Assembly: GCA_001917665.1 (NCBI GenBank)
Contig: MNEL01000042.1
Location: forward strand, 16,495-80,494
Reading direction: 5' to 3'
Length of the DNA: 64,000 nucleotides
Source of the DNA: Gemmatimonadetes bacterium 13_1_40CM_69_22
GTDB lineage: Bacteria > Gemmatimonadota > Gemmatimonadetes > Gemmatimonadales > GWC2-71-9
Notes under the pieces: model-generated
Database searches by the model: none
Seen by the model: only the letters and a program-made list of their open reading frames with translations
What the model was told of the DNA's origin: nothing
Part shown: in pieces, positions 1 through 64,000 of the stretch
How positions within the stretch are numbered: the stretch's first letter is position 1
Layout: the number at the start of each line of letters is the position of its first letter
Program-made: the position numbers and the translations under genes

Positions 1-493
1 ACTCGCGATAAGTCGCCGACTGGCCGAAGTTCTCCTCGACCTCGACCTCGATCGCCCGCAGCGCTACGCCGGGCGACGCGGTGAGCTCGCGGCAGACGCG
101 CCCGGCGAGGTACTGCGCCAGCATCTCGACCGTGGTGTTCGGGATCGGGAGCAGCGCGCAATCGATCTTCGGAAAGACGTAGCGCGGCCTGCCGTTGACG
201 GCGACCGCCACGCTGTCGCCCTCCTCCCGAACCTGGAGCTTTGGGTTCTGGATTGGCAGCAGCACCTTGTGGTCGAGCTCGTCGGTGAGCCGCTTCATCA
301 GCTGTTTCAACTCCGAGAAATCGACCACGTAGTGCGCCTCGGGGTCGAGACCGCCTTCGACCAGGACCCGGGTGCGGTAGTTGTGGCCGTGCAGCGTCTC
401 GCAGCGGTGTCCCGGGAACGTGATGAAGTGCGCGGACGCGAAGACGTGGTTGTCCTTCGTCACGGCGACCGTGAACAGCTTACGCGCGGCCAT
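1..493 (-). CDS. 6-pyruvoyl-tetrahydropterin synthase / QueD family enzyme (C-terminus cut by window edge)
   Basis: This is a COG0720-family pterin enzyme, last visible gene of the H4MPT operon. It is absent from the ORF track because its stop lies outside the window; I translated it from the ATG at 493. The product begins MAARKLFTVAVTKDNHVF and has zinc-ligand histidines in HFITFPGH and LHGHNYR, the catalytic DH pair in DELDHKVLL and a late ENFGQSATYR motif. The active-site segment reads C-E-T-L-H-G-H. As I recall, the CExxHGH form marks enzymes active both as QueD-like and as pterin side-chain-cleaving (PTPS-III-like) enzymes. In this context I infer a step in the pterin branch of H4MPT synthesis. 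The start overlaps the upstream CitG-like gene by 14 nt. Queuosine synthesis is the alternative role. Confidence 0.82.
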   Translation of the reverse strand, partial: MAARKLFTVAVTKDNHVFASAHFITFPGHRCETLHGHNYRTRVLVEGGLDPEAHYVVDFSELKQLMKRLTDELDHKVLLPIQNPKLQVREEGDSVAVAVNGRPRYVFPKIDCALLPIPNTTVEMLAQYLAGRVCRELTASPGVALRAIEVEVEENFGQSATYRE

Positions 494-1475
494 CGGCTGC
501 CCTTTCCCCCCGCTCCCCCCAGCCGCCCTCGAGCAGGACGACATAGATCGCCGCACCCGTGAGGTCAGCGGTGGCGCCGGGGTTTCTCGCGTTGCGCTCG
601 TCTCGCAGCTCGCGATCGAGGGCGGCGATTGCCGCCTGTCCCGTGGGTGTGCGCACGCCCCCTGCGTCGATCACGCCACGCGCCCGGCGCTGCACTCGAA
701 CCGCTTCCTCGGGGCCCAGCTTGCGCGCGATGTGCGTGTCGGGCCAGGCGGCGAGCAGGGTGAGATACGCCTCCACGACCGCGTCGCTCCAGGGGAGCCC
801 CGCGGCGAACGCCCGCCGCAGCGCCGGCGCGCCGGCGTCGAACGTGGTCTGGAAGTCGGTGGCGTACTCGCGCGCGACGGCATCCCGCTCGGCCGCGAGG
901 GCCATCGCCTCGCGCAACGTCACGGTCGGAGTGCCGGCGACATCCTGGTCCCGCGTGCGGCCGAGGCCGCCGGGCGCGGCGCGGCGGATCGCGGCGTATG
1001 CCTCCCGCGCATCGGCCACGGTGGTCTCAGCGAGCGTGGCGGCGAGGGCGCTCCGCAGCGGCGCGCCATCGGGGGGGAGGCGCAGCGCGGCACGGGCGAG
1101 CGGGGCGAGCAGCAACACCAGGCCGAGGTTGGTGTTGGACGGCGCCCAACGGGCGGTGGCCTCAACGGCGGCGCGGATCGTGGCGCCGAGCGGGTGGTCT
1201 CCCGCCGCGGCGAGTGCCGGGCCAATCGCCACGGCGCTCGCGAGGAAGTCTTCATAGGTCGCGTCGCGGAACGCGGCGAACGGGGACACGTTGCCGGGCT
1301 TGGGAGCGCTCGCTTCGAGCAGGCACGCGAGCTGCGCCGCGGCGGCGACCTCGGCCGCGCGCGCCGGGGCCGTGGCGCCTCCCGTCGGGCTCAGGGCGGC
1401 GTCAGGCGCCCGAGGAGATGCTCGACGATCGTCGCCGCGACGTCGATGGAGGTTGCTTCCTGCAGGCCGCGCCAT
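480..1475 (-). CDS. CitG/MdcB-like triphosphoribosyl-dephospho-CoA synthase family protein
   Basis: This is a CitG-family protein. The family transfers ribosyl groups from ATP to dephospho-CoA, and homologues sit in H4MPT clusters of methylotrophs, where a role in cofactor synthesis is presumed. The core begins AAQLACLLEASAPKPGNVSP, a hallmark CitG motif, followed by SNTNLGLVLLLAPLARA and the conserved RDQDVAGTPTVTLREAM region. The start is uncertain. The nearest ATG (1475) overlaps the upstream ATP-grasp gene by 85 nt. A CTG at 1394 would give a CTGA overlap like the other junctions in this operon and a more typical N-terminus. The C-terminal tail GGWGERGERAADGRA comes from a G-rich tract and looks like a repeat-derived extension. 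The ORF track's 588-aa version is mostly a shadow of the next gene. Confidence 0.8.
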   Translation of the reverse strand: MARPAGSNLHRRRGDDRRASPRAPDAALSPTGGATAPARAAEVAAAAQLACLLEASAPKPGNVSPFAAFRDATYEDFLASAVAIGPALAAAGDHPLGATIRAAVEATARWAPSNTNLGLVLLLAPLARAALRLPPDGAPLRSALAATLAETTVADAREAYAAIRRAAPGGLGRTRDQDVAGTPTVTLREAMALAAERDAVAREYATDFQTTFDAGAPALRRAFAAGLPWSDAVVEAYLTLLAAWPDTHIARKLGPEEAVRVQRRARGVIDAGGVRTPTGQAAIAALDRELRDERNARNPGATADLTGAAIYVVLLEGGWGERGERAADGRA

Positions 1476-2296
1476 CCCGGGATTCCGTTCACCTCGACTA
1501 CATAGTGCGTGCCGTCGCGCGCCGGGAGCAGGTCGACGCCGGCGTAGTCGGCGCCGACGGCCCGGGCTGCGCGGAGCGCGAGCTCTGCTTGCGCGGCCGA
1601 AAGCGTGGTCCCCCGCGCTCGCCCGCCGCGCGCCAGGTTCGTCTTCCAGCCGGCCGCGCTGCGCTCGATCGCGCTGACCACGCGGCCCCCTACCACGAAG
1701 ACCCGCAAGTCGCAGCCGTCGTGCTCGATGGCGCGCTGAACATAATATACCCCCCGGATCGTCTCCAGCGTCCGGAACACGCGGAACGCCATCTCCTCGG
1801 TCGTGACGCGCACCATGCCGAGCCCCATCGATCCGAACAGCGGCTTCACGATCACGTCCCCGAGCGTGCGGAACGCCGCCATGGCGTCGTCCGGGCTCTC
1901 GCACACCACGGTCTCGGGCACTGCGAGCCCCGCCTGCTCGAGGATCGCAGTCGTCCACAGCTTGTCCACGGTGCGCTCGATGGTGCGCGGGGAATTGATC
2001 ACCGGGATGCCCTGCTCCTCGAGCGCGTGCAGCGCATCCACCCGGAAGATGATCTGCTCCAGGGAGCCTGCGGGGATGATGCGCGTGAGCACCGCATCGC
2101 AGCGCGCCAGCTCGACGCCGCGGCTCGTAAAGCCCGGCCGCGAGCCGCCCCCCTCCCCCTCCCCCCGCCCTCCCCCCAGGCGTGCGGCCAGCCCCTCGTA
2201 GGGCAGCACGCGCCCCTCGTGGCCCCGCGCGGCGAGCGCGCGGCACAGTTGATTGGTGTGCCAGCCGTGCCGCGCGGCGAGGATCGCGATGCGCAC
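1391..2296 (-). CDS. RimK-type ATP-grasp ligase, possible H4MPT/cofactor glutamate ligase
   Basis: A 301-aa ATP-grasp enzyme of the RimK/MptN type. These join an amino acid, often glutamate, to a carboxylate through an acyl-phosphate. Diagnostic pieces are VINSPRTIERTVDKLWTTAI, the ATP-binding VIVKPLFGSMGLGMVRV, and the metal-binding DLLPARDGTHYVVEVNGIPG near the C-terminus. I chose GTG at 2296 because it lies 2 nt after the stop of the EthD-like gene and begins the beta strand VRIAILAARHGWHTNQL. The ORF-track M at 2653 is an upstream artefact. Context in an H4MPT operon suggests the alpha-glutamate ligation of H4MPT or a methanofuran polyglutamate step, which is inference. Residues 36-47 are a Gly/Glu/Arg insert (GGGRGEGEGGGS) encoded by a long G-tract, probably a loop expansion. 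Confidence 0.85.
   Translation of the reverse strand: MRIAILAARHGWHTNQLCRALAARGHEGRVLPYEGLAARLGGGRGEGEGGGSRPGFTSRGVELARCDAVLTRIIPAGSLEQIIFRVDALHALEEQGIPVINSPRTIERTVDKLWTTAILEQAGLAVPETVVCESPDDAMAAFRTLGDVIVKPLFGSMGLGMVRVTTEEMAFRVFRTLETIRGVYYVQRAIEHDGCDLRVFVVGGRVVSAIERSAAGWKTNLARGGRARGTTLSAAQAELALRAARAVGADYAGVDLLPARDGTHYVVEVNGIPGWRGLQEATSIDVAATIVEHLLGRLTPP
2147..2178 (-). repeat. G-tract with four or more G-runs inside ATP-grasp gene
   Basis: The minus strand reads runs of G6, G3, G6, G5 and G6 separated by single A or C bases. It is in frame inside the ATP-grasp CDS and encodes a Gly/Glu/Arg-rich loop. The run pattern meets the usual criterion for a potential G-quadruplex and would be prone to slippage. 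Confidence 0.7.
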
Positions 2297-2298
2297 CG

Positions 2299-2700
2299 CT
2301 AATTCGTCTTTTCGCCGATCAGGATGGTCACGCCGCCCGTAGCAAAGTTGGCGAGATCCGCCGCCGCCGCCTTGAACCCCGGCGTGGCGATCCCCTTCTC
2401 GAGCGCGGCTCGGGACTCCCATCGGAGGTCGGCCATGCGGTATAGCGTCGGCCGCTGGCCGTCGATGGTCGCCGCGAACTTCACCAACTCCACGCGCGTG
2501 ACCCCGATCTCCTGTGCGTGGGAAGCGAACAGCGGCACGTGCTTCTCGGCGTAGTACTTCTCGAACGCCGCGGTGTCCTTCGGCTGGTTGTACAGCACGA
2601 GCACCGACGCCTGTACGCCGACGGGCGGGGGCGGGGCGGCCTCCTTGGTGCACGCCGTCAGCATGGCGACGGCGCAGAGACTGAGTAACGAACGCTGCAT
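2299..2700 (-). CDS. EthD-domain-like lipoprotein inside the C1 operon
   Basis: A 133-aa predicted lipoprotein starting MQRSLLSLCAVAMLTACTKEA, with a lipobox (LTAC) at residues 14-17 followed by a Pro-rich linker. The rest resembles the EthD / dimeric alpha-beta-barrel family: VLVLYNQPKDTAAFEKYYAEKHVPL, then IGVTRVELVKF and a C-terminal FATGGVTILIGE strand. The YYAEKHVPL segment is typical of that family. The best-known EthD is needed for ethyl tert-butyl ether degradation, with unknown biochemistry. It sits 38 nt after mch and 2 nt before the ATP-grasp gene, so it is co-transcribed with a cytoplasmic C1 pathway although the signal sequence predicts export. I know of no role for this family in H4MPT metabolism. 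Confidence 0.75.
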   Translation of the reverse strand: MQRSLLSLCAVAMLTACTKEAAPPPPVGVQASVLVLYNQPKDTAAFEKYYAEKHVPLFASHAQEIGVTRVELVKFAATIDGQRPTLYRMADLRWESRAALEKGIATPGFKAAAADLANFATGGVTILIGEKTN

Positions 2701-2738
2701 GGAATCGCTCCTTCGTCGTGGGGAGTGGGCGCGACGTG

Positions 2739-3704
2739 TCAGCTCTCGACGAGCGACGCGCGCAGCACCTCGGGGTTGAGCCGTCCCGCGTGGTACGTCT
2801 TCCCGCTCTGGGCGCTCGTCAGCCACACCTCCGCCGGGCTGAACAGCAGCGGGTCGATCTTGTAGAAGTCTCCTGCGTACCGCTTGAAGATCTCGGAGAA
2901 CGGCGTGCCGTAGTCCTTCGAGGCGGAGGCCGGGATCTTGGGTACGAGGTCGGCGAGCAGGGCGTCCTCGGCGTTCACGGTGTAGCGCGCCTGCCCACCG
3001 TACAGGATGCAGTCGTTGGTGCGGCCGATGGCGCGCAGGTCGTTCTTGGCGACCGGCGGCAGCGCGGCCGTGCCGATGCCGCTCACGATCTGCTTCAGGT
3101 CGAATCCCAGTGTGTCCATCTTGTGCAGCCCGGTTTCGAGGATGCGGGCCGCGATCTGCACGCCGCCCGCCAGGCTCGCCGTCGGCGCCACGACGAACGT
3201 GAGCTGCGGCGGCGCGAGCCCCGCCTTCCGGCCCACCCACGCGGCCACCGCGTCCGTCGGGGCGTTCCGCGTCTCGAGCACCAGCACCCCGCGCTCCGCC
3301 GTCTCGCCGTAGCCGAGCTTCTCGAACAGCTCCCGCTCCACTCGGGCATGGGCACGGAGCGGCCCCGAGCCCATCGCGAAGTATTTGTCAACCTGGATTG
3401 CCCAGCCGGCGTACTGGGAGGCCATGCAGCTCACCGCCGGGTGGTCGGTCCACACCCGCACGCCGGGCCACGGGTCGCCGCCGATCTGGACTGGCGTGTA
3501 GTCGACGTGGCCAATCCCGCCCATGCAGATCTCGGCGAGCGCGAGCCCCGCGCCATAGCCCCCCGGCATGTCGATGCCGGCGTCGATGACCCGCGCGCCG
3601 CACGGCAAGGTCCGCACGGCGACCCGCATCGCGTCGGCCTTCGCCGCCATCTGGTCCGCAATCTCCCAGGCACGAGCGTTCAGGCGCAGCGCCCCGCTGC
3701 TCAT
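2739..3704 (-). CDS. mch: methenyl-H4MPT cyclohydrolase
   Basis: A 321-aa Mch, the cytosolic enzyme that hydrolyses 5,10-methenyl-H4MPT to formyl-H4MPT. The sequence is full length for the family and contains MPGGYGAGLALAEICMGGIG, VWTDHPAVSCMASQYAGW, KYFAMGSGPLRA and the near-C-terminal GRTNDCILYGGQARYTV, all typical of bacterial and archaeal Mch. I chose ATG 3704 because it gives an ATGA overlap with the stop of fhcC. The ORF-track start at 3887 extends into fhcC. It acts between mtdB and the Fhc complex, both encoded upstream in the same operon. Confidence is high. Confidence 0.96.
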   Translation of the reverse strand: MSSGALRLNARAWEIADQMAAKADAMRVAVRTLPCGARVIDAGIDMPGGYGAGLALAEICMGGIGHVDYTPVQIGGDPWPGVRVWTDHPAVSCMASQYAGWAIQVDKYFAMGSGPLRAHARVERELFEKLGYGETAERGVLVLETRNAPTDAVAAWVGRKAGLAPPQLTFVVAPTASLAGGVQIAARILETGLHKMDTLGFDLKQIVSGIGTAALPPVAKNDLRAIGRTNDCILYGGQARYTVNAEDALLADLVPKIPASASKDYGTPFSEIFKRYAGDFYKIDPLLFSPAEVWLTSAQSGKTYHAGRLNPEVLRASLVES

Positions 3705-4465
3705 TCCGCCACCCAATGCAGGATCTCTCCCTTGCCCAGCTCGGCGAGGTCGCCCGAATGACGCTCGTACCGCCCGGCGATGTGCCGGTCCTCGACGGCG
3801 AGTCCGTAGCGGGCGCGCAGGTAGCGCAGCAGGACGGGGACGTGCGGTGGCTGGTACGTGCAGGCGTACCGGAACGTCGCCGGGCACTCGATGGCCCCGA
3901 GCGCCACGATCGACCCGCGCTTGAGGAAGCGGCCCGCGCCCGCTGCCGTGCTGCCGAACACCACCACTGTACCGGCGATCATTGCCCTCCCCGTTCGCGG
4001 TCCCGCATTCCCCGTCACCACGATGAGCCCGCGCCGTGCCCCGGCGCCCGCCCGCGCGCCTGCGTCGCCTCGAATGACGATCTCTCCGCCCGCCATCCCG
4101 CGGGACGCCCCCGGGCGCGCGCCCCCCGCATTCTCGCCGGCGCTTCCGTGCACGTCGATCCGGCCGCCCTCCATGGCGAGGCCGAGGTCAGGCCCGACGT
4201 TGCCGGCGATGAGCATTTCGCCTCCGGCCATCCCGGTGCCCACACCCTCGACCCGCTCCAGGTCGCCTTCGATCCGCAGGGACGTGGAGCGCTCGCCCGT
4301 CACGGTGAAAAAGTCGCCCAAGCGCGCGCGCCGCCCGCCGTGTAGCACGGGCAGCTCCCCGATGGCGCGCGCATCGAGCGACGCAAATCGGTCGGCGACG
4401 ATGCAATCCGCGACGAGCGTGTGCGCAGGCGCGGTGGCGAGCGTCAGCACGACGGTGTCGCTCAT
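3701..4465 (-). CDS. fhcC: formyltransferase/hydrolase complex subunit C
   Basis: A 254-aa FhcC/FmdC-like subunit made largely of a right-handed parallel beta-helix with glycine-rich turns: GMAGGEMLIAGNVG, MEGGRIDVHGSAG, GMAGGEIVIRGDAG, RRGLIVVTGNAGPRTGRAMIAG, then RFLKRGSIVALG. The family shares its GXGXG repeat domain with glutamate synthase. In methylotrophs FhcC is a scaffold subunit of the Fhc complex, which transfers the formyl group from formyl-H4MPT to methanofuran and releases formate. The last third (TYQPPHVPVLLRYLRARYG) is the family's C-terminal tail. Its stop overlaps mch and its start overlaps fhcD, both by 4 nt. Confidence 0.94.
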   Translation of the reverse strand: MSDTVVLTLATAPAHTLVADCIVADRFASLDARAIGELPVLHGGRRARLGDFFTVTGERSTSLRIEGDLERVEGVGTGMAGGEMLIAGNVGPDLGLAMEGGRIDVHGSAGENAGGARPGASRGMAGGEIVIRGDAGARAGAGARRGLIVVTGNAGPRTGRAMIAGTVVVFGSTAAGAGRFLKRGSIVALGAIECPATFRYACTYQPPHVPVLLRYLRARYGLAVEDRHIAGRYERHSGDLAELGKGEILHWVAE

Positions 4466-5352
4466 GCCATGATCTTTCTGAGATGAAAGTGATGCGGCCC
4501 CAGCTTACCGCCGTAATTCCCCGCCGTGATCCCCTGCACGCCGGGCCGGCACGCTGCGCGGATCCCGGCTTGCATCGCCGCCTCGATCGCCGGAGCGTCC
4601 GTCCCGTCGAGCACGATCTCGAGCACGCTGTTCACGCCCGCCGGCACCCGTGACTCGGTGATGGCGCGGAGCGTGGGGTCGAAGGCGTCGTTGGTCGTGG
4701 CGATCATGTTTCGGTAGCGCTTCGAGCCCACCTTGCTCCCGCTCCGCACGACGCCCCCCGGGAACGGGAGGATCACCCCCGGGAGGTCAGTCATCGCCAG
4801 GACGGCGGCCTCCGCCGCCGCGAGTGCCGCGTCGACGTCCCCGGCGAGGATCAGAAAGTTGCCGCCGCCCACCCCCTTCTGCATCCCGAACGTCTCCTCG
4901 ACGAGGAACTCTCCCTCCATCACCGGTAGGCGCCAATAGCGCTTGCCCCCGATCACCTTGCTTGCCTGGAACCCGTCACCGAACACCCGCAGCGCCTTGC
5001 CAACGGCGAGCCGATCGGGGACGTCGGGGAGGCCGTCGAAGCAGGCGGTCGTGGGACAGGTGAGCACGGTCTGGCCGATCCGCACGATCAGCTGTTGCGG
5101 CAGGCTTTCCTTGTCCATCGTCAGGAACAGCACGCTGACGCCGGGGCGCCCGTCGGGAGTCGCGCTTTCCGGCAGCTCGCGCTCGATTCCCGCCTCGCAC
5201 TTGCAACCGATCACCGACGTGGCGAAGCCCGTAAGTTTCACGGCTGCTGCTCTCGCCCACTTCGGGTTCCGCCCGGTGATGATCAGCCGGGCGACCCGCA
5301 TCGTGAACGCCTCGGCGAACGTGTCGTCGATGGCGACGCCGTTGATCTTCAT
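4462..5352 (-). CDS. fhcD: formylmethanofuran:H4MPT formyltransferase, Fhc subunit D
   Basis: A 296-aa Ftr/FhcD protein that moves the formyl group between formyl-H4MPT and methanofuran. The N-terminus MKINGVAIDDTFAEAFTMRV is characteristic, as are TSVIGCKCEAGIE, TCPTTACFDGLPD, the ferredoxin-like lobe motif FMVEETFG-like FLVEETFGMQKGVGGGNFL, and the C-terminal GKLGPHHFHLRKIM. ATG 5352 overlaps the fhcA stop by 4 nt, so the long ORF starting at 6126 is an artefact. As part of the Fhc complex it acts in the cytoplasm after Mch. Confidence 0.96.
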   Translation of the reverse strand: MKINGVAIDDTFAEAFTMRVARLIITGRNPKWARAAAVKLTGFATSVIGCKCEAGIERELPESATPDGRPGVSVLFLTMDKESLPQQLIVRIGQTVLTCPTTACFDGLPDVPDRLAVGKALRVFGDGFQASKVIGGKRYWRLPVMEGEFLVEETFGMQKGVGGGNFLILAGDVDAALAAAEAAVLAMTDLPGVILPFPGGVVRSGSKVGSKRYRNMIATTNDAFDPTLRAITESRVPAGVNSVLEIVLDGTDAPAIEAAMQAGIRAACRPGVQGITAGNYGGKLGPHHFHLRKIMA

Positions 5353-6983
5353 GATACCGGCTCCGCCCCGTAGTTCTCGAACGAGACGCAGGCGTAGTCT
5401 TGGAAGAAGCGCTTCAGGTCCTTCGTGACGGCGGCGTCGTACTCGGGGCGCACTGCCAGCCGGCGTCCGGCGGGCGCCCGGCGCAGTTGGCCCTCCTCGA
5501 CCACGATGGTCCCACCTTTGATCACGTGGCGCGGCGTCGCAAACATCTGCGCGCGGTCGGGATGGTCCGCGTAGATGGTCACGTCGGCGTCCGCACCCGC
5601 GCCCAGGTGTCCCTTGGTCGTCAGGCCGAGCAGGCGCGCGGGGCCCGCGCGCGTGATGATGGCGATCTCGGACAGCGTGTACTCGCGTGCCAGCCCGTCG
5701 AGCAGCGCGCTCCCCGCGAACATCTTCTGGTTGACCCGCTTCAACTGCTCGTCCCGGTAGGTCCGGTCCATGAGCAGGCGGATGAGCTGCGGATAGGAGA
5801 GGAAGGACCCGCCATTCGGGTGATCGGTAGAGAGCACCACGCGCCACGGATCGCGCGCCAGCAGGAACAGCTCGAGCCCCACCGCCCATTGCAGCGCCGC
5901 GACCGCGGCCTGCTCGCGGTACGCGTACGGGACGATGCCGCACCCCGTCTCGAGCTCGCTGTCCACGTTCACCCACTTGCGGCCGGTGCTCGTGTACAAG
6001 AGGTGCTCGACCGGCGCATCGGCGGTGAGGGTCGTCGCCGGCCCGAACATCACCTGGCCCACGTCCGCACTGATTTCCGGATGGGCGTTCACATGCTCGA
6101 TCACGTCCCGCGCGGCGGACTTCCACCCCTTCCCCCGCTCCCCACCGTAGCTGTGGAACTGGAGATGCGTGAAGTGCGCGCGCTGGCCCGCCAGCGCCTG
6201 CATGCTCTGGAGCGTCGTCGCGACGTTCCCCGGTTGACCCAGGTTATTGCAGTGAATGTGCACCGGGTGCGGAAGCTCGAGTGTGTTGGCGGCGCCCGCG
6301 AGCACCTCCAGGATCTTCCGCGCGGTCACGCTGCTCGACCCCACCGGATCGTCGATCCCGCCTACGTTGCGCTCTGCCCCCCCCGACTTCCAGCGCGCGA
6401 TGCCGCCCGGGTTCACGATCTTGATCGCGTAGGCTCGGGTGGCTCCGAGGAGCCACGCCACATACTGGCGCACTCGTGCCAGCTCGCCTGCCACCAGCTG
6501 GCGCAGCAGATAGTCGTCGTTGCCGAGCAGCACGAAACAGCCCGCATCGATGATCGGCGTATCGTCGAGCTCGGCGTGGGCATGCCGGGCCGCGAGCGGA
6601 GCGACCGCCGCTTCCATCGCGGTCGTGTAGCCGAGGCCGGCATAGCGGTAGCCCGTCGTGAACGTGCTCGGGATCGTGCCGCCCGTCCCCGACCGCGCGA
6701 TTGCGCCGTCTGCGAGCCTCGGCGCGGGCACCGGATCGGCGGCGTGCTCCTCCGGCAGCAACCGGCGGCCCTGGTTGACGCTCGAGCCGGCGATGTGTGC
6801 GTGGATGTCGACGCCCCCCGGCATCACGATCATCCCGCGCGCGTCGAGCCGCGGTACGTTGGAGGGGAGCTCGACTACGATGCGATCGCCCTCGATGCAC
6901 ACGTCGCGCACCTCCCCATCCACCCCGTTCGCCGGATCGTACACCGTGCCGCCGCTGATGCGGAGCCGCGAGGCAGCGCTCAT
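5349..6983 (-). CDS. fhcA: formyltransferase/hydrolase complex subunit A (amidohydrolase)
   Basis: A 544-aa amidohydrolase-fold subunit that, in the methylotroph Fhc complex, hydrolyses formylmethanofuran to formate. The metal-binding HAH motif is present in MPGGVDIHAHIAGSSVNQGR, and further conserved metal/active-site segments include HPVHIHCNNLG, FTHLQFHSYGG and VVLSTDHPNGGSFLSYP. The typical dinuclear-site ligands therefore appear intact. Length matches FhcA/FmdA. The start ATG 6983 overlaps the fhcB stop (ATGA). Order B-A-D-C matches the known fhc clusters in reverse listing, and all junctions are translationally coupled. Confidence 0.96.
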   Translation of the reverse strand: MSAASRLRISGGTVYDPANGVDGEVRDVCIEGDRIVVELPSNVPRLDARGMIVMPGGVDIHAHIAGSSVNQGRRLLPEEHAADPVPAPRLADGAIARSGTGGTIPSTFTTGYRYAGLGYTTAMEAAVAPLAARHAHAELDDTPIIDAGCFVLLGNDDYLLRQLVAGELARVRQYVAWLLGATRAYAIKIVNPGGIARWKSGGAERNVGGIDDPVGSSSVTARKILEVLAGAANTLELPHPVHIHCNNLGQPGNVATTLQSMQALAGQRAHFTHLQFHSYGGERGKGWKSAARDVIEHVNAHPEISADVGQVMFGPATTLTADAPVEHLLYTSTGRKWVNVDSELETGCGIVPYAYREQAAVAALQWAVGLELFLLARDPWRVVLSTDHPNGGSFLSYPQLIRLLMDRTYRDEQLKRVNQKMFAGSALLDGLAREYTLSEIAIITRAGPARLLGLTTKGHLGAGADADVTIYADHPDRAQMFATPRHVIKGGTIVVEEGQLRRAPAGRRLAVRPEYDAAVTKDLKRFFQDYACVSFENYGAEPVS

Positions 6984-8230
6984 GCGCCGAGCCGCTCGCG
7001 CAGCGAGCGCAGCGCGCCGGCCGCGGTGGGCGGGCCTGTGAGCACAGGCCGCAGCGGCAGTGGCACGTCGTCCATCCGGAACGCCGTGCCGCCCTCATGG
7101 ATGCCCGCGATGCCGGTGTCCAGCGCGACCGCTGGCTTGAACGACGCTGCGCTCACCCGCGGCCCGATCGCGACGGTCACGAGCGGCGCCAGTCCCGTGG
7201 CCATCGGCTCGGGGACGCTCGCCGGTGAGCCGATCACCAGCGCGGCGTCGATCTCACCGGCGGCGAGCAGCGCCACCGCGCCCGGCTGGGGGCGGTAGGT
7301 GGGATACCCCGGCGCGAAGTCCACCGCGAACGGAAAGCCGGTCTGCCAGGTGAACACTGCGTCCGCGCCCGAGCGGTTTCCTCCGCCGCGCAGCACGACC
7401 AGCGCGCAGCGGGTCGGCGCGTTGAGCGCCTGCGCGAGCGTCACGAGCGCCTCCGCCACGTCCGGGTCGGCCGGGGCGGCGCCCGGCTCCCCGTCGGCGA
7501 CGAGCGCCACGTAGCGGCCCGCGCTCATGCGCCGCGCGAGCTCCACAGCGGACCGGAACCGCTCGTGGTCTGTGGCCACTCGGCCCTGCACCGTCGCGCG
7601 CATGACGCCGAGCGCGTCCATCTCGTCCCCGGGCGCGACCGCGACACGGGCGGCGGCATCCCCGGGCCCACGCCGCGCGCCCACGTCCACCGCGATCACC
7701 GTGCGACTCCTCCGGCCCTCGGGGGTCTGGAGGCCCTGCGGCTCAACGGCGTAGCGCGAGGTGAAGCGCGGGTAGCGCTCCGCCGGGTCCGTGCCCCAGA
7801 ACACGATCACGTCGGCCCGCTGGCGGATCTCACCCAGCGTTGCCGCGGCCCGGCCGCGCCGCTGGGCGGCGAGAATCCCGGCTGCCGCGCCGGAGCTGAC
7901 GCTGTCGAGCATCGCGCCGAGACGATCGCCCAGCGCCACGGCTTCGCGCTGCGCTTCGCAGGACAGGTCGGCGGCGAGGTACACGAGCGGCCGCTGCGCT
8001 GCCCTCAGGAGTCGCGCGGCTTCATCGAGCGCCTGCTCGAGCGGCGCCGTGCGGCCGTGAACCCGCACGTCCGGCGTCATCGTGCCGTCGCCGAACCACG
8101 CGGCGCCCAACGCGCAGGCGTTCCGTGCTTCGCCAATGCGATCGTGCTGTAGGACGACGGTGATATCGTCACAGGCGCATCCGCAGCCAAGGCAGGTGAC
8201 GTGCTCGACTCTCCGCGTAGCGGCGCTCAT
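6980..8230 (-). CDS. fhcB: formyltransferase/hydrolase complex subunit B
   Basis: A 416-aa FhcB, related to the molybdopterin-type subunit FmdB/FwdB of archaeal formylmethanofuran dehydrogenase. In methylotrophs it has lost redox function and is structural. The N-terminus carries a cysteine-rich motif CLGCGCACDDITV. Later segments VIVFWGTDPAERYPRFTSRY, YVALVADGEPG, CALVVLRGGGNRSGAD and ALVIGSPASVPEP follow the family pattern. ATG 8230 is chosen for its ATGA overlap with the upstream ATP-grasp gene. The 761-aa ORF in the track adds an out-of-frame shadow. Whether any cofactor is bound cannot be read from the sequence. Confidence 0.93.
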   Translation of the reverse strand: MSAATRRVEHVTCLGCGCACDDITVVLQHDRIGEARNACALGAAWFGDGTMTPDVRVHGRTAPLEQALDEAARLLRAAQRPLVYLAADLSCEAQREAVALGDRLGAMLDSVSSGAAAGILAAQRRGRAAATLGEIRQRADVIVFWGTDPAERYPRFTSRYAVEPQGLQTPEGRRSRTVIAVDVGARRGPGDAAARVAVAPGDEMDALGVMRATVQGRVATDHERFRSAVELARRMSAGRYVALVADGEPGAAPADPDVAEALVTLAQALNAPTRCALVVLRGGGNRSGADAVFTWQTGFPFAVDFAPGYPTYRPQPGAVALLAAGEIDAALVIGSPASVPEPMATGLAPLVTVAIGPRVSAASFKPAVALDTGIAGIHEGGTAFRMDDVPLPLRPVLTGPPTAAGALRSLRERLGA

Positions 8231-9387
8231 GCGCTGCCCATGAGCGGCGCCTGGAGCGCGTGATAGATCCCGCGGGCCCGTTGCACGAGCCCAGCGTAGC
8301 AGGATTGTTGATCCTTGCCGCTGGCGAACACGGTGCATACCGGCTGGCCCCGCGCGATCCGCTGGCCCGGCACGGGGATGTCGCGGATGTCGTCGTCCTC
8401 GAGCCACGCCGACGTGTCGCCGACCTGCACGTCCCCCTGGGCGTAAACGATCGCCTTGCCGACGGCGTCCGGACGGCGCCTGGCGGCCTCGAGGTCGAAG
8501 CGCGGCAGCGCACCGGCGCAGGCCCGCGCGTGCGTCTCGAAGATCGAGATGCCGTAGGCGCGCTCGACCAGCTCCATGGAGGCGGTGTAGCGCGGGTTCA
8601 CGTCGACCGGGTACCAGTACTTCCCGCGCTCCGCGATCAGGTCGATGCCGTTCAGGCCGACGAGCCCGAACGCTGCGGCCGCGGCGTTCGCGATGCGCCA
8701 CGCCTGCTCGCACGGATCGAACAACTCGTGAGCGATCCGGTCTCCTGCGCTCGCCAGAATGCTGCCGCAATACCGAAACCCCTCGACGCCGAAGGCCGGA
8801 TCGCCCACCAGCATCCGCGAGATCCCCAGCGGCACGGCCCGGCCGCCCGCCGCTACGAACACGATGGACCCTGGAGCGCCGACGACCTGCTGCTGCAGGT
8901 ACCACCCCTTCGGCACCGGCTCGCCCGCCCGGTAGAGGCGCACCCCCCTCCCCCCTCCCGACGCCCGTGGCTTGAGCAGCCAGCGAAAGTCCAGCGGCTC
9001 GCCCGTCGTGGGGCCCGAGAAGGTGAGGGGGAAGGCGTGATTGATGGTGGAAAGCGCGCGCATCGGGTCGCGGGCGCGCGGCAGCAGCGCTGGCGGGTTT
9101 CCCCAGAGCGGGCGGCCATGGGCGAGGGCGCGCACCGCTCGCGGGTGGTTCTCGAAGCTCGCCACGTAGGCGACCGCGTCGCACGCGACGAAGCGTCCCT
9201 GCTGCACTGCGAGGGCGACACTGAACCGGCCTCGCGGCGTCCGCGCCACCGCCACCTGCCGGCAACGGGCGCGCAAGTCGAGGTCTCCAAACCCGTCCAC
9301 CGCGACCACGTCATACCCCGCCCGCGCGGCCGATTCGGCGAACCCACGCGTCGAAACGCCGGCGATGAGCACGCGGGTCGGCGTCAC
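8227..9387 (-). CDS. ATP-grasp protein of H4MPT/methanofuran clusters
   Basis: A 386-aa ATP-grasp protein like those found in methylotroph H4MPT gene clusters and usually annotated as a predicted carboligase. An N-terminal Rossmann-like segment VLIAGVSTRGFAESAARAGY precedes the ATP-grasp core WLLKPRASGGGRGVRLY, LQQQVVGAPGSIVFVA and the metal-site region GLNGIDLIAERGKYWYPVDVNPRYTASMEL. GTG at 9387 overlaps the DUF1464 stop (GTGA), which decides the start. The reaction is unknown. Candidates are a glutamate or tyramine ligation in methanofuran synthesis, by analogy with MfnD-type ligases, or a Fhc-specific polyglutamyl step. This is inference from fold and context. Confidence 0.85.
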   Translation of the reverse strand: MTPTRVLIAGVSTRGFAESAARAGYDVVAVDGFGDLDLRARCRQVAVARTPRGRFSVALAVQQGRFVACDAVAYVASFENHPRAVRALAHGRPLWGNPPALLPRARDPMRALSTINHAFPLTFSGPTTGEPLDFRWLLKPRASGGGRGVRLYRAGEPVPKGWYLQQQVVGAPGSIVFVAAGGRAVPLGISRMLVGDPAFGVEGFRYCGSILASAGDRIAHELFDPCEQAWRIANAAAAAFGLVGLNGIDLIAERGKYWYPVDVNPRYTASMELVERAYGISIFETHARACAGALPRFDLEAARRRPDAVGKAIVYAQGDVQVGDTSAWLEDDDIRDIPVPGQRIARGQPVCTVFASGKDQQSCYAGLVQRARGIYHALQAPLMGSA

Positions 9388-10469
9388 GCGAGCCCGAGGC
9401 GCCGCCGCGCTTGGTCGCGGGAAATGACGTAGAGATGATCGAGGACCGTCCCCTGCGCCTCGCGGATGCCGAGCGCCGCGACGAGCTCGCGGTGCGAACC
9501 GCCGCACAGGCCGTCCGCGATGAGGGCGGCGCCCTGCGCGCCCTCCTTCGCGTCCGCCGCGAATCCCTCGAGCAGCCGCACCGGGGCGATGCCCTCGAGC
9601 CGTTGAGCGATGGCCCGGCGCACCCCCTCCACGCGCGCGAGGCGTCCCGATAGGACGATCTCGCGCGGCGCCGGCACGCTCGCCCGCAGGAAGCGCACCG
9701 TCTTCACCGCGCCTTCGACGAAGGCCTCCCGGGCGGTATGCTCGCGCGCCGTCTGGGGGTTGCCGAGCGCGTCGGGGGATCCGGGGCCGCTGTCCCAGCC
9801 CGCCACCGCGGCCGCGCCGCCGCCGAACAGCAGCGACTTGGGCACGGAGCCGGCGAGAAACGCGACCTCCCCGTCGAGCGCGCCGGGGGCACGAAAGCCC
9901 AGCGGCCCGGCCGAGCCCCCGACGCCGTCCACGATCTGTCCGTCGGCGACGGCCAGGGCCGCCGTGAACGCGCCCCCCAGCTCGAGCAGCACGAATGACA
10001 CGTCGCGCACCGACCGGCCGGTCCGGCGCGCCTGCTCGTCGATGGCCAGCGCCGCGGCGCAGACCTTCTCGGCCGTCCCCATGTCCACGCGGTTCACCTT
10101 GCGGTGCGCCGGGACCGAGGGCAGGTGGATGACGCCCGGCGTGAACAACACAGGGAGGGCCGACCGGGCGAGTGCCCGGGCCAGCGCGCGCAGTCCCCCG
10201 ATCCCTCCCGGCTCACCTTCCGCGGCGAGGAAGGCAAGCCGTAGGTCCTCCTCGGTTGCCTCTTGGGCCCGGGTGAGCGGGAGGCCGTAGCCGGACGGCC
10301 CGACGACGCAATCGAGCGGCCCCGCGGCTTCCAACAGCCCGACGAACCGGGCGGGGTCGGCGAGCGCTTCGGCGGTCGGAAGGGACCGGTCCAGGAACAG
10401 GCGGCCGTGCTCCAGGCCGCACGCGTCGATGGTGACGGTCCCCGGGTCGATGCCGATCACACGGGGCAT
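9384..10469 (-). CDS. DUF1464 family actin/kinase-fold protein
   Basis: A 361-aa protein of the DUF1464 family, related to sugar/butyrate-kinase-like ASKHA folds and found in archaea and H4MPT-using bacteria. Visible features are the phosphate-1-like VIGIDPGTVTIDACGLEHGRLF, a second glycine-rich motif in VLLELGGAFTAALAVADGQIVDGVGGSAGP, and an adenosine-type motif EIVLSGRLARVEGVRRAI. It lies 4 nt from mtdB and overlaps the ATP-grasp gene, so it is part of the core C1 operon. A cofactor-biosynthesis kinase or ligase role is plausible but unproven. The operon position is the best functional clue. Confidence 0.85.
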   Translation of the reverse strand: MPRVIGIDPGTVTIDACGLEHGRLFLDRSLPTAEALADPARFVGLLEAAGPLDCVVGPSGYGLPLTRAQEATEEDLRLAFLAAEGEPGGIGGLRALARALARSALPVLFTPGVIHLPSVPAHRKVNRVDMGTAEKVCAAALAIDEQARRTGRSVRDVSFVLLELGGAFTAALAVADGQIVDGVGGSAGPLGFRAPGALDGEVAFLAGSVPKSLLFGGGAAAVAGWDSGPGSPDALGNPQTAREHTAREAFVEGAVKTVRFLRASVPAPREIVLSGRLARVEGVRRAIAQRLEGIAPVRLLEGFAADAKEGAQGAALIADGLCGGSHRELVAALGIREAQGTVLDHLYVISRDQARRRLGLA

Positions 10470-10473
10470 TCGT

Positions 10474-11355
10474 CTACTGCGGTTTCGCGCTCAACTCCCG
10501 CGCGACGTCGGCGATCGTTTCAGCGTCCAGCACGAGGTCGTTGCGCTCGAACAGGCGCACGATGCACGCCTTGTGCACCTTCATCTTCAGGTTGCCGATG
10601 GCAAGCGCGCCGAAGCACCGCACGCCGTGCTTCACGACGCCGTCGTCCATCACGTCGACGCCCTCGACGCCGAGCGGCGGGACGGCATTCACGTCCGCCA
10701 CGACCTCGAGTCCCGGGCGGTTCGCCCACGCCTGCTTCGGAACGAGCGTGACGCCCGCCGGCCCCGCGTTGAGCAGCAGCGCGGCGCGCTCGCAGGCGGG
10801 GGCTGCCTCGCTCGCGTCCCGCATCGTGGTCGCGCGCACCGTGCCGCCGAAGCGCTGGAGCACCAGGTCGCGTGCCCGCTCACCCGCGTCGGCCTTGCGG
10901 GACGTGATCACTACCTCCGCGCCCGCCCTGGCGAACAGCCCCGCCGCCCGGATCCCGACGGGCCCCGTCCCCGCGACGATCAGCACGCGCTTGCCGCGCA
11001 CGTCGCCCCCCCCTCCCGCCGCCTGCACCATCTTCGCGACGGCCGCGACGGCGGTCGTGTTCGACCCGTTCGAGTCCAGCATCACCGACACCGTGAACGG
11101 ACCGAAGAACGCTTGCTTCGCTGCGGCGAGGAGCCGCTCTCCCGCCGCCATGTCGGCCCCGCCGATGAACACGGCGGTGTTCTTCAGGTCGTTCGGGCCA
11201 CGCGTGAAGATGCAGCCGTGGATCAGGTCGCGGACGTCGGCTTCGGTGATGGCGCCGTAGCTCATCACTGCGTCGGCGCCGGCGTCGTACGCCACCACCC
11301 GGTCGAACACGCTCGGCAGCCGGGAGCTGTCGAGCTGCACCAGCAGCTTGCGCAT
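10474..11355 (-). CDS. mtdB: NAD(P)-dependent methylene-H4MPT dehydrogenase
   Basis: A 293-aa MtdB-type enzyme that oxidises methylene-H4MPT to methenyl-H4MPT with NAD(P). The N-terminal substrate domain begins MRKLLVQLDSSRLPSVFDRVVAYDAGADAV and includes the conserved YGAITEADVRDLIHGCIFTRG. The Rossmann domain is GKRVLIVAGTGPVGIRAAGLFARAGAEVVITSRK. The C-terminal VKHGVRCFGALAIGNLKMKVHKACI is typical of the MtdA/MtdB family. ATG 11355 is preferred over 11415, which lacks homologous sequence. It follows fae after a 97-nt gap containing a hairpin. MtdA is the alternative, but the H4MPT context favours MtdB. Confidence 0.94.
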   Translation of the reverse strand: MRKLLVQLDSSRLPSVFDRVVAYDAGADAVMSYGAITEADVRDLIHGCIFTRGPNDLKNTAVFIGGADMAAGERLLAAAKQAFFGPFTVSVMLDSNGSNTTAVAAVAKMVQAAGGGGDVRGKRVLIVAGTGPVGIRAAGLFARAGAEVVITSRKADAGERARDLVLQRFGGTVRATTMRDASEAAPACERAALLLNAGPAGVTLVPKQAWANRPGLEVVADVNAVPPLGVEGVDVMDDGVVKHGVRCFGALAIGNLKMKVHKACIVRLFERNDLVLDAETIADVARELSAKPQ

Positions 11356-11399
11356 CGGGATTCGGGCTCCAAGGCCTCGGACAGGGAGAAAACAGTCGA

Positions 11400-11421
11400 G
11401 GGGCGGCAACCCCACCGCCCC
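11400..11421 (-). terminator. hairpin between fae and mtdB, possible attenuator
   Basis: A 7-bp GC stem (GGGGCGG / CCGCCCC) with an 8-nt loop lies between the fae stop and the mtdB start. On the transcribed minus strand it is followed by TCGACTGTTTTCTC, a short T-rich stretch. This would allow partial termination, giving much more fae than downstream mRNA. Confidence 0.45.
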
Positions 11422-11452
11422 CCGACCGCAGGATCCGACGACCGCCGGGGCG

Positions 11453-11968
11453 TCAGCTCTTGTCGGCGCCGCCCGCGAACGGGTGGGTGGCGGTCTTCGC
11501 GCCGCTGATGACGGCGTCGACGCGCGGTTGGTTCTTCAGGGCGCGCTCGATCGACTCCTTCACCGCCCGGTAGTTGAAGTCGAAGATCTTCTTGTCGTTC
11601 TTCGCCTGCCAATGGATGAAGACGCCCACCAGGATGCAGTAGTCGTCCACCTTGTCGCGCGGGATGACGCCCGAGGACACGCTGTCCACGACCGCCCGGG
11701 CGACCGCCGCCTGCGCCGGGCCGAACATCTGCACGGCCTGGGTGGCGCCCTTGATGGTGACCTTGTTGAAGAGGAGCGCGTCGGGCTTGGCCGGCAGGTT
11801 CGGACTGACCACGGCCAGGAGGGTGCTATGCCCTTCGCGTTGGTTCGACAAGGCGTTCACGAATGCCTGCCCTGCGGGACCCGACTTCGACCCGATGATC
11901 AAGTCGATGTGGGCGACCTCATTCCCGTCGCCTACCAGCGATTCGCCGATGAAGAAATCCGCTGCCAT
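11453..11968 (-). CDS. fae: formaldehyde-activating enzyme
   Basis: A 171-aa Fae, which condenses formaldehyde with H4MPT to methylene-H4MPT and is the entry point and detoxification step of this pathway. The start MAADFFIGESLVGDGNEVAHIDLIIGSKSGPAGQAF is diagnostic and includes the catalytic histidine of the EVAHIDL motif. FNKVTIKGATQAVQMFGPAQAAVA and VFIHWQAKNDKKIFDFNY complete the family pattern. It is the first gene of the operon, with a 221-nt upstream region. No methanol dehydrogenase is in view, so the formaldehyde source is outside the window. Confidence 0.97.
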   Translation of the reverse strand: MAADFFIGESLVGDGNEVAHIDLIIGSKSGPAGQAFVNALSNQREGHSTLLAVVSPNLPAKPDALLFNKVTIKGATQAVQMFGPAQAAVARAVVDSVSSGVIPRDKVDDYCILVGVFIHWQAKNDKKIFDFNYRAVKESIERALKNQPRVDAVISGAKTATHPFAGGADKS

Positions 11969-12189
11969 AACTACCTCCCGATCCGGATGGGGTCCACGAG
12001 TGCCGACTGCCGGCCGTTACGAGTGCGGTGTTGAGAGCGGCGTGGCTGCGGGGGTCAAATAGGACCACGCGGTCCCGCCTGTGCGGGTAGCTCTTACGGA
12101 ACCGTATCGATGGGGTGCTAAGCTGCCCGCGGTGTAGACCGGTGTCAAGGCCGCGGAAGAGGCCGCGAAACGGGAACGTTTCCGGGCGC
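11969..12189 (-). promoter_or_regulatory. fae operon upstream region with palindromes
   Basis: This 221-nt region must hold the operon promoter. On the minus strand a TTGACA hexamer lies at 12148-12143, but no good -10 follows at 17 nt (CAGCTT). Three inverted repeats are visible: TACGG-AA-CCGTA at 12095-12106, GGACC-N4-GGTCC at 12062-12075 and CCCGC-N4-GCGGG at 12074-12087. They could be operator or leader structures. The promoter call is weak; the palindromes are directly visible. Confidence 0.4.
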
Positions 12190-12390
12190 CTACTCCGGCG
12201 CCGCGGCGCCCGTCGCCACGCGCCAAACCTCGTCGGCAAGCCATTCGAGCCGTTGCTGCGAGTAGTCGAGCTCGGCGGGGGTCATCTCCTTGGAGCGCCG
12301 TGCGATCTCCCGCGCGTGGACCAGCAGCTCGTCCAGCACCTCGCGCAGCGGCCGGTTCGTGCGCCGCTCCGCTTTCGGGCGCGGACTCAC
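12190..12390 (-). CDS. small conserved-looking protein of unknown function
   Basis: A 66-aa basic, helical protein (VSPRPKAERRTNRPLREVLDELLVHAREIARRSKEM...). It starts at GTG 12390, which overlaps the stop of the DUF2268-like gene by 4 nt, and this coupling supports it as real. No motif is recognised. The amphipathic central segment EVLDELLVHAREIARRSKEMTPAELDYSQQRLEWL looks like two helices and could mediate protein contacts. It is last in the operon behind a putative protease. The longer ORF at 12699 is a shadow of the upstream gene. Confidence 0.6.
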   Translation of the reverse strand: MSPRPKAERRTNRPLREVLDELLVHAREIARRSKEMTPAELDYSQQRLEWLADEVWRVATGAAAPE

Positions 12391-13331
12391 GCGGTCTGGA
12401 TCCCGAGCGCCCGGTCCTCCGCCGTACGGAACTCTTCGGCTGCGGCGCGCAGCGTCGAGGCGATCCCCCGTTCGGCGAGGTAGTTCTCGACCAGGCGCAG
12501 GCCGAGGTAGTACCCGGCGCGCTCCGGCAGCACCTTCCCGCCCATCAGCCGGGCGGCCGGCGTCATCCCGCCGGCCAGGAAACGCAGCCGCAAGCCCAGC
12601 CCCGTCTCGTCGAGCACGGGGGCCGTCACGCGGCGAAGGAACGCGTCGAGCTCTCGGATCCGACGGTACTGCCGTCGCGTGTAGCCAAAATACTCCCACG
12701 GCTCGAACCCCGGAGCCACCGCCTGCGCCGCCGCGACCGCTGCGCCCTCGTTCACGAGCAGCTCGCGCAGCGTGGCCCGGCTTCCCGTGTCCCAGTAGTC
12801 GTAGTGGCCGCGCAGGTCGGCGACGAGGCGCCGCAGGTCGGCCCGGCTGGCGGGCGACGTGTACCGCACGGCGTGCGCCGCCTCATGCGCGACCCACAGC
12901 GACAGGAGATGCGGCGCGAGCCCCATCCCGTACGTCTGCGGGTTTGCCCGCCCGGTGAAGTGCTCGAGGCACACGAACGCGATGCCGCGCCCGCCCACCA
13001 CCAGCTCGCCCGCGTTCGCCGCGCCTACGCCGACCATCAGGTAGAGGTCCACGGGACAGTCGGCCTCGAAGCGCTCCAGCGCGCGCTGCAGCGCGTCTTC
13101 GCTGATCGACACGACGTCCACGTCTTCGAGCAGCCGCTTCAGGTCGGACCGGTCAGCTCGCAGCGCCGCCGCGATCACCTGCTCGGCGTGGGGCGATGCG
13201 GGGTCGAGCACATAGTTCTGCCAGTAGCTCGTGAGGACGGGCCGGTGGCGGTCGAGATACTCGTGGTAGGCCGCGGTGGGATCGGGCGCGGCGAGGACCG
13301 CCAGGAATTCCGGCACGAGATTGACGAGCAT
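12387..13331 (-). CDS. predicted zinc-dependent protease, DUF2268-like
   Basis: A 314-aa protein resembling the DUF2268 predicted Zn-protease family. A metalloprotease motif HEAAH lies in LSLWVAHEAAHAVRYTSPA at about residue 140, with a downstream glutamate in RELLVNEGAAVAAAQAV that could be the third ligand region. The N-terminal half (DPTAAYHEYLDRHRPVLTSYWQNYV) is helical. No signal peptide or membrane segment is seen. ATG 13331 is the first start after the upstream stop. Family assignment rests on the HExxH and the fold pattern, so substrate and role are unknown. Confidence 0.65.
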   Translation of the reverse strand: MLVNLVPEFLAVLAAPDPTAAYHEYLDRHRPVLTSYWQNYVLDPASPHAEQVIAAALRADRSDLKRLLEDVDVVSISEDALQRALERFEADCPVDLYLMVGVGAANAGELVVGGRGIAFVCLEHFTGRANPQTYGMGLAPHLLSLWVAHEAAHAVRYTSPASRADLRRLVADLRGHYDYWDTGSRATLRELLVNEGAAVAAAQAVAPGFEPWEYFGYTRRQYRRIRELDAFLRRVTAPVLDETGLGLRLRFLAGGMTPAARLMGGKVLPERAGYYLGLRLVENYLAERGIASTLRAAAEEFRTAEDRALGIQTA

Positions 13332-13384
13332 GGACCGGGCGGCCCCAATTTGGGAAGGCGCCCCGTCGGAGACAAGCGTCAGGT

Positions 13385-15349
13385 TTAGCGGACCGTGATC
13401 TCGACCGCCACCGACTCTGACTTGACATTTCGCACGGCGTCGGTCACGCCGAGCGTCACCCGGTAGCGCCCCGGTGGCACGCGTCCGGGCTCGAGCACCA
13501 GCTGCTCGACCGTGACGTCCTCGGCCGGCGCTTCGCGCGTGAACTCGACCACGACCGGCTGCCGCGCCCCCAAGACCCGGGCAAGCAACGAGCGCACCGG
13601 GGCGAAGCGGTAGCGGGCGACGTAACGCGCCACGCCGCGCTCGTCCGCCGCGAGCCCGTACACCTCCGCGTACGCCGCGAGCGGCGCGCCGGTGCGGTAC
13701 ACCAGATCCGCGGGCATCGCGGCGAGCAGCGCATTCCGGTCGCCCGCACGGTCGGTCGCACCCAGGATGAGGCTCGAGAGCATCGGCGCGGCGGCGCGCG
13801 CGAAATGCGGGACCGTCACGGCGCCGCGGATCCGGCCCAGCACGCCGGCCGAGTCGACGTCGAGCCCGAACGTGTAGCGGCCCGGGGGGACGCTGGCGCG
13901 CAACAGCCCGGGCCCGCTGGCCAGAGCCGCCGCCACGCCGCGCTCGTCCCACAATGCGAGCCCGGCGGTGTCGGGCGCGCTCCGATAGTAGACCTCCGTG
14001 CGCCCTGGCGTCCGGCCGCGGAAGAACGCCGCCCACACCCGTGCGGCGAGCGGCGCGCCGAGCGTCGTGCGGTCGCTCTCGAGCAGCCGCCGCGTGTCGC
14101 TCATCTGGCGCTCCGTCGTCGGTGTGAAGATGTAATCACCGCCGAGCTGGAGCCCGGCGCTCGCGGTGGCCCGCGTGAAGGTGATGGCGACCGGCCCGCC
14201 GGCGGTCTCGTAACACCACGCTTCCGCGTCGAGCGAGCTCATCCCCGGAAGGTCGGGCAGCCGCACCGAGGCGCGCGCCTGCGGCACGCGCGAGTCGGGG
14301 GGACCGTGGCGCAGCCACACGAGGCCGCGGGCATCGAGCCCGCTCTGGTTGTAGATCGAGCGCTCGCCGGCCGGGTCGTCGGCGTCCCCCGACTCCGGTC
14401 CCAGGCCGACAACGACGAACCGCTGTGGCGAGCCCGGCAGGGCGGCCGGGGCGAGGCTCCGGGCGGTCGCGGAACGGTGGTACAAGCTCAGCGGGTGCAG
14501 CAGGCGGAAGCGGCGCCGCACCACCGCGAGCCGGCGGAAGTGCTCGGCGATCCGCTCGTTTTGCGGCGTGATCAGATTCGGATCGCGCTTGCCCCAGAAC
14601 CACAGGAAGAACCGCCGCGCATCGTCGGGGCCCGTGGCCGCGAAGCGGGCCGCCTCGTTCGGAGTGGCGATCAGCCGGGCGTTGGCCCACACGGCCCCGC
14701 TCGAGTCGAGGTCGGCGTGCGCGAGCGTGCTGTCGTACCACGCGTAGCCCGCCGAGTCCCGGCCCAGCTGGAAGCTCGCCTCGGCGCGCACCAGCCAGGC
14801 GGGGACGTGCGGTCCACGCCGCGCGAGGACCCGGGCGGCGAGCGAGTCCGCGCGCTCGGGCTCCTCGAGCGCGATGGCGATCAGCGCGCGCCGCTCCAGG
14901 GCCGCAACATCGTCCGGGTGGAGGGCGAGCACCCGGTCGGCGTGGCGCCAGATGGCGTCGTCGTGGTAGAGCTCGAGAAAGCGCGCCCAGGCAGCGCGGT
15001 CCCCCGGGCGGAGCTCGAGCAGCCGGAGCAGCGCGCCGCGGGCGATGCCCTCGCCCTCGTCGCTCCCCAGCCGATACCCCACCTCGACTTGCCCCCACAG
15101 CGGCGCCGGCTCGGCTGGAGCGAGCCGCTCCGCCGTGCGGAACTCGTCGAGCGCGCGGTAGCGGCCCGCGGCGGGCCACGCGTGCCACACCCACCCCAGC
15201 GCGAGGTGGGCATGCGGGTCACTCGGCTGCTGGACGACCAGCCGCTCGGCGGCGCGGCGGGCCTCGGGGAGACGCCGCGCGGCGAGCAGGGAGTCGGGAT
15301 CGCGGCCTGCGGCATCCTGCAGGGACAAGAGAACGAGCAGCGCGAGCAC
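13385..15349 (-). CDS. GWxTD domain-containing TPR protein
   Basis: A 654-aa exported protein. The N-terminus MLALLVLLSLQDAAG is a short signal-like segment. Tetratricopeptide-like helices occupy roughly residues 20-210 (LPEARRAAERLVVQQPSDPHAHLALGWVWHAW). A GWxTD-type core follows at about 245-290 (ARRFFLWFWGKRDPNLITPQNERIAEHFRRLAVVRRRF). The C-terminal 200 residues contain beta strands such as RVPPGRYRVTLGVTDAVRNVKSES, reminiscent of the Ig-like modules that accompany GWxTD. GWxTD proteins are common in Gemmatimonadota and Acidobacteriota and have no established function. It lies 7 nt downstream of the rhomboid gene. Confidence 0.75.
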   Translation of the reverse strand: MLALLVLLSLQDAAGRDPDSLLAARRLPEARRAAERLVVQQPSDPHAHLALGWVWHAWPAAGRYRALDEFRTAERLAPAEPAPLWGQVEVGYRLGSDEGEGIARGALLRLLELRPGDRAAWARFLELYHDDAIWRHADRVLALHPDDVAALERRALIAIALEEPERADSLAARVLARRGPHVPAWLVRAEASFQLGRDSAGYAWYDSTLAHADLDSSGAVWANARLIATPNEAARFAATGPDDARRFFLWFWGKRDPNLITPQNERIAEHFRRLAVVRRRFRLLHPLSLYHRSATARSLAPAALPGSPQRFVVVGLGPESGDADDPAGERSIYNQSGLDARGLVWLRHGPPDSRVPQARASVRLPDLPGMSSLDAEAWCYETAGGPVAITFTRATASAGLQLGGDYIFTPTTERQMSDTRRLLESDRTTLGAPLAARVWAAFFRGRTPGRTEVYYRSAPDTAGLALWDERGVAAALASGPGLLRASVPPGRYTFGLDVDSAGVLGRIRGAVTVPHFARAAAPMLSSLILGATDRAGDRNALLAAMPADLVYRTGAPLAAYAEVYGLAADERGVARYVARYRFAPVRSLLARVLGARQPVVVEFTREAPAEDVTVEQLVLEPGRVPPGRYRVTLGVTDAVRNVKSESVAVEITVR

Positions 15350-15356
15350 CTGGCCC

Positions 15357-16184
15357 TCAGGCCTTGTCGCGCATCTTCCGGCTCATCTCCGCGAGGAATT
15401 TCCGCTCGGCCGGCGTGAGGCTCTCGATCCCGCGTGCCGATATTTTGTCGAGTACGCGGTCGATCTCCGCCTGTGCCGCGTCACGTGGCGGGCGGCGCGG
15501 CTTGAGTCCCGCGTCGCTCGCCCGGGCTGCGCGGCCCGGGTGGACCAGCACGCTCGGCTGCGAGGCGCGCCGCACATGACGCTCCGCCCGCGCCAGCCGC
15601 CAGTCGGCGACCTTGAGATAGAGGAAGCCCGCCCCGAAGCCGCCGAGATGCGCGAGGTGCGAGACCTTGTCGATCGGTGGGAAGATCGCGAGCCCCAGGG
15701 AGACGGCGACCGTGAACGTCACGAGCCATTTGGCGGGGATCGGCTCAGGGAGCGGGAACACGTAGATCGGCCGGTCGGGCGCCGCCCACGCGAACGCCAG
15801 CAGTACGCCGTACACGGCGGCCGACGCGCCGATCACGAGTTCCACCGGGCGGAACTGCATCAGCGCGAACGACAACGCCGCGCCGCCTAGGCCGCACAGC
15901 AGGTAGTACGCCAGGAACGGCCCGCCGCCCATCCGCTCTTCCACGTCCGGCCCGAACACGAACAGCGCGAGCAGGTTGAACGCCAGGTGGAGCGGCCCGC
16001 CGTGCAGAAACATGTACGTGACGAACGTCCACGGCTGCGCCAGGGCGCGCAACGGCACGAACCCGAACGTCGCAAGGAAGCGCGGGTCGACGAAGATCGT
16101 CATCTGGAAGAGGAAGACGACGAGGTTGGCGACGAACAGTCGTCGCACCCAGGGGGTCATGCCGAAAATCCGCTGCGGGCCCAT
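15357..16184 (-). CDS. rhomboid family intramembrane serine protease
   Basis: A 275-aa six-helix rhomboid protease, which cuts transmembrane substrates inside the inner membrane. The conserved loop HGGPLHLAFNLLALFVFG supplies the HxxxxHxxxN motif, the nucleophile serine lies in VIGASAAVYGVLL, and the catalytic histidine in HLAHLGGFGAGFLY. The catalytic dyad is intact. A C-terminal cytoplasmic tail of about 90 residues ends in an amphipathic helix (SLTPAERKFLAEMSRKMRDKA), often seen in soil bacterial rhomboids. It is the first gene of the short operon with the GWxTD protein. The substrate is unknown. Confidence 0.92.
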   Translation of the reverse strand: MGPQRIFGMTPWVRRLFVANLVVFLFQMTIFVDPRFLATFGFVPLRALAQPWTFVTYMFLHGGPLHLAFNLLALFVFGPDVEERMGGGPFLAYYLLCGLGGAALSFALMQFRPVELVIGASAAVYGVLLAFAWAAPDRPIYVFPLPEPIPAKWLVTFTVAVSLGLAIFPPIDKVSHLAHLGGFGAGFLYLKVADWRLARAERHVRRASQPSVLVHPGRAARASDAGLKPRRPPRDAAQAEIDRVLDKISARGIESLTPAERKFLAEMSRKMRDKA

Positions 16185-16187
16185 CTA

Positions 16188-16216
16188 CCCTCGGCGCCTA
16201 TGCGCCTGTGCGCCTA
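16188..16216. repeat. octamer tandem repeat (gcgcctnt)
   Basis: Three near-identical octamers gcgcctat-gcgcctgt-gcgcctag lie between the rhomboid start and the ddl stop and include the ddl stop codon. They belong to the dispersed short-repeat class seen elsewhere in this window. Confidence 0.6.
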
Positions 16217-17242
16217 GCCTGTTATTCCCCCGCGCCCAACCCCCGAGTTCCCCGCCAACCGGCAGATCCGCTCGCACAGCTCGGGAAACTCGATCCCGGC
16301 GGCCCGCGCGGCCTGTGGGAGGAGGCTCGTCCGCGTCATGCCGGGGAGCGTGTTCGCCTCCAGGCAAAAGATGTCCCCCTCGGCGGTCAATCGGAAGTCG
16401 ACCCGCGAATACCCCCCGAGCTTCAGCGCCCGGTGCGCCGCCAACGCCAGCTCCTGGAGCTGGCGCGCCGGCTTCGGGTCGAGCTTCGCCGGGAAGTGCT
16501 CCTCCGACATGCCGGGCGTGTACTTGCACTCGTAGTCGAACAGCTCGTGCGTGGGAATGATCTCGCCCACCGGCAGGGGGACTTCGCCCAGGATACCCAC
16601 AGTGAGCTCGCGCCCGGCGATGAACTGCTCGACCATCACTTCCGCATCATAGCCATGGGCCAGCTCCACGGCCGCGTCCAGGCCTTTGGCGTTCTTCACG
16701 AGCGACATCCCCACCGACGAGCCCATGCGGGAGGGCTTTACGATCACTGGCCAGCCGAGCGCCGTGGTCACGTCGTCGGCGGCGACCGGAGTCATGAACC
16801 AGGCCGGCACCGGGACCCCGGCCGCCCGAAACAGCCGCTTGGACAGGTCCTTGTCCATCGCCAAGGCGCTCCCCAGCGCTCCGCTTCCCGTGTAGGGAAC
16901 GCCGATCACATCCAGGATCGCCTGGAGCGTCCCGCCCTCGCCCCGGCCGGCGTGGAGGCAGAGGCACAGCACGTCCGCGCCTTTCACTTCGGCGAGCTGG
17001 GCGAGCCCGTTGGACAGGAACGCCCGCTCACGCTCGTCGAGCTCGCCCACCGGCGGGGGCTCCCGGCCCACGGCGCCCGTCAGGAGGCGCTCCTCCTCCC
17101 CACGCGTGAGCAACCCGGCGACCGTGTCCACAACGGCGACCTCGTGGCTCCGGGCCCGCAGGCCCGCGACGATCTGGCTGGCGCCCGCGAACGCGACGGC
17201 GCGCTCCGCGGTCGCGCCGCCGGTGAGCACGGTGACCCGCAT
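16214..17242 (-). CDS. ddl: D-alanine--D-alanine ligase
   Basis: A 342-aa ATP-grasp ligase that makes D-Ala-D-Ala for peptidoglycan. The N-terminus MRVTVLTGGATAERAVAFAGASQI corresponds to the substrate-binding loop. The ATP-grasp core includes DKDLSKRLFRAAGVPVPAW, VIVKPSRMGSSVGMSLV and the strongly diagnostic FCLEANTLPGMTRTSLLPQAARAAG. ATG 17242 shares its last base position with the cystathionine beta-synthase stop. The long ORF starting at 17668 is an artefact. It ends the operon that begins with holA, and its stop codon lies in an octamer repeat. Confidence 0.94.
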   Translation of the reverse strand: MRVTVLTGGATAERAVAFAGASQIVAGLRARSHEVAVVDTVAGLLTRGEEERLLTGAVGREPPPVGELDERERAFLSNGLAQLAEVKGADVLCLCLHAGRGEGGTLQAILDVIGVPYTGSGALGSALAMDKDLSKRLFRAAGVPVPAWFMTPVAADDVTTALGWPVIVKPSRMGSSVGMSLVKNAKGLDAAVELAHGYDAEVMVEQFIAGRELTVGILGEVPLPVGEIIPTHELFDYECKYTPGMSEEHFPAKLDPKPARQLQELALAAHRALKLGGYSRVDFRLTAEGDIFCLEANTLPGMTRTSLLPQAARAAGIEFPELCERICRLAGNSGVGRGGITG

Positions 17243-18627
17243 CAGCGGATCCCGGCCAGCTGGTGGAGCACGTCGTAGCGGGTGACGATCCCTGCGATCT
17301 TCCCCTCGCGCCGCACCAGCGCCGCCGGCGTCTCGCGCGACAGCAGCGCCGTGAGGCGCTCCACGGGGAGATCGATGTCCACGACGGGGAACGGCGCGTC
17401 CATGACCTCTGCGACGGCCTGGTCGAGCGTGGCGGGCTGCTCGAGCGCCTTGGCCATGAGCGCGGGCTCGGACACCGCGCCCACACCGTCCCCACCGTCG
17501 AGCACCGGCAGCTGCGAGACGTTGTAGGTGCTCATGAGGTTCAGCGCCTGCCGCACGGTGGCGGTGGGAGCGACCGAGATGAGCGGCGGTGCGCCCGAGT
17601 TCTTCGCCTCGAGCACGCGCGCCACCGTCACGCGCTCGGTCTCGAGCATCTGATTCTCGCGCAGCCATTCATCGTTATAGACCTTGGAGAGGTAGCGCTC
17701 GCCGGTGTCGCACAGCACTGTAACGACCAGCGCCTTCGGGTCGTCCACGCGGCGCGCCACCTCGAGCGCCGACACCAGGTTCACGCCGGTCGAGCCGCCG
17801 CAGAACAACCCTTCCTCTTGCGCGAGCCGCCGAACCGAGAGCATCGCGTCCTTGTCGGACACGGTGATCCACTCGTCGATCACGTCCCAATGCAGCGACG
17901 TCGGAATCTTGTCGCCGCCGATCCCCTCGACCTTGTAGGGATGACCTTCGGTCTTCTGGCGCGTGCGCGCGTAGTCCGTGTAGATCGAGCCGAGAGGGTC
18001 GCCCGCCACGACCTTGATCCGGGGATTCTGTTCCTTCAAGAAGCGGCCCGCGCCGCTCACCGTGCCGCCCGTCCCCGGCGAGCAGACGAAGTGTGTGACC
18101 TTGCCCTCGGTCTGCTCCCAGATCTCCGGGCCCGTGGTGCGGTAATGCACCTCCGGGTTCACAGGGTTGTAGTGCTGGTCGGCGAAGATCGCGTTGGGGT
18201 GCGCCGCCGCGATCGCGCGACCCTTCATGATGTAGTTCTCGGGATGATCCGGCGGCACGGCGGTGGGGGTGATGATGACCTCGGCGCCGAGCGCGCGCAG
18301 CAACCGGGCCTTCTCTTGCGACATCTTGTCGGGCATCGTGAAGACGCAGCGGTAGCCCTTCACCGCGGCCGCGAGTGCCAACCCGACGCCCGTGTTCCCT
18401 GAGGTCGCTTCGACGATCAACCCGCCGGGCCGGAGCCGCCCTTCGCGCTCGGCCGCCTCGATCATCGCCACACCGATCCGGTCCTTCACGGAGCCCCCGG
18501 GGTTGAAGAACTCCGCTTTAGCGTACAGCGGTGTGCGGATCCCCTGGGTCAGGTTGTTGAGGCGGACGAGCGGCGTCCACCCGATCGTCTCGAGGACGTT
18601 CGCGTACGGCCTAGTGTGGGCCGGCAC
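17242..18627 (-). CDS. cystathionine beta-synthase with CBS domains
   Basis: A 461-aa PLP enzyme that condenses serine and homocysteine to cystathionine (or makes cysteine as an O-acetylserine-type synthase). PLP-lysine motif: FNPGGSVKDRIGVAMIE. Phosphate-cup motifs: EATSGNTGVGLALAAAV and SPGTGGTVSGAGRFL. The C-terminal 120 residues hold two CBS domains (VAPTATVRQALNLMSTYNVSQLPVL and DLPVERLTALLSRETPAALV), which usually bind adenosyl ligands. No N-terminal haem region is present. GTG 18627 overlaps the upstream gene by 17 nt. With metE at 53 kb it suggests active homocysteine metabolism. A CysK-like reaction is the alternative. Confidence 0.9.
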   Translation of the reverse strand: MPAHTRPYANVLETIGWTPLVRLNNLTQGIRTPLYAKAEFFNPGGSVKDRIGVAMIEAAEREGRLRPGGLIVEATSGNTGVGLALAAAVKGYRCVFTMPDKMSQEKARLLRALGAEVIITPTAVPPDHPENYIMKGRAIAAAHPNAIFADQHYNPVNPEVHYRTTGPEIWEQTEGKVTHFVCSPGTGGTVSGAGRFLKEQNPRIKVVAGDPLGSIYTDYARTRQKTEGHPYKVEGIGGDKIPTSLHWDVIDEWITVSDKDAMLSVRRLAQEEGLFCGGSTGVNLVSALEVARRVDDPKALVVTVLCDTGERYLSKVYNDEWLRENQMLETERVTVARVLEAKNSGAPPLISVAPTATVRQALNLMSTYNVSQLPVLDGGDGVGAVSEPALMAKALEQPATLDQAVAEVMDAPFPVVDIDLPVERLTALLSRETPAALVRREGKIAGIVTRYDVLHQLAGIR

Positions 18628-19264
18628 CGCTGTCCGCTTTCGCCTTGCTCGTGTCCCGCCGCACACCGCCCGTATCCCGCGGCGCGGCGGCGGTGTCGCG
18701 CCGCGCGCCGGTGGTATCCGGGAGCACGCGGGGCGGTGCCCCCCGCGCGGGGCTCGTGTCCGGCCGGGTTCGGGGGAGCAGGGAGGGCGGAGCAAGCGGC
18801 GCGGGTGTGGGGGGCGGCGCCGGCCGCCGGGCAGCGCTGCTATCCGGTTTTCCCGTGCCGGCCGCCCCACCGGCCGTGGGGCGGCGGAACTCGATCGGCT
18901 GCAGGAACGCCGTCGCGACCGCGAGGCCGCGCCGCCGCGCGGGGGCGAACCGCAGCTTTTTCGCGCCCGAGAGCGCCGCCGAGTCGAGCGCCGAATACCC
19001 GCTCGACTCGGCGACCTTGCTCGACTCCGCCACGAGCCGCCCCATCGAGTCGACGAACAGCCGCAGCACGACGTCGCCTTCGACCTTCTGGTCGTACAGC
19101 CTCGGCGGATACTGGATCGGCGAATCCGGGTTGAGCGGCACGGGCGGCTCTTGATCCGGCGGCGCGGCGGGCGACGCCTCGGCCTGGTCCGCTGGCGGCG
19201 CCGGCGTGCCGCATCCGGCCGCGGTGAGCCCGGCCACCCCGGCGAGCGCGAGCCACCTTCTCAC
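18611..19264 (-). CDS. TonB C-terminal-domain-like lipoprotein
   Basis: A 217-aa predicted lipoprotein with lipobox-like LTAAGC in VRRWLALAGVAGLTAAGCGTPAPP. The centre (IQYPPRLYDQKVEGDVVLRLFVDSMGRLVAESSKVAESSGYSALDSAAL) is the TonB-family C-terminal fold: P-x-Y-P / EG-V-V-L-x-x-V-D-x-x-G. The last 80 residues are Pro/Arg/Asp-rich with repeated RRDT/RPDT motifs and look disordered. It starts at GTG 19264, overlapping mutS by 4 nt. It may link the outer membrane to an energising complex, but there is no N-terminal TonB anchor helix, so a structural envelope role is also possible. Confidence 0.7.
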   Translation of the reverse strand: MRRWLALAGVAGLTAAGCGTPAPPADQAEASPAAPPDQEPPVPLNPDSPIQYPPRLYDQKVEGDVVLRLFVDSMGRLVAESSKVAESSGYSALDSAALSGAKKLRFAPARRRGLAVATAFLQPIEFRRPTAGGAAGTGKPDSSAARRPAPPPTPAPLAPPSLLPRTRPDTSPARGAPPRVLPDTTGARRDTAAAPRDTGGVRRDTSKAKADSGAGPH

Positions 19265-21861
19265 GGCGCTTCCTCCAGCCGCTTCTTCCACGTCGCCAGG
19301 CGGTTGAGCGCTTCGAGCGGCGACAGCGCGTTGACATCCAGCCGATCGAGCTCGGCGAGCAGCGGGTGCGTCCCCGGCGCGAACAGGCCGAGCTGCTGCG
19401 CGTCGGGCGCGGGCGGCGGGGACTGGTGCGCCACATGATGCCCGGCCTCGAGCAGTTTCAACACGCGCCAGGCGCGCTCCACGACCGCGCTGGGCAGACC
19501 CGCGAGTCGGCCCACGTGGATGCCGTAGGAGCGGTCGGCCCCACCCGGCTCGAGCCGGTGCAGGAACACGACCTCGTCCCCGGCCTCCCGCACCGCGACG
19601 TTGAAGTTGCGCGCGTGGGCGAGCTCCTCCGTGAGCTGGGTCAACTCGTGGTAGTGGGTCGCGAAGATCGTCTTGCAGCCGATCACGTTGTGCAAGTGCT
19701 CGGTGACCGCCCACGCGATCGCCACGCCGTCATACGTCGACGTCCCCCGGCCGATCTCGTCGAGCAGCACGAGGCTCCGGGCGGTGGCGCCGTGGAGGAT
19801 CGCGCTCGTCTCGCTCATCTCCACCATGAAGGTGGACTGGCCGCGCACCAGGTTGTCGGACGCCCCGACGCGCGTGAACAGCCGGTCTACCACGCCGATC
19901 ACCGCGCGCCGCGCCGGCACGAAGCAACCCAGCTGCGCGAGCACCACGCACAAGCCCACTTGGCGCAGCAGCGTGGACTTCCCCGCCATGTTCGGCCCGG
20001 TGAGGAGGATCACCCGACTGCCCTCGTCGACCCGAACGTCGTTCGGGATGAACGCCTCGCGCGCCATCATCCGCTCCACCACCGGGTGGCGGCTGGCTTC
20101 GAGCTCGATCGTGAAATCGGCGTTTACCTGGGGGCGCACGTACCCTTCGCGGTGCGCGAGGTCGGCGAGCCCGCTCCAGACGTCGAGCTCGGCGACGACC
20201 CCTGCGGTCGCTTGCACCCGCGCGACCGCGTCCGCGACTCGCGTCCGCAGGGCCTGGACCAGCTCGGCTTCGCGGGCGGCGATCCGCTCCTCGGCGCCCA
20301 GGACTTTCGCCTCGTACTCCTTCAACTCGGGGGTGACGAACCGTTCGGCCCCGGAGAGCGTCTGACGCCGCTCGTAGTCGGGCGGCACACGGTCTTTGTG
20401 CGGGTTCGTGACTTCGATGTAGTAGCCGAAAACCTTGTTGAAGCCGACTTTGAGCGACGGGATCCCGGCGCGCTCCCGCTCGCGCGCTTGCAGGGAGGCG
20501 ATGTACTGCTTGCCGCCGTCGCGCGTGTCCTTGACGTCGTCGAGCTCGCGGTCGTAGCCCGCGCGGATGGCGTCGCCGTCGGCGAGCTGGGCGAGCGGCC
20601 GCTCGACGAGCGCGCGACCGAGCTCGTCCCCCAGGTCGGCGAGCAGGTCGAAGCGCTCGGCCGCCTGCTCGAGCGGCGCGGCGCGGCCCCTCGCCTCGAG
20701 ACCGTCGAGCGCCGAGCGCACGTCGGGCAGTCGAAAGATCGAGTCGCGCAGCGCGCCCAGCTCGCGCGGGGTCGCGCGACCTAGGGCCGCGCGGCCCGCC
20801 AGTCGCTCCAGGTCCCGCACGTCGTCCAGCGCCTCCCGCACGCGGTCCCGGCCACGGGGGTCGTGCACCAGCACGTCCACCGCATCGAGCCGCGCCGTGA
20901 TGGCAGCGGGGTCGACGAGCGGCGCGAGCAGCCAGCGGCGCAGCAGGCGCGCACCCATGGGCGTCATGGTGCGGTCGAGCACCTCGAGCAGCGTCGCCCC
21001 CGTGGCCCCGGGGCGCAACGGCTCCACCAGCTCGAGGTTGCGGCGCGTCATCTCGTCGAGCGGCAGCACGTCGCCACGCCGCAGCACGCGGGGACGCGCG
21101 AGATGCGGCAGCCCGCCCGGCTTGAGCTCCCGCGCGTATCGGAGCAGCGCCCCTGCCGCCCCGACGGCCGCTCGGTCTCCCGGCTCGATGCCGAGGCCGT
21201 CGAGCGAGGCGAGCCGGAATGTGCGCGCCAGGTCCTCGCGCGCCAGCTCGGGGTCGAATTCCCATGCCTCGCGCTCCGTCACCGTGACCGATCTGTGAGC
21301 GGGCGCGACCTCGCAGCCGGCCGGCAGCACGACCTCGGGCGACTCGTAGCGGGCGAGCGCGCTCGCTAAGTCCTCGACCGGCACCGTCTCGAGTGCCAGC
21401 TCTCCCGTGGTCAAGTCCAGCGCGGCCAGCCCCAGGGCGGTGCCTCCACTCCGGGGATCGAGCGCTACCAGGAAGTTGTTGCGGTCCCGCTCGAGCCAAT
21501 CCTCGGCGAGGACCGTACCCGGCGTAACCGTTTCCACTACTTCGCGCCGCACCAGCCCCTTGGCGAGCTTAGGGTCCTCCACCTGCTCGCAGATCGCCAC
21601 TCGATGCCCCTTCGCGATCAGGCGTCGCAGGTACTCGGTCCCGGCCTTGACCGGCACCCCGGCGAGCGGCACGTCTGCCGCTCCGCCGTTGTTGCGCGAC
21701 GTGAGCGTCAGACCGAGCTCGCGTGCGGCGAGGCGGGCGTCGTCTTCGAACATCTCGTAGAAGTCGCCCATCCGGAAAAACAGGATGGTATGAGGGTAGC
21801 GCGCCTTGATCTCGCGGTACTGTTGCATCAGGGGGGTGTCGGTTTCCACCCGCGGCGTCAC
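19261..21861 (-). CDS. mutS: DNA mismatch repair ATPase MutS
   Basis: An 866-aa MutS that recognises mismatches. Domain I carries the mismatch-contact Phe-x-Glu in FFRMGDFYEMFEDDA. The connector and lever domains follow, with clamp residues around EVTNPHKDRVPPDYERRQTL. The ATPase domain has Walker A TGPNMAGKSTLLRQ, with Ala where most bacteria have Gly, the DNLVRGQSTFMVEMSE signature, Walker B LVLLDEIGRGTSTYDG and a FATHYHELTQL switch. GTG 21861 is chosen because it overlaps the SPOR gene stop (GTGA). The track's 1144-aa version extends out of frame. It is co-transcribed with holA. Confidence 0.97.
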   Translation of the reverse strand: MTPRVETDTPLMQQYREIKARYPHTILFFRMGDFYEMFEDDARLAARELGLTLTSRNNGGAADVPLAGVPVKAGTEYLRRLIAKGHRVAICEQVEDPKLAKGLVRREVVETVTPGTVLAEDWLERDRNNFLVALDPRSGGTALGLAALDLTTGELALETVPVEDLASALARYESPEVVLPAGCEVAPAHRSVTVTEREAWEFDPELAREDLARTFRLASLDGLGIEPGDRAAVGAAGALLRYARELKPGGLPHLARPRVLRRGDVLPLDEMTRRNLELVEPLRPGATGATLLEVLDRTMTPMGARLLRRWLLAPLVDPAAITARLDAVDVLVHDPRGRDRVREALDDVRDLERLAGRAALGRATPRELGALRDSIFRLPDVRSALDGLEARGRAAPLEQAAERFDLLADLGDELGRALVERPLAQLADGDAIRAGYDRELDDVKDTRDGGKQYIASLQARERERAGIPSLKVGFNKVFGYYIEVTNPHKDRVPPDYERRQTLSGAERFVTPELKEYEAKVLGAEERIAAREAELVQALRTRVADAVARVQATAGVVAELDVWSGLADLAHREGYVRPQVNADFTIELEASRHPVVERMMAREAFIPNDVRVDEGSRVILLTGPNMAGKSTLLRQVGLCVVLAQLGCFVPARRAVIGVVDRLFTRVGASDNLVRGQSTFMVEMSETSAILHGATARSLVLLDEIGRGTSTYDGVAIAWAVTEHLHNVIGCKTIFATHYHELTQLTEELAHARNFNVAVREAGDEVVFLHRLEPGGADRSYGIHVGRLAGLPSAVVERAWRVLKLLEAGHHVAHQSPPPAPDAQQLGLFAPGTHPLLAELDRLDVNALSPLEALNRLATWKKRLEEAP

Positions 21862-22721
21862 GGTTCCTCCACCACGAACGGCTGCCCGCCGATCCGGGTC
21901 TTGAGCCGCCGCTGCACCTGCTGCGCCTCGTCCCGCGTGGCGTAGCGCCCTACGCGCACCTTGAAGAGCCCGCTCGTGTCGCGCACGACGCGGGCGTCGA
22001 AGCCCATCACCTTGAGACGGGTCAGCATCTCGTCCACCTGGGCCGCGCCCTTGACGGCGAGCACCTGCACCGCGTAGCCGCCAGCGCCCGAGGCGGTCTT
22101 CGGTTGACTGTCGGCGGTCGGGGCGGCGCGAGGGGGCGTCGCGGTCGTCGTGAGCGCCGCGCAGCGCGGCGCGTAGAAGGTGACCTGGTTCCTGAACTCG
22201 ACATCGCTCCCAGCCCCGGCGAGCGCCTCTTGGATCAAGGCGCACCCGTGCGCGTCGTCCTTCAGGTCGAAGTAGGCCCGGGCACCCCAGAAGTCCGCGC
22301 GGGGCTTGAGCGGCGAATCGGGGTAGTCGCGCCGCAGCCGCTCCGCCGCTTGCACCGTCGCCGCCGGGTCGCCCTGCGCGAAATAGAGCTGCGTGAGGAG
22401 CACGAGCGCCGAGTCGGCCCAGACCGAGCGCCCGTACTCGACGACCACGCGCTGGAGATTGGTAGCGGTGGCAACGGCGTCGGTCGCGATGCGCGCGGCG
22501 GTAAACAGCGCCCCCGGATAGAGCGAATCCTGAGGCGAGAGGCGCGCGAGCAGTCGACGCATGATGGCGCGGCCAGAGTCCGGACGGGTCTGGGCGATCC
22601 GCAGCGCAACCGCGCGGACGGAGTCGGTTTGAGCGGACAGGCGGAGGGCCGGATAGCTGGATAGTAGCAACGCTGCCGCGAGACGAACCGCCCATCCGCC
22701 TATCCGCCTATCAACGATCAC
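21858..22721 (-). CDS. SPOR-domain tetratricopeptide protein, signal peptide made from a repeat
   Basis: A 287-aa exported protein. After a signal peptide (VIVDRRIGGWAVRLAAALLL) come TPR-like helices (QDSLYPGALFTAARIATDAV, LTQLYFAQGDPAATVQAAERL). A C-terminal SPOR domain of about 75 residues follows (GYAVQVLAVKGAAQVDEMLTRLKVMGFDARVV, then LFKVRVGRYATRDEAQQVQRRLK). SPOR binds denuded peptidoglycan glycans at division sites. The TPR part resembles YbgF/CpoB-type repeats. GTG 22721 overlaps the holA stop. The signal peptide is encoded by a small hairpin repeat described separately, which is unusual. Confidence 0.85.
   Translation of the reverse strand: MIVDRRIGGWAVRLAAALLLSSYPALRLSAQTDSVRAVALRIAQTRPDSGRAIMRRLLARLSPQDSLYPGALFTAARIATDAVATATNLQRVVVEYGRSVWADSALVLLTQLYFAQGDPAATVQAAERLRRDYPDSPLKPRADFWGARAYFDLKDDAHGCALIQEALAGAGSDVEFRNQVTFYAPRCAALTTTATPPRAAPTADSQPKTASGAGGYAVQVLAVKGAAQVDEMLTRLKVMGFDARVVRDTSGLFKVRVGRYATRDEAQQVQRRLKTRIGGQPFVVEEP
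22650..22713. repeat. octamer-flanked hairpin repeat, copy A
   Basis: On the plus strand ggatagctggatag is followed about 40 nt later by cctatccg-cctatc, giving inverted octamer arms. The core on the minus strand contains CTCGCGGCAGCGTTGCT. A second copy with different octamers but a related core lies at 60651-60750. This copy is inside the SPOR CDS. Confidence 0.6.
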
Positions 22722-23785
22722 GCTGCCTCCTGCTGGAGCGCGCCAAACGACAGCACCAGCTGTACGAGGATTCCCGGCTCGTGGGTGAGCGTGGTCGACT
22801 TGAGCGCGCGGTCGGCATCGAGTGCGAGCCGCAGCGCCTGGCGCAGCGCCGCAGCGTTCCACGCCGCAGCCCAGCGTGCCCAGCGCGAACCCGTCTGCTG
22901 CCAACTCCCGAGGCCGTACGGCCGCGCAGCCCGCAGCTGGCCGAGCAGGGCGGCCTCGAGTCGCGCTGGCGGCGTGCCGCGGTCGAGCTCGGCACGTGCC
23001 AGCGCCGTCCCGACGAGTGCCGTGCCGAGCGCCATGAGGATGCGTACCCCGCTCATCCCGGCTTGCTCGAGGACCGCTTCCACGAGCCGCGCCGCGACTG
23101 GAGCCCGCCGCTCGAGGGCCGCGTCAATCAGGTCCTGGAGCGTTTCGCCCGGTCGCGTGCCGACGAGGGCGGCGACGTCCGCCCGCGTCGCCACTCCTCC
23201 ACCCGGGCGGCCGGCCGTCAGGGCGGCGAGCTTCTCGAGCTCCCCACCGAGCGCGCCGAGGTCGCGCCCGACGGACTGGACGAGCAGCTCCACCGCATCC
23301 GGTTCGAGCGTGAGCTGGAGCTGCCCCGCCCGGTGCGCCACCCATTTGAGCACGCGCGCGGGGGGCAGCGGCTCGACGGCGACGGCGGTGGCGGAGCGCG
23401 CCAGCTCCGCGTCGAGCGGCTCGCCTGCGCCCTGCACGAGGATGAGCAGCGTCGTCGGACTGGGGGACTCGAGGTACCGTAGCAACTCCTGGCGCACCTT
23501 GGACATCTTCCGCACGTCCTCGATGCCCCGAATCACCACGACCCGGGTCGCGGCGAGCATCGGCGGCGTGTTCACCAGGCTGTGGAACACCTCGGGGTCG
23601 AGGTCAGCCGCGCTGCGTTGGTCGAAGTTGAAGTCCCGCGCGCCGGGGTCGAGGACGCGGTCGACGAGCGCCCGAATGGCTTCGTCCTTAAGGACGTCCT
23701 CGTCGCCGTGGAGATAGTAGAGCGCCTCGGGCGTCCGCCCCTGCTTGAGGCTCCGCAGCAGCGCGTCGAAGCTGAGGACCGCCAT
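22718..23785 (-). CDS. holA: DNA polymerase III subunit delta
   Basis: A 355-aa clamp-loader delta subunit, which opens the sliding clamp. The N-terminal clamp-binding region reads ALYYLHGDEDVLKDEAIRALVDRVL, followed by FNFDQRSAADLDPEVFHSLVNTPPMLAATRVVVIRG, typical of HolA. The middle DLGALGGELEKLAAL and the C-terminal helical collar (LKSTTLTHEPGILVQLVLSFG) agree. The ATG at 23785 has only an 89-nt gap to the anti-sigma gene stop. It appears to be the first gene of the holA to ddl operon, followed by a GTGA-overlapping SPOR gene. Confidence 0.92.
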   Translation of the reverse strand: MAVLSFDALLRSLKQGRTPEALYYLHGDEDVLKDEAIRALVDRVLDPGARDFNFDQRSAADLDPEVFHSLVNTPPMLAATRVVVIRGIEDVRKMSKVRQELLRYLESPSPTTLLILVQGAGEPLDAELARSATAVAVEPLPPARVLKWVAHRAGQLQLTLEPDAVELLVQSVGRDLGALGGELEKLAALTAGRPGGGVATRADVAALVGTRPGETLQDLIDAALERRAPVAARLVEAVLEQAGMSGVRILMALGTALVGTALARAELDRGTPPARLEAALLGQLRAARPYGLGSWQQTGSRWARWAAAWNAAALRQALRLALDADRALKSTTLTHEPGILVQLVLSFGALQQEAA

Positions 23786-23874
23786 ATCGCGCGGAAGTTA
23801 CCGTGGGCCGGGGCCCGGAGAAAGGTCGGGGCGCGGCGTGCCGCGCGCCGGAGCCCAGCGGATCGAAAAAACGC

Positions 23875-24363
23875 CTAACGGCCGGCGCTGGCGGGTTCGA
23901 CTAGGGCGGTCCCGTACGGGCTCGGGTTGCCCGTGACCACGCTGGCGCGCGGGTCCTGGAACGAGACGAACGGCACGCCTGCGTGCGCGACCGGCTTTGG
24001 GAAGGGGACCGGCGGCAGGGCGTGCGCCCGCGCCACCTCGGGCCGTCGCACTCCTTCGAGGGCGAGCAACGCGAGGGCGGCGGCCACGAATAGTGCCGCG
24101 GCGATCCCTGCGCTTGCCGGGACCTCGACCAGCGCCCGGCGCTCCTGCGCCAGACGCGCTTCGAGCCGGCGCCGAAAATCCGGCGACGGCTCGATCGTTT
24201 CCAGCGCCTGGAGCGCGCGCACGCCCCGGCGCACCGCGGTGTCGTAGCGGCGACAGGCGGGACAGCAAGCGAGGTGGCGCTCGAAACGCCGGATCTCGGA
24301 CGGGGCCGCGATCAGCCCGTCGCGAAAATCCGTATAGCGGTCCAGGAATTCAGCGCACGTCAT
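23875..24363 (-). CDS. zinc-finger anti-sigma factor
   Basis: A 162-aa membrane anti-sigma factor. The N-terminal zinc-binding anti-sigma motif is RRFERHLACCPACRRYDTAV (His-x3-Cys-x2-Cys). One transmembrane helix lies at about residues 84-102 (AGIAAALFVAAALALLALEG), followed by a roughly 60-residue periplasmic tail. It directly follows the ECF sigma gene (43-nt gap), so it probably holds that sigma factor inactive at the membrane until a signal is sensed. The signal is unknown. Confidence 0.88.
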   Translation of the reverse strand: MTCAEFLDRYTDFRDGLIAAPSEIRRFERHLACCPACRRYDTAVRRGVRALQALETIEPSPDFRRRLEARLAQERRALVEVPASAGIAAALFVAAALALLALEGVRRPEVARAHALPPVPFPKPVAHAGVPFVSFQDPRASVVTGNPSPYGTALVEPASAGR

Positions 24364-24406
24364 GACGGCTATGTTGTACCGTGGCGAGCACCGGCGGTTC
24401 CGCCGG

Positions 24407-25051
24407 CTATTCGAGCAGCGGCTCGATGAGCTGCGCGAAGCTGTTGCGTGCCCGGTTGAGCCGGCTTTTCACCGTTCCCAGGTTGCAACCAGTGATGTCC
24501 GCAATCTCGGCGTAGCTCTTTCCCTCGAGCTCCCGCAATACGAACACCGCCCGGTGGTGGTCGGGGAGCTGCCCCACGCACTGGTCCACAGCCTCCTTGA
24601 GGTAGCGCTTGCGGTAGAGGTCGTCCGGGCGCGCGGTCGCGTCTTCGAACTGCAGCGGGCGGTGGTCGGCCTCCCAGTGCTTCTTGATCGTCTGGAACAG
24701 CACGAGCGGGTTCCGGCTGCGGTTGCGAAGCTCGTTCTTCGCCAGGTTCGACGCGATCGTGTAGATCCAGGTCGAGAACTTCTTGGTCTGGTCGAACCGG
24801 TGCAGGTGCCGGAATACGCGGATGAAGACCTCCTGGACCAGGTCCTCGGCTCGTTCGCGGTCTCCGATCGTGCGGTTGATGAAATTGAGCAGCCGGGTCT
24901 GGTAGCGGTCGACCAGGGCGCCGAACGCCTGATGGTCGCCGGCCAGGTGCTCGAGCACCACCTGGCCATCGTCAAGCTCGTGCAGCGCCTCGCGCTCCAG
25001 CGCGCGGGCGGTGACGGCGGGCTGTGTCTTCCGTTTGAGGGCTGCTCGCAT
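24407..25051 (-). CDS. ECF RNA polymerase sigma factor
   Basis: A 214-aa ECF sigma factor. Region 2: FGALVDRYQTRLLNFINRTIGDRERAEDLVQEVFIRVFRHLHRFDQTKKFSTWIYTIASNLAKNELR. Region 4: DQCVGQLPDHHRAVFVLRELEGKSYAEIADITGCNLGTVKSRLNRARNSF. Both are complete. The partner anti-sigma lies just downstream. The 216-nt upstream region contains GTGAC boxes near the nudix stop and probably the promoter. The regulon is unknown. Confidence 0.93.
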   Translation of the reverse strand: MRAALKRKTQPAVTARALEREALHELDDGQVVLEHLAGDHQAFGALVDRYQTRLLNFINRTIGDRERAEDLVQEVFIRVFRHLHRFDQTKKFSTWIYTIASNLAKNELRNRSRNPLVLFQTIKKHWEADHRPLQFEDATARPDDLYRKRYLKEAVDQCVGQLPDHHRAVFVLRELEGKSYAEIADITGCNLGTVKSRLNRARNSFAQLIEPLLE

Positions 25052-25241
25052 AAGACTGGCTCCGTTGTTTCAGCTAGAAACGACCCCGGAACTGGGCGAG
25101 ACCTCCTCCTGCGCTCGGACCTATCGCACGAACCGTACCCGTCACCGGGCGATTTTACGGCGATTTCACTAAGTGGCAAGACTACAACGTCTTCGTGCAA
25201 AAGCTCGGCGGGTGCCGCGTACGTCAATATCGTCCACCTGA

Positions 25242-25272
25242 GGTGACATTGCAACGTGACGGCGATGTCACA
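25242..25272. promoter_or_regulatory. cluster of GTGAC/GTCAC boxes
   Basis: Boxes gtgac (25243), gtgac (25256) and gtcac (25267) lie in 30 bp over the nudix stop and far upstream of the ECF gene. The last two form an inward-facing pair GTGAC-N6-GTCAC. The same half-sites build the satD operator at 31246-31294, so a shared regulator is possible. This is motif similarity only. Confidence 0.35.
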
Positions 25273-25807
25273 GGCCCAAACGAAACGCTGCCATATAAAG
25301 GATAGCGACAATCGTCTTCGCGTCACGAACTTCGCCATCCCGAATTCCCGCAAGGACTTCGGACAGCGGTCGGGGGACGACCTCGATGAACTCATCGCGC
25401 TCCCGGGCGGGCCTCGCCGTCCCCAACCCGCTGGCCATGAAGAGGTGAATCACCTCGTCGGTAAACCCCGGCGTGGTCAAGATCGCCGTGAGCCGCTCGA
25501 GCCGCTCGGCTGTGACGCCTGCCTCCTCAAGCAGCTCGCGCCGCGCGCACGCTTCCGGCGCCTCACCGGACTCGAGCGTGCCCGCCGGCACCTCCCACAG
25601 CGGCCCGCCCGCAGCGTAGCGGTATTGCTTGAGCATGAGGATCGTGGGGTCGGGTCCTGCGGGATCCGAAAGGCAGGGGACGACTGCCGCGGCGCCGGGA
25701 TGCCGAATCAGCTCCAGCTCCCCGGTGGAGCCGTCGGGGAAGCGCACCGTGTCGACGTCGAGCCGCACGACCCGGCCCGTGTAGATGCGGCGGGTGGCGA
25801 GTTGCAT
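25268..25807 (-). CDS. NUDIX hydrolase, ADP-ribose pyrophosphatase type
   Basis: A 179-aa NUDIX enzyme. The Nudix box is complete: GTLESGEAPEACARRELLEEAGV, preceded by LKQYRYAAGGPLWEVPAG, which is typical of ADP-ribose pyrophosphatases. The C-terminal VIHLFMASGLGTARPARERDEFIEVV provides the E-rich loop seen in that subgroup. It likely hydrolyses ADP-ribose or another nucleoside diphosphate linked to X. It lies 10 nt after the YdcF-like gene and probably shares its transcript. Confidence 0.9.
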   Translation of the reverse strand: MQLATRRIYTGRVVRLDVDTVRFPDGSTGELELIRHPGAAAVVPCLSDPAGPDPTILMLKQYRYAAGGPLWEVPAGTLESGEAPEACARRELLEEAGVTAERLERLTAILTTPGFTDEVIHLFMASGLGTARPARERDEFIEVVPRPLSEVLAGIRDGEVRDAKTIVAILYMAAFRLGL

Positions 25808-25817
25808 TGGAGCGCCC

Positions 25818-26420
25818 TCAGCGGTTTAAGAGCCAGGTGACAGGGACCTTGAACCCCTCGGCGAAGAAGTAGGAGGCGTTGCGGCGGAGGTTGGCGCGGA
25901 TCGGCGAATTGGGGGCGGGGGATGTGAACGGCACGAGTCCGAGCCGCGTCGCGATGATCTGGAGCCGGAGCATGTGAAATCCGTCCGAGACGAGCAACAC
26001 GCGCCGGCTGTCCCGGCCGCTGAACCAGCGCGCCACCCCGTCGAGGGATGCGGACGTGCTGGTGCCCGCAGGGAGCGCCAGCACCGCCACGTCGGGGAGG
26101 CCCGCCTTGACGAGGTAGTGGCGGCCCACCTCGGATTCGCTCACCGTGTCGCCCGTCCCGACGCCCCCCGTCACCAGCACCACGGGCGCGAGCCCACGTT
26201 GGTACAGGGCGGCGGCGTGGTCCAGCCGCGCCCGGAACACGGGCGAGGGCCGACCGTTGTACTGCGCGGCCCCGAGCACGACGATCGCGTCGGCGCTCGT
26301 CGCCTGGTCGCGGGCTGCGGCCAGGGCGGCGGCCACCACGACGGCGGCCCAGCCCAAGGCCAGCACGATCGCCAGCACGAGCGCCCCCGCGAGCTTGCGG
26401 GGCAGGGTCCAAAAGGGCAT
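25818..26420 (-). CDS. YdcF/DUF218 family membrane-anchored protein
   Basis: A 200-aa DUF218 protein. One N-terminal transmembrane helix (LAGALVLAIVLALGWAAVVVAAALA) is followed by the DUF218 core: ADAIVVLGAAQYNGRPSPVFRARLDHAAALYQRG, VVLVTGGVGTGDTVSESEVG, VLALPAGTSTSASLDGVARW and VLLVSDGFHMLRLQIIATRLG. Some homologues (SanA, YdcF) affect envelope barrier function, but the catalytic activity is not settled. It precedes the NUDIX gene on the same strand. Confidence 0.88.
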   Translation of the reverse strand: MPFWTLPRKLAGALVLAIVLALGWAAVVVAAALAAARDQATSADAIVVLGAAQYNGRPSPVFRARLDHAAALYQRGLAPVVLVTGGVGTGDTVSESEVGRHYLVKAGLPDVAVLALPAGTSTSASLDGVARWFSGRDSRRVLLVSDGFHMLRLQIIATRLGLVPFTSPAPNSPIRANLRRNASYFFAEGFKVPVTWLLNR

Positions 26421-26431
26421 GCAGGGAAAGA

Positions 26432-26476
26432 CAACAGGGGAAAGGGGCAGAGGGAAGGGGCTCAGCGCTTGCTCCC
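26432..26476. repeat. purine-rich heptamer repeat in intergenic region
   Basis: Imperfect heptamers ggggaaa-ggggcag-agggaag are followed by ctcagcgcttgctcccctcc, giving a weak hairpin whose centre resembles the core of copies A and B. It fills the gap between the HEAT-repeat and YdcF genes. Membership in that family is uncertain. Confidence 0.4.
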
Positions 26477-26480
26477 CTCC

Positions 26481-27257
26481 TCACTGCTTCGTGAGCAGCT
26501 CCTCGAACAGCGCGAGTGCGCGCGGATCCTCGGACTGGCCCAGCCAGAACAGGGCCTTCTTGCGCACCCCCGGACTGGCGTGGGTGCGCGCGATGCGGAT
26601 CAGGGCCGGGACGCCTTCGTCACGCGGGCGCTGCGATAACGCGAACACGGCGCTTTCCTTCACGTCGAGCGCGACCGTGGTGTCGTCCAGCAGCTCGGTG
26701 AGACCGCGCGTCGCAGCCTCGCCCGCCGCCTGGCCGAGCCAGAAAACGGCCGACCGCCGCGTCTCGCGCGGCACGGTGGTCGAGCGTGCGAGGCGCAGCA
26801 GGTCGGGCCACACCGTCACGCTGTCCGCCAGGATGGCGGGGAAGACGGCATCGTGCCCGGCCTCACCGGCGCGCGCGGCGAGATCGAGGAGATAGCGCGC
26901 GGCCGCGGCGGCTGAGGTGGTTCCCAGATCCGTGACCTGGGCGTCGGCGGCGGGCCGCCAGGCGCCACCAACGTACGTTCGCACGCGGCGGATCTGGCCG
27001 CCGCGCTTCTGGAGCGCGACGCGAGCCGGCCCCGCTTCGCACGGGCAGCCGGTGTCATCGTCGGAGTAGCTGCCGAACGACATCCGATGCCGGCCGCAGC
27101 TACCGTCATCGCACTCGAGCGAGATGATGTTGCGGCCGTTGCCGCACACGCCGGCGCGGGTGGCGTAGGATAACCGCACCTCGCCGTCAGGCGCGGCCGC
27201 CACACGGTCGGCCAGGCCGCCTTGGAGGGCGAGCGCCACGACGAGCGAGGCGATCAC
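26481..27257 (-). CDS. secreted HEAT-repeat protein (short)
   Basis: A 258-aa protein with a short N-terminal signal-like segment (MIASLVVALALQGG). A cysteine-rich module follows, with CGNGRNIISLECDDGSC and DDDTGCPC. The C-terminal half has HEAT repeats of about 30-37 residues with the recurring signature AVFWLGQ / AVFALSQ / ALFWLGQ. It starts 4 nt inside the stop of the larger HEAT protein, so the two are coupled, and the repeat signature is shared, suggesting duplication. It is the last gene of an ECF sigma operon. The function is unknown; HEAT arrays bind proteins. Confidence 0.75.
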   Translation of the reverse strand: MIASLVVALALQGGLADRVAAAPDGEVRLSYATRAGVCGNGRNIISLECDDGSCGRHRMSFGSYSDDDTGCPCEAGPARVALQKRGGQIRRVRTYVGGAWRPAADAQVTDLGTTSAAAAARYLLDLAARAGEAGHDAVFPAILADSVTVWPDLLRLARSTTVPRETRRSAVFWLGQAAGEAATRGLTELLDDTTVALDVKESAVFALSQRPRDEGVPALIRIARTHASPGVRKKALFWLGQSEDPRALALFEELLTKQ

Positions 27258-28804
27258 TGGTTGATGATCTCCAGGAGGACCTGCGCGGCGCGCGGGTCGT
27301 GCGACTGGCCGAGCCAGAAAATCGCCTTCTTGCGGAGCTCCTTGTCCGGCTCGGTCTTGGCGATCTTGATCAGGGCGTCCAGCGCCGCCGCCTCGTGGCG
27401 CTGCGAGTACACGAAGATCAACTGCTCCTTCATCTCTCTGTTCTGCATCCGGTCGTACAGCGGGGCGAGCTGGTCCAGGTCGGCGCCGGTCTGGCCCGCC
27501 CAGAACAGCGCCTTCTTGCGCAGCTCGATCGGCTCGCGCTCGTTCAGCGCGATGTCCATCAGCCAGCGCGCGTTCTCGGCGCCGCCCATCTGCGAGAGCG
27601 AGAAGATGACCTTTTCCTTCAAGTCGTCGTCGCTGAGCTTCGTGTACAGACCGCGCAGGAAGGCGGCGTTCTCGGCCGAGTGGCGCTGCCCCAGCCAGAA
27701 GATGGCTTTCTCCCGCACTGCGGAGGGAGCGTCCGAGCGCTCGGCGTAGACGCGGAGGATGTCGGCGGCCTTGGGGCTGTGCTGCTGCGACAGCGCGAAG
27801 ATCGCCTTCTCCTGCAGCTCCTGATCGCTGGACGTCTTGAGAATCGAGTCGAGCATCCCCACCGCGCGCTCGGTAGGCACCTGCGAGAGCCAGAACACCG
27901 CCTGCTGGCGCACCTCCGAGTCCGGGTCGTGCTGGGCGGCGTCGAGCAGGATGTCCTCGGTCTCGGCGGTTCGCTTCTGCGACACGATGAACACCGCCTT
28001 GCGGCGCAGCACCGTGGAACAGGCGTCGCGGCGGGCCAGCACCTTGCGCAGGATCGGCACCGCCTTGGTGGCGTCCATTTGCAGCAGGCCGTTGAGCGCA
28101 GCGATGCGCATGTCGTCGTCATCGTCGTCGCTCACGCAGCCCTTGGCATGCGTGGTATCCGTCTCCGGCCGGGGTTGCGCGTGCTCGCTGATCCACCGGC
28201 CCGCTTCCTCGTCGCCCTGCTTGGCGAGCGCCGTCTGGATGCGCGCGAGCAGTGCGTCGCCGTCCCGCAGGGTCGCTGCCTTGGGGTAGCGCCGCTGCTG
28301 GGTGACGAGGAGGCTGCGCGCCCGGCCGAGGTCGTCGTTCTTGTAGAGGGCGAACGCCGCCCAGTAGAGCGCGTCGCCCGCGCGGGTAGAGTTCGAGTAG
28401 CGACGGTTGAGATCACCGTACAGGTTCGCGGCGCTGGTGTAGTCACCGCGGTTGAACGCCTGCCGCGCGGCCCGCCACAAGGAGTCGGTGGGGTCCTGCT
28501 CGTCGAGTGGCTCGAACGCCGCGACTCCCTCGAACCCCTTCAGCGCCTCGAATCCCTCCAACGCCTCGAATCCCTCCAGTGATTCGAACCCCTGGAGCCC
28601 TTCGAGTCCTGCCAGCCCCTCGAGTCCCTGGAGCCCCTCGAGCCCCTCGAGCCCGGCGAGTCCTGTGAGTCCTTCGAGCCCCTGCAGCCCCTGCAGCGCG
28701 TCGACTTGACCGGCGAGCTGAAGCGCCTCCAGCCGCGGGCTGGGGGGCGCCGCCGGCCGCTGGATTGCCATGACGGCCGCCAACACGAGCTGCATCGTCT
28801 GCAT
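27254..28804 (-). CDS. secreted HEAT-repeat protein with GLxGL-repeat N-terminus
   Basis: A 516-aa exported protein. After MQTMQLVLAAVMAIQR, residues 35-95 are a strikingly regular three-residue pattern (LEGLTGLAGLEGLEGL... then GFEALEGFEALKGFEG). A TPR-like segment follows (DSLWRAARQAFNRGDYTSAANLYGDL), then an acidic DDDDDD loop. About eight HEAT repeats each carry KAVFIVSQ / KAIFWLGQ / KVIFSLSQ / KALFWAGQ signatures. ATG 28804 overlaps the anti-sigma stop by 1 nt (TGATG). The track start at 29353 is out of frame with homologous sequence. It is likely a regulated periplasmic scaffold. The ligand is unknown. Confidence 0.78.
   Translation of the reverse strand: MQTMQLVLAAVMAIQRPAAPPSPRLEALQLAGQVDALQGLQGLEGLTGLAGLEGLEGLQGLEGLAGLEGLQGFESLEGFEALEGFEALKGFEGVAAFEPLDEQDPTDSLWRAARQAFNRGDYTSAANLYGDLNRRYSNSTRAGDALYWAAFALYKNDDLGRARSLLVTQQRRYPKAATLRDGDALLARIQTALAKQGDEEAGRWISEHAQPRPETDTTHAKGCVSDDDDDDMRIAALNGLLQMDATKAVPILRKVLARRDACSTVLRRKAVFIVSQKRTAETEDILLDAAQHDPDSEVRQQAVFWLSQVPTERAVGMLDSILKTSSDQELQEKAIFALSQQHSPKAADILRVYAERSDAPSAVREKAIFWLGQRHSAENAAFLRGLYTKLSDDDLKEKVIFSLSQMGGAENARWLMDIALNEREPIELRKKALFWAGQTGADLDQLAPLYDRMQNREMKEQLIFVYSQRHEAAALDALIKIAKTEPDKELRKKAIFWLGQSHDPRAAQVLLEIINQ
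28507..28700. repeat. degenerate 9-bp tandem repeat coding GLx triplets
   Basis: The coding strand repeats a 9-bp unit close to CTCGAGGGG/GGGCTCGAG (plus strand ctcgagccc), encoding G-L-E or G-F-E triplets for about 60 codons. Units are exact near 28636-28660 and degenerate outward, as expected of slippage expansion followed by drift. Confidence 0.75.
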
Positions 28805-29436
28805 CACAGTGCTCCTTGCGTACGCACCGGTCCGGGGCCGGCGGGGTTCGCCGTCCGCAACCGCAGCAGCACGCTGTGTTGTTCCAGTCCTTGGTTGATC
28901 AACTGCACATCTTCCGTGTCGCCGCCTGGCGGGAGCTGCGCGATCTGTGCGAGCACCAGCTCGAGGTCCTCGAGCAGGCCCTTCAGCCGGGCATCCGTGG
29001 CGGCGGGCGAATCGAGCATCAGGCGGGTGGTGGCCAGGAGGTCGCGGGCCTGCGCCGCGAACTGGACGTCCCGCTGCCCCACGCGGGTCTCCGTCCGAAA
29101 CCCGGTGAGCAGCGCCTCCGCGCGGGTGAGATACTGAGCCGCTGCGACGCGATACGCGAGTGCGCCCTGGTCGCTCGCGCCCGCCGTCGCGATCGGGGCC
29201 GGGCCCAGGCCCGTCGGGCGCGCTGTCCAGCGCCCGATGCCAATGCCGAGGGCGAGCACGGCGGCGATGCCGATGCCCCAGCGGACCCAGGGGGCCGCGA
29301 CGAGCACCCGCCGGCGGCGGCGCGCTTCGCGCACCGCCATGATGCGCCGCCACAGCTCTTCGCGTGGCGTCTCCGGCGGGCGATGATAGTCCTGCGCGGC
29401 ATCCCGCAGCAGCTGCTCGAACCGGTCTTCAGTCAT
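28804..29436 (-). CDS. single-pass membrane protein, probable anti-sigma factor
   Basis: A 210-aa protein beginning MTEDRFEQLLRDAAQDYHRPPETPREELWRRIMAV. One transmembrane helix (WGIGIAAVLALGIGIGRWTA, about residues 54-74) is followed by a helical periplasmic region (YLTRAEALLTGFRTETRVGQRDVQFAAQARDLLATTRLML). No zinc motif is present. I chose ATG 29436 over 29445 because it makes an ATGA overlap with the ECF sigma stop. Position directly after a sigma gene, topology and coupling support an anti-sigma role. That is inference, since no family domain is recognised. Confidence 0.7.
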   Translation of the reverse strand: MTEDRFEQLLRDAAQDYHRPPETPREELWRRIMAVREARRRRRVLVAAPWVRWGIGIAAVLALGIGIGRWTARPTGLGPAPIATAGASDQGALAYRVAAAQYLTRAEALLTGFRTETRVGQRDVQFAAQARDLLATTRLMLDSPAATDARLKGLLEDLELVLAQIAQLPPGGDTEDVQLINQGLEQHSVLLRLRTANPAGPGPVRTQGAL

Positions 29437-29975
29437 GACACCCATTCTCCTGCGAAGTCCGCCAGTGCCTCGCGCAACCTGGCGCGGGCACGCGACAACT
29501 GCGCCTTCGAAGTTCCCGTCTCGATGCCGAGCGCCGCGCCGATTTCCTCGTGCGTGTAGCCCTCGACGTCGTGCATCACAAACACTGTGCGGTAACCATC
29601 CGGCAACCCGTCGATCGCCACCGCGAGCCGTCGCTTCAGGTCCGGCTCGGCCTGTCGTCCGGGGCGCGAGACCCCGGTCGCCTCCGTGAGGTCGGTCTCG
29701 CGCCGTTGGAACCGCTTCACCTTCCGCAGCCCGTTGAGCACCACGGAGGTGGTGATCGCATGCAGCCAGGTCGAGAGCCGTGCCTCGCCCCGGAAGGAGC
29801 CGAGCCGCTCGAACGCGCGCACGAACGTGTCCTGGGTGAACTCCCGGGCCAGCTCGTCGTCACCGGACAGGCGGTAGGCCAGCCGGTACACGCGATCCAC
29901 GTGCGTGTCGTACAGTGCACGCTCTGCGGCGCCGTCCCCGGCGCGGACTCGAGCAATCAGTGCGCTTTCGTCCAC
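29433..29975 (-). CDS. ECF RNA polymerase sigma factor
   Basis: A 180-aa ECF sigma factor. Region 2: ALYDTHVDRVYRLAYRLSGDDELAREFTQDTFVRAFERLGSFRGEARLSTWLHAITTSVVLNGLRK. Region 4: AVAIDGLPDGYRTVFVMHDVEGYTHEEIGAALGIETGTSKAQLSRARARLRE. The KAQLSRAR variant of the KSRLxRAR helix is common in soil phyla. It heads a four-gene operon with the anti-sigma-like protein and two HEAT-repeat proteins. Confidence 0.93.
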   Translation of the reverse strand: MDESALIARVRAGDGAAERALYDTHVDRVYRLAYRLSGDDELAREFTQDTFVRAFERLGSFRGEARLSTWLHAITTSVVLNGLRKVKRFQRRETDLTEATGVSRPGRQAEPDLKRRLAVAIDGLPDGYRTVFVMHDVEGYTHEEIGAALGIETGTSKAQLSRARARLREALADFAGEWVS

Positions 29976-30074
29976 CGGGCTCCGAAACGGCGGTGACGGT
30001 TAACCCTGTGACACAGGGGGGGTTGAAAGGGTTGCGTGGCAGCGGGACGGGGGCGGGCAGCGCTCCCCCGGTCC

Positions 30075-30620
30075 CTAGCGCAGCAGAATCCGCATGCCGA
30101 TCCCGGTGAGCAGGGCGAGTAGGAACGACGCGAGGGTGCCGATCAGGAAGTACTCAGCGAACTCACGGTCCTCCAATGCCTTGAAGCGGGCGAGGGACTT
30201 GGCGGCGATGATCCAGCCGACCGCCGCGTATTCGCCCAGCAGCACCAGGGTGAGGGCCAAGGCACGCTCGAGGGCACCGATGGCCCGGCCGCGGGCGATA
30301 TCGATCGCGCCTGCAGTACGGTCGTCGTCGCGCCGCATTTGGAGCGTCGGCAGCTCGAGCACGGCCCGGATCACGACCATCCCGCGGCCGCACACGTACA
30401 AATAGCCCGTTGCGAGCAGCCCGACCCGGCCCCACCACAGGCCTTCGCTGCGCGGCACGACGAGTTGCGCGAGGTAGCCGCCCGCTCCGACGGCGGCGGC
30501 GACGATCACGGCTTCCACGAGCAGCAGGCTCGCCCCGCGCCGGCGGGTGTCGACCTGCGCCGGCCACAGCGTGGCGGCGAGGGTGTAGACGAGCAGCGGG
30601 ACGACGGACAGCGGGTTCAC
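30075..30620 (-). CDS. DUF3307-like integral membrane protein, partner of SatD
   Basis: A 181-aa membrane protein with about five hydrophobic helices (VVPLLVYTLAATLWPA, LLLVEAVIVAAAVGAGGYLAQL, WGRVGLLATGYLYVCGRG, LALTLVLLGEYAAVGWIIAAKSLARF, FLIGTLASFLLALLTGIGM). The ending IGALERALALTLVLL...AKSLARFKALEDREFAEYFLIGTLASF closely matches the C-terminal half of DUF3307 proteins, which as I recall often pair with SatD-family genes. The N-terminal part is shorter than usual. It overlaps the satD-like stop by 4 nt. Transport or signalling is possible, but no function is established. Confidence 0.72.
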   Translation of the reverse strand: MNPLSVVPLLVYTLAATLWPAQVDTRRRGASLLLVEAVIVAAAVGAGGYLAQLVVPRSEGLWWGRVGLLATGYLYVCGRGMVVIRAVLELPTLQMRRDDDRTAGAIDIARGRAIGALERALALTLVLLGEYAAVGWIIAAKSLARFKALEDREFAEYFLIGTLASFLLALLTGIGMRILLR

Positions 30621-31240
30621 AACGCCTCCTGCAGGGCTGCCTGGAACATCTTATCGCCGGCCGCGACGAGGGGCCAGGCCATGCGGCGCGCGAGGTGGGA
30701 GATGGCGCTGCGATCGACCTTGAGCTGGGCGGCGGCGAAGGCGGGCGGGCCGAGCCGGAGCAGGGTCGCGGTGCGGCGCTGGCGCGGCGTCCAGCTCCAA
30801 TACAGCGCGGAGTAGTAGCTCGCGAGCGGATCGAGGGCCGGCACGAAGCCGCCGAACCCGACGAGCAGACGCCGGCGCTTGGCGTGTTCCATGGCGGCCC
30901 GGGCGGCGTGGAAGCAGGGCCCGTCGACCTCGGGGGCGGTGGCGTGACGCTCGAGCCGGGTGGCGATGGGGCCGAGCCCGCAGGCGACGACCCACTCGAC
31001 CTCGGGGAAGCGAAAGTGCACCTCGTGCAGGAGCTCCCAGACCGGCCGCGCGGTGGTGAAGAGTGCCTGGAACTCGTCGCCCAGCGTGACGGCGAAACGG
31101 GCGGCGAGGGCGGTGCGCCAGCGGCGGTTGAACTCCGGGATGGCGCTGCGGAGCGCGCGTTGCAGGCGCGCGCGACGGGGCGGCGGCAGCGCGCGGGAGG
31201 CGACGGCGTCGGCGATGAGGGCGATATAGCTGTTGGACAC
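30617..31240 (-). CDS. SatD family protein
   Basis: A 207-aa protein of the SatD family (named from an acid-tolerance operon of Streptococcus mutans). The family start pattern is clear: SYIALIADAVASRALPPPRRARLQRALRSAI and FAVTLGDEFQALF. The C-terminal 50 residues (RQRRTATLLRLGPPAFAAAQLKVDRSAISHLARRMAW) look like a helix-turn-helix, so it may bind DNA. Start GTG 31240 has no Shine-Dalgarno sequence and sits just behind a large dyad operator, suggesting autoregulation. It is coupled to the DUF3307-like membrane gene. Confidence 0.78.
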   Translation of the reverse strand: MSNSYIALIADAVASRALPPPRRARLQRALRSAIPEFNRRWRTALAARFAVTLGDEFQALFTTARPVWELLHEVHFRFPEVEWVVACGLGPIATRLERHATAPEVDGPCFHAARAAMEHAKRRRLLVGFGGFVPALDPLASYYSALYWSWTPRQRRTATLLRLGPPAFAAAQLKVDRSAISHLARRMAWPLVAAGDKMFQAALQEAL

Positions 31241-31299
31241 TTTATGTCACATCTAGCGATTGTGACGTATTACGTCACAAAGTATCTATGTGACGGAAA
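31241..31299 (-). promoter_or_regulatory. 59-bp dyad operator upstream of satD
   Basis: A perfect 19-bp palindrome TGTGACGTATTACGTCACA lies at 31261-31279. Two outer half-sites (tttatgtcacat at 31241-31252 and its partner at 31288-31299, 10 of 12 matching) are placed symmetrically about base 31270. The four GTCAC/GTGAC boxes at 31246, 31262, 31274 and 31290 have spacings 16-12-16. Confidence 0.8.
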
Positions 31300-31306
31300 A
31301 TGTCAA
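31282..31306 (-). promoter_or_regulatory. candidate satD promoter
   Basis: On the minus strand TTGACA (31306-31301) is followed 15-16 nt later by GATACT/TACTTT, a moderate -10 match. The dyad operator would overlap the promoter and start site, consistent with repression. The -10 is weak. Confidence 0.45.
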
Positions 31307-31312
31307 CTGGGC

Positions 31313-31957
31313 TCACCGGGTGCCGAACAGCCGGTCCCCCGCGTCGCCCAGCCCGGGCAGGATGTAGCCCTGCGCGTTCAGCTCGCGGTCGAGCGCGGCG
31401 GCGAACACCGGAACGTCGGGGTGGGCCTGGAGCATGCGGCGCACGCCCTCGGGAGCGGCGACGAGGCAGAGGAACCGGATGCGCTGCGCGCCGGCGTGCT
31501 TGAGCGCGCCCACGGCGTCCACCGCGGAGCCGCCGGTCGCGAGCATCGGATCGAGCACGACGAAGTCGCGTGCGTCGCGCCCCTCGGGAATCTTGAAGTA
31601 GTAGTCGACGGGCTGGAGCGTGTCGTGCTCGCGGTAGATGCCGATGTGCCCGACGCGCGCTGACGGAATGAGCTGGGCGATCCCTTCCACCATCCCGAGG
31701 CCGGCCCGCAGGATCGGCACCAGCGCGAGCTTCTTCCCCGCCACCCGGGCGCCCCGCATCGACTCGAGCGGCGTCTCCACGTCGACGGGCTCGAGCGGCA
31801 GATCCTTCGTCACTTCGTACGCCATGAGCATCGCGATCTCGTTCACGAGCTGCTTGAAGTCGCGCGTCGTGGTGTGCTTGTCGCGCAGGATCGTAAGCTT
31901 GTGCCGGATCAGGGGATGATCGAGCACGGTGAGGTTGGGGAACTGGGGGTGGGGCAT
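31313..31957 (-). CDS. upp: uracil phosphoribosyltransferase
   Basis: A 214-aa UPRT that makes UMP from uracil and PRPP (pyrimidine salvage). N-terminal [40 protein letters not shown] is diagnostic, with [14 protein letters not shown], the PRPP loop [17 protein letters not shown] and the uracil-binding tail [21 protein letters not shown]. It is full length. Only a short gap separates its stop from the satD promoter region downstream. Confidence 0.96.
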
Positions 31958-32002
31958 GGCCGAGAAAGTACGGCGCGCTGCCCGACGACGCCACGGGGCA
32001 GG

Positions 32003-33067
32003 CTACGACCCGAAACGCGCCTTGAAGGTTTGACCGTAGGGCGTCGGCGTGCCATCGTAGCTCAGGATCAGGTCCAGCGGCTGGCCCCACACGTTCCACA
32101 CCCAGGCGAGGTAGCTTCCTTGCCGGGCGTCCATCCAGTCCATGAGCGCGGTGACGAAGGCACTGCCGCGGTCGCTCTCCCCCAGCTCCCCGAGCACGAG
32201 CGGCACCTGTTGCGCCACCGGTGCCGCGTCCGAGTCCCAGCACGGCTGGGTGTTGCACCAGCTGAAGTTGTAGACGTGCCACGACGCGACCAGATTGTCG
32301 AGCGGATCGGTGGGCTTGGACGCGAGCCAGCCCGAGAGACGCGCGGCGTACTGGACGCCGCCGAGCATGATGACGTTGGTCGCGCCGGTGCCGCGGACCG
32401 CGTCGACCAGCTCCTGCATCCCGGCCGCGGTGAAGCTCACCCCCCGGCAGGATCCGCCGTCGCGCCAACAGCGCCAGGCCTCCGGCGTGTCGGCGTTGTT
32501 GTCGGGGAACGGCTCGTTGAACAGGTCGAAGATCACGCTGGTGTTGCCCTTGTAGGCGGCGGCGACTTGCCGCCAGAACTCCGGTGAGTGGTCGCGGTTC
32601 GGCATCGGCGCCTGGCTGAGCGCCTTCGCCGTATCGGCCGCGCTCCAGTGCAGGTCCAGGATGACGACGAGCCCCGCCCGGTTGAGCAGGGCGACGTAGG
32701 CGGCGATCGCGCGGCGATAGCTGTCGCCGGAGTAAGCTGGTGCGACGCCGTTGATGCCGAGCCAGCAGGTCTCGTTGAGCGGCACGCGGACGGCGTTCGC
32801 TCGCCAGGACGCGATCGCCGCAACGGACGCGGAGTCCGAGCGACCGTCGAAGATGCCCCATCCCTGCGCGCAGGCGTACTCGGCTCCGGAGCGGTTCACG
32901 CCGCGCAGCCGGACGGGACGTGCAGTCGCGTCGACGAGCTGGTTGCCCCGCACGTGCAGCGTCGGCGTGCCATACGATGGTGGCGGCTCCTCTGTGGTGC
33001 CGGGGGGGCGGTTCTGGCAGGCGGTGAGCGCACCGATCGTCAGCACGGCGTAGAGCCGAGGGCGCAT
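32003..33067 (-). CDS. glycoside hydrolase family 5 lipoprotein
   Basis: A 354-aa predicted lipoprotein (MRPRLYAVLTIGALTACQN, lipobox LTAC) of GH5 cellulase/mannanase type. The acid/base glutamate lies in VIFDLFNEPFPDN and the nucleophile in PLVLGELGESD. The barrel start HVRGNQLVDATARPVRLRGVNRSGAEYAC and LVVILDLHWSAAD agree. Extra cysteine pairs (CWRDGGSC, CNTQPCW) suggest disulphides outside the cytoplasm. It probably hydrolyses beta-glucan or mannan at the cell surface. The subfamily cannot be fixed by eye. Confidence 0.88.
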   Translation of the reverse strand: MRPRLYAVLTIGALTACQNRPPGTTEEPPPSYGTPTLHVRGNQLVDATARPVRLRGVNRSGAEYACAQGWGIFDGRSDSASVAAIASWRANAVRVPLNETCWLGINGVAPAYSGDSYRRAIAAYVALLNRAGLVVILDLHWSAADTAKALSQAPMPNRDHSPEFWRQVAAAYKGNTSVIFDLFNEPFPDNNADTPEAWRCWRDGGSCRGVSFTAAGMQELVDAVRGTGATNVIMLGGVQYAARLSGWLASKPTDPLDNLVASWHVYNFSWCNTQPCWDSDAAPVAQQVPLVLGELGESDRGSAFVTALMDWMDARQGSYLAWVWNVWGQPLDLILSYDGTPTPYGQTFKARFGS

Positions 33068-33140
33068 GGTACGAATGCTAACGCCGGAGCCTACTTGGCG
33101 TCCGGCCGCCGGCTTTCTATGTTCCGAGCCCGCGAGGTGA

Positions 33141-33213
<73 letters not shown>

Positions 33214-33364
33214 CTTTCAGCACATGCAGTTAGCGCAAGCCCGCCGCGCGGCTGTATCAACCCTGTGTCCATCGGGATTCGCGCACGGAGGACCCGCGCG
33301 AGCAAGCGGCGCTCACGCGGCTGCTTGACTCGTTATTGACAGGCAGATCGTAGTTTCGGGCGTT

Positions 33365-34045
33365 ATGGGTGCTCGAGCCCCCTTTGTCGCCGCGCTGTTT
33401 GCCGTTACTTCCACCGGCGCTGCTTCAGGTCAGGCGACGGGGTTGCCGGTGTATCACCGCTGGATCTTCGACGGCACCGCGTTCGCGCTGGACTTGGGCT
33501 TCGACGCTGGCGACCAGTCCAAGGGTCAGATTTCGGTGAGTGCGTTCACTGCCGGACTTGCTCGCAAGCCGTTTGCCTTCACGGCAACGTTGGCGCACAA
33601 CAACGACACCGCGGACGGCATTTCGGGCGGTATCTCGGCCGGGATCGTGGCCCGCCCAAACGAGTGGGCCGCGCTGGGTGCGGCGCAGGTGGACGCCGGG
33701 TTTTCGGCTTTCGGGGGCGTGAGGCGCATCCGCGTGCCTGTTAGCGTCGCTATCCCTCTCCTCGCTTGCTCAGGAAAACGCTTCGCCCTGATCGTGTGGG
33801 GGCGCGGGGGGATGGACGCCGAGCGAGTGTCGCGCACCGGCCAGAGCGCGACGACGAGTTACCTGCTCGGTTACGGGTTCGGCATGGACATGGAGTTGCG
33901 GAACGGCCTAGGCTTCCAGTTCGCGTTCGGGGGACAGATGGTGCGCGGCCCGGATCCGCAGCTCGGCTCCCTGGGGCTTCACTTTTCCACGAGATCGCTT
34001 CCACGGATCAGGCCGTCTGACGCTGGGGAAGGCTGCCGACTCTAG
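33365..34045 (+). CDS. predicted outer-membrane beta-barrel protein
   Basis: A 226-aa protein with a signal peptide (MGARAPFVAALFAVTSTGAASGQA). Alternating beta-strand patterns follow (FAFTATLAHNNDTADGISGGISAGIVA, FGMDMELRNGLGFQFAFGGQM). The pattern suits a small outer-membrane barrel. No family recognised. It stands alone downstream of tRNA-Phe with a 151-nt leader that contains TTGACA at 33336 but no clear -10. Confidence 0.6.
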   Translation: MGARAPFVAALFAVTSTGAASGQATGLPVYHRWIFDGTAFALDLGFDAGDQSKGQISVSAFTAGLARKPFAFTATLAHNNDTADGISGGISAGIVARPNEWAALGAAQVDAGFSAFGGVRRIRVPVSVAIPLLACSGKRFALIVWGRGGMDAERVSRTGQSATTSYLLGYGFGMDMELRNGLGFQFAFGGQMVRGPDPQLGSLGLHFSTRSLPRIRPSDAGEGCRL

Positions 34046-34176
34046 CGCGCCGGGGTAGCGGCTCCGCCTCACGGTCTAGGCGACGTCCACGCGTTTGCCG
34101 GATCGAACAAGCCTGTGAGCGAGACGATGCAGCCGCGTGACCCTCGTCACGCCGCGCGCGCTCCGCCCGGTCCATC

Positions 34177-34467
34177 GTGGTACTAATGAATGCCCGGCCC
34201 CCGACGGTTCTCGTCGTAGACGACGACGCGACGCGCGCTGGACAGCGTCTGTCGGGACTCGCCCTCTACCTGGTCATCGTGAATCGCTGGCCGGCGCTCG
34301 ACGGGCGGATAGCGATCATGACGGCGGACCCGGACGCCGCGGACGTGCGCCGTTGGTTTCAGCTCAACCGCTGCCCTGTCTTCCGCAAGCCGTTCCGTGT
34401 CGATCTCCTCGCCGGCTGGCTGGCGGCCGCACTCCGCCCCACCCGCCGTCGGGTTGGGGAGGGCTGA
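34177..34467 (+). pseudogene. internally deleted response-regulator receiver domain
   Basis: A 96-aa ORF. Residues 8-17 (PTVLVVDDDA) are the receiver N-terminus with the acidic pair. The next segment jumps to IAIMTADPDAADVRRWFQLNRCPVFRKPFRVDLLAGWL, which is the receiver C-terminal half with the conserved KPF lysine. The central strand with the phosphoacceptor Asp is missing, so about 30-40 residues seem deleted. It could be a small unphosphorylatable receiver, but decay is more likely. Confidence 0.6.
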
Positions 34468-34505
34468 ATGCGGTCTGTCGCGCGGGCGGCACATGTTGCA
34501 GGCTG

Positions 34506-34640
34506 TGTCGGCGCGACCGCGCGACGTCGTTCCTGATCTACTGGTGTTGTCCGCAGCGCGACATTCTGGTCCCGCTTTCGGCGGTGTGTCGCCAACGCGA
34601 CAATCTTGTGCCGTTTCCGAAGGCCTGTCCGCCGCCGCCC
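34506..34640 (+). repeat. degenerate 39-bp repeats carrying TGTCGC-N4-GCGACA palindromes
   Basis: TGTC half-sites at 34548, 34587 and 34626 are exactly 39 bp apart, with a looser copy near 34506. Two are completed into 16-bp inverted repeats: TGTCCGCAGCGCGACA (34548-34563) and TGTCGCCAACGCGACA (34587-34602). The 6-N4-6 layout is like Crp/FNR-superfamily operators, and the array lies directly upstream of a Crp-family gene. Confidence 0.65.
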
Positions 34641-35394
34641 TTGGCGGCCGTGTGGCCCCAATCTTGATGGCGGTGCTGTCGGGTATTTCCAGACATCGCC
34701 CGTTTCAAAGGCCGCATCTTTGGAGCTCGTCGCCAGCGAGATCGCCAAGCTGCCCGGCGTCGCGACCCGAGAGTATGGATCGGGCGAGCTGCTGCGCCCC
34801 GAGCGACTGAAGCAGCTGCACATCTACATCCGCACGGGCGCGATCGGGCTGCACGCGGCGCTGGGGCGGCCACCGCATGCGATTCTCGAGGTGTGCGGTC
34901 CCGGTTGGCTGCTGAGCCCGCCGCTGTGGGAGCCGACGCCGACCCCCGAGCCTCTACACGCCGTGGCGCTGCTTCCGACCACAACGCTGGAGCTGCCGGC
35001 CGACGTGTTCAGCCGGCATTTGGCCGCGCATGCACCGCTCGCGTCCGCCGTGGCGTCCCTCGACGCGCACCAGTACGCGTCGGCGCTGGACCACCTCGCC
35101 ATGCTCACGGTGCGCGACCCGTTGCGGCGCGTGCCGGAGGCCCTGCTGTTGCTGCTGGAGCGGCTCGGCAGCGGGCCCGACCCCGCAGCGAGCGGGCGCT
35201 TGGAAGTCAGCCAGCAGCTCATCGCCGCGTTCGCGAACTTGAGCCGCCAGACCACCAACAAGCAGCTGCGCCGGTTGGCGCGGGCGGGCCTCGTGGGCCT
35301 CGAACGCGGCGCGGTGCACGTGCGTGACCCCGTGGTGCTGCGGGATGTGGCGGCGGGAAGAGCGCCCCACGCGAGCGGTTCGTCAACGGCGTGA
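34606..35394 (+). CDS. Crp/Fnr-family transcriptional regulator
   Basis: A Crp-like regulator. After an uncertain start, the cyclic-nucleotide-type beta-roll runs from about LELVASEIAKLPGVATREYGSGELL to TLELPADVFSRHLAAH. The dimerisation helix and a C-terminal HTH follow (VSQQLIAAFANLSRQTTNKQLRRLARAGLVGLERGAVHVRD). The beta-roll is degenerate, with no clear cAMP-binding residues. The true start may be TTG at 34720, because the first 38 residues are Arg/Pro-rich and overlap repeat DNA. The palindromes upstream make autoregulation likely. Confidence 0.75.
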   Translation: MCRFRRPVRRRPWRPCGPNLDGGAVGYFQTSPVSKAASLELVASEIAKLPGVATREYGSGELLRPERLKQLHIYIRTGAIGLHAALGRPPHAILEVCGPGWLLSPPLWEPTPTPEPLHAVALLPTTTLELPADVFSRHLAAHAPLASAVASLDAHQYASALDHLAMLTVRDPLRRVPEALLLLLERLGSGPDPAASGRLEVSQQLIAAFANLSRQTTNKQLRRLARAGLVGLERGAVHVRDPVVLRDVAAGRAPHASGSSTA

Positions 35395-35537
35395 GCCTCC
35401 CTGTGTCCGTCTGTTGACAGAACCCTCGCCTTCGAACGACGAGGATCAGCCAGTGTGCAGCTTGTGCAGTTCCGCCCCGGCACCCATGTTGTACGCGGCA
35501 GGAGGCGTTGGCCGTCCGCAACCGGTTGGGCGTCACA

Positions 35538-35846
35538 ATGGCTACCAGAGTCACCGTGCAGCAGGATCCACCCGACGCGTTTCGACAGTGTCTGCGGGAG
35601 CGTGTGCGGTTGGCGCGGGAGCTCGCGGCGCTGCGCGCCGGGTTCGCGACGGTGGCCGAGCACTACGAGCGCGTTATTCGCACCATGCTCGCGCTCGGCC
35701 CGACCCTCGGCATCGAGCTGAACGACATCGGTCATCCGACCGACCCGGAGTGGGGCCCCCCCGCCCTGCTCATGTACGGCGACGAGCGCTTTCTGAAGCA
35801 CGAGCAAGCGGTTCTGGACCGGCTGCTCCGCAAGCTTCCCGACTGA
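35538..35846 (+). CDS. hypothetical protein
   Basis: A 102-aa protein (MATRVTVQQDPPDAFRQCLRERVRLARELAALRAGFATVAEHYERVIRTMLALGP...). A helical N-terminal half could form a coiled coil, and the C-terminus is GPPALLMYGDERFLKHEQAVLDRLLRKLPD. No known family is recognised. The track start at 35508 is possible, but ATG 35538 has the more regular protein start. It follows the Crp gene after a 143-nt gap that contains CCTCG/CGAGG inverted arms. Confidence 0.5.
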   Translation: MATRVTVQQDPPDAFRQCLRERVRLARELAALRAGFATVAEHYERVIRTMLALGPTLGIELNDIGHPTDPEWGPPALLMYGDERFLKHEQAVLDRLLRKLPD

Positions 35847-36034
35847 ACGCCCACCCCGCGGCTACGTCATCTCCAGCAGCACATTGAGCACGCCCCGCTG
35901 ACGGGCGCGCTCGAAACGCTTCCACCCCTTCACGCAGGTTACGCTCCTTGCCGGCGCGCCGCGGGCGGTACATCTTCGCGGGCACCCCCCCCGTTCGTCC
36001 AACGATTTCGCGGAGGTGCTCAACGCTCCCGCCA

Positions 36035-36913
36035 GTGTGGTTGCTTGCGGTGCTGACCCTGGCGGACAGCGCCCGCAGCTTCAAGGTCCCGCTCGCGCCC
36101 GGCGAGTCGCTTGCCGTGGCGACGGCCGGCGCGGGCCGGTCGGTGGTGCTCATTCCCGGGCTGTTCGGCTCCGAGTTCGGTTTTCGCCAACTGGTTCCGC
36201 TGCTCGACGCCGCCGGCTACCGCACCATTGTGATCGAGCCGCTCGGAATCGGCTCGTCCACCCGGCCGCCGCGCGCCGACTACTCGCTCACGGCGCAGGC
36301 AGACCGGATCGCCGGCGTGCTCGATTCCCTGGGGGAGCGTCAGGCGCTGATCGTGGCGCACTCGATGGGTGGGTCGGAGGCGTTCCGGCTGGCCTACCGC
36401 CGGCCCGACCTGGTGCGGGGCATGATCTCGATCGAGGGGGGCCCCACGGAGGCGGCTGTGACCCCGGCGTTCAAGCGGGCGCTCAAGTTCGCGCCCTGGA
36501 TCAAGCTGTTCGGGGGGGTCAAGCTCGTCCGGCGGAAGATCCGGAGCATGCTCATCGCGTCCTCCGGCGACACGACCTGGGTGACCGACGATGTCGTATC
36601 GGGCTACACCGCCGGCGCGGCACGCAACCTCGACGCGACGCTCAAGGCCTACTTGGCCATGGCGAACTCGCGTGAGCCCGGAAAGCTGTGGCCGCACCTC
36701 GCCGACGTCCGCTGCCCCGTGCGGCTGATCGTGGGCGGGGAGCCCCACGACGGCGACGTGAATGCGGCGGAGGTCAGGCTGCTGCAGCGGACCGTGGGGG
36801 CGTTCGCCCTTGACTCCGTGCCGGGGGCGGGTCACTTCATTCATGAAGAGCAACCCCAGGCCGTTGTCGCGGCCCTGGGCCGTCTCGAGGCGAGTCTCGC
36901 GCGGCGCCCGTGA
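36035..36913 (+). CDS. alpha/beta hydrolase, secreted
   Basis: A 292-aa alpha/beta-hydrolase. From GTG 36035 the protein starts with a signal peptide (WLLAVLTLADSARSFKVPL). The oxyanion motif VVLIPGLFGSEFGFRQLVPLL, nucleophile elbow LIVAHSMGGSEAFRLA, acid region CPVRLIVGGEPHDGD and histidine VPGAGHFIHEEQP complete the triad. Substrate unknown. The ORF-track start at 35948 adds 29 Arg/Pro-rich residues that look untranslated. It is followed 85 nt later by a glycosyltransferase. Confidence 0.85.
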   Translation: MWLLAVLTLADSARSFKVPLAPGESLAVATAGAGRSVVLIPGLFGSEFGFRQLVPLLDAAGYRTIVIEPLGIGSSTRPPRADYSLTAQADRIAGVLDSLGERQALIVAHSMGGSEAFRLAYRRPDLVRGMISIEGGPTEAAVTPAFKRALKFAPWIKLFGGVKLVRRKIRSMLIASSGDTTWVTDDVVSGYTAGAARNLDATLKAYLAMANSREPGKLWPHLADVRCPVRLIVGGEPHDGDVNAAEVRLLQRTVGAFALDSVPGAGHFIHEEQPQAVVAALGRLEASLARRP

Positions 36914-36998
36914 CGTCGAACCGAACCGCCGGGTCATGCTCTCTGGAGCCGCTCCGGCGGCGCAGGATCACCGTCAACCCTTCGCTCGCGGGACCCGA

Positions 36999-38168
36999 AT
37001 GCGCATCGCGCTCGTCGCCGAAGACTACTATCCCCAGCTCGGGGGTGTCCCCGAGCACGTTCACAACCTCGCCCTGCAGCTCAACAGCTGGGGGCACACC
37101 GCCACCGTCGTCAGCTCCCACATGGGCACCTACCCGGATGCGGCCTTCGTGCGCCGGTTGGGGACGAGCCGGGTGATCTACTCGAACGGTGGCGTCTCGC
37201 GCATCACCACCGGTTGGGGGCTGCGGCGCCAGCTCGAGGCCGTGTTCCGGGAAGGTCGCTACGACCTCGTGCACGTGCACGGTGGCCTCGCCCCGACGTT
37301 CGGGCTGGCAGCGCCGCTCGCCGCCTGGCAGGTCGGCATCCCGGTGGTCGCCACCTTCCACTCGTGGTTCGCGCGCTCGCTCGGCTGTCGCGTGTTCCGG
37401 CGACCGCTCCAGCGAATCCTCGACCGGCACGCGGCGACGATCGCGGTGAGCGAGCCGGTGGTGGCCGCGAATTCGCGGTATTTCCGTGCCCACTGGGACA
37501 TCATTCCGAACGGCGTGGACGTCGAGTTTTTCCAGCCGAACGGGCGTCGCCCCACGGACGCGCTCACGCACGGCCCGCGGCTCTTGTTCCTCGGTCGCAT
37601 CGAGCCACGCAACGGCTTGGGCACGGCGCTGGCGGCACTGCCTCGCATCCTGGCGCGCCACCCGAACGCGGTGCTCACTGTTGCCGGGGACGGCCCGTGG
37701 CGCGGCTACTACGAGCGGCGGGCGCGGGCGCTGGGCGACAGCGTGCGGTTCGTCGGGCAGGTGTTCGAGGAGCGCCCGGAGTACTACGCTGCGGCGGACC
37801 TCTACCTGTGTCCCACGACGATCGCCTCCTTCGGCGTCACGCTGCTCGAGGCGATGGCGTGCGGCACACCGATGATCGTGTCGGACAACCTGGGCTTCCG
37901 CTCGGTGATCGACGGCGGTGCCGAGGCGGTCATGGTGCCGAAGGACGATCCGGCGGCGTGGGCCGGGACGGCGCTCGAGCTGATCGCGGACCCGGAGCGA
38001 CGCCGGGCGATGGGGGAGGCGGGGCGCGCCAAGGCGGCGCGGTTCGCGTGGCCGCGGATCGCGCGGCGCGAGCTGGCGGTGTACGAGCGCGTGCTCGGCG
38101 CCCCGCCGAGCGAGCCACGCTACGTCCGCGCCGGGCGGACCTGCGCGATCGGGTCACCGAGTCGCTGA
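36999..38168 (+). CDS. GT4 family glycosyltransferase (PimA-like)
   Basis: A 389-aa GT-B glycosyltransferase. N-terminal acceptor domain: MRIALVAEDYYPQLGGVPEHVHNLALQLNSWGHTATVV, with YDLVHVHGGLAPTFGLAAPLAA. C-terminal donor domain: IIPNGVDVEFFQPNG, LLFLGRIEPRNGLGTALAAL and the GT4 signature FGVTLLEAMACGTPMIVSDNLGFRSVI. This pattern resembles phosphatidylinositol mannosyltransferases, and a lipid acceptor is plausible. ATG 36999 begins the family's usual N-terminus. It is convergent with the serpin gene (7-nt gap). Confidence 0.9.
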   Translation: MRIALVAEDYYPQLGGVPEHVHNLALQLNSWGHTATVVSSHMGTYPDAAFVRRLGTSRVIYSNGGVSRITTGWGLRRQLEAVFREGRYDLVHVHGGLAPTFGLAAPLAAWQVGIPVVATFHSWFARSLGCRVFRRPLQRILDRHAATIAVSEPVVAANSRYFRAHWDIIPNGVDVEFFQPNGRRPTDALTHGPRLLFLGRIEPRNGLGTALAALPRILARHPNAVLTVAGDGPWRGYYERRARALGDSVRFVGQVFEERPEYYAAADLYLCPTTIASFGVTLLEAMACGTPMIVSDNLGFRSVIDGGAEAVMVPKDDPAAWAGTALELIADPERRRAMGEAGRAKAARFAWPRIARRELAVYERVLGAPPSEPRYVRAGRTCAIGSPSR

Positions 38169-38174
38169 GCGGCG

Positions 38175-39425
38175 TCAGCTGGCCGCGGGGTTCATCACCC
38201 GGCCCATGAACAGGATCGTCCCCGAGAGCCGCTCGCGAATCGCAAAGACGAAGGGGTGATCCACCACAAGGGACGCGGGCAGGCTCGTGATGCCGAACTC
38301 GATCGACGTCGCGGCTGCGGCCTCGGTGCCCTGCTCGTTCACGTCGACGAACGCCTTGTGCTTCACGTTCGTGATGCAGACCCGTCCGCTCGGGTCCAGG
38401 CGCGTGAAGTCGGTCTGCCACGGGCCGCAGAACGCCGACGGCATGCCCAGGGCCGCGAGCACGTTGTTCATCGTGAGATCGTAGACGAGGGTGAACTTGG
38501 GCAGGTACACCTCGAAGGACGCCGAATCGAGCGCGGCCGTCCAGCCACTCCACCGCTCCTCGGTCAACCTCCGGACCAGCGAGTCGATCCCCGCCGGGTC
38601 GCGCGGCAGCGCGATCGTCATCGTGAACGCCCCGCCGCTGTAAGGCAGGTCGAGCACGGTGACGTCGCCGTCGCGCAGGTATCCGATCGTCACGGCACGA
38701 CCGTGCGTCATCCTCGGGACGCTCGTCGTCGCTCCAGTGGCGAGCGTGAACGGGCCCGGCGCGGTGCGGGCCGGGTCAAACTGCATCGTCCAGTCGCCCT
38801 TGAAATAGATGGCGTTGATGAGGTAGGCGACCGCGTCGTCGGGCACCGGATCCGGCACGATCGTCGGGATCTTGCCCCGCGTCTGTTCGCTGACCCAACC
38901 GTTGATCGTCGGTGCCGCGGCGGGGCTCGCGAAGTCCAGGCTCTCGACGGTGGCGTCGAAGTAGTTACGGGTCGCGTCCAGGAACCCGGGCAGGGGGTTG
39001 AACTGCTGCCGGTACCACACGGAGTTCGCGAGCGTGAACGCGACCCGTGGGTCGAGCCCGCGCAGCAGCGCGATCAAGCTGCGGTACGACTGGTTGACGT
39101 CGTCGAGCGTCATCCCGTCGAGCTGGAGCGCGCGCTGCATCTCGTCTCGCGTCGCGCCGCCGGCGCCGTTGTACGCCATACCGAGCGCCATCGCCGCACT
39201 GAGCGGCGAGATGAACAGGTTCGAGTCGGGGCCGGCCTGCCGCGCGATCTCGCGGAACAGCTTGAAGGCGAATTGGTTGTCCGCGGCGATGAGGCCGTGT
39301 TCTGCGACGCTCAGCTGGCGTGGCAGGCTGGTGATGGGTTGCGGCGCGGTCACGGGGGCTTCGTGGCACCGGGCGGCGAGCACGCCGACGGCCACGACCA
39401 GCAACGGACGGACGAGCGGTCTCAT
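38175..39425 (-). CDS. serpin (serine protease inhibitor)
   Basis: A 416-aa serpin with N-terminal signal-like segment (MRPLVRPLLVVAVGVLAARC). Hallmarks include NLFISPLSAAMALGMAYNGAGGATRDEM, INGWVSEQTRGKIPTIV, LINAIYFKGDW and the C-terminal VVDHPFVFAIRERLSGTILFMGRVMNP. The hinge and reactive loop read EQGTEAAAATSIEFGITSLP, with the small hinge residues needed for inhibitory loop insertion. Counting 17 residues from the hinge Glu puts P1-P1' near Thr-Ser. Bacterial serpins are uncommon outside a few phyla. The target protease is unknown. Confidence 0.94.
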   Translation of the reverse strand: MRPLVRPLLVVAVGVLAARCHEAPVTAPQPITSLPRQLSVAEHGLIAADNQFAFKLFREIARQAGPDSNLFISPLSAAMALGMAYNGAGGATRDEMQRALQLDGMTLDDVNQSYRSLIALLRGLDPRVAFTLANSVWYRQQFNPLPGFLDATRNYFDATVESLDFASPAAAPTINGWVSEQTRGKIPTIVPDPVPDDAVAYLINAIYFKGDWTMQFDPARTAPGPFTLATGATTSVPRMTHGRAVTIGYLRDGDVTVLDLPYSGGAFTMTIALPRDPAGIDSLVRRLTEERWSGWTAALDSASFEVYLPKFTLVYDLTMNNVLAALGMPSAFCGPWQTDFTRLDPSGRVCITNVKHKAFVDVNEQGTEAAAATSIEFGITSLPASLVVDHPFVFAIRERLSGTILFMGRVMNPAAS

Positions 39426-39466
39426 GATCTCTCCCGAGACGGGTGCGTTCCTTGCGTGACTGCCGC

Positions 39467-40321
39467 ATGACCGGCGGACCGGCCGCCGCAATCCTCGGCC
39501 TACCTAAATTACCCCCGGGACTCCGCCGCGAGGTCACAATCCAGTTCGTCGCCGCGCTGATCGCTCGCTGTTGCGTCATCGCCACGCTCGTCGCCGGCCT
39601 CCCGGCGGGGTGCCGCGCCCAGGCCCATCAGGGCCACCAGGACGCGGCCGAAATGGGGGCCATGGACTCGACGGATCAGCACGTAACCGGTGCGGCGCAC
39701 GACGCGATGAGCGGGCCGCTCGGCGCCGATCCGCACATGCTGCTCACGCCCCCCCGGCCCGCGAGTCCTATGGACTCCGCGCGCGCGGCGGCGCTCGTCG
39801 GCGCGATGCGCGCGGCACTCGCAAACTATCGCGACGTCCGCCTCGCCGAGGCGGACGGATTCCGGCAGTTTCTTCCCGGTGTGAAGCAGCCCGTCTACCA
39901 CTTCACCAATTGGCGCTGGGCCATGGGCGAGATGTTCCGCTTCGATCCTGCGAAGCCGACGTCCCTGTTGGATCGCCAACACGCGGACGGCGGATTCGTG
40001 CTGGTGGGCGCGATGGACGCCGCACCGGCCCGCGCGTCGCTCGACGAGCTCGACCGGCGCGTCCCGCTCGGTGTGGCGCGCTGGCACGAGCACGTGAACC
40101 GGTGCGTGCCGCCGCGGCGCCAGAGCCGGCGCTGGCGTGAGACGCGCGACGGAAAGCCGGTCTTCGGGCCCAATTCGCCGATCGCCACGGCGGAAGCGTG
40201 CGCGGCGGTCGGCGGGCGCTTCTTCCCCCGGATCTTTGGTTGGATGGTGCACGTGATGGCGTTCGAGGGCGACGATCCCGCGGTCATTTGGGGCGGCGGG
40301 CACGACCACCCACATTCGTGA
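39467..40321 (+). CDS. secreted protein of unknown function, His-rich tail
   Basis: A protein of about 284 aa. The N-terminus contains a signal-like stretch (FVAALIARCCVIATLVAGLPAGCRAQAHQ). The body reads MRAALANYRDVRLAEADGFRQFLPGVKQPVYHFTNW, then FDPAKPTSLLDRQHADGGFVLVGAMDAA, VARWHEHVNRCVPP and WMVHVMAFEGDDPAVIWGGGHDHPHS. Several His and paired aromatic residues and the final HDHPHS could bind metal. I recognise the YHFTNW type from hypothetical proteins but no characterised family. The stop overlaps the permease start (GTGA), implying cotranscription. The start is uncertain (39443 or 39467). Confidence 0.65.
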   Translation: MTGGPAAAILGLPKLPPGLRREVTIQFVAALIARCCVIATLVAGLPAGCRAQAHQGHQDAAEMGAMDSTDQHVTGAAHDAMSGPLGADPHMLLTPPRPASPMDSARAAALVGAMRAALANYRDVRLAEADGFRQFLPGVKQPVYHFTNWRWAMGEMFRFDPAKPTSLLDRQHADGGFVLVGAMDAAPARASLDELDRRVPLGVARWHEHVNRCVPPRRQSRRWRETRDGKPVFGPNSPIATAEACAAVGGRFFPRIFGWMVHVMAFEGDDPAVIWGGGHDHPHS

Positions 40322-41652
40322 CGTCACGCCCGGCGCTCCGGTTGGGGGCCCTGGTGGCGGTGATGTTCTTCACCGTCTCCGGTGGGCCGTTCGGCTTGGA
40401 GGGGCTCGTCGGCTCGGTGGGTCCCGGCGTGGCGATCCTGCTGCTCGTCGCGACGCCGCTCATCTACAGCATCCCCGAGACGCTGCTCATCGGGGAGCTC
40501 GCGTCGATGCTCCCCGCCGAGGGCGGCTACTACCAGTGGGTGAAGCGCGCCTTCGGGCGCTTCTGGGGGTTTTGGAACGGGTGGCTCTCCTGGGTCTATT
40601 CGCTGATCGACATGGCGATCTACCCGGTCCTGTTTCTGCAGTACCTGCGGTTCTTTGTCCCGGGGCTCGGGCCCTGGCAGGCGTGGCTCGTCGCGCTCGC
40701 GCTGATTTGGGGCGCCACGTGGCTCAACCTGCGGGGCACGCGGGTGGTGGGGATGGCGTCCGGGTGGTTCGTCGCCCTCGTGCTCGCGCCGTTCGGCGTG
40801 CTCGCGACGGTGGCGGTGGCGCGCTGGCTCGGGCAACCGACCACCCCGTTTCCCGCAACGCCGTTCCACGCAACGGATACATCGTTTCTCGGCGCCCTGG
40901 GCATCGGCGTCTCGCAGAGCATCTGGAACTACAGCGGGTGGGACAACGCGTCGACGATCGGCGGCGAGATCGAGCAGTCGTCGGCGACCTACCCGCGGGC
41001 GCTGGCGCGCACGCTGCCGCTTGTCACCGGGGTCTACCTGGTCACGATCCTTCCCGCGCTGGCGCTCACCGACTGGAAGACGTGGACCGACGGCGCATGG
41101 CCTCAGATTGCGGGGGCCGTGGTGGGCCCCTGGCTCGGCGTCTGGGTCGCCGCCGCGGGTTTGGTGAGCGCGTTCGCGCTGTTCAACGCGCTGCTCCTGG
41201 CGTACTCGCGGATCCCGCTGGTCCTGGCGCAGGACGGCTTGCTCCCAGTCGCGCTGGCCCGCACGGACGAGCGCGGCACGCCCCGCAACGCCGTGCTCGT
41301 GTCCGCGCTCGCGTACTCCGGGTTCACACTCGTGCCGTTCGGCGGCCTGCTCGCGGGCGACGTGCTGCTATACACGGCGGCCCTGGCGCTCGAGTTCGCG
41401 TCTCTGCTGCAGCTGCGGCGCGCCGAGCCCGAGCTGCGCGGCGCGTTCCGCGTGCCGGCGGGCGTCCCCGCGCTGGCGGTGCTCGCCACCCTGCCGATCC
41501 TGCTCATCGTGATCGCGGTGGGGCTCGAGATCCAGAGTCGCGAGATCGGCTTGCCCGGCGTGCTGGTGGCGGGCCTGCTCGCCGCGGTGGGGCCGGTGGC
41601 GTACGTGGTGCTCGGCGGGGGCCGGCGAACAAGGGACGGAGTGGCCGCTTAG
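40318..41652 (+). CDS. APC family amino acid permease
   Basis: A 444-aa transporter of the amino acid-polyamine-organocation superfamily with about 12 membrane helices. The first helix motif LGALVAVMFFTVSGGPFGLEGLVGSVGPGVAILLL matches the APC substrate-binding helix, followed by IGELASMLPAEGGYYQWVKRAFG. Helix 6 region GIGVSQSIWNYSGWDNASTIGGEIEQSSATYPRAL is also characteristic. Substrate is not readable. GTG 40318 overlaps the preceding stop by 4 nt. The longer frame from 40198 is in the overlapping gene. Confidence 0.92.
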   Translation: MTSRPALRLGALVAVMFFTVSGGPFGLEGLVGSVGPGVAILLLVATPLIYSIPETLLIGELASMLPAEGGYYQWVKRAFGRFWGFWNGWLSWVYSLIDMAIYPVLFLQYLRFFVPGLGPWQAWLVALALIWGATWLNLRGTRVVGMASGWFVALVLAPFGVLATVAVARWLGQPTTPFPATPFHATDTSFLGALGIGVSQSIWNYSGWDNASTIGGEIEQSSATYPRALARTLPLVTGVYLVTILPALALTDWKTWTDGAWPQIAGAVVGPWLGVWVAAAGLVSAFALFNALLLAYSRIPLVLAQDGLLPVALARTDERGTPRNAVLVSALAYSGFTLVPFGGLLAGDVLLYTAALALEFASLLQLRRAEPELRGAFRVPAGVPALAVLATLPILLIVIAVGLEIQSREIGLPGVLVAGLLAAVGPVAYVVLGGGRRTRDGVAA

Positions 41653-41727
41653 GCGGTTTTTCCCACCTCCTTGCGAAGTTCGCGAATCGCCTACAAGCTA
41701 GCCCCCTACTCCGTTCCTGGCGGATCC

Positions 41728-44694
41728 GTGATCAAGCACTGCTGGGTGGCTCTGCTCGCACTTTCGTTCGTAGCGGTGGCGGCGGACGCGCGGCCTCCTC
41801 GGCTGGTTGTGCGAACTATCACCGGACGTGTCACGAGCGCGCTGACCGGAGATCCGGTGGTGGGAGCGTCTGTGTCCGTCGTGGGAACCCAGACCACCGC
41901 GGAGACGAGCGACAAGGGCGAGTTCTCGCTGTCCGCCCCGGATGGAGCGATCACGCTGCTGGTCCGGAGCGTCGGCTACAAGCGCCGCACGGTGGCGGTG
42001 GGCGCGGATCAGAACAGGGTGGACGTCAAGCTCGAGCCAGACGTGTTCAACCTCGAGGCGGTCGTGATCACGGGGCAGGCCACCAGCGTCGAGAAGCGCT
42101 TTGCGCCGAACGCCGTTGCCACGGTTGGGGCGGGCGACCTGAGCCGCGTTCCCGTTCCGAGCGTCGAAACCGCAATCCAGGGCAAGGTACCCGGCGCCGT
42201 GATCCAGCAGAACTCGGGCGCTCCTGGCGGCGGGATCCAGGTGAAGCTGCGCGGAGTGTCCACGCTCAACGGCCTCTCCTCTCCGCTATATGTTGTGGAC
42301 GGCGTCATCATGAGCGATGTGGCGATCACCAACAATCAGCAGGTCGTGACGCTGTCGAACTCGGGCTCCAACCCGTCGCCCCTGCAGCAGAACCAGGTGA
42401 ACCGCATCGCGGACCTGAACCCGTACGACATCGACAACATCGAGGTCCTCAAGGGAGGGTCGGCCGCGGCGATCTACGGGTCGAAGGCGGCAAATGGGGT
42501 GGTAGTGATCACGACCAAACGCGGCCAGTTGGGTGTGCCGCATTACACGGTGACCCAACGCTTCGGCTTTTCCGAGCTTTCGCACGAACTCGGCTCGCGC
42601 GCGTTCCGGGATTCCGCGGACGCGGTCACGGTGTTCGCCGACTCGGCGCGGGCTGGCCAAATCTGCAGTGGCGGCTGCCCCTTCTTCGACCACGAGCGGG
42701 AACTCGGCGGTCGGAAGGATCTCAGCTACGAGAGCGCGGTAGACGTCGGGGGCGGGAGCGAGAACACGCGCTACTATTTCTCGGGCCTCACCACCAAGGA
42801 CGCCGGGATCATTCAAAACACCGGCTACTGGAAGCAGTCGATCCGGGCGAACATCGACCAGCGTCTCAGCAGCCGGCTCAACCTGAGCCTCAACACAAAC
42901 TTCGTCCACACGTTGGCGCGCCGGGGTCTCACCAACAACGACAACGCGTTCGTGAGCTACTACATGGCGCTGGGGTTCACCCCGAGCTTCATAGACCTCC
43001 GGCCGTTGAACGGCGTCTATCGCACCAATCCGGCTGTGGGGAGTAACCCCCTGCAGACCGCAGCGCTCATGAATCCCAACGACGAGGATGTGGATCGCTT
43101 CGTGGGCTCCGTGAAGGCGGCGTTCGACATCGTGACGCGCCCCGAGCACCATCTCCAGTTTGTGGGGCTCGGCGGCGTCGACCGGTTCACGCAACAGGAC
43201 GCGCTGCTGTTTCCGCCCGAGCTGCAGTTCGAGCAAACGAGCGGCCAGCCGGGTGTCTCGCTGCTCACGAACGCCGACAACCACAACGCCAACTGGAACA
43301 CGAACCTGGTGTACTCGTACCGTCCTGCCTCCGGAGCCCTGGTGGCGACGACCTCGGCCGGGCTGCAATACGAGGACCGTGAGCTGGGCGTCACGCCGAT
43401 TGTCAGCCGCAATCTCATCGCCGGCCAACAAAACGTGAACGCCGGCACCAGCATCAACGTCTCCCAGCGTCGCGAACGTGCGAAGGACTACGGTTTCTAC
43501 GGGCAACAGGAAGTGCTCACACTGCAGGGGCGGCTGTTCCTGTCGGCGGGGTTCCGGGCCGACCGCAGCAGCAACAACGGCGATCCGGACCACTACTTCC
43601 TGTATCCCAAGGCGGCCGGCTCGTATCGCCCGCCCTCCGGCGTCGGCCCCTTCGGAGACTTCAAGGTACGCCTCGCCTGGGGACAGTCGGGCAATCAGCC
43701 GCTCTACGGCATGAAGTTCGCCGAGCTCGACGCCACGCAGAACATCGGCGGGCTGCCCGGCTTGGTGGTCCCCGGCGCGGTGGGCGATGCGGCAATCAAG
43801 CCGGAGCGCCAGACGGAGATCGAAGGCGGCATCGACGCCACACTCGCAGACGGGCGCGCGACCTTCGAGGCGACCCTGTACCAGAAGAGCGTCAGCGATC
43901 TCTTGCTGCTGCGGACGCTCGCGCCGTCGACCGGCTTTCGCAGCCAGTTCTTCAACGGCGGCAAGCTGCGCGATCGCGGCATCGAGCTGTCGGTCGGTGT
44001 GATCCCCGTCCAGCGCCCCGACGTTTCGTGGCTGCTGCGGTCGGTCTTCTTCTCGAACTCGAGCCGGATCGTCCAGCTCCCGGTGCCGGCATTCGCCTTG
44101 ACCAGCCCTTCGGGCGGCTTCGGGACGAACCTCGGTCAGTTCCTGATTCAGGAAGGCCAGTCGACGACGCAGATTTGGGGGAACGTGCCCGACGCGTCGA
44201 CACTCGGCTTTCACGCGGAGCGGATCGGCGACGCCAACCCGGACTTTCTCTGGTCGTTCGTGAATGACCTGACGGTGAAGCGCTTCAACGTGCATGCGCT
44301 GGCCGAGTGGCAACACGGCGGGGACCTCATCAACCTCACCAAGCTGATCTGGGACTTCGGCGGCACCACGATCGACTGTCCGACGGCGTGCAACCAGCGG
44401 TTGGCCGGATTCGGCAAGGACACGCGAGCGTGGCTCGAGAGCGCCACCTATTTCAAGCTCCGTGAGGTGACGCTCAGCTATACCTTGCCGACTCGGTTCG
44501 TCGAGTGGACGGGAGCCCGCGACGCGCGTGCCAGCGTCAGCGGGCGCAACCTGATCGTCGTCACGGGCAGCACCTACACCGGGATGGACCCGGAGGTGAG
44601 CAACTTCGGGATCCAGCCGGTCGCCCGGAACATCGAGGTCGCGCAATACCCGCGCAGCCGCAGCTTCTGGTTCACCCTCAGCGTGGGGTTTTGA
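41728..44694 (+). CDS. SusC/RagA-type TonB-linked outer membrane protein
   Basis: A 988-aa TonB-dependent receptor of SusC type. The N-terminus has a signal peptide (HCWVALLALSFVAVAADA), then a carboxypeptidase-regulatory-like beta domain (ITGRVTSALTGDPVVGASVSVVGTQTTAETSDKGEFSL). A plug follows (VETAIQGKVPGAVIQQNSGAPGGGIQVKLRGVSTLNGLSSPLYVVDGV, then NIEVLKGGSAAAIYGSKAANGVVVITTK), with a 22-strand barrel ending RSRSFWFTLSVGF. It pairs with the SusD gene 2 nt downstream. The exported substrate is unknown. GTG 41728 is supported by the signal peptide. Confidence 0.94.
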   Translation: MIKHCWVALLALSFVAVAADARPPRLVVRTITGRVTSALTGDPVVGASVSVVGTQTTAETSDKGEFSLSAPDGAITLLVRSVGYKRRTVAVGADQNRVDVKLEPDVFNLEAVVITGQATSVEKRFAPNAVATVGAGDLSRVPVPSVETAIQGKVPGAVIQQNSGAPGGGIQVKLRGVSTLNGLSSPLYVVDGVIMSDVAITNNQQVVTLSNSGSNPSPLQQNQVNRIADLNPYDIDNIEVLKGGSAAAIYGSKAANGVVVITTKRGQLGVPHYTVTQRFGFSELSHELGSRAFRDSADAVTVFADSARAGQICSGGCPFFDHERELGGRKDLSYESAVDVGGGSENTRYYFSGLTTKDAGIIQNTGYWKQSIRANIDQRLSSRLNLSLNTNFVHTLARRGLTNNDNAFVSYYMALGFTPSFIDLRPLNGVYRTNPAVGSNPLQTAALMNPNDEDVDRFVGSVKAAFDIVTRPEHHLQFVGLGGVDRFTQQDALLFPPELQFEQTSGQPGVSLLTNADNHNANWNTNLVYSYRPASGALVATTSAGLQYEDRELGVTPIVSRNLIAGQQNVNAGTSINVSQRRERAKDYGFYGQQEVLTLQGRLFLSAGFRADRSSNNGDPDHYFLYPKAAGSYRPPSGVGPFGDFKVRLAWGQSGNQPLYGMKFAELDATQNIGGLPGLVVPGAVGDAAIKPERQTEIEGGIDATLADGRATFEATLYQKSVSDLLLLRTLAPSTGFRSQFFNGGKLRDRGIELSVGVIPVQRPDVSWLLRSVFFSNSSRIVQLPVPAFALTSPSGGFGTNLGQFLIQEGQSTTQIWGNVPDASTLGFHAERIGDANPDFLWSFVNDLTVKRFNVHALAEWQHGGDLINLTKLIWDFGGTTIDCPTACNQRLAGFGKDTRAWLESATYFKLREVTLSYTLPTRFVEWTGARDARASVSGRNLIVVTGSTYTGMDPEVSNFGIQPVARNIEVAQYPRSRSFWFTLSVGF

Positions 44695-44696
44695 CC

Positions 44697-46220
44697 ATGA
44701 CCCGGCCAGCGCATCCTCAGGTCGCCCCAAGGTCCCGGCGCACGTGGCGGGCCACCGCTCTATCCCTCGTCGCGGGAGCGGCGCTCTGCGCGGCGTGCAT
44801 GGACTTGAACGTCCCGGACTTGAACAATCCAGCGATCGGGGATCTGCAATCGAGCCCGACGCGCGCCGGCGTCATCACGGCCACCCAGGGTCTGTTCATC
44901 GGGGCGCGGGCGAACATCGCTCCGTTCAACGGCTACATTGCCGAGCTCGGCGTGCTGGGTCGCGAGTCCTACGTGTGGAACGCCGGCGACCCGCGCTTCA
45001 TCACGGAGCTGCTCCGCGGCCCGCTCGACGGCGGCAGCCCCCGGTTCGGCGGCAATCTCTGGAACGATCGGCTCGCGAACATTCGTAACGCCGGTATCGT
45101 GCTCAAGGCACTCGCGGTCGTGGGCCCGACGCCGCCGGTAGGCATGACGGCAACCGAAAAGGCCGCCACGGGCGGCTTCGTGAAGACGATCGAGGCGCTC
45201 GATTTCCTGCTTCTCATCGATACACGCGACACACTCGGTGCGCCTGTGGATGTGAACCAGGACGTCGGCGCGCCGCTGGGCCCGTTCGTGAAGCGCGACT
45301 CGGTGTTCGGCTTTATCGTCGGATTGCTGGATTCGGCCAACGTGGCCCTCGCGGCGGGCGGCACCTCGTTCCCGTTCGGCCTCCCGCCCGGTTTCAGCGG
45401 GTTCGCGACTCCGGTGAAGTTCATCCAGTTCAACCGCGCGCTGAAGGCACGCGTGGAGGCGTATCGGGCCACGCTCCTGGCCTGCGGCGCCGCCTGTTGG
45501 ACCCGCGCCAGGTCGGCACTCGATTCGTCCTTCTTGAGTGTGCCCGCCGACACGCTGCTGAAGGACGCGGTGGATTCTGTCGGGACGGCCACCATGTTGG
45601 CGGGCGGTGCCTATTACGACTTCGGCACCGGGTCGGGCGACCTGACGCACGGACTATTCGACCCCACCGGGCTGAACGAGCGCGGGCATCCGTCGCTCCG
45701 CACCCAGGCCGACACCCAGGCGAACGGGCAGCGCGACCGGCGGTTCCTGAAGAAGATCGTGTCCGTCCCGCTGCTTTCCCGACCGTTCAATCACACCGCG
45801 GACATGGCGTTCACCATTTACGGCAGTGTGGTCGCGCAGGTCCCGATCATTCGGAAAGAGGAGCTCATTCTGCTGCGTGCCGAGGCCGAGCTTGGGCTCG
45901 GAAACGCGCCGGGCGCGGCGGCGCTCATCAACTACATTCGGGTCAACTCGGGACGCCTGCCGCCACGAGTGGGCCTAGCCGCTTCGCCGACCGACACGAT
46001 CATCAATGAGCTTCTGAAGCAAAGAGTCTACTCTTTGCTGTTCGAGGGTGGACACCGTTGGATTGATGCTCGCCGGTACGGCCGGCTGTACCCGAGCGCC
46101 GTAAGCCCAGGGCTACCCAACCCCGTGGCGGGAGACAACGTGTTCGCCGTCATGCCGATCCCGACGGATGAGTGCAGTGCGCGGGGCCTCCCGGCCAACT
46201 GCCACCCGCTGACTCCTTAG
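44697..46220 (+). CDS. SusD/RagB family outer-membrane lipoprotein
   Basis: A 507-aa SusD-type nutrient-binding lipoprotein that caps SusC. The lipobox is in LVAGAALCAACMDLNVPDLNNP. TPR-like helices and typical segments include WNDRLANIRNAGIVLKAL, VKTIEALDFLLLIDTRDTLGAPVD, FNRALKARVEAYRATL, IIRKEELILLRAEAELGLGNAPGAAALINYIRVNSG and LLKQRVYSLLFEGGHRWIDARRYG. Sequence and order (after SusC) identify it. The ATG begins 2 nt past the susC stop. No hydrolase follows, so the ligand is open. Confidence 0.94.
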   Translation: MTRPAHPQVAPRSRRTWRATALSLVAGAALCAACMDLNVPDLNNPAIGDLQSSPTRAGVITATQGLFIGARANIAPFNGYIAELGVLGRESYVWNAGDPRFITELLRGPLDGGSPRFGGNLWNDRLANIRNAGIVLKALAVVGPTPPVGMTATEKAATGGFVKTIEALDFLLLIDTRDTLGAPVDVNQDVGAPLGPFVKRDSVFGFIVGLLDSANVALAAGGTSFPFGLPPGFSGFATPVKFIQFNRALKARVEAYRATLLACGAACWTRARSALDSSFLSVPADTLLKDAVDSVGTATMLAGGAYYDFGTGSGDLTHGLFDPTGLNERGHPSLRTQADTQANGQRDRRFLKKIVSVPLLSRPFNHTADMAFTIYGSVVAQVPIIRKEELILLRAEAELGLGNAPGAAALINYIRVNSGRLPPRVGLAASPTDTIINELLKQRVYSLLFEGGHRWIDARRYGRLYPSAVSPGLPNPVAGDNVFAVMPIPTDECSARGLPANCHPLTP

Positions 46221-46340
46221 GGCCGGACGCCCGGGCGCGCCGGTTTTTCTGCGCCGCCCCAACTTGCTTGACGCCCACCCGACCCCGCGCTATATCGGGC
46301 GGCGTGCGGATTCGTGACCGCCGTTACCCCCGGGAACATG

Positions 46341-46346
46341 AAGGAG
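46341..46346 (+). promoter_or_regulatory. Shine-Dalgarno of the TonB receptor
   Basis: aaggag lies 5 nt before the ATG at 46352 and decides this start over the upstream in-frame ORF start at 46172, which is still inside susD. Confidence 0.75.
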
Positions 46347-46351
46347 ACCCT

Positions 46352-49180
46352 ATGCGACGCGTCGTCGGTGTCATCGCCTGCGCGGTCCTGATACTGATCG
46401 CGACCTCGGGGCGGCTCGCCGCGCAAGGCGGGTCGGTCCGCGGCCGCGTGGCCGACACGACGGGGGCGCCGCTGGCGCGCGTGAGCGTCAGCATCGAGGC
46501 GATCGGGGCGCGCGCCACCACCAACGAGAAGGGGGAGTACGAGATCCGCGGCGTGCCGGCTGGCACGCACGCGGTACGTGCCAGGTTGCTCGGCTACGTG
46601 CCGCAGATCGTGCGTGTCACGGTGAGCGAAGCGCAGCCCGCCCGCCAGGACTTCGCGCTGCACACGCAGCCGATCGGGCTCGCGCCGGTGGACGTCGTGG
46701 TCGGCTCCCGCGCGCGGCACGCTGCGTCGGACGAGCTGGCCGTCCCGGTGGACGTGTTCACGTCCGAGCAAATACAGCAGCAAGGGACCACGGAGACGAG
46801 TCAGGTGCTCCAGGCGCTCGCTCCCTCGGTGAATTTCCCCCATCAGAGCGTCACCGACGCGGGCGACATCGGGCGCCCCTTCACCCTGCGGGGCCTCTCC
46901 CCCGACCAAACGCTCGTGTTGTTGAACGGCTGGCGCCGGCATCAGACCGCCCTGGTGAACAACTTCACCTACGGGATGGGCGCCGGCTCGAGCGGCGTGG
47001 ACTTGAACACGATCCCGCAGAGCGCCATCGACCGGATGGAAGTGTTGCGGGACGGCGCGTCGGCCCAGTACGGCTCCGATGCCATCGCGGGCGTCGTGAA
47101 CCTGGTGATGAAAGAGGGTCCGTTCACGCCCTACGTCAACGTCGACGCGGGGCGCTACGCCACCGCCAACTACTCCGGCGACGGCACGACGACGGACGTG
47201 AACGGCGGCTGGGGCGTGAAACTAGGCCGCGGCTCACTCGCCCTGTTCGGAGAGTTCCTCGACCGCGAGCCGACCAACCGGGCGTGGGCCGATCCGTACG
47301 ACAACAGCGTGAACGGGGTCGCGGACTCCGTCAACAGCCAGGGGCAGGTGGTGGTGAAGCGGAACCCGGTCCCGCAGCCGAGCAGCCATTGGGGCGACGG
47401 GCTCGAGAAGGACATCATGACGTTGGGGAACTTCCGCCTGCCGCTCAACGACCCGCGCACCAGCGAATTCTACGCGTTCGGCGGATACAGCTTCCGCCAC
47501 GGGACGGGGAACGCCTACCGGCGGTACGGCAACAACTCGCGGAACTGGCCGGAGATCTACCCGTTGGGCTTTCTGCCGCAGTTCTCACCGCACGTGACGG
47601 ACTACTCGGCTGCGGGTGGCTGGCGCGGAGCGACCGGCGGCTGGTCGCTGGACTTGGGCGCGAGCTTCGGTCACAACCACTTCGATTACGACTTGACCAA
47701 CACGCTCAACGCGTCGTTGGGACCGTGCCTGACGCTCGACCCCACGCTGTGCTCGGCTCCGGCCCCCGGCCCCGACGGGACGGCCGGCACGGGCGACGAG
47801 ATCCCCAACCAGACGTCGTTCTACGCCGGACGCTTGCTCCGCGAAGAGCTGATCGCCCAGGCGAACGTCACCAAGGCGGTGACCCTGGGCCTGCGGGCGC
47901 CCGTGAGCCTGGCGCTGGGCGCGGCGTGGCGCCGGGAGCGCTACCAGATCGGAGCGGGCGAGCTGGCCTCGTACATCAACGGCCGGGACAGCACCCAGTT
48001 CGGCGGCGGCTTGAGCAGCTCCGTCAGCGGCTCACAGGGCTTCCCGGGGTTTACGCCCAATGATGCGTCGGATCACAATCGGACGAACTTCGGGGCGTAC
48101 CTGGACGCGGAGGCGGAGCTCTCCGCGAAAGTCCTGGCGGACGTGGCGGGACGGTTCGAGCACTACAGCGACTTCGGCTCCCGGATGACGGGCAAGCTGG
48201 CGTTGCGTTATCAGCCGTCCAGGCAGCTCACGCTGCGCGGCGCCGCGAGCACGGGGTTCCGCGCCCCGGGCATCAGCCAAGAATACTTCAGCAAGGTGGT
48301 CACCAACGTGATCGCCGGTGTTCCGGTGCAGGTCGGCATCTTCCCCGTGAATACGCACGCCGCCCGCGTGCTCGGCGCGAAGCCGCTGCGCGACGAGACC
48401 TCGGTGAACCTGAGTGGTGGGTTCGCCTACTCGCCGACGGGCAACGTGACTTTCACGGCGGACTACTTCTACATCAAGATCGATCACCGCATCATGCTCA
48501 GCGCGACCTTCCTCCAGGACAGCACTGTCAGGATCCTAGTGGACAGCGGCGTCAGCGGCGTGGGGGCCATCCAGTACTTTACGAATGGCCTGAACACGCG
48601 CACCCAGGGCGTCGACGTCACGGCCAACCTGCGCGTTCCCGAGGTCGGGGGCGGCACGCTCGACTGGACGGCGGGGGTCAACTGGACGAAGAACAAGATC
48701 ACGAGCGTCGATTCCTTGCCTCCGATCTTCAAGGGCACCGGTGAGACCGGCCTAATCGATTCGGTGACCTGGATCGGGATCACGGAGGAGCGCCCCGACT
48801 GGCGCGGCACGTTGACGGGCCAGTATTCCGTGAGCCGATTTCATGCGCTGGCGCGGGCGTCGTATTTCGGGAAATTCTCCTCGGCGCAACCGGGTTACTG
48901 CGACCGGTGCCGCGACAGTTACGGCGGGAAGACGCTGTTCGACGCGGAACTGGGCTACCGCTTCAACGGTGCGGAGCTCTCGGTCGGCGTCCGGAACATT
49001 TTCGACACGTATCCGGACCAGCCGAAGTCTCTTGCCCTGGTCGATCCCTCGGACCCGAGCGCAGGCACGGCCAAGGACTGGAACAACAACTACGGGGTGT
49101 TCCCCTGGGCGGCGGCGTCGCCGTTCGGGTACAACGGGCGCTACCTCTACACCCGGGCGTCGATTTCTTTGAGTCGGTAG
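46352..49180 (+). CDS. TonB-dependent receptor with N-terminal carboxypeptidase-like domain
   Basis: A 942-aa outer-membrane receptor. It has a signal peptide (MRRVVGVIACAVLILIATSGRLAAQ), a CarboxypepD-regulatory domain (VRGRVADTTGAPLARVSVSIEAIGARATTNEKGEYEI), and a plug (TSQVLQALAPSVNFP, PFTLRGLSPDQTLVLLNGWRRHQTALVN, AIDRMEVLRDGASAQYGSDAIAGVVNLVMKEGP). The long barrel ends YLYTRASISLSR. The plug motifs fit siderophore, nucleoside or peptide-type receptors rather than SusC. Substrate unknown. The start has a good Shine-Dalgarno. It follows susD after a 131-nt gap and ends in a strong cruciform. Confidence 0.93.
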   Translation: MRRVVGVIACAVLILIATSGRLAAQGGSVRGRVADTTGAPLARVSVSIEAIGARATTNEKGEYEIRGVPAGTHAVRARLLGYVPQIVRVTVSEAQPARQDFALHTQPIGLAPVDVVVGSRARHAASDELAVPVDVFTSEQIQQQGTTETSQVLQALAPSVNFPHQSVTDAGDIGRPFTLRGLSPDQTLVLLNGWRRHQTALVNNFTYGMGAGSSGVDLNTIPQSAIDRMEVLRDGASAQYGSDAIAGVVNLVMKEGPFTPYVNVDAGRYATANYSGDGTTTDVNGGWGVKLGRGSLALFGEFLDREPTNRAWADPYDNSVNGVADSVNSQGQVVVKRNPVPQPSSHWGDGLEKDIMTLGNFRLPLNDPRTSEFYAFGGYSFRHGTGNAYRRYGNNSRNWPEIYPLGFLPQFSPHVTDYSAAGGWRGATGGWSLDLGASFGHNHFDYDLTNTLNASLGPCLTLDPTLCSAPAPGPDGTAGTGDEIPNQTSFYAGRLLREELIAQANVTKAVTLGLRAPVSLALGAAWRRERYQIGAGELASYINGRDSTQFGGGLSSSVSGSQGFPGFTPNDASDHNRTNFGAYLDAEAELSAKVLADVAGRFEHYSDFGSRMTGKLALRYQPSRQLTLRGAASTGFRAPGISQEYFSKVVTNVIAGVPVQVGIFPVNTHAARVLGAKPLRDETSVNLSGGFAYSPTGNVTFTADYFYIKIDHRIMLSATFLQDSTVRILVDSGVSGVGAIQYFTNGLNTRTQGVDVTANLRVPEVGGGTLDWTAGVNWTKNKITSVDSLPPIFKGTGETGLIDSVTWIGITEERPDWRGTLTGQYSVSRFHALARASYFGKFSSAQPGYCDRCRDSYGGKTLFDAELGYRFNGAELSVGVRNIFDTYPDQPKSLALVDPSDPSAGTAKDWNNNYGVFPWAAASPFGYNGRYLYTRASISLSR

Positions 49181-49235
49181 GACAGCACCGGCGGCAAGGG
49201 CGGCAGGGCCTCAGACCCTGCCCCCCTTGCTGTCC
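49180..49235. terminator. nested hairpin terminator after TonB receptor
   Basis: Arms GGACAGC/GCTGTCC (49180-49186 and 49229-49235), GCAAGGG/CCCTTGC (49194-49200 and 49224-49230) and GGCAGGG/CCCTGCC (49202-49208 and 49216-49222) can pair in alternative nested stems. No T-run follows. It probably ends the receptor transcript and may serve both strands. Confidence 0.7.
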
Positions 49236-49290
49236 CTACATCATCGGCGCGTCGCCTGTGCTTCATCACCACGGCGTAGACATGTCCGCA

Positions 49291-50385
49291 CTACGGCACG
49301 AGCAACACCCCGACCATGCCCCCCAGCCCGTCGGGTACCGCGGCCACACCGTTGGGCACGACCCAGTCGTTGCCGTCCACGAGGAGGTTGAAGTGGTACA
49401 GGCCGCGCTTGAGCGCGAGCGTTCCCTCCCACAGATCCGCGCCCAACGAGCGTAGCGGCGCCGGCTGCCACTGGTTCCAGTCGCCCGCAATCGCCACCGA
49501 GCGCACACTCTCGAAGCGGAACTGCACCACGAGACTGTCGCCGCGGGGGTCGGGAACGAGCGGTGACCACTGCGGACCCTTGGGGGAGGCAATAGGCGCG
49601 GCAGGCGTGGTGTGTAGCCGCACGCCGAGCGTCAGGAACGCCGCCCGCGGCAGGCCCTGATACGGATCCTTCAGGTAGCTCCCGCCGCCCACCTCGAGCG
49701 CGATACTCGGCGAGACGAAGAATCGGAGAAAGGCGCTCCCCGCTGCGGTTGAAGCGGAGACACGGGAAAGCCGCGCGGCGGCCCAAACGGATGCGATCGC
49801 GGGCCCCCGTGTGAGCGTGACCTGTGCGGCCGCATCGGTGAACCACCCCTCGGGGAGCCGCGTCGGCTCTATCGTAAGCTGCCAATCAGCGCGTGCCGCA
49901 TCCCCGGCCGGCCGCCACCAGGCACGCGCGCGGGTGTGAAACGCCGTGGTCGATGCGTCGTTCGCGATCCAGCCGGCTGAGGGCCCCGCGCCGACGCCGA
50001 ATCCCCACCGCGGCCGGGACCACAAGAGCTCGCCGATGCCGTGGGCCGCCGCGGTCCAACCGCCATCGGTCCAACTCATGCCCGCGAGGATTCCCTCCAC
50101 GCCGATCCGCCACCCGTCGCGGATCGGGCGCGACGCGAGCCACAGGTCGCCGCGCCCTTGGCTCGACCACACTCCGCCGGGAAGCGAGGCGAACGAGCCC
50201 GAGACGTCGGCGCTGACGGTCGGGGACCCGAAGTGCAGGGTGGGGGAGAACGACCCCGAGCTGAACGTTGTCCCGCCGGTATCGCGCACGGTGCCGACGC
50301 CCAAGCCGAACGACGCCCGCGCTTGAGCGCCCACCGGTCGGACGCCAAGGCCGGCGGCACAGAGAAACAGCAAGAGCCGCCTCAC
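49291..50385 (-). CDS. secreted protein with C-terminal glycogen-binding (AMPK1-CBM-like) domain
   Basis: A 364-aa exported protein. It has a signal peptide (MRRLLLFLCAAGLGVRPVGAQA). About 240 residues of alternating beta-strand sequence look like an outer-membrane barrel (ASFGLGVGTVRDTGGTTFSSG, TAAAHGIGELLWSRPRWGFGVGAG). The last 80 residues resemble the glycogen-binding domain of AMPK/isoamylase (VQFRFESVRSVAIAGDWNQWQPAPLRSLGADLWEGTLALKRGLYHFNLLVDGNDWVVP). The same domain occurs in the anti-sigma-like protein at 51650. It may display the domain at the surface or in the periplasm. Carbohydrate binding is inferred. Confidence 0.72.
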   Translation of the reverse strand: MRRLLLFLCAAGLGVRPVGAQARASFGLGVGTVRDTGGTTFSSGSFSPTLHFGSPTVSADVSGSFASLPGGVWSSQGRGDLWLASRPIRDGWRIGVEGILAGMSWTDGGWTAAAHGIGELLWSRPRWGFGVGAGPSAGWIANDASTTAFHTRARAWWRPAGDAARADWQLTIEPTRLPEGWFTDAAAQVTLTRGPAIASVWAAARLSRVSASTAAGSAFLRFFVSPSIALEVGGGSYLKDPYQGLPRAAFLTLGVRLHTTPAAPIASPKGPQWSPLVPDPRGDSLVVQFRFESVRSVAIAGDWNQWQPAPLRSLGADLWEGTLALKRGLYHFNLLVDGNDWVVPNGVAAVPDGLGGMVGVLLVP

Positions 50386-50443
50386 GCGTACAAAGCTAGT
50401 TCTGCGCGGCGGCTGCGGTGAGCGGGATCTGGGGCAAGAAAAG

Positions 50444-50474
50444 CGTAGGGGCGCAGACTTGCTGCGCCCCTACG
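50444..50474. repeat. dispersed hairpin, GTAGGGGCGCAG/CTGCGCCCCTAC family
   Basis: A 13-bp perfect stem with loop acttg. A related hairpin, with one extra C, is found at 57361-57383. It lies between the end of the small His/Pro-rich gene and the glycogen-binding protein start and may act as a terminator. Confidence 0.7.
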
Positions 50475-50502
50475 CCGATCGATCAGCTGTTTCCCGCCCG
50501 GC

Positions 50503-50856
50503 TTACGGCCGGTGACTCCCGGACTGGCCCGGGCTCGCCGGCTTATGCGGTGGCTGCGCCGGCACCGCCATGTGCGGCGGGCTACCGGTAGGTGGCGCAG
50601 CAGGTGTGGTCACGCCGCCCGCCTCAGGCACCGCCCGTCCGACGGGCGGAGTTGCGATCCAGCCCGGCCGGTGGGACAGTCCGCCTGCTACCTCGCCGCG
50701 ACGCTGGGTCGCCCGGTGCTGAGCACCCTTGGAATGCGCGGTGACCATCGCCTGCCCCTGCGGAGACGCGTGGTCGTTGGGAATCGTGGGCGTCTGGGCT
50801 GCCAACACGCTCGGTAATGCAAGCGCAGCCGCGAGCCCGATAAGTTTACTAATCAT
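50503..50856 (-). CDS. small secreted Pro/His-rich protein
   Basis: A 117-aa exported protein: signal peptide MISKLIGLAAALALPSVLAAQ, then a low-complexity Pro/His/Gly-rich body (AVPEAGGVTTPAAPPTGSPPHMAVPAQPPHKPASPG). No fold is recognised. ATG 50856 is preceded by AGGAGGGTGC, a good Shine-Dalgarno carried on a duplicated 17-bp unit. It is divergent from the ECF sigma gene and next to the glycogen-binding protein. The composition resembles that of the tail of the 52303 protein. Confidence 0.6.
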   Translation of the reverse strand: MISKLIGLAAALALPSVLAAQTPTIPNDHASPQGQAMVTAHSKGAQHRATQRRGEVAGGLSHRPGWIATPPVGRAVPEAGGVTTPAAPPTGSPPHMAVPAQPPHKPASPGQSGSHRP

Positions 50857-50857
50857 G

Positions 50858-50891
50858 CACCCTCCTACATCCGCCACCCTCCTACATCCGC
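50858..50891 (-). repeat. duplicated 17-bp unit carrying Shine-Dalgarno and ATG-TAG
   Basis: Two exact copies of GCGGATGTAGGAGGGTG (minus strand) lie just before the ATG at 50856. Each has AGGAGG, and each includes an ATG followed at once by TAG. Confidence 0.8.
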
Positions 50892-51092
50892 ACGTGAGGG
50901 GGGCGGTGCCCCCCATGGCTTCGGATCTTCGCTATGAAGACGGCGGCCAAAGGCTTCGGGTAACCAGCCTACCGGAAGTCGCGGTGGGACCGAACGTTAC
51001 CTGCGTGCCACAACGCGACTCTTTAGGCCAGGAGCCGGTTGCCGCAGCCTCAGCGGGCGTCTACCATCCTCTGCGTACCTCTGGCAGCTGAG

Positions 51093-51653
51093 GTGGCTCG
51101 GTTGGGTCTGCGGGAACAGGCGACAGACGGGGAAGTCGTCCACGCCGTGCTGGCGGGGGATGTGGAGCAGTATGCGGTGCTGGTACACCGCTACCGCGAC
51201 CGTTATGCGCGCTTCGCCGCCCGGATGCTCGGCTCGCTCGATGCGGCCGAAGACGCGGTCCAGGACGCGCTGGTTCGGGCGTTCGATCAGTTGGCGCAGT
51301 GTCGGGAACCCGACAAGTTTGCGGGGTGGCTGTTTCTGATCCTGCGAAACCGCTGCTTCGCCGAGCGGCGCCGCCAGACGCGCGAAGGGCGAGGGCTCGA
51401 GGACGCCGACGAAGCGGTGGCCGGGCCGGACCGACCGGATGGGAATGTGGAGCAGGTGGAGCGGACGCGCGCGCTCGAGCAGGCGCTGGTCAAGCTGACG
51501 CCGGAGCAGCGCGAAGTGTTCGTGCTGAAGCACGTGGAAGGGTTGGCGTACGAGGAGATCGCAACCATGACCGGCGCCACGGTGGCGTCGCTCAAAATGC
51601 GGATGCATCGCGCGTATGATCGGCTGCGGGAGCTGCTGAAGGAGCACTCATGA
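51093..51653 (+). CDS. ECF RNA polymerase sigma factor
   Basis: An ECF sigma factor of about 186 aa. Region 2: YAVLVHRYRDRYARFAARMLGSLDAAEDAVQDALVRAFDQLAQCREPDKFAGWLFLILRNRCFAERR. Region 4: LEQALVKLTPEQREVFVLKHVEGLAYEEIATMTGATVASLKMRMHRAYDRL. The start is uncertain. GTG 51093 or TTG 51102 (with gagg upstream) are preferred to the track's 51039. The stop overlaps the membrane protein start by 4 nt, so the next gene is the likely anti-sigma. Confidence 0.9.
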   Translation: MARLGLREQATDGEVVHAVLAGDVEQYAVLVHRYRDRYARFAARMLGSLDAAEDAVQDALVRAFDQLAQCREPDKFAGWLFLILRNRCFAERRRQTREGRGLEDADEAVAGPDRPDGNVEQVERTRALEQALVKLTPEQREVFVLKHVEGLAYEEIATMTGATVASLKMRMHRAYDRLRELLKEHS

Positions 51654-52306
51654 CCCAGGCGTATCATCAGTTGGTGAAGCGGCTGTTGGACGGGGAGCTG
51701 TCGCTCTCGGACCTGCCGCCCGAGCTCCGCGCCGAGGGCGCGGAGGCGCTGCGCCTGCTGGGCGCCGTGGATCGCACGCCCGTGTTGCTCCCGCTGCAAC
51801 TCGACGCTCGCGTGATGGCCGAGGTGCGGCGGCGCGCCCGCTCTCCGGTGCGGCGCGCGTGGCGTCGGCTGGTCGAGCCCCGGGACGTCGAGCTGCGGCT
51901 GCGGGTCCGACCCTGGGTCGTCTGGGGCGGCGCGCTCGCCGCGGCAGCCACCGTCGCGTTGCTCCTCGCCTGGCCGCCGGCATCGCCGGGCCGCATACGG
52001 CCGGTTCGTGTCGCGGCGCGCGACAGTGTGTACGTCCGGTTCGTGCTGTACGCTCCAGGGGCCAAACAGGTCGCGGTCGCGGGGACGTTCAACCAATGGG
52101 ACCAGAACGCCGCACGACTGGTGCGGCTGGGGGCCGACGGGATCTGGACGATCACGCTGGCGCTGCCTCAGGGCCAGCACCAGTACGCCTTCGTGGTGGA
52201 CGGCCAGCGCTGGGTCCCCGATCCGGCGGCCCCCGGTATCGATGACGGGTTCGGGCGGCGGAACAGTGTGGTCGCGGTGACCGCTCACGGGGCGCGCACT
52301 CTGTGA
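51650..52306 (+). CDS. membrane anti-sigma-like protein with external glycogen-binding domain
   Basis: A 218-aa single-pass protein. The N-terminal 90 residues are cytoplasmic (MTQAYHQLVKRLLDGELSLSDLPPELRAEGAEALRLLGAVDRTP...), followed by a transmembrane helix (VWGGALAAAATVALLLAW, about 92-110). The C-terminal ~90 residues resemble the AMPK/isoamylase glycogen-binding domain (YVRFVLYAPGAKQVAVAGTFNQWDQNAARLVRLGADGIWTITLALPQGQHQYAFVVDGQRWVPDP), which would face the periplasm. The gene is coupled to an ECF sigma factor. I infer a carbohydrate-responsive anti-sigma. No zinc motif is seen. Confidence 0.75.
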   Translation: MTQAYHQLVKRLLDGELSLSDLPPELRAEGAEALRLLGAVDRTPVLLPLQLDARVMAEVRRRARSPVRRAWRRLVEPRDVELRLRVRPWVVWGGALAAAATVALLLAWPPASPGRIRPVRVAARDSVYVRFVLYAPGAKQVAVAGTFNQWDQNAARLVRLGADGIWTITLALPQGQHQYAFVVDGQRWVPDPAAPGIDDGFGRRNSVVAVTAHGARTL

Positions 52307-52983
52307 GACGCGCGGCTCTCGCCCTCGCGATCGCCTCGAGCGGGGCGCTGCGCCTCGCCGCGCAGCAGCCGGACGTGGCGGCGCGGCTGAACGGCCGGGT
52401 CCCCGCCGAGGTGGTGCCCGCCGTCGCGGGCGTCGCGGCTTCGGCTGCCAGCCGGGGCCTCCCGGTGGAGCCACTCATCCAGAAGGCGATCGAAGGGGGC
52501 GCGAAAGGCAGGCCGGCCCAGCAGGTGATCGCGGCGGTGCGCGCGCTTGCCGACCAGCTCGGTGCGGCGAGCGGTGCGCTCCGCTCAGGCGGCTTCGATC
52601 ACGCGGACGCTGATCTCGTGGAAGGCGGGGCCTATGCGCTCGGCGCCGGGCTCAGCGTGAGGCAGGTGCAGCACCTGGCCCGCGCGAGCCGGCCGCCCTA
52701 CGAGCCGGCGCTCACCTTGCGGGTGGCGGGCACGCTCGCGGCGCTCGGTGTCCCCCCGAAGAACACCCTCGACCTGGTGGAAGGCCTGATCAATGCGGGT
52801 CGCTCGCCCAGCGACCTGCTCGATCTTCCCAGCGAGGTCCAAGCGGGCGTCGCCCGCGGCGCGACCCCGGCGCAGGCGGCCGACGGCTTGGCGCGCGCCG
52901 CAGCGCATGCGCCGGGCAGCGGTCCGCCTGGCGGCGTGCCGCCGGGGCAGGCGAAAGGGCACGGGAACCCGCACAAACCCTGA
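52303..52983 (+). CDS. secreted alpha-helical protein of unknown function
   Basis: A 226-aa protein with a signal peptide (MRRAALALAIASSGALRLAAQQ). Ala/Val-rich helices follow (AEVVPAVAGVAASAASRGLPVEPLIQKAIEGGAKGRPAQQVIAAVRALADQL). The tail is Gly/Pro/His-rich (HAPGSGPPGGVPPGQAKGHGNPHKP). No family recognised. GTG 52303 overlaps the anti-sigma-like stop by 4 nt, so it belongs to the ECF operon. Its tail resembles the small protein at 50503. Confidence 0.65.
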   Translation: MRRAALALAIASSGALRLAAQQPDVAARLNGRVPAEVVPAVAGVAASAASRGLPVEPLIQKAIEGGAKGRPAQQVIAAVRALADQLGAASGALRSGGFDHADADLVEGGAYALGAGLSVRQVQHLARASRPPYEPALTLRVAGTLAALGVPPKNTLDLVEGLINAGRSPSDLLDLPSEVQAGVARGATPAQAADGLARAAAHAPGSGPPGGVPPGQAKGHGNPHKP

Positions 52984-53098
52984 GCGCGCGCCGGGGTTGC
53001 TGACGTACGCACGCCGCGCCGGGCCGCCTCGAGCGACCCGGCGCGGTCGTTTTCCCTGCACTCCCCTCGGCACCCGCCCTCGCTAGATTCCCCTTCCC

Positions 53099-55405
53099 AT
53101 GGCCATTGCCCACAATCTCGGCTTCCCACCGCTGGGCGCGAATCGCGAGCTGAAGCGCGCCACCGAAGGCTACTGGAGCGGCAAAGTGTCACGCGCGGCG
53201 CTGCTCCAGACCGGCGCAGAGCTGCGGGCCGCGCACTGGCGGCTGCAGCGCGACGCCGGCGTCGATCTCATTCCGTCGAACGACTTCTCGTATTACGACC
53301 GCGTGCTCGACACGTGTGCCATGGTCGGCGCCGTTCCGGCGCGGTACGGCTGGTCGGGCGGCCCGCTCGACCTCGACAGCTACTTCGCGATGGCGCGGGG
53401 TGTGCCGTCGGGGGGGCGCGACGTGACCGCGATGGAGATGACCAAATGGTTCGACACGAACTACCACTACATCGTGCCCGAGTTCGAGCCGGGCCAGACG
53501 TTCCGCCTCGCGTCGACCAAGGTGATCGATGAGTTCAACGAGGCGAAGGCGCTCGGCTTCCACACGAAGCCCGCGCTGATCGGGCCGGTGACGTTTCTCC
53601 TGCTCGGGAAGACCCGGGGGGAGGGGGCGGCGCGGTTCGATCGCCTCGAGCTGCTCGAAGCGCTGCTGCCGGTGTACGGCGACGCGCTGGCGCGGTTGGC
53701 CGCGGCCGGGGCGACCTGGGTCCAGCTCGACGAGCCGTGCCTCGCCCTGGACCGCACCACGGCGGAGCTCGCGGCATATGCCCGGGCCTATCGCTTCCTC
53801 GCCGAGCGCGCACCGCAGCTGCAGCTACTCGTCGCGACATATTTCGCGGGGCTCGACGACAACCTTGCGACGGCGCGGGACCTCCCCGTGGCAGGGCTGC
53901 ACGTCGATCTCGTGCGGGCGAGGGCAGGGCAGCTCGACCAGCTGCTCAAGGCCTGGCCCAAGGGTCGGGTGCTCTCGCTGGGGATGATCGACGGGCGCAA
54001 CATCTGGCGCGCCGATCTCGGCGCGGCGCTCGGGCTGCTCGAGCGCGCGCGCGAGCGGATCGGCGCCGACGACCTCTGGGTGGCGCCCTCGTGCTCGCTG
54101 CTGCACGTCCCGGTCGACCTGGATCTGGAGCGCCGGCTCGACGCGGAGCTCAAAAGCTGGCTCGCGTTCGCCAAGCAGAAGCTGGTCGAGGTGGCCACGC
54201 TGGCGCGGGCGGTGCGCGACGGCCGCGCGGCGGTGGCGGCGGAGCTGGAGGCGAACGCTCGGCTGATCGCCGGCCGGCGCTCGTCGCGGCGGATCCACGA
54301 GCCGGCCGTCAAGCAGCGCGCGGCCGGCGTGAGCGAGAAGGACATGCGGCGCGCCTCGCCGCACGCCGCGCGTCGCAAGCGACAGCTCCGTCTGCCGGTG
54401 TTTCCCACGACGACGATCGGTTCGTTCCCGCAGACGGCCGAAGTGCGGGCGGCGCGAAAGAAGCTCCATGACGGCAAGCTGACGCCGCAGGAGTACGATG
54501 CCTTTATCGCCGACCAGATCGCGCGCACGCTCAAGCTGCAGGAGGAGCTGGGGCTTGACGTGCTGGTGCACGGGGAGTTCGAGCGGAACGACATGGTCGA
54601 GTACTTCGGCGAGCAACTCCAGGGCTTCGCCTTCACGGAGCACGGCTGGGTGCAGTCGTACGGCACGCGATACGTGAAGCCGCCGCTCATCTACGGCGAC
54701 GTGTCGCGCCCCAAACCGATGACTGTGCGCTGGAGCACGTACGCGCAGTCCAGAACGTCGAAGCCGGTGAAGGGGATGCTCACCGGCCCGGTGACCATCC
54801 TGCAGTGGTCGTTCGTGCGCGATGATCAGCCGCGCGCCGAGACCGCGAAGCAGCTGGCGCTCGCAATCCGCGACGAGGTGAAGGACCTCGAGGCCGCGGG
54901 GATCCGCGTGATCCAGATCGACGAACCGGCCCTGCGCGAGGGCCTGCCGCTGCGGCGGGCGGAGTGGCCGGCGTACCTCGACTGGGCGGTGAACGCATTC
55001 CGTCTCGCGACGAGCAGCGTGTCGGACGCGACCCAGATCCACACCCACATGTGCTACAGCGAGTTCAACGACGTTATCCGCGTGATCGAGAAGATGGACG
55101 CCGACGTCATCTCGATCGAGAACGCGCGCTCGGGCTCGGAGCTGCTCGAGGCATTCAAGGAGTACAAGTACCCGAACGAGATCGGTCCGGGGGTCTACGA
55201 CATCCACTCGCCGCGCGTGCCGAGCGCGGCGGAGATCGGGGTGGCCCTGAAGCGGATGCAGGGCGTGCTGAATGACCGCCAGATCTGGGTGAACCCGGAT
55301 TGCGGGCTGAAGACGCGCGGCTGGGAGGAGACGCTCCAGGCGCTACGCAACATGGTGCAGGCGGCGCGGCAGCTGCGGCCGGTCCGGACGGCGGTGGCCG
55401 ACTGA
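53099..55405 (+). CDS. metE: cobalamin-independent methionine synthase
   Basis: A 768-aa MetE that transfers the methyl group of methyl-H4folate-triglutamate to homocysteine. The N-terminal barrel begins [32 protein letters not shown]. Substrate regions include [63 protein letters not shown] and [15 protein letters not shown]. Zinc ligands are in [12 protein letters not shown] and the late [11 protein letters not shown]. It is full length and intact. Note that one carbon unit carrier is folate here, while region 1 uses H4MPT. The stop codon is part of a strong hairpin. Confidence 0.97.
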
Positions 55406-55428
55406 CCCCGGGCTTGCGCCCGGGGTCA
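55403..55428. terminator. perfect hairpin at metE stop
   Basis: Stem TGACCCCGGGC / GCCCGGGGTCA with loop TTGC. The metE TGA is the first three bases. No T-run follows. It probably ends transcription, and it belongs to the class of perfect intergenic hairpins in this region. Confidence 0.75.
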
Positions 55429-55465
55429 GTTCCCCGGGACTGCAACCGGGGTTAGGTTCCCAGAC

Positions 55466-56083
55466 ATGGATGTCGCTGAGATCCGCATCACGGCCGAGCC
55501 GATCGACAACGCCCGCTGCAAGTTCCTCGTAAGCCTGCCGGTGCACTCGGGCGGCGTGCGGCGGTTTTCGTCGTCCGAGGCGGCGCAGGGCTCGCCGCTC
55601 GCCGAGGCGCTCTTCGCGATCCCGGGTGCCGAGGTGACCGAGGTCATCGTCTCGGGCAACCTCGTCACGGTGGTCAAGCGGAGCGCAGCGCCGTGGCAGG
55701 CGATCGGCAAGTCGGTCGGCGCGGCGATCCGGTCCGTGCTCGCGAGCGGCCACGCGGCTGTCGCGCCGAAGCCCGCGGCGGCGGCCGCGCCGAGCGGCGT
55801 CGACGACGATGCGCTCTACGACCGCGTGGCCGAGCTGTTCGACGCTCAGGTCAACCCGATGGTCGCCCGGCACGGGGGACGGGTGGAGCTGATCGATGTG
55901 CAGGACGCGGTCGTCATGCTCCGGATGGCCGGCGGCTGCCAGGGGTGCGGGATGGCCGACGTGACGCTGCGCCAGGGCATCGAGGCGATGCTCCAGGAAG
56001 CCGTCCCGGAAGTCAAAGGGATCGTCGACATCACTGATCATACGGCGGGCACCAACCCCTACTTCGCCGCCGCTAAAAAGTAA
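55466..56083 (+). CDS. Nfu-type Fe-S cluster scaffold/carrier protein
   Basis: A 205-aa protein with two domains. The N-terminal ~85 residues match the Nfu N-terminal domain (ARCKFLVSLPVHSGGVRRFSSSEAAQGSPLAEALFAIPGAEVTEVIVSGNLVTVVK). A linker AVAPKPAAAAAPS follows. The C-terminal NifU-like domain (VDDDALYDRVAELFDAQVNPMVARHGGRVELIDV) carries the cluster-binding Cys pair in AGGCQGCGMADVTLRQGIEAML. It likely carries Fe-S clusters to apo-proteins. It follows the metE hairpin after 37 nt. Confidence 0.88.
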   Translation: MDVAEIRITAEPIDNARCKFLVSLPVHSGGVRRFSSSEAAQGSPLAEALFAIPGAEVTEVIVSGNLVTVVKRSAAPWQAIGKSVGAAIRSVLASGHAAVAPKPAAAAAPSGVDDDALYDRVAELFDAQVNPMVARHGGRVELIDVQDAVVMLRMAGGCQGCGMADVTLRQGIEAMLQEAVPEVKGIVDITDHTAGTNPYFAAAKK

Positions 56084-56104
56084 GGGCACGGCAATGCCGT
56101 GCCC
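56084..56104. repeat. perfect 9-bp hairpin enclosing the ATP-grasp start codon
   Basis: GGGCACGGC-AAT-GCCGTGCCC. The ATG at 56094-56096 of the next gene spans the loop. It may end the nfu transcript or hide the start of the next gene. Confidence 0.7.
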
Positions 56105-57362
56105 CCCCAAGCCGCGGCTGCTGCTGCTGCTTCCCACCGCCACCTACCGCGCTACGGCGTTCGTGGAGGCGGCGCGCCGGTTGGATGTCGAGCTCACCGT
56201 CGCATCCGAGCTGCCCAGCACCTTCGAACAGGCCCAACCCGACAGGCTCCTGACGCTCGACTTCTCCGACCCGGAGCGAGCGGCGCAGCAGGCGTACCAG
56301 TTCGCGCGGACGCACCCGATCGCCGGCGTGACCGGCGTGGACGACACCGCCGCGGTCGTCGCCGCGGCGATTGCCGAGCGCCTGGGGCTCAAGGGCAACT
56401 CGGTATCGGCCGCCCTCGCGGCGCGCGACAAGCACATCCAGCGGAGCGAGCTCGCCCGGCGCGGCGTGCCCGTGCCGCGGTTCGAGCGGCACGGGCTCGA
56501 TGAGGACGTGCCGGAGCTGGCCGCGCGCACGCGCTACCCGTGCGTGCTCAAGCCGCTGCGGCTCTCGGCCTCGCGCGGCGTGATTCGCGCCGACGACCCG
56601 TCGGGGTTCGTGGCGGCATTCGCGCGCCTCCAACAGATCCTCGAGCAGCCCGAGGTGGCGGCGTGCGGCGCCTGGACGCGGTACGTCCTGGTCGAAGATT
56701 TCGTCCCGGGGCCCGAGGTGGCGCTCGAGGGTCTCGTGATCGAAGGCCGGATCCATGTGCTCGGGCTGTTCGACAAGCCCGACCCACTCGACGGCCCCTT
56801 CTTCGAGGAGACCATTTACCTCACACCATCGCGCTTCTCGGAGCCGGCCCGGCAGGACATCGTCGGGTGCGGGCAGGCGGCCGTAGCCGCGCTGGGCTTG
56901 TGGGAGGGGCCGATCCACGCCGAGCTGCGCTACAACGCGACGGGGCCGTGGCTGATCGAGCTCGCGGCGCGGCCGATCGGGGGACGATGCAGTGCAGTAC
57001 TCCGGTTTACGGCCGGGGAAGGGGGAAGGGGAAACGCGCTGGCGTCGCTCGAAGAGCTGATCATTCGTCACGCGCTGGGGATGCCGCTTCCCGCGCTCGA
57101 GCGGGAGGAGCGGGCCGCGGGCGTGATGATGATCCCGGTGCCGGGAGCGGGGGTGCTGCGGGACGTGCGGGGGATCGCCGAGGCGCGTGCCGTGCCGCTC
57201 GTCGAGGACGTGGTGATCACGGCGCACCTGGGCCAGGCGCTCGTGCCCTGGCCGGAAGGGTCGCGCTACCCGGGGTTCATCTTTGCGCGGGGGGAGACAC
57301 CAGAAGCGGTCGAGGCGGCGCTGCGCGCCGCGCACCGCCGCCTCGCCTTCGTCATCGGATAG
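56094..57362 (+). CDS. ATP-grasp domain ligase (L-amino-acid ligase-like)
   Basis: A 422-aa ATP-grasp enzyme. N-terminal Rossmann part RLLLLLPTATYRATAFVEAARRLDVELTV, then GVTGVDDTAAVVAAAIAERLGL and the ATP-grasp core DKHIQRSELARRGVPVPRF, CVLKPLRLSASRGVIRA, VLVEDFVPGPEVALEGL and IHAELRYNATGPWLIELAARPIGGRC. This order suits BL00235-type L-amino acid ligases and biotin-carboxylase-like proteins. Substrate unknown. The start ATG sits in a hairpin loop. Residues around FTAGEGGRGNALASLEEL come from a purine heptamer repeat. Confidence 0.8.
   Translation: MPCPPKPRLLLLLPTATYRATAFVEAARRLDVELTVASELPSTFEQAQPDRLLTLDFSDPERAAQQAYQFARTHPIAGVTGVDDTAAVVAAAIAERLGLKGNSVSAALAARDKHIQRSELARRGVPVPRFERHGLDEDVPELAARTRYPCVLKPLRLSASRGVIRADDPSGFVAAFARLQQILEQPEVAACGAWTRYVLVEDFVPGPEVALEGLVIEGRIHVLGLFDKPDPLDGPFFEETIYLTPSRFSEPARQDIVGCGQAAVAALGLWEGPIHAELRYNATGPWLIELAARPIGGRCSAVLRFTAGEGGRGNALASLEELIIRHALGMPLPALEREERAAGVMMIPVPGAGVLRDVRGIAEARAVPLVEDVVITAHLGQALVPWPEGSRYPGFIFARGETPEAVEAALRAAHRRLAFVIG
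57006..57036. repeat. heptamer repeat (ggggaag) inside ATP-grasp gene
   Basis: ggggaag-ggggaag-gggaaac is read in frame as GEGGRGN. It is the same class of purine heptamer as at 61846 and 26432. Confidence 0.55.
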
Positions 57363-57383
57363 GGCGCAGCGTGCTGCGCCCCT
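57361..57383. repeat. dispersed hairpin, second copy of the GGGGCGCAG family
   Basis: agggcgcagc-gt-gctgcgcccct, with one extra C in the right arm. It lies between two convergent genes (ATP-grasp and methyltransferase) and overlaps the first stop. It matches the hairpin at 50444 and probably serves as a terminator. Confidence 0.7.
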
Positions 57384-57386
57384 ACA

Positions 57387-58208
57387 TCACACCGCCGTCG
57401 CCACGCACTCCAACCAGTTGCGCGGCACGTTGTGGAACCCTGTCTCGTCCATGGCGCGGCGCAGTCCTTCCTGAAGCGCTGTGGCGCCCTCCTCGAGCGG
57501 CACGCCCGGCAGCGCGCCCTCGATGAAGAGGGAGAAGCGCCCGATGTCTTCGATGCTCTCGGGCGTCATCTCGATGCGCACGAGCTCGACGCTCGGCCGC
57601 GAGAAGCCGGCGTGGACGCACAGCTCGGCGTACTCGTCCGCCGTGAGAAACTGGCGTGCGACGGCCGTGGCAGTGTGCTGCACGTCCAGCCCGCGCTCCC
57701 GGAGCACCTGCACCGCCCGCACGACCCAGCGCCGCCAGAAGCCCGACGTCCCCTCGACATAGGCGCCGTTGAAGAACGTCGTGTTGAATGCGAACACGCC
57801 ACCTTGCTTCAGAACTTTGCGAATCTCCCCGATGACCTGGGCCTTGTCCGGCACGAGGTGGATCGCGTTGAGGAAAACCACGGCGTCGGCTGACGAGACG
57901 AGGCGCGAGACCCACTCGGCACTGCCCTGGACGAAGTCGACGACTTTGGAATGAATCGCGGCCCGCGCCTTGGTGAGCGCCGACGGGGACGGATCGATCC
58001 CAATCACCTTCGCGTTGCGAGCGTCACCCAGGCGTTCCAGGATCAGCTTCGTGACCGCCCCCGGCCCGCACCCCAAGTCGACGATCTTGCGGCGCCCGGG
58101 GCAGATCACTCGCTCCACGATCCAGCGGTTGACCTCGGTGAAGAACGGATGCCGCGTGAACGCTTCAAACGAGAAGCGTTCGGACTCATCCACCGTGCGA
58201 CCAGCCAT
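57387..58208 (-). CDS. class I SAM-dependent methyltransferase
   Basis: A 273-aa methyltransferase. Motif I: KIVDLGCGPGAVTKLILERLG; motif II region: VIGIDPSPSALTKARAAI; motif III/post: VVDFVQGSAEW and ADAVVFLNAIHLVPDKAQVIGEIRKVLKQGGVFAFNTTFFNG. The family is broad (UbiE/menaquinone-like or sugar methyltransferases). The acceptor is not readable. It precedes a lectin-like protein gene on the same strand by 13 nt. Confidence 0.88.
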   Translation of the reverse strand: MAGRTVDESERFSFEAFTRHPFFTEVNRWIVERVICPGRRKIVDLGCGPGAVTKLILERLGDARNAKVIGIDPSPSALTKARAAIHSKVVDFVQGSAEWVSRLVSSADAVVFLNAIHLVPDKAQVIGEIRKVLKQGGVFAFNTTFFNGAYVEGTSGFWRRWVVRAVQVLRERGLDVQHTATAVARQFLTADEYAELCVHAGFSRPSVELVRIEMTPESIEDIGRFSLFIEGALPGVPLEEGATALQEGLRRAMDETGFHNVPRNWLECVATAV

Positions 58209-58221
58209 GCGACCTCCCGTC

Positions 58222-58887
58222 CTACAGCTTGTGGACCCCGAGCGCGCTCAAGTGTACGTCGAGGTTGTGATTCACGCGATACCCCACGATTCCCCGCGTG
58301 TCGAGTCCCCCCCCAGGGGCGGAGTAGACGTCCTTCCCATTCACCTGGAAGGTGACTTTGCCGCCGCGGACCAAAATGCTCAGCTCGTTCGTCGCCTGGC
58401 CGGCCGAGTCCGCCTTCACGACCGCGTCGTTGTCAGTCCAGTCGGGGGTGACCACGGCGGTCGAGTCGCCCGCGACGCGCCGCTTCACCAGGAACTTCCC
58501 GTCACCGCGGACTAGGAAGTAGGTGTAGCGATTCTGGGCGTCGGCCAGATGGCTGCCGCCGATGAACAAACCGTACGCCTCCGGGTGGCGCGGGTTCTTG
58601 GTCTGCGTGAACGTGGCGACTACGTGGTAGTTGCCCGTGGCCTTATCTCGGTCCCGCCACAGGATGACGGCCGGACCGAGCGTCACGTGCATGCCGTTCC
58701 CCATCGTCGTGATCTTCGCGTCGGCGAGCGGCCGGTTCTTGTCGGTCCTGGCGTGCCAACCGGTGGGGAGTGTGCCGCCTCCCGCGATCTTCATGTCGGG
58801 ATCGCGGTCTTGGGCGGACGCCCTTCCCGCGGGACCCAACCACAGCAGCATGCAGACGGCCGCAGCCGACAACGGGGTAGCACGCAT
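58222..58887 (-). CDS. secreted lectin-fold protein (DUF1080-like)
   Basis: A 221-aa exported protein from ATG 58887. Signal peptide MRATPLSAAAVCMLLWLGPAGRASAQ. The rest is a jelly-roll-like domain (ITTMGNGMHVTLGPAVILWRDRDKATGNYHVVATFTQTKNPRHPEAYGLFIGGSH, YTYFLVRGDGKFLVKRRVAGD, LSILVRGGKVTFQVNGKDVY, GIVGYRVNHNLDVHLSALGV). It resembles concanavalin/DUF1080-like sugar-associated domains. No catalytic residues identified. It is upstream of the methyltransferase in the same direction. Confidence 0.7.
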   Translation of the reverse strand: MRATPLSAAAVCMLLWLGPAGRASAQDRDPDMKIAGGGTLPTGWHARTDKNRPLADAKITTMGNGMHVTLGPAVILWRDRDKATGNYHVVATFTQTKNPRHPEAYGLFIGGSHLADAQNRYTYFLVRGDGKFLVKRRVAGDSTAVVTPDWTDNDAVVKADSAGQATNELSILVRGGKVTFQVNGKDVYSAPGGGLDTRGIVGYRVNHNLDVHLSALGVHKL

Positions 58888-58969
58888 CGGCAACCATGCC
58901 TCGCGCAACGGGAATAGGGCTAGACGGCCCCCGTAATGGTGCTAGTATGCAAATCTAACGAAAATCTAA

Positions 58970-59566
58970 GTGACCCAGCCAAAACGTCTTAGTCAAGAGG
59001 CCGAGCGAACGCTGATTCGGCGCCTGAAGGCGCGGGACGAGCGGGCGCTGGAGGAGCTGTACGACCTCCTGGCGCCGTGGGTGCTGGGCCTCGCCTTCCG
59101 CATCCTGCAGGACGAAGACGAGGCCGAGGAGGTCGTGGCGGACGCGTTCGCGCAAGTGTGGCGTCGTGTCGACAGGCACGATGCGCAGCGCGGCCCCCTG
59201 GTGCCGTGGATTCTCGCGATCGCGCGGAACCGGGCGCTGGATGCGCTGCGACGACGGCGACGGTGGTGGCGCAAGGCCGAACGGTGGGAGCAGGCGCCGT
59301 CCGCTGAGCAGGGTGCCGACGCCGGACCCGCGCCCCACGAGGCGTCGGTGCCGGGCTGGCCCCTGCACCGCGAGGTGCACGCGGCGCTTGCGGCGCTACC
59401 TGAGGAGCAGCGCCGCGTCGTGCTGCTCGCCTACTTCGAAGGGCTGACGCACAGTGAGATTGCCCGGCGGCTGGACCAGCCGCTCGGCACGGTGAAGACG
59501 CGGCTGCGGATCGCCCACCAGAAGCTGAGCGCGGCACTCGACCACTTGAAGGATTGGGCGCGATGA
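58970..59566 (+). CDS. ECF RNA polymerase sigma factor
   Basis: A 198-aa ECF sigma factor (GTG start). Region 2: LEELYDLLAPWVLGLAFRILQDEDEAEEVVADAFAQVWRRVDRHDAQRGPLVPWILAIARNRALDALRRRRR. Region 4: REVHAALAALPEEQRRVVLLAYFEGLTHSEIARRLDQPLGTVKTRLRIAHQKLSAAL. The upstream 60 nt contain two aaatctaa direct repeats. The stop overlaps the anti-sigma start. Confidence 0.93.
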   Translation: MTQPKRLSQEAERTLIRRLKARDERALEELYDLLAPWVLGLAFRILQDEDEAEEVVADAFAQVWRRVDRHDAQRGPLVPWILAIARNRALDALRRRRRWWRKAERWEQAPSAEQGADAGPAPHEASVPGWPLHREVHAALAALPEEQRRVVLLAYFEGLTHSEIARRLDQPLGTVKTRLRIAHQKLSAALDHLKDWAR

Positions 59567-60147
59567 CGGACTGGCTGGGCATGGCGGCGCATCCGAGAAG
59601 CCCGCACCCCGAGCTGAAGGCGCGGGTGCTCGGGCGCGCCCTGCAGCGGCCGCGGCGGATCTGGCCGCTCGCGGCGGCGGCGGCGTTCCTGCTGGCCGTC
59701 GGCGGGGGCGGCGGCTACTGGGCCTCCCGCACGATCCACGGGCTGCGCGCGGAGCGCGACACGCTCTCGGCCCGCCTCGCGGCACTCGAGGACACCGTGC
59801 ACAGCTTCATTCACGGGACGGCGACGCGGCTCGTGCAGGTGCCGGTGTCGACCGGAGGCCGGCTCGGGGCCGTCACCATCTTCGCCGACGGCGCGCGCCA
59901 TCGCTGGCTGGTCCGCTGCGACGGCCTCGCCCCGAACGAGCCCGACCAGGCGTATCAGCTGTGGTTCATCACCGACAAAGGGATGAAGACCGCGGCGATC
60001 ATGCCCATGGATCAGGAGCGCCCCATGGTCATGGCGCTCGAGCTGCCCGGGGGTGACGCGCGGGTGATGGGTGCGGCGATGAGCATCGAGTCCCGGGCGG
60101 GCTCGGCCGAGCCCCGCGGCCCGATGGTCTTCCACCTGCTGCTCTAG
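59563..60147 (+). CDS. RskA-type anti-sigma factor
   Basis: A 194-aa single-pass protein. TM helix at about 38-55 (IWPLAAAAAFLLAVGGGGGYWA), coiled segment (LRAERDTLSARLAALEDTVHSFI), and a periplasmic RskA/anti-sigma-K C-terminal domain (GAVTIFADGARHRWLVRCDGLAPNEPDQAYQLWFITDKGMKTAAIMPMD...MGAAMSIESRAGSAEPRGPMVFHLL). Start ATG 59563 overlaps the sigma stop (ATGA). It likely sequesters the sigma factor upstream. Its stop shares the CTAG palindrome with the greA stop. Confidence 0.9.
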   Translation: MTDWLGMAAHPRSPHPELKARVLGRALQRPRRIWPLAAAAAFLLAVGGGGGYWASRTIHGLRAERDTLSARLAALEDTVHSFIHGTATRLVQVPVSTGGRLGAVTIFADGARHRWLVRCDGLAPNEPDQAYQLWFITDKGMKTAAIMPMDQERPMVMALELPGGDARVMGAAMSIESRAGSAEPRGPMVFHLLL

Positions 60148-60638
60148 ACTTTCTTCTCCGCGAGATCGTGCACCGTCTCGAGCTCGACGATCTTGAGGCG
60201 CCGCTTCCCCAGCGGCAGCGTGATCGCCACCGCCTCGCCCACCTTGCCGCCGAGCAGCGCCTTGCCGAGGGGTGAGGCCATGGAGACGGGCATCTCTGCC
60301 GCGTCGTCGTCGCCCTCGATGAACTCGCCGAGCGTGAGGGCGTAGGTCTCCCGCTTCTTCGTGTCGAGATCCTGCACCGTGACCCGCGAGCCAAAGCCCA
60401 CGCGATCGCGCGGGATGTCGTCCTCCTTCACACTCGAGAGCTTGGAGAGCCGGAGCCGGAGGTGCGACGCCCGCGCCTGAGCGAACTGCTGCCGCTCGAG
60501 CGCCGCCTTGTATTCGGAGTTCTCGCGCAGGTCCCCGTGGGCGCGCGCCTTCTCGATCTCCTTCGGGAGGACGAAGTTGATCTCGTGATTGAGGCGCTCG
60601 ACCTCGGCCTGCAGCTTGTGCTTGAGCTCGTCGATCAT
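60144..60638 (-). CDS. greA: transcription elongation factor GreA/GreB family
   Basis: A 164-aa Gre factor that rescues backtracked RNA polymerase. The N-terminal coiled coil (MIDELKHKLQAEVERLNHEINFVLPKEIEKARAHGDLRENSEYKAALERQQF) has the acidic tip DLRENSEY. The C-terminal FKBP-like domain has VGFGSRVTVQDLDTKKRETYALTLGEFIEGDDDAAEMPVSMASPLGKALLGGKVGEAVAI. Length suits GreA. It is convergent with the anti-sigma gene and divergent from mrp. Confidence 0.94.
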   Translation of the reverse strand: MIDELKHKLQAEVERLNHEINFVLPKEIEKARAHGDLRENSEYKAALERQQFAQARASHLRLRLSKLSSVKEDDIPRDRVGFGSRVTVQDLDTKKRETYALTLGEFIEGDDDAAEMPVSMASPLGKALLGGKVGEAVAITLPLGKRRLKIVELETVHDLAEKKV

Positions 60639-60650
60639 ACGAGCACAAAT

Positions 60651-60750
60651 CTAGACGGGTAGACGGGTAGACGGTTAGACGGGTGGCCTCGCGACACCGA
60701 TGGCGTTGCTCTTTCCACCCGTCTAGCCGTCTACCCGTCTCGCCGTCTAG
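60651..60750. repeat. octamer-flanked hairpin repeat, copy B
   Basis: Left arm tagacggg x4 (60651-60686), core cctcgcgaca...gcgttgctctttcc (60687-60716), right arm acccgtct-type octamers (60717-60750). The arms are inverted copies. Copy A at 22650 shares the CTCGCG...GCGTTGCT core. It fills the greA-mrp intergenic region. Confidence 0.65.
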
Positions 60751-60759
60751 TATTCTCCC

Positions 60760-61554
60760 GTGCCCCTGAATTTTCGCACCTATCACGACCTGACTGAACC
60801 GGACCGTTCCGGGCTGGCCGAGCAGATCGGCGCGCAGCGGCGCCGGGTCGCCGAGCGTCTGGCGGTTGTGGCCCGGGTCGTGGCGGTCATGAGCGGCAAG
60901 GGGGGGGTGGGTAAGAGCTTCGTAACGGCCCACCTCGCCCGGGCCCTGGCCCGGATGGGGGGCGCGGTGGGCGTGCTCGACGCGGACCTGAACGGCCCGA
61001 CCGTCCCCCAATTGCTCCGCGTCCCCGTTGCCAGTTGCACGTTGCACGACGGCGTCGTCGAGCCTGCCGTGAGCCCGGAGGGGGTCCGCTGCTTCTCGAT
61101 GGGCCTGCTCATCGAGGACGGCCGCCCGCTGGCGTTCCGCGGCCCGGCCGCGGAGAGCTTCGTGTGGCGAGGAGCGCTCGAGGCCACGGCGTTGCGCGAG
61201 CTCCTCGCGGACGTGGCGTGGGGCCCGTTGGACGTCCTGCTCGTCGATCTACCGCCCGGGATGCAGCGATTCACCGAGCTCGCGGAGCTCTTGCCCGAGC
61301 CTCCACCCGTTGTCGCCATCACCATTCCGACCCCGGAGTCCGAGGATGCCGTGCGCCGTGCCTTGCACGCCGCGCGCGACCGTGGCGCACCCTGCCTCGG
61401 CGTCATCGAGAACATGGCCGGCGGGCCGTTCGTGGGCGACGCGGGCGACACGCTGGCGCGGGAGTTCGCAATCCCGCTGCTCGCCCGGCTCCCATTTCAT
61501 CCCAGCGCTCACGAATGGGACAGGATCGCACACAGGGTCGGGGGGTCGGCGTGA
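60760..61554 (+). CDS. Mrp/NBP35-like P-loop ATPase
   Basis: A 264-aa ParA/MinD-superfamily ATPase of Mrp type. Deviant Walker A VVAVMSGKGGVGKSFVTAHLARALA; switch region VLDADLNGPTVPQLLRV; Walker B-like DVLLVDLPPGMQRFTELAELLP; ENMAGGPF. Typical Mrp proteins carry a CxxC near the ENM segment for Fe-S binding; here it is absent (GVIENMAGGPFVGDAGD). A role in cluster handling is therefore uncertain. It heads a tight operon with a PCP_red protein and a ferredoxin. GTG 60760 has no clear Shine-Dalgarno. Confidence 0.85.
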   Translation: MPLNFRTYHDLTEPDRSGLAEQIGAQRRRVAERLAVVARVVAVMSGKGGVGKSFVTAHLARALARMGGAVGVLDADLNGPTVPQLLRVPVASCTLHDGVVEPAVSPEGVRCFSMGLLIEDGRPLAFRGPAAESFVWRGALEATALRELLADVAWGPLDVLLVDLPPGMQRFTELAELLPEPPPVVAITIPTPESEDAVRRALHAARDRGAPCLGVIENMAGGPFVGDAGDTLAREFAIPLLARLPFHPSAHEWDRIAHRVGGSA

Positions 61555-61556
61555 GA

Positions 61557-61588
61557 CATTCCGCATTCCGCACTCCGCATTCCGCACT
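61557..61588 (+). repeat. heptamer repeat (cattccg) in place of a ribosome-binding site
   Basis: cattccg-cattccg-cactccg-cattccg occupies the whole gap between the mrp stop and the ATG at 61589. No Shine-Dalgarno sequence remains in it. Confidence 0.7.
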
Positions 61589-62035
61589 ATGAAGTTCCTC
61601 TGCGTCGAGTGCGACCGCCAAATGGCGTTCGAGGAGCGGCAGCTCCCGGGCGACGGCACCCTCGCCGCGGCGTTCCGCTGCCCGCAGTGCGGACGGGTGG
61701 TCGCGATGCTGACGAACCCGATGGAAACCCAGCTCGTCGCGTCGCTCGGCGTGAAGATCGGGGGAGCGACGGTTTCGCCCCAGCCACTGGAAACGATCCG
61801 CGCGGCGGTCGCGACGGGGAAGGACGACGCCTTCGTTGAGGACGGGAAACGGGAAACGGGAGACGCGCCTGCGTGGTCGGCCGAGGCCCAGGAGCGCCTG
61901 GCCCGGGTTCCGGGGTTCGTGCGAGGAATGGTCAAGCGGATCTACGCAGACTACGCGCGGGATCACGGCGTGGCCGAGATCACACCGGCCGTCATGGACA
62001 CGGCGCGGAGCGAGCTGGGACTTGAGGGGATGTGA
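61589..62035 (+). CDS. zinc-ribbon protein with PCP_red domain
   Basis: A 148-aa protein. N-terminal zinc-ribbon/rubredoxin-like motif with two CxxC pairs (MKFLCVECDRQMAF, AFRCPQCGRVV). A repeat-derived linker (EDGKRETGDAP) follows, then a C-terminal PCP_red domain (WSAEAQERLARVPGFVRGMVKRIYADYARDHGVAEITPAVMDTARSELG), the small helical module found at the end of the BchB/ChlB protochlorophyllide reductase subunit. No photosynthesis genes are in view. The start ATG follows a heptamer run with no ribosome-binding site. Function unknown. Confidence 0.85.
   Translation: MKFLCVECDRQMAFEERQLPGDGTLAAAFRCPQCGRVVAMLTNPMETQLVASLGVKIGGATVSPQPLETIRAAVATGKDDAFVEDGKRETGDAPAWSAEAQERLARVPGFVRGMVKRIYADYARDHGVAEITPAVMDTARSELGLEGM
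61846..61870. repeat. heptamer repeat (acgggaa) in PCP_red gene linker
   Basis: acgggaa-acgggaa-acgggag is translated as part of the linker EDGKRETGD between the zinc ribbon and the PCP_red domain. Confidence 0.7.
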
Positions 62036-62283
62036 GCGGCCAGCGGGAGCGGATCGTCCATGGCCTGCGGGTCGTCATCGATCGCGACCAGTGTGTGGGG
62101 TTCGGGGACTGCGTGAGGGAGGCACCCGAAGGTTTCGAACTGGACGACGCGACCGTGGCGGTGTTCGCGAACCCGGAGGCAGTGGAGCGTGAGCGGTTGC
62201 TGCGCGCGTGCGACGCGTGCCCGGTGGATGCGATCACCGTGTACGACGAAACGGGCAAACAAATCGTCCCTCGCCCGGCTTGA
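62032..62283 (+). CDS. small ferredoxin, probably 3Fe-4S type
   Basis: An 83-aa ferredoxin (GTG start overlapping the upstream stop). The cluster motif is CVGFGDCVREAPEGF with a distal ACDACPVDAITV. The second Cys of the usual CxxCxxC is replaced (CVGFGDC), so three Cys remain as in actinobacterial 3Fe-4S or modified 4Fe-4S ferredoxins that partner P450s or other oxidoreductases. It is a likely one-electron donor or acceptor for the neighbouring PCP_red proteins, but that link is inference. Confidence 0.88.
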   Translation: MSGQRERIVHGLRVVIDRDQCVGFGDCVREAPEGFELDDATVAVFANPEAVERERLLRACDACPVDAITVYDETGKQIVPRPA

Positions 62284-62308
62284 CAGCCCCCGGAGCGGGT
62301 CGCATACT
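62280..62308 (+). promoter_or_regulatory. sigma-70-like promoter for the USP/PCP_red gene
   Basis: TTGACA (62280-62285), 17 nt, CATACT (62303-62308, 4 of 6 to TATAAT). The -35 overlaps the ferredoxin stop. It would start a transcript with about a 150-nt leader. Confidence 0.6.
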
Positions 62309-62340
62309 CGCCGCACGCTGCACTGACACTTGAGTTTCCT

Positions 62341-62443
62341 GGCGGGCGCCGCCCGTCGTGACGTCGGACATACACTCACGCCTCGACGCAGATCGATACC
62401 GACCCGTCGGTTCGCACCGGGTCCGGCGCGAGGGGAGTGTATG
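62341..62443 (+). ncRNA. structured 5' leader of the USP/PCP_red gene
   Basis: A first hairpin GGCGGGC-GCC-GCCCGTC (62341-62357) is followed by a large stem: CATACACTC (62369-62377) pairs with GAGTGTATG (62435-62443), enclosing a second stem GACCCG...CGGGTC and possible CCTCG/CGAGG pairs. The start codon lies 30 nt further on. I infer a cis-regulatory RNA. No known riboswitch is recognised. Confidence 0.5.
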
Positions 62444-62472
62444 CCCGGCCCGTGCCCCCAAGGGAGGTGCCG

Positions 62473-64000
62473 GTGTACCGCGAGATCTTCGTCCCCGTCG
62501 ACAACTCCCGGCATTCGGACTGGGCTGTTGACCGGGCGATCGAGCTGTGCCGGAGGGCCGGCGGTCGCATCACCGGCAATCACGTCTACGCCGCGCGCCT
62601 GCACGACGTCCGCTTCCGGCAACTCGAAACCGGGCTCCCCGCTCAGTTTCAGACCCCCGAGGAGATCAAGAAGCAGCGCAAAATCCACGACAAGCTGATC
62701 GAAAAAGGCTTGCAGCTGATAGCTGACAGCTTTTTGGACCAGCTCGGCAAGCGGTGTGACGCGGCGGGCGTCGGCTTGACTCGCCAGCTCCTGGAAGGCA
62801 TCAACTACGAGGAAATCGTGAACGAGGTGAACCGCGGCGCCGGCCGGCTGCCGGGGCTCATCGGCTTCGACCCCAACCGCGCCGCGGGCTACGACGGTGG
62901 GGAGCGGGTGCGCAGCGATGTAAAAGTCGCGGCGAACGGCCGGCTCGTCGCGGAGGAGGAGGATGCCGCCGCCCGGCTCGTCGGCTCGTCGGGACGCCGC
63001 TACGACCTCCTCGCCATCGGCGCACACGGCCTCGGCCGCCAGCCCTACTCGCAGCTGGGCGGAGTGGTCGCCCGCGTGCTGCGCGGCGTCGAGAAGGACG
63101 TGCTCATCGTGCGCGACGACCGGCCCTTCGACGGCGGCCGCTTCCTGGTGTGCGTCGACGGCTCGTCGTACGGGTACCGAGCGATGCGCGTCGCGCTCGA
63201 GCTGGCGCACGCGTTCGGCGGGTCGCTGTACGTGTGCAGCGCGTTCGACGTGGAGTACCACCACGTCGTGTTCCACAACATCAAGGATGTGCTCTCCTAC
63301 CAGGCCTCGAAGGTCTTCAAGTTCGAGGAGCAGGAGGAGCTGCACAACAACATCATCGACAAAGGACTCCTGAAGCTGTGTCAGGCGAACCTGAAGCGCG
63401 CCGAGGTGATGGCGCGGGAGTTTGCCGACGTTTCGATCACGACCCAGATCCTCATCGGCAAGCCGTTTCAGGTGATCATGCAGTGGGCCGAGGAGATCAA
63501 GCCGTCGCTGCTGGTGCTCGCCCGCCATGGTGCACACCGAATCGAAGGCACCCAGATCGGCAGCCAGGCGGAAAACCTGTTGCGGCTTGCGCCCTGCGAC
63601 GTGCTGCTGGCGGGGACGGTGGGAATCCGCCCCGAGGACATCCCCTGGATCGAGGAAGACGGTGTGGCCGGGCTCCCCTGGGCGCCCGAGGCCGAGGTGC
63701 GGATCCTCCGCGTCCCACCGTTCGCGCAGGGGATCGCGCGCCGGGCCGTCGAAGAGTACGTGCTCGAGCAGACGCACGGCGAGCCGGCGACGGTCACGAA
63801 CAAGTGGCTCGACGAGGCGATCCGGAAGCTCCTCCCCACGCATATGCAGCTCATCATGGGCATCGGCACGGCGGAGGAGCTCGCGCTCGCCGAGGTGAAG
63901 GCGCAGGAGCAGCTGAAGGCGACGAAGGTCCTAGGGCACGACGCCGACCCCCAGCCCCTGACCCCTGACGTCGAGGTCCGGTGTCCGGTGACCGGAGCAG
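62473..64000 (+). CDS. double universal-stress-protein with C-terminal PCP_red domain (3' end cut by window)
   Basis: This gene is not in the ORF track because it has no stop before the window ends. I translated it from GTG 62473, with AGGGAGG 5 nt upstream. The first USP domain begins YREIFVPVDNSRHSDWAVDRAIELCRRAGG and ends DLLAIGAHGLGRQPYSQLGGVVARVLRGV (the G-x2-G-x9-G-S/T-type loop is loose). The second begins FLVCVDGSSYGYRAMRVALELAHAFGG and ends LVLARHGAHRIEGTQIGSQAENLLRLAPCDVLLA. A C-terminal PCP_red module follows (VRILRVPPFAQGIARRAVEEYVLEQTHGEPATVTNKWLDEAIRKLL). The fusion is unusual. At least 509 codons are visible. Confidence 0.8.
   Translation, partial: MYREIFVPVDNSRHSDWAVDRAIELCRRAGGRITGNHVYAARLHDVRFRQLETGLPAQFQTPEEIKKQRKIHDKLIEKGLQLIADSFLDQLGKRCDAAGVGLTRQLLEGINYEEIVNEVNRGAGRLPGLIGFDPNRAAGYDGGERVRSDVKVAANGRLVAEEEDAAARLVGSSGRRYDLLAIGAHGLGRQPYSQLGGVVARVLRGVEKDVLIVRDDRPFDGGRFLVCVDGSSYGYRAMRVALELAHAFGGSLYVCSAFDVEYHHVVFHNIKDVLSYQASKVFKFEEQEELHNNIIDKGLLKLCQANLKRAEVMAREFADVSITTQILIGKPFQVIMQWAEEIKPSLLVLARHGAHRIEGTQIGSQAENLLRLAPCDVLLAGTVGIRPEDIPWIEEDGVAGLPWAPEAEVRILRVPPFAQGIARRAVEEYVLEQTHGEPATVTNKWLDEAIRKLLPTHMQLIMGIGTAEELALAEVKAQEQLKATKVLGHDADPQPLTPDVEVRCPVTGA

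Follow-up and report, generated by a model that had tools for sequence, protein, structure and literature searches.

Does the DNA between a promoter and the USP/PCP_red gene of this Gemmatimonadota contig encode a structured RNA, and what would such an RNA serve? The original prediction, made on the 64,000-nt stretch of DNA analysed here (the window), was of a long paired leader that might be a new cis-regulatory RNA. The locus is laid out as follows (window positions).

62032..62283, plus strand: upstream ferredoxin-like gene (Fer4_13)
62280..62308, plus strand: sigma-70-like promoter TTGACA-N17-CATACT (TTGACA 62280-62285, CATACT 62303-62308)
62315..62339, plus strand: stretch from the putative transcript 5′ end (-10 plus 6 nt) to H1
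62340..62358, plus strand: front hairpin H1, TGGCGGGC-GCC-GCCCGTCG; pairs kept with G-C/C-G swaps
62363..62368, plus strand: P1 5′ strand GTCGGA (partner 62444-62449; one A-C position)
62369..62377, plus strand: P2 5′ strand CATACACTC; last two pairs vary on both sides between species
62381..62385, plus strand: P3 5′ strand CCTCG (partner CGAGG 62429-62433); position poorly conserved
62399..62426, plus strand: inner hairpin P4, CCGACCCG..CGGGTCCGG; sequence conserved, with an invariant A (ACCG) just before
62435..62443, plus strand: P2 3′ strand GAGTGTATG, partner of CATACACTC
62444..62449, plus strand: P1 3′ strand CCCGGC (partner 62363-62368)
62462..62467, plus strand: Shine-Dalgarno site GGGAGG, conserved in homologues
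62473..64000, plus strand: USP/PCP_red gene, first of the operon (Pfam Usp, 4e-34); runs off the contig

A two-part leader between promoter and start codon

The leader has two parts, H1 (62340-62358) and then a long P1/P2 stem that encloses P4 (62363-62449). H1 begins about 25 nt downstream of the promoter, which is the single sigma-70-like match on either strand within 61500-63500 and so bears out the good -35/-10 pair that had been predicted. The pairing reaches 62449, 23 nt before a GTG start at 62473 that is backed by the conserved protein beginning VYREIFVPVD; P2 itself stops 29 nt short of the GTG, close to the 30 nt originally given. The 75-nt end-to-end pairing of CATACACTC with GAGTGTATG, the enclosed CCTCG/CGAGG and the further hairpin in front are all present as predicted. 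For the enclosed GACCCG/CGGGTC (62401-62406 and 62418-62423, within P4 strands 62399-62406 and 62418-62426) the letters are in place but the pair is not formed in the minimum-energy fold of the window; the consensus and the fold of the closest relative both have it.

Folding energy, which had been proposed as a check, gives a divided answer. The P1–P4 domain (62368-62445) is more stable than its shuffles (z -3.35; 1 of 200 as good), but the leader as a whole (a 181-nt region) is ordinary (z -0.60; 57 of 200 as good), and the element at 62330-62450 lies modestly beyond chance (z -2.20). Energy alone would therefore not have carried the claim, and it is the comparative evidence that decides.

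Covariation and constraint across ten species

Homologues of the USP/PCP_red protein were found in near genomes and gave 80 loci on contigs of named genomes, almost all of them Gemmatimonadota; seven of the loci carry the full element (the window, L032, L037, L040, L044, L058 and L061). A covariance model (R1) run on 288 genomes of the order and 394 of the class added L115, L118 and L122, making ten leaders. Among the 288 genomes the element occurs in ten, at one place each, all in the family of the window and spread over five genera; among the 394 genomes of the class there was none in any other family. Weaker second matches in two genomes are the same site on the opposite strand. A dispersed repeat or MITE was considered and rejected on the single significant site per genome.

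All ten copies stand at the head of an operon, in a fixed place after its promoter and ahead of its start codon. H1 follows the putative 5′ end after 24-27 nt in all ten, and P1 lies 23-36 nt from the start codon in the nine readable leaders (L115 stops at the contig edge). The TTGACA/CATACT promoter is common to the ten leaders and to leaderless homologues, and a TTGACA promoter precedes the gene in most closer homologues.

The original prediction had named covariation in homologous leaders as a check and its absence as counter-evidence; H1 and P1/P2 do covary across the ten species. In six species P2 is CATACACTC/GAGTGTATG, with GAGTGCATG as the variant in three of them; in the L040 group it is CATACACCA/TGGTGTATG, with two neighbouring pairs altered on both sides. 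H1 shows G-C/C-G swaps with 96% of cells paired, and in L122 the P3 region is a GCCTCTC/GAGAGGC helix. In initial MAFFT alignments either H1 or, for the L040 group, the P2 arm was wrongly placed, so an N-padded alignment (A7) replaced them. We compared the leaders with a null model in which changes are relocated independently while the tree and the count of changes in each column stay fixed (2000 simulations). In an alignment whose H1 and core were adjusted manually to match the structure, a step that favours it, the fraction of paired cells is 0.91 against 0.75 (sd 0.03) under this null, and the covariation score is 394 against 106 (sd 36), with no simulation as high. H1 and P1/P2 each reject independent columns on both measures (p<0.0005); P4 covariation is not significant across the ten species. 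H1, P1, P2 and P4 also emerge when RNAalifold folds an unedited MAFFT alignment, with a covariation term of about 0.

Between the window and its closest relative, L032, 2 of 110 element sites differ, both unpaired in the consensus, against 54 of 268 fourfold-degenerate sites in the USP gene (Fisher p 3.6e-7); 9 of 17 promoter-spacer sites differ. The L061/L118 and L040/L058 pairs agree with the contrast between element and fourfold sites. The element is thus constrained and, on these comparisons, is under purifying selection.

No family of Rfam 15 reached its gathering threshold on the leader, and up to an E-value of 10 there were chance matches alone, in line with the prediction that no known riboswitch would match; literature searches returned nothing on the motif. 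Judged from sequence comparison, the leader is a real, conserved structure that is so far undescribed.

Distribution and the operon behind the leader

The claim of a new cis-regulatory RNA is favoured by the covariation, the purifying selection and the lack of an Rfam match, but close relatives that share the operon and its promoter lack the leader. Almost no leader precedes the gene in L033-L036, L039 and L050, and in species with an 86-94% identical USP protein the promoter lies directly before the ribosome site. On a tree whose inner branches are partly weak, the leader is scattered through one clade, a pattern best read as a single origin followed by several losses. Such losses within the clade would mean that the leader is dispensable.

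Further leader types exist before the same gene. L043 (3910-4003) retains H1 and lacks the P1–P4 domain, so the two domains are separable in evolution. L041, L042, L045, L049 and L063 have a different, nearly invariant leader (about 3920-4003; TTAACTCTGACGGCATCCACACCGACATCTAGAGT) in which CCACACC complements GGTAGTGG at the ribosome site; this leader has no pair that varies on both sides, and a z-score of about 0. In L046, on a contig labelled Rokuibacteriota, the leader contains an inverted repeat that is long and almost perfect (about 3870-3925; AGTTCGCGCACCAATCG..CGATTGGTGCGCGAACT). Four loci labelled as Gammaproteobacteria MAGs (L080, L081, L083 and L087) have the gene with a length and an identity (68%) equal to those in the Gemmatimonadota MAGs L082, L085 and L089; these are likely to be mislabelled or mis-binned records.

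The leader had been assigned to the USP/PCP_red gene, which it does precede, but it is better described as belonging to a respiratory operon of several genes. Where the contigs of relatives reach further, the stress-protein gene USP/PCP_red stands ahead of genes for a radical SAM/SPASM/PCP_red protein, a cytochrome bd subunit I-like protein and cytochromes c; in the leaderless relative L146 the operon adds an EB_dh-type cytochrome, COX2 and COX1. In NCBIfam the radical SAM protein is closest to the haem b synthase AhbD (7.5e-87), with NirJ2 next (1.7e-84); both matches fall under the curated cut-offs. Upstream in the window lie genes for an Mrp-like ATPase, a PCP_red protein and the ferredoxin. 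The PCP_red domain recurs across the cluster, in the PCP_red protein (61589-62032), the USP fusion (62473-64000) and the radical SAM fusion.

In genome G098 the promoter and leader are kept before a 17-codon remnant that is followed by the radical SAM gene, the second gene of the operon; USP is on another contig, behind a ferredoxin and without a leader. The leader thus travels with the operon promoter and not with the USP gene. The 17-codon remnant ORF in L122 (820-875; MKRDNLVPAHPTPRARD) aligns with the USP start and occupies the spot that the USP gene vacated.

How the leader may act

Several specific mechanisms were examined and not adopted. A terminator or attenuator lacks a U-run after the stem, and an attenuator with a leader peptide lacks an ORF shared across the leaders, the 12-codon TTG ORF of L061 not being shared. 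The GTGTATG motif offers an in-frame start in eight of the nine readable leaders, where its GTG and ATG span two of the three frames; a start there would extend the protein by 12-15 residues, but the added residues lack conservation, and the ribosome site comes only downstream of them. Sequestration of the ribosome site by the 5′ end is striking by eye in the window and L118, but reached p<0.05 in a shuffle test in one of nine leaders. Since there is no terminator, shared leader peptide or significant pairing to the ribosome site, and given its position, the element would most likely act on translation initiation or mRNA stability.

We favour, with a probability of about 0.6, a cis-acting structured 5′ leader on the mRNA of a respiratory and haem operon in one Gemmatimonadota family. 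Transcription would start near 62315; the RNA would fold into H1 and then the long P1/P2 stem with its inner hairpin P4, leaving about 23 nt with the Shine-Dalgarno site before the first gene. Acting as plus-strand RNA, the element would tune expression of the operon after transcription has started, perhaps by binding a metabolite or protein linked to respiration, haem or oxygen. A bolder version, in which it is a ligand- or redox-sensing RNA of a new class in this family that controls a haem/cytochrome oxidase operon in response to, for example, haem, oxygen state or an iron–sulphur protein, we regard as doubtful.

The strongest competitor, tentative but worth keeping in view, is a constitutive 5′ stabiliser or processing hairpin, whose stems would do no sensing and would simply shield the mRNA against decay or mark where an RNase cuts. 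The 5′ UTR of E. coli ompA has a stabilising stem-loop of this kind, with hairpins near the 5′ end of the mRNA. The leader shares that location, its hairpins are simple and it is dispensable in sister species. Unlike the ompA stem-loop, it has about 25 nt ahead of its first hairpin and conserved stem letters. CATACAC/GTGTATG and ACCG are nearly fixed while loops and promoter spacer vary, which a mere stabiliser would not need.

It is unlikely that the element works instead as DNA, an inverted repeat within the transcribed leader that provides two half-sites for a dimeric regulator or forms a cruciform, although strand preference does not discriminate overall. Plus-strand counts over the stems are 18 G-U to 22 A-C cells, favouring neither strand, the minus strand roughly equals or exceeds the plus strand in folding across the ten sequences, conservation extends to the arm letters, and the promoter alone points to the plus strand. 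P2/P4 favour the minus strand (1 to 12), but H1 favours the plus strand (8 G-U and no A-C cells). From arm to arm the distance ranges over 65-80 nt with no helical phasing, and a DNA repeat leaves the inner hairpin and the fixed promoter distance unexplained.

The minus-strand folding would also suit a small RNA that is produced at this site, perhaps from the minus strand, and acts in trans or as antisense. This is very improbable because no minus-strand promoter-like site was found near the element, no terminator follows it and it is always joined to the operon. Least probable of all is that the element has no function, being either a GC-rich stretch that pairs by chance or an insertion in decay: patchy presence and the ordinary whole-leader z-score would fit, but selection, both-sided pair changes and a single copy at the same position largely contradict it.

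We class the cis-acting leader as a candidate orphan cis-regulatory leader RNA of narrow distribution with a putative regulatory role. Orphan leader motifs from comparative genomics (for example, PMC2864571 and PMC11109978) are likewise structured, covarying and attached to one operon, whereas this one is limited to one uncultured Gemmatimonadota family and has no Rfam 15 match. Like translational-control riboswitches, it stands just ahead of the ribosome site of a metabolic operon; unlike them, it has no Rfam match, multi-way junction or shuffle-significant alternative pairing to the ribosome site.

The finding adds a comparatively supported leader RNA candidate from a soil phylum that is largely uncultured; the candidate is linked to an operon for a haem-type radical SAM enzyme and parts of a terminal oxidase. 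Should the leader sense haem or oxygen, it would join a rare class of RNA sensors; if it stays an orphan motif, it still offers a testable model with ten homologues.
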